Shown here: piece after piece, positions 1-5,581 of the stretch | Layout of the letters: each line of letters begins with the position of its first letter | How positions within the stretch are numbered: position 1 is the first letter of the stretch | Origin: Dehalococcoidia bacterium | GTDB taxonomy: Bacteria; Chloroflexota; Dehalococcoidia; Lucifugimonadales; UBA3495 | DNA length: 5,581 bases | Direction: 5' to 3' | Assembly: GCA_002746355.1 (NCBI GenBank) | Contig: NVWX01000001.1 | Location: 18,733-24,313 of the forward strand | Notes under the pieces: generated by a model | Told to the model about the DNA's origin: nothing | Seen by the model: the letters and a program-made list of their open reading frames with translations, nothing else | The model's database searches: none | Translations under genes and position numbers: made by a program

Positions 1-30
1 CCTTCTAGCCAAGTATTTTTTTGGGGGTGT

Positions 31-426
31 CTACGGTGCGGCCTGGACCAACTCGATCACCACGTCGTCGGGACCCTCGATGTAGGCCAGTTTGATCCCT
101 TGGGGGGTCACTGTCAGGGGCAATATAACCCGGATGCCCTCAGCTTCAAAACGGGTCATCTCAGATTCCAGGTCATCAACGTGGAAGCCAAAGTGCTCCA
201 GTCCAAGTCTATTGAGCTCGGGGATGGCCCTTTCAAGGGAGGAGTTGGGCGGCTGAGAGGATATGTTCAGCCGCGTCGGGCCGCCGACCTGCATGCCGAT
301 GGTGATGGTGCCCGGCATGACTTCCCGCTCCGAAACAATCTTGGCGTTGAAGATCTTCTCGTACCACGCGGCCGATTCTTTGGGGTCTTTGGCCCTGATA
401 TGAACGTGGTTGATGGCGTAATCCAT
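31..426 (-). CDS. VOC (glyoxalase/bleomycin-resistance fold) family protein
   Basis: A 131-residue single-domain protein of the vicinal oxygen chelate fold, typical in length for the family. Seen in the sequence: the N-terminal strand with His-Val-His (H7, H9), an Ala-Ala-Trp-Tyr-Glu helix near residues 19-23, a Leu-Glu-His-Phe-Gly-Phe-His-Val-Asp-Asp strand at 76-85, and a C-terminal Gly-Pro-Asp-Asp-Val-Val-Ile-Glu-Leu-Val block at 118-127. By family analogy H7, H78 and E125 would be metal ligands, as in glyoxalase I, methylmalonyl-CoA epimerase and extradiol dioxygenases. The substrate cannot be named. The start is set at the ATG at 424-426 because AAAGGAG lies 7 nt upstream (complement of 434-440); the 12-codon extension to 462 has no such support. 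There is no signal peptide, so it is probably cytoplasmic. It is transcribed divergently from nadE and stops with TAG. Confidence 0.88.
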   Translation of the reverse strand: MDYAINHVHIRAKDPKESAAWYEKIFNAKIVSEREVMPGTITIGMQVGGPTRLNISSQPPNSSLERAIPELNRLGLEHFGFHVDDLESEMTRFEAEGIRVILPLTVTPQGIKLAYIEGPDDVVIELVQAAP

Positions 427-433
427 GGTTATT

Positions 434-440
434 CTCCTTT
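434..440 (-). promoter_or_regulatory. Ribosome binding site of the VOC gene
   Basis: The reverse complement reads AAAGGAG, with 7 nt between it and the ATG at 424-426. This strong Shine-Dalgarno site decides the start in favour of Met-Asp-Tyr over the upstream in-frame start at 462. Confidence 0.8.
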
Positions 441-490
441 GCGTCCGCGCTGGGCTCAACACCAGTGCGCTTGCTCTGTTTCACGACCGA

Positions 491-520
491 ATGGTAGCGT
501 CGGCAGGCAGCCCTTGTCCA
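491..520 (-). promoter_or_regulatory. Possible sigma70-type promoter of the VOC gene
   Basis: On the minus strand, TGGACA (complement of 515-520) is followed after 18 bp by TACCAT (complement of 491-496). Transcription would start near 484 and leave a leader of roughly 58 nt. Both hexamers are only partial matches, so this is a candidate only. Confidence 0.3.
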
Positions 521-564
521 CCGCCGGCCTCACCGTCCGGCGCTGTGCCGCGCGTCTCGATAGA

Positions 565-594
565 TTGGCATGTCATTTCTGAAGTCTGTATACT
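565..594 (+). promoter_or_regulatory. Probable sigma70-type promoter of nadE
   Basis: TTGGCA at 565-570 and TATACT at 589-594 are separated by 18 bp, a good housekeeping promoter. The predicted transcript begins about 600-602 and reaches the nadE ATG at 621 after a short leader that contains GAGG at 611-614. The promoter overlaps the upstream in-frame ATG at 570, which argues that this ATG is not the real start. Confidence 0.6.
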
Positions 595-620
595 CGACAA
601 AAGCCCACACGAGGATTTGC

Positions 621-2402
621 ATGGCACGGACCTTCCGCCTGGCCTTGGCCCAGATCAACCCCACCGTGGGAGATATCACCGGGAACACTGCCAAGATTCT
701 GGACTATCTGGAACGCGCCCGGGAAGCCCAGGCGGACCTCGTCGCTTTCCCCGAACTGGCTATCACCGGCTACCCTCCCGAAGACCTTCTTTTCAAGAAA
801 TCATTCCTGACCGACAACGTGGCCGCCATGGAAAAAGTGGCTGCGGCGTCCCAGGGCATCGCGGTGGTCTTAGGCTACGTGCATATAGTGTCGCTGGAGC
901 GGCAATCGGAAGAAGTGGGGCCGCAGGTCACCAACGCTGCCGCGCTATGTTACGACGACAGGCTGATCGACACCTATCACAAGATTTTCCTCCCCAACTA
1001 CGGCGTCTTCGACGAACAGCGTTACTTCCAGAGGGGCTCGGAATGCCCGGTCTACACCATCGGGGGAGTCGCCGTCGGCGTCAACATCTGCGAAGACATC
1101 TGGTACCCGGTGGGGCCCACCACGGTCCAGTGCCAGGCCGGTGCTGAACTGATCGTCAACATCAACGCATCGCCCTTCCACGCGGGAAAGCGGGCCTTCC
1201 GGGAAGACATGATCGCCCAGCGGGCCTTGGAGAACGGCCTGACGGTCGCCTACGTGAACACGGTGGGCGGGCAAGATGAACTGGTCTTTGACGGCGGCAG
1301 CATGATCTGTGACTCCACCGGTGGCCTGGTTGCGCGAGGACCAGCTTTCCAAGAATCCCTTTTGATAACGGACCTGAGCTTCAAGGAGCCTTCTGCCAGA
1401 CCGAAACATAAACCGGCGAACGCCGGCGCCGGCGCCGGCGTGGGCACGCCCAAAAACGTGACTGTGTCGGAGGCAGGCACCGAAACCAAGCCCTCGCTGG
1501 AAGCTCAGACCATCTTAGTCGGCATGGACGGCCCAGAGGAGATCTACCGGGCCTTGGTCATGGGCACCGGCGACTATCTGCGTAAGGTGGGTTTCACCAA
1601 GGCGCTGATCGGCCTGTCGGGCGGCGTGGACTCGGCGCTGACAGCTACGGTGGCCGTGGACGCGCTGGGCAAGGAGAACGTGATTGGGATCACCATGCCC
1701 TCCCGCTACTCGTCCGAAGGAAGCATCAGCGATTCAAAGAAGCTGGCCGGGAACCTGGGCCTGGACCTGTGGGAGTTGCCCATCGAGCCCGCCCACCAGG
1801 CCTTGACCGACATGCTGGCAGAGCGTTTCAAGGGCACCGAGGCAAATGTGGCCGAGGAGAACGTTCAGGCCCGCGTCCGGGGCAACGTTCTGATGACTGT
1901 GTCCAACAAATTCGGCTGGATCGTGCTCACCACCGGTAATAAGTCAGAGATGGCCATGGGCTACGCCACGCTGTACGGCGACATGGCTGGCGGCTTCGCG
2001 GTGCTGAAGGACGTGCCCAAGACCACGGTCTACGAGCTATGCCGCTGGCGCAACGGGCAGGGCCAGGCTTTTGGGACCATGGATGGCGTGATTCCCGTCG
2101 CGATCCTCGACAAACCGCCCAGCGCGGAGCTTCGGGAGGGCCAACTGGACGCCGACAGCCTGCCTCCCTATGAGGTGTTGGACCCGGTGGTGGAGGCGTA
2201 TGTGGAGAATGACCTAGGCTACCAGGAGATGGTGGCCCAGGGATTCGACCCTCAGGTCGTCCGGCAGGTCATTGCAGCCGTGGACCGCAACGAATACAAG
2301 CGCCGTCAGGCCCCGCCCGGCGTCAAGATCACCCACCGCGCCTTCGGCAAGGACCGCCGCTTCCCCATAGTGAACCGCTACCGGCAACACGAGGGTGGGT
2401 AG
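621..2402 (+). CDS. nadE: Glutamine-dependent NAD+ synthetase
   Basis: Catalyses the last step of NAD+ biosynthesis: ATP-dependent amidation of deamido-NAD+ using ammonia released from glutamine, in the cytoplasm. The protein has 593 residues and two domains. The N-terminal nitrilase-type glutaminase has the expected Glu-Lys-Cys triad: E45 in Phe-Pro-Glu-Leu-Ala, K121 in Tyr-His-Lys-Ile-Phe-Leu-Pro-Asn-Tyr, and C157 in Val-Asn-Ile-Cys-Glu-Asp-Ile-Trp. The C-terminal synthetase has the PP-loop Ser-Gly-Gly-Val-Asp-Ser at 333-338, Thr-Gly-Asn-Lys-Ser-Glu at 438-443, and a Gly-Asp-Met-Ala-Gly-Gly-Phe block at 453-459. It ends with the usual Arg-Arg-Phe-Pro-Ile-Val-Asn-Arg-Tyr. The length fits the shorter bacterial two-domain form. 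The two domains are joined by a low-complexity Ala-Gly linker. The ATG at 621 is preferred over the one at 570 because it has GAGG 6 nt upstream, begins the conserved Leu-Ala-Gln-Ile-Asn-Pro strand, and lies downstream of a good promoter. It stops with TAG. Confidence 0.97.
   Translation: MARTFRLALAQINPTVGDITGNTAKILDYLERAREAQADLVAFPELAITGYPPEDLLFKKSFLTDNVAAMEKVAAASQGIAVVLGYVHIVSLERQSEEVGPQVTNAAALCYDDRLIDTYHKIFLPNYGVFDEQRYFQRGSECPVYTIGGVAVGVNICEDIWYPVGPTTVQCQAGAELIVNINASPFHAGKRAFREDMIAQRALENGLTVAYVNTVGGQDELVFDGGSMICDSTGGLVARGPAFQESLLITDLSFKEPSARPKHKPANAGAGAGVGTPKNVTVSEAGTETKPSLEAQTILVGMDGPEEIYRALVMGTGDYLRKVGFTKALIGLSGGVDSALTATVAVDALGKENVIGITMPSRYSSEGSISDSKKLAGNLGLDLWELPIEPAHQALTDMLAERFKGTEANVAEENVQARVRGNVLMTVSNKFGWIVLTTGNKSEMAMGYATLYGDMAGGFAVLKDVPKTTVYELCRWRNGQGQAFGTMDGVIPVAILDKPPSAELREGQLDADSLPPYEVLDPVVEAYVENDLGYQEMVAQGFDPQVVRQVIAAVDRNEYKRRQAPPGVKITHRAFGKDRRFPIVNRYRQHEGG
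1421..1440 (+). repeat. GCCGGC hexamer repeat within the nadE linker
   Basis: Three tandem copies of GCCGGC (1422-1439) encode alternating Ala-Gly at residues 268-273, in the linker between the glutaminase and synthetase domains. The unit is self-complementary, so the tract can form a hairpin and could vary in copy number by slippage. A change of whole units would keep the reading frame. Confidence 0.75.
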
Positions 2403-2436
2403 GCGGATTGCTTCTGCGTGCCGCACAGAGTCCGCC
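2402..2436 (+). terminator. Possible nadE terminator hairpin
   Basis: GGCGGA at 2402-2407 pairs with TCCGCC at 2431-2436, enclosing a smaller hairpin TGCG-TGC-CGCA at 2415-2425. It begins at the last base of the nadE stop codon. No T-tract follows, so it does not fit the classic intrinsic terminator. Termination is inferred from position and structure only. Confidence 0.35.
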
Positions 2437-2451
2437 CTCGCCTCTGACTTC

Positions 2452-2624
2452 GTCGAGAGTCTCGACTGCGTCGGGTCTAACCCTCTCCCTCGAGGAGAGG
2501 AGACTTTAGTGCTACCGATGTCCCCGGCCATACAGTGAGAGCTCCAATCACTGGAAAGCCTCAGACAATCTTGGCTTAACCCCACCGGTGGTTCGACAGG
2601 TCCGGTTACATCGAGACTCTCGAC
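2452..2624. repeat. Inverted pair of a 14-bp palindromic motif
   Basis: GTCGAGAGTCTCGA at 2452-2465 recurs as its exact reverse complement at 2611-2624. The first copy extends to a perfect 15-base palindrome, GTCGAGAGTCTCGAC (2452-2466, 7+1+7); the second is palindromic at 2611-2623 (5+3+5). The flanking bases do not match, so this is not an obvious transposon end. It may be a small REP-like unit or a remnant of a non-autonomous element. Confidence 0.55.
2482..2500. terminator. Stem-loop, possible bidirectional terminator or REP-like unit
   Basis: CCTCTCC at 2482-2488 and GGAGAGG at 2494-2500 form a perfect 7-bp stem with a 5-base loop. It sits between two converging genes and could end transcripts from either side. 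No strong T-tract is present, so a dispersed repeat is an equal alternative. Confidence 0.4.
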
Positions 2625-2682
2625 CTACGGTCGGGGCTCGCCATCAGCGGACGGCGGGCTTGCCAAGAGCGGCGGCCCATCG

Positions 2683-3381
2683 CTACCAAACATCCCCCAC
2701 ATCGCCCCGGTCGGAGAGACCCAGGTTTGCCCAGTAGCCTTTGCGGTTGTCCTTAACCACCTCCAGCCGGTGGACCCATTCGGCCCATTGGTAGCCGTAC
2801 TTGCGTGGTATCGCCAGGCGCAGCGGGAACCCAAACTTGGGCAGTTCTTCCCCGTTTGTGGTGCTGGCCAAGAAGGCCTCTTTGTCCCGCAAGTCCTTTA
2901 TCTCCAATGAGACGTAATAACCATCGAGGCAGTGGAATACCACCCGTTGGGCCCGTTCGCTGACGCCGGCCATGTCCAGTAGCTGGGACACCGACACTCC
3001 GGTCATGACCGTGTTGTTGCGGAACCCGCCCACGCAGTCCATGCGCACCCGCCGGTCCACCAGGTGCAGGGCTTTCAACTCGGGCCAGGACAGCGACAAA
3101 GGACGGTCCACCGCTCCGTCCACGATCAGGTGGAAGTCGTTGATGTCGATAGTCGGGAAACTCCAATAAGCTAGGCTACCCAGCTCTTTTATGGCGGTGA
3201 TTTCAGTTTGTTCGTCAATCTTAATGAGCCGCTTTTCCCACAGCACGGTCTTGATGAACAGGAAGGTCACGCCCCGGCGCGCGCGGAAGGCAATCATCTT
3301 CCAAAGGAACGCTAAGAAGCGCAGCAGGGTGGTGTTCCCGCCGACGGTGATCAACGCTTTCCGGTAGGCGCGAGCTATCAA
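2683..3381 (-). CDS. Sulfite-oxidase-family molybdopterin-dependent oxidoreductase
   Basis: A 232-residue protein with the oxidoreductase molybdopterin-binding domain seen in sulfite oxidase and MsrP/YedY. The domain runs from about residue 75 to the end: Phe-His-Leu-Ile-Val-Asp-Gly at 83-89, Trp-Pro-Glu-Leu-Lys at 99-103, the Met-Asp-Cys-Val-Gly-Gly motif with C116 as presumed molybdenum ligand, Gly-Phe-Pro-Leu-Arg-Leu-Ala-Ile-Pro at 184-192, and a Lys-Tyr-Gly-Tyr-Gln-Trp-Ala-Glu-Trp-Val block at 194-203. The first ~50 residues are basic with hydrophobic stretches, but there is no twin-arginine export signal and no haem domain, so a cytoplasmic or membrane-associated site is more likely than Tat export. 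The start codon is TTG (complement of 3379-3381), supported by AGGAG 6 nt upstream; the next internal Met is residue 29. The substrate is not known. It is divergent from the DUF3179 gene and stops with TAG. Confidence 0.88.
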   Translation of the reverse strand: MIARAYRKALITVGGNTTLLRFLAFLWKMIAFRARRGVTFLFIKTVLWEKRLIKIDEQTEITAIKELGSLAYWSFPTIDINDFHLIVDGAVDRPLSLSWPELKALHLVDRRVRMDCVGGFRNNTVMTGVSVSQLLDMAGVSERAQRVVFHCLDGYYVSLEIKDLRDKEAFLASTTNGEELPKFGFPLRLAIPRKYGYQWAEWVHRLEVVKDNRKGYWANLGLSDRGDVGDVW

Positions 3382-3567
3382 GTGTGGCTCCTAGGTATCG
3401 ATGAAGTTTGAGCGTTGGAGATTGGTTTCCAATAGATTAGATTCGCCAGGTCCGATACAGTTGCGCACCCCGCCCGGACCGCCAGCATCAAAACTCATGG
3501 CAAGGGAATAAAATGCCGGCGGCGTATGGGCGATCGTCACGCAATCATTCGAGGTAACCCCTAAATT
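3382..3567. promoter_or_regulatory. Divergent intergenic region with candidate operators
   Basis: This 186-bp gap must hold the promoters of the molybdoenzyme gene (-) and the DUF3179 gene (+). No strong -35/-10 pair stands out. TTGGAG at 3415-3420 and TAGATT at 3438-3443, 17 bp apart, are a weak plus-strand candidate. Small inverted repeats are ATTGG-TTT-CCAAT at 3421-3433, which would fall inside that spacer, and GGTCCG (3449-3454) with CGGACC (3475-3480). A shared regulator is possible but unproven. Confidence 0.3.
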
Positions 3568-4692
3568 ATGGGAGACATAGTCGGCAAATCCAGCGTGATC
3601 ATAATCATAATTTTGGTGGCTCTCGTGGTAGGCGTGATCTTCCTGCCTCAGCTAGGTCAGTTCACGCTGAGATTTGGCGCCGAGACGCTCACCGTCGTCG
3701 ATACGTCGGCCCAACGCACCCCCGATTCAGACGGAACTATCGACCTCAAGATGATTACGATCCTCGGCCGCGAAGGTATCCCGGCGATCTTGGACCCGGT
3801 TTTCGCCAGGCAAGGGGCCGAGAGCAACATGGAACCGGCAGAGAGAGTGATTGGTGTGTCCATCAACGGCGAGAGCCGGGCCTATCCCATCAATCTGATG
3901 TCGCGCCACGAGATAGTCAACGACACTGTGGGGGGCAAGGCCATCGCTGTTACCTGGTGACCCCTCTGCTTCACGGGCATTGTATATGCCCGAGAGATCG
4001 AGGGGAGGGAGCACACATTTGGGGTGTCGGGCAAACTGATCATGAACGCTCTGGTCATGTACGACCACCAGTCGGACACCCTGTGGAGCCAGTTCCTGAG
4101 CCAGGGAGTCAAGGGCCCGCTGCTTAACAAAAAATTGGAGATCGTCCCCGCCGTTCAGACAACCTGGCAACAATGGGTGAACCTGCACCCCGATACTTTG
4201 GTGTTGGACAAACGGGGCAGCTACGGCAGAGACGTTTATGACGGCTACTACGACAACGGGTCGACGGGTGTCATCGGGGAGTCCAACAAGGACCGGCGTC
4301 TGCCCAAGAAAGAACTGGTCATGGGAATGACTGTCTCCGGTTTCGCCAAGGCCTATCCCTTCAGCGCCATCTCTCAGGAATCCGTGATCAACGACCACTT
4401 CGCTGGGGAGGAAGTGGTGATCACCTTTGATCCGACGTCCGAGAGCGGGGCGGCCTTTGTCCGGCGGCTGAACGGCAGAAACCTGACATTTGAGCCGGCG
4501 CCGGGACGGGCTGGGGTGGCGTTGATGCGGGACCAAGAAACCGGCAGCCTGTGGCAGGTGCTGACCGGCCAGGCCGTGGAAGGAGATCTGTTCGGCGAAA
4601 GACTGGAGCGGCTGCCGTCTCACTACTCATTCTGGTTCGCCTGGAGCGACTCCCACCCGCAGACAGAGCTCTATGGGGATGCTACTGGCTAG
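3568..4692 (+). CDS. DUF3179 family predicted selenoprotein (in-frame TGA read as Sec)
   Basis: Read through TGA 3958-3960, this is one 374-residue protein. An N-terminal hydrophobic segment (about residues 10-26) should anchor it in the membrane with the rest outside the cytoplasm. The domain includes Ala-Tyr-Pro at 105-107, Glu-Ile-Val-Asn-Asp-Thr-Val-Gly-Gly before the motif, then Val-Thr-Trp-Sec131-Pro-Leu-Cys134-Phe-Thr-Gly, Phe-Gly-Val-Ser-Gly, Leu-Trp-Ser-Gln and His-Pro-Asp-Thr (207-210). The family normally has Cys where the TGA falls, giving CxxC; here it would be UxxC, and C134 is the only Cys. The C-terminal half (262-369) repeats the domain without the redox pair. The molecular function is unknown; the motif suggests redox or metal chemistry. 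The start is fixed by an in-frame TAA at 3562-3564 just upstream; the GAGGT at 3551-3555 is 12 nt away, rather far. A nonsense-mutated pseudogene is the main alternative, made unlikely by the intact downstream frame and the SECIS-like hairpin. Confidence 0.87.
3958..3960 (+). other. Predicted selenocysteine codon (TGA)
   Basis: This TGA is in frame between Thr-Trp and Pro-Leu-Cys, exactly where DUF3179 proteins have the first Cys of their CPLC motif. It encodes residue 131 if recoded. Sec replacing one Cys of a CxxC pair is the usual pattern for redox selenoproteins. The true stop of the gene is TAG at 4690-4692. Confidence 0.85.
3961..4005 (+). promoter_or_regulatory. Predicted bacterial SECIS element
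   Basis: The stem-loop starts directly after the TGA and lies inside the coding region. Upper stem: CGGGCAT (3974-3980) pairs perfectly with ATGCCCG (3986-3992) around the loop TGTAT (3981-3985), whose second base is G. Lower stem: CCCCTC (3961-3966) pairs with GAGGGG (4000-4005). Between them is a 7/7 internal region in which T3971-A3995 and C3972-G3994 can pair and two G-T wobbles are possible. The apical loop begins 20 nt after the TGA. Known bacterial SECIS elements have a short apical loop with a G in the first two positions, roughly 16-37 nt from the UGA, which this fits. SelB would be the binding factor; its gene is not in the window. Confidence 0.82.
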
Positions 4693-5522
4693 GAGGTCCC
4701 TAGAAATTCGGCGGCGCTGCTGACCCGGCGGCCCCACCACTCCGGGCCTTCCAGCACGTACTTCCACTCTGGGTTCTGCTCGGTGTCACGGAGTCCAGCC
4801 ATGACTTCGCGAAAGACCGGAGCGTCGGCCTCGGCGAACTCGAAGTACCCGACGAAGTCGTAGTTGCCCTGCAGTCCATAGCCTTCCGGGGCGTGGACCA
4901 GCCGGCGGTTGATACTGGGGACGCCCATGGCTGACGCCAGAGCGTGTCCCTTGACCACCATCTTCTCGTTCTCGTCGTAACGTGGCAGGAAGAAACTCTC
5001 CCGGTGGAGAAAGTCCATCTGCCACCATTCGTCGGTCTTGTTCATGGGAGTCACGGCCGCCAGCGGGAATTTCTCGCCCGGTCCGGGCGGCATGGCATGG
5101 GCGTAAGCGAACTCGGACATGGCGTGGCTGGTGTAGCTGCGCGGCCGCATCACCCCGGCCAGTGTCTCAACCGAGCCACCGGCGGCGCTCAACAGATCCC
5201 GGAAACTCGTTTCATAAGCTTTGATTGGGTCTAATGATGCGCACTCCAACCGTATCAACCCGTCTGACTCGGTAACTGCCGTATGGATGATCTGCTGCTC
5301 GGTGGTGAACCCGGCCTCCGCCCGCAACAACTGAAACCGCCCCCGCGCAAACGTCTCCTCCGACGGCGGGCCGTCAACCTCATGCACGTTCTCCAACCCC
5401 CGCCCTAGCAGGTCGATGGCCTCGGCCAGTTCTCCGTCCGGTTGGCCTTCGCCAAGGGTGACGAACAGGAATAGCTGGTGGCCGGTGACGGTGGTGGTCA
5501 TGTTTAGGTCTTGGGGTTCCAT
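4689..5522 (-). CDS. Chlorite dismutase/HemQ-like family protein
   Basis: A 277-residue protein that appears to have two ferredoxin-like halves. The C-terminal half resembles the chlorite dismutase superfamily: Thr-Pro-Met-Asn-Lys-Thr-Asp-Glu-Trp-Trp at 158-167, a helix Glu-Lys-Met-Val-Val-Lys-Gly-His with H193 as candidate axial haem ligand, Gly-Asn-Tyr-Asp-Phe-Val-Gly-Tyr-Phe-Glu-Phe at 219-229, Val-Met-Ala-Gly-Leu-Arg-Asp-Thr-Glu at 240-248, and a final Gly-Pro-Glu-Trp-Trp-Gly. Family members bind haem or coprohaem and act as chlorite dismutases, coprohaem decarboxylases or uncharacterised proteins. I cannot identify the distal Arg or Gln that would separate these, so no activity is assigned. 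No signal peptide is seen. The ATG at 5520-5522 has AAGGA 7 nt upstream (complement of 5530-5534); the Met at residue 8 has none. A weak promoter candidate is TGGAAG/TAATGT (complement of 5576-5581 and 5553-5558). Its TAG stop overlaps the stop of the DUF3179 gene. Confidence 0.68.
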   Translation of the reverse strand: MEPQDLNMTTTVTGHQLFLFVTLGEGQPDGELAEAIDLLGRGLENVHEVDGPPSEETFARGRFQLLRAEAGFTTEQQIIHTAVTESDGLIRLECASLDPIKAYETSFRDLLSAAGGSVETLAGVMRPRSYTSHAMSEFAYAHAMPPGPGEKFPLAAVTPMNKTDEWWQMDFLHRESFFLPRYDENEKMVVKGHALASAMGVPSINRRLVHAPEGYGLQGNYDFVGYFEFAEADAPVFREVMAGLRDTEQNPEWKYVLEGPEWWGRRVSSAAEFLGTS

Positions 5523-5581
5523 ATGAATGTCCTTAGCTCGTCAATCATCCCTACATTACCATCACTACGTAGGTACTTCCA

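Follow-up and report, generated by a model that had tools for sequence, protein, structure and literature searches.

A TGA codon located within a DUF3179 gene (codon 131) very likely encodes selenocysteine (Sec), as judged from sequence comparisons. The gene lies in the window, that is, the whole stretch of 5581 bases that was analysed (G000:C12:18733-24313), which belongs to a draft genome of 3.54 Mb in 100 contigs; the source bacterium is likely a relative of the ocean SAR202 bacteria. As a whole, the best explanation, to which a probability of about 0.94 was assigned, is that Sec is present at position 131 of a single 374-residue DUF3179 selenoprotein, in which U131-P-L-C134 would form the reactive centre. 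The coordinates of the features are collected in Table 1.

Table 1. Features of the window, with positions counted from its first base.
Feature	Position	Strand	Remarks
NAD synthase gene	570-2402	+	
Molybdopterin oxidoreductase-domain gene	2683-3381	-	
Read-through CDS, proposed DUF3179 selenoprotein	3568-4692	+	374 residues, Sec at 131; one Pfam match (302 bits) spans the TGA
Hydrophobic N-terminal helix, putative membrane anchor	3592-3654	+	Residues 9-29; AlphaFold2 helix 2-30
First repeat, bearing U-P-L-C	3772-4215	+	Residues 69-216, piece modelled alone
TGA codon, proposed Sec131	3958-3960	+	Same column in 118 homologues: 69 TGA, 49 Cys
TGC codon for Cys134, partner of Sec131 in the proposed U-P-L-C redox pair	3967-3969	+	Cys in 205/206 aligned rows
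SECIS-like hairpin	3974-3992	+	Stem of 7 bp, 3974-3980 with 3986-3992; loop UGUAU, 3981-3985
Second repeat, homologous to the first, without the Cys pair	4255-4665	+	About residues 230-366
Chlorite-dismutase-like gene	4689-5522	-	Weak match, below the Pfam cut-off

The reading frame starts with an ATG, contains the TGA as its sole internal stop and continues for 243 sense codons up to a TAG at 4690-4692, the same coordinates as those given in an earlier reading of the DNA made from its letters alone (hereafter, the sequence-only reading). The TGA occupies the position of the first Cys of a WCPLC motif and the second Cys is retained, as had been described there, so that the motif reads W-U-P-L-C and corresponds to the UxxC/T motif of DUF3179 selenoproteins. 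When the read-through protein was compared with the Pfam DUF3179 profile (PF11376), a match covering all of its 292 positions was obtained (E 4.7e-90, 302.4 bits, curated cut-off 27). Since this single match spans the entire profile, the sequences before and after the TGA belong to one domain, and the DUF3179 conservation previously noticed on both sides of the codon was confirmed. Standard ORF calling on the same gene yielded two pieces of 130 and 222 amino acids. Among the 120 database homologues listed, the best 22, which include the window's own ORF, were 217-237 amino acids long with a query coverage of 59-63%, and the seven short database homologues that were aligned all begin downstream of the TGA position. 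The two ORFs, the single domain and the TGA/Cys column described below support the earlier proposal of one selenoprotein called as two truncated genes.

The codon corresponding to residue 131 was examined in a set of 60 related genomes (the source genome included), 45 of which had DUF3179 matches. It was readable in 118 distinct DUF3179 genes from 44 genomes, and was found to be TGA in 69, TGC in 33 and TGT in 16 of them. The expectation of the sequence-only reading that this residue should align with Cys or with other TGA codons thus held in all 118 readable homologues, and residue 131 is consequently the likely reactive residue. In the source genome itself, four of the seven DUF3179 genes carry TGA at the motif (WUPLC, YUPLC, YUTLC and YUIKC) and three carry Cys. 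A second search gave 80 named loci, recorded as Chloroflexi (with Dehalococcoidia, SAR202, some Anaerolineae and Caldilineae), with TGA in 79 of the 86 placed DUF3179 matches; as its starting sequences were relatives of the window gene and its contigs are partly the same as those of the 60-genome set, the proportion is not a census.

The draft assembly of the source genome contains many N, with a completeness of 92% and a contamination of 6.9%, and a chance change from TGC to TGA in this one genome, either as a sequencing error or in a pseudogene, had to be weighed. Against this explanation, the TGA recurs at the same codon in the genes of many genomes, including one- or two-contig assemblies (e.g. 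G035, G038, G040, G045), and another stop (TAG or TAA) was encountered in only 3 of the 118 genes. Moreover, when the gene was aligned without gaps to the three nearest relatives compared (L062, L063, L067), dN was lower than dS before the TGA (0.16-0.49 versus 0.41-1.15) and far lower after it (0.03-0.09 versus 0.69-0.78). An error or a pseudogene was therefore considered extremely improbable, and as a general account it is refuted by the recurrence of TGA at the same column. Random stops in close relatives, which would have spoken against the sequence-only reading, were replaced in the data by the conservation of one and the same TGA. On a rapidly built tree of 173 genes, of which 122 are of the Sec and 51 of the Cys type, at least 5 changes of state are required, as compared with a shuffled mean of 44. 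Near-copies contribute to this gap, long branches were flagged, and the changes are counted without direction.

Three atypical homologues were also observed. A DUF3179 gene of Ca. Lucifugimonas marina (L254; CP046147.1, G060:C1:2387562-2388431) contains two in-frame TGA codons, one at the motif (WUPIC) and the other shortly upstream, where relatives have Gly; the extra codon is perhaps a second Sec, a sign of gene decay or an error. In a Sec-type gene of another genome (L128, G009:C14), Arg replaces the second Cys (WUPLR) and the rest of the domain lies in a different frame, perhaps due to decay or to a sequencing error. Finally, in a database homologue with 56% identity (P0024), Arg takes the place of Sec (TWRPLC), one base off TGA.

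An in-frame TGA where Cys is expected would also agree with a genome-wide reassignment of TGA to Cys or Trp. TGA nevertheless terminates 53 of the 234 mechanical ORFs of at least 200 amino acids found in 370,809 bases of the source genome, from which it follows that the code is not reassigned there, and no further TGA was detected in the 34,048 DUF3179 domain codons of the 118 genes. Stop usage and the absence of other TGA codons in the domain speak against this explanation, which was rejected and retains practically no probability. The scan of the same 370,809 bases for other TGA-interrupted genes returned mostly noise, and the window gene was the sole clear case among the candidates listed.

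The selA, selB, selC (tRNA-Sec) and selD genes, for which the sequence-only reading had proposed to search the same genome, were all found. SelB was identified with 347 bits (cut-off 242) and SelA with 549 bits, while selD was recovered in two pieces split by N in the assembly (G000:C45:106196-107117; L026, L027). This selD carries its own in-frame TGA in SHCAGU, the usual Sec position of SelD, and the frame break behind this TGA falls in the N stretch; the SelD of this genome is thus probably a selenoprotein too. Two near-identical tRNA-Sec genes with the anticodon TCA were detected (G000:C87:82055-82147 and G000:C33:755-847; L009, L010), which may reflect either a true duplicate or a contig from a close strain, given the contamination of the assembly. 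Among the 37 genomes with a Sec-type DUF3179 gene, selB was above the cut-off in 33 and tRNA-Sec reached at least 59 bits in 30. The four genomes with no selB above the cut-off are 56-85% complete. Of the seven with no tRNA-Sec at this score, six are 71-88% complete, while the other, G037, possesses selB and, at 92% completeness, is not accounted for in this way. As selB was above the cut-off in 52 of the 60 genomes, its co-occurrence with Sec-type genes agrees with Sec decoding but is a weak test. In 7 of the 80 named loci (L169, L184, L186, L188, L194, L204, L213), selD-like genes were observed about 2 to 5 kb from a TGA-type DUF3179 gene; three of them were checked, and all three were SelD above the NCBIfam cut-off.

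Downstream of the TGA, a SECIS-like hairpin was identified, whose stem starts after 13 nt and whose loop begins 20 nt from the codon. The energy of the 26-nt hairpin is -12.6 kcal/mol with a z value of -4.2, and that of the hairpin by itself -10.8 kcal/mol. According to PMC13188914, a bacterial SECIS (bSECIS) has a loop of 3-9 nt, a stem of 4-16 bp, a G at loop position 1 or 2, a distance of 16-37 nt between TGA and loop and an energy of -7.5 kcal/mol or lower. The window hairpin lies within all these published limits, with its 5-nt loop in which G is second and is followed by U, its 7-bp stem, its 20 nt and its energy below -7.5 kcal/mol, and no difference from that model was seen; some relatives (the UTLC group) have shorter and weaker stems. 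In a search of the window at gathering scores, no Rfam match was obtained.

The conservation of this hairpin was followed in 80 sequences, 77 of them distinct. Its helix was paired in 96.3% of the cells, with two-sided changes in five of the seven pairs, and the covariation amounted to 0.296, as compared with 0.061 for shuffled data (0/500 as high) and at most 0.070 when the helix was slid. A helix of at least 5 bp was present in the tested registers in 67/68 Sec-type genes versus 6/49 Cys-type genes. These fixed registers were picked after the hairpins had been viewed, and the covariation with its shuffle and slide controls is accordingly the safer test. When hairpin stability was compared with that of synonymous recodings (p <= 0.05), 39 of the 68 Sec-type and 2 of the 49 Cys-type genes passed, with 5/30 for the Sec-type genes of the UTLC group. 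With hairpin energy as the only criterion, a strict scan separated the two types partially (32/67 Sec-type versus 5/49 Cys-type genes).

Sec codons usually cause a certain amount of termination, and the TGA could also be a true or regulated stop, at least under selenium shortage; the products would then be an N-terminal piece of 130 residues and, perhaps, a C-terminal piece started separately at GTG 4024. The two ORFs given by ORF callers and the presence of the second piece alone in databases would fit such a stop. In contrast, the TGA is situated within one Pfam domain, in a column otherwise occupied by Cys, it is followed by the covarying hairpin and the sequence is conserved on either side of it. 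A stop in this sense was judged very improbable. For Sec131, the proposed mechanism is that SelB and tRNA-Sec would insert Sec at the TGA through the predicted SECIS hairpin, in such a way that the read-through frame would give one DUF3179 selenoprotein instead of the products of two genes.

The U-P-L-C pair may then be expected to alternate between a selenol/thiol and a selenenylsulfide form. The hydrophobic N-terminal helix would hold the domain at the outer face of the cell membrane, and our best guess is that the protein is an extracytoplasmic thiol or selenol oxidoreductase. A different function, equally compatible with Sec, would be that of a metal site made of U/C-P-L-C and the nearby His114. 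Metal binding by CxxC pairs is common among proteins, and His114, situated 17 residues upstream of the Sec site, is shared by 179 of the 206 aligned rows. On the other hand, among 66 close relatives, all of which keep C/U and C, His114 is replaced by Arg in 10 and by Ile in one, and UxxC families are filed mainly as redox proteins in PMC9312934 and PMC13188914. The metal site was regarded as rather unlikely, and a redox role of the U-P-L-C pair as the preferred one.

Profile comparison revealed that the DUF3179 domain is an internal duplication (E 1.2e-35), of which the first half alone retains the proposed redox pair. For both halves, the structural models predict a Rieske-like beta fold. Rieske [2Fe-2S] proteins (ferredoxins, NirD, PetC3) possess the ligand motif CxH...CxxH, which was found in 23/23 Rieske controls but in 0/220 DUF3179 rows, and the comparison of the DUF3179 and Rieske profiles by hhalign gave no match (probabilities of 0.07% and 0.23%). 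According to the strand order of the models, U-P-L-C seems to occupy a different turn from the Rieske cluster loops, and the equivalent of Rieske box II would be nearer residues 165-175. The idea that U-P-L-C is Rieske box II with its His changed to Cys was dropped, as profile comparison lent it no support. No match to the window protein was found among PDB chains searched by sequence with E up to 10, nor any NCBIfam model at E 0.001.

The genes adjacent to the DUF3179 gene were also inspected in the 15 relatives with flanks, several on short contigs. The molybdopterin gene adjoins it in 2 of these relatives and the chlorite-dismutase-like gene in 5. No functional clue was obtained from the neighbours; genes of the GNAT, RecF-like, Sir2, HAD, class-III aminotransferase and MazG kinds were shared by sub-groups of the loci only.

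The sequence-only reading had tentatively linked the family with names containing '(seleno)protein', and this was right, the family being already in print. DUF3179 (PF11376) appears as a selenoprotein family with the motif UxxC/T in tables of PMC9312934 and PMC13188914, where the entry is credited to the Olavius symbiont paper of Zhang and Gladyshev (2007). Because these two reviews list it, novelty at the family level is low. The window protein shares with the listed family the same Pfam domain, Sec as the first residue of UxxC and the existence of Cys homologues; it differs in that its genome, from a member of the Chloroflexota close to SAR202, holds four paralogues with Sec and three with Cys. 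It is thus a well-supported new member of an already listed selenoprotein family. What is added here is that single genomes hold multiple paralogues of both the Sec and the Cys type and that one carrier is in culture, together with the internal duplication and the predicted clusterless Rieske-like fold. Our literature search retrieved no report on SAR202 selenoproteins, although earlier reports on Chloroflexota selenoproteins may exist. Nor did it retrieve any report on how DUF3179 folds; the word 'Rieske' occurs in neither PMC9312934 nor PMC13188914.

The carrier in culture is Ca. Lucifugimonas marina JH1073, which, according to PMC10444878, is a strain grown in pure culture. Its genome has selB as well as DUF3179 genes of both kinds, some with TGA and some with Cys at the motif, which makes the claim testable by proteomics.

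With these results, two broken gene calls become a single protein, whose close relatives are recorded in databases as fragments, and the predicted fold would provide a first structural idea for DUF3179. Tentatively, DUF3179 could be seen as a duplicated Rieske fold that has lost its cluster and bears a Cys/Sec pair on another loop, with SAR202-type Chloroflexota keeping several paralogues. If this picture, which is possible though still short of probable, is true, ocean Chloroflexota would hold a widespread and misannotated set of cell-surface Sec/Cys DUF3179 proteins.
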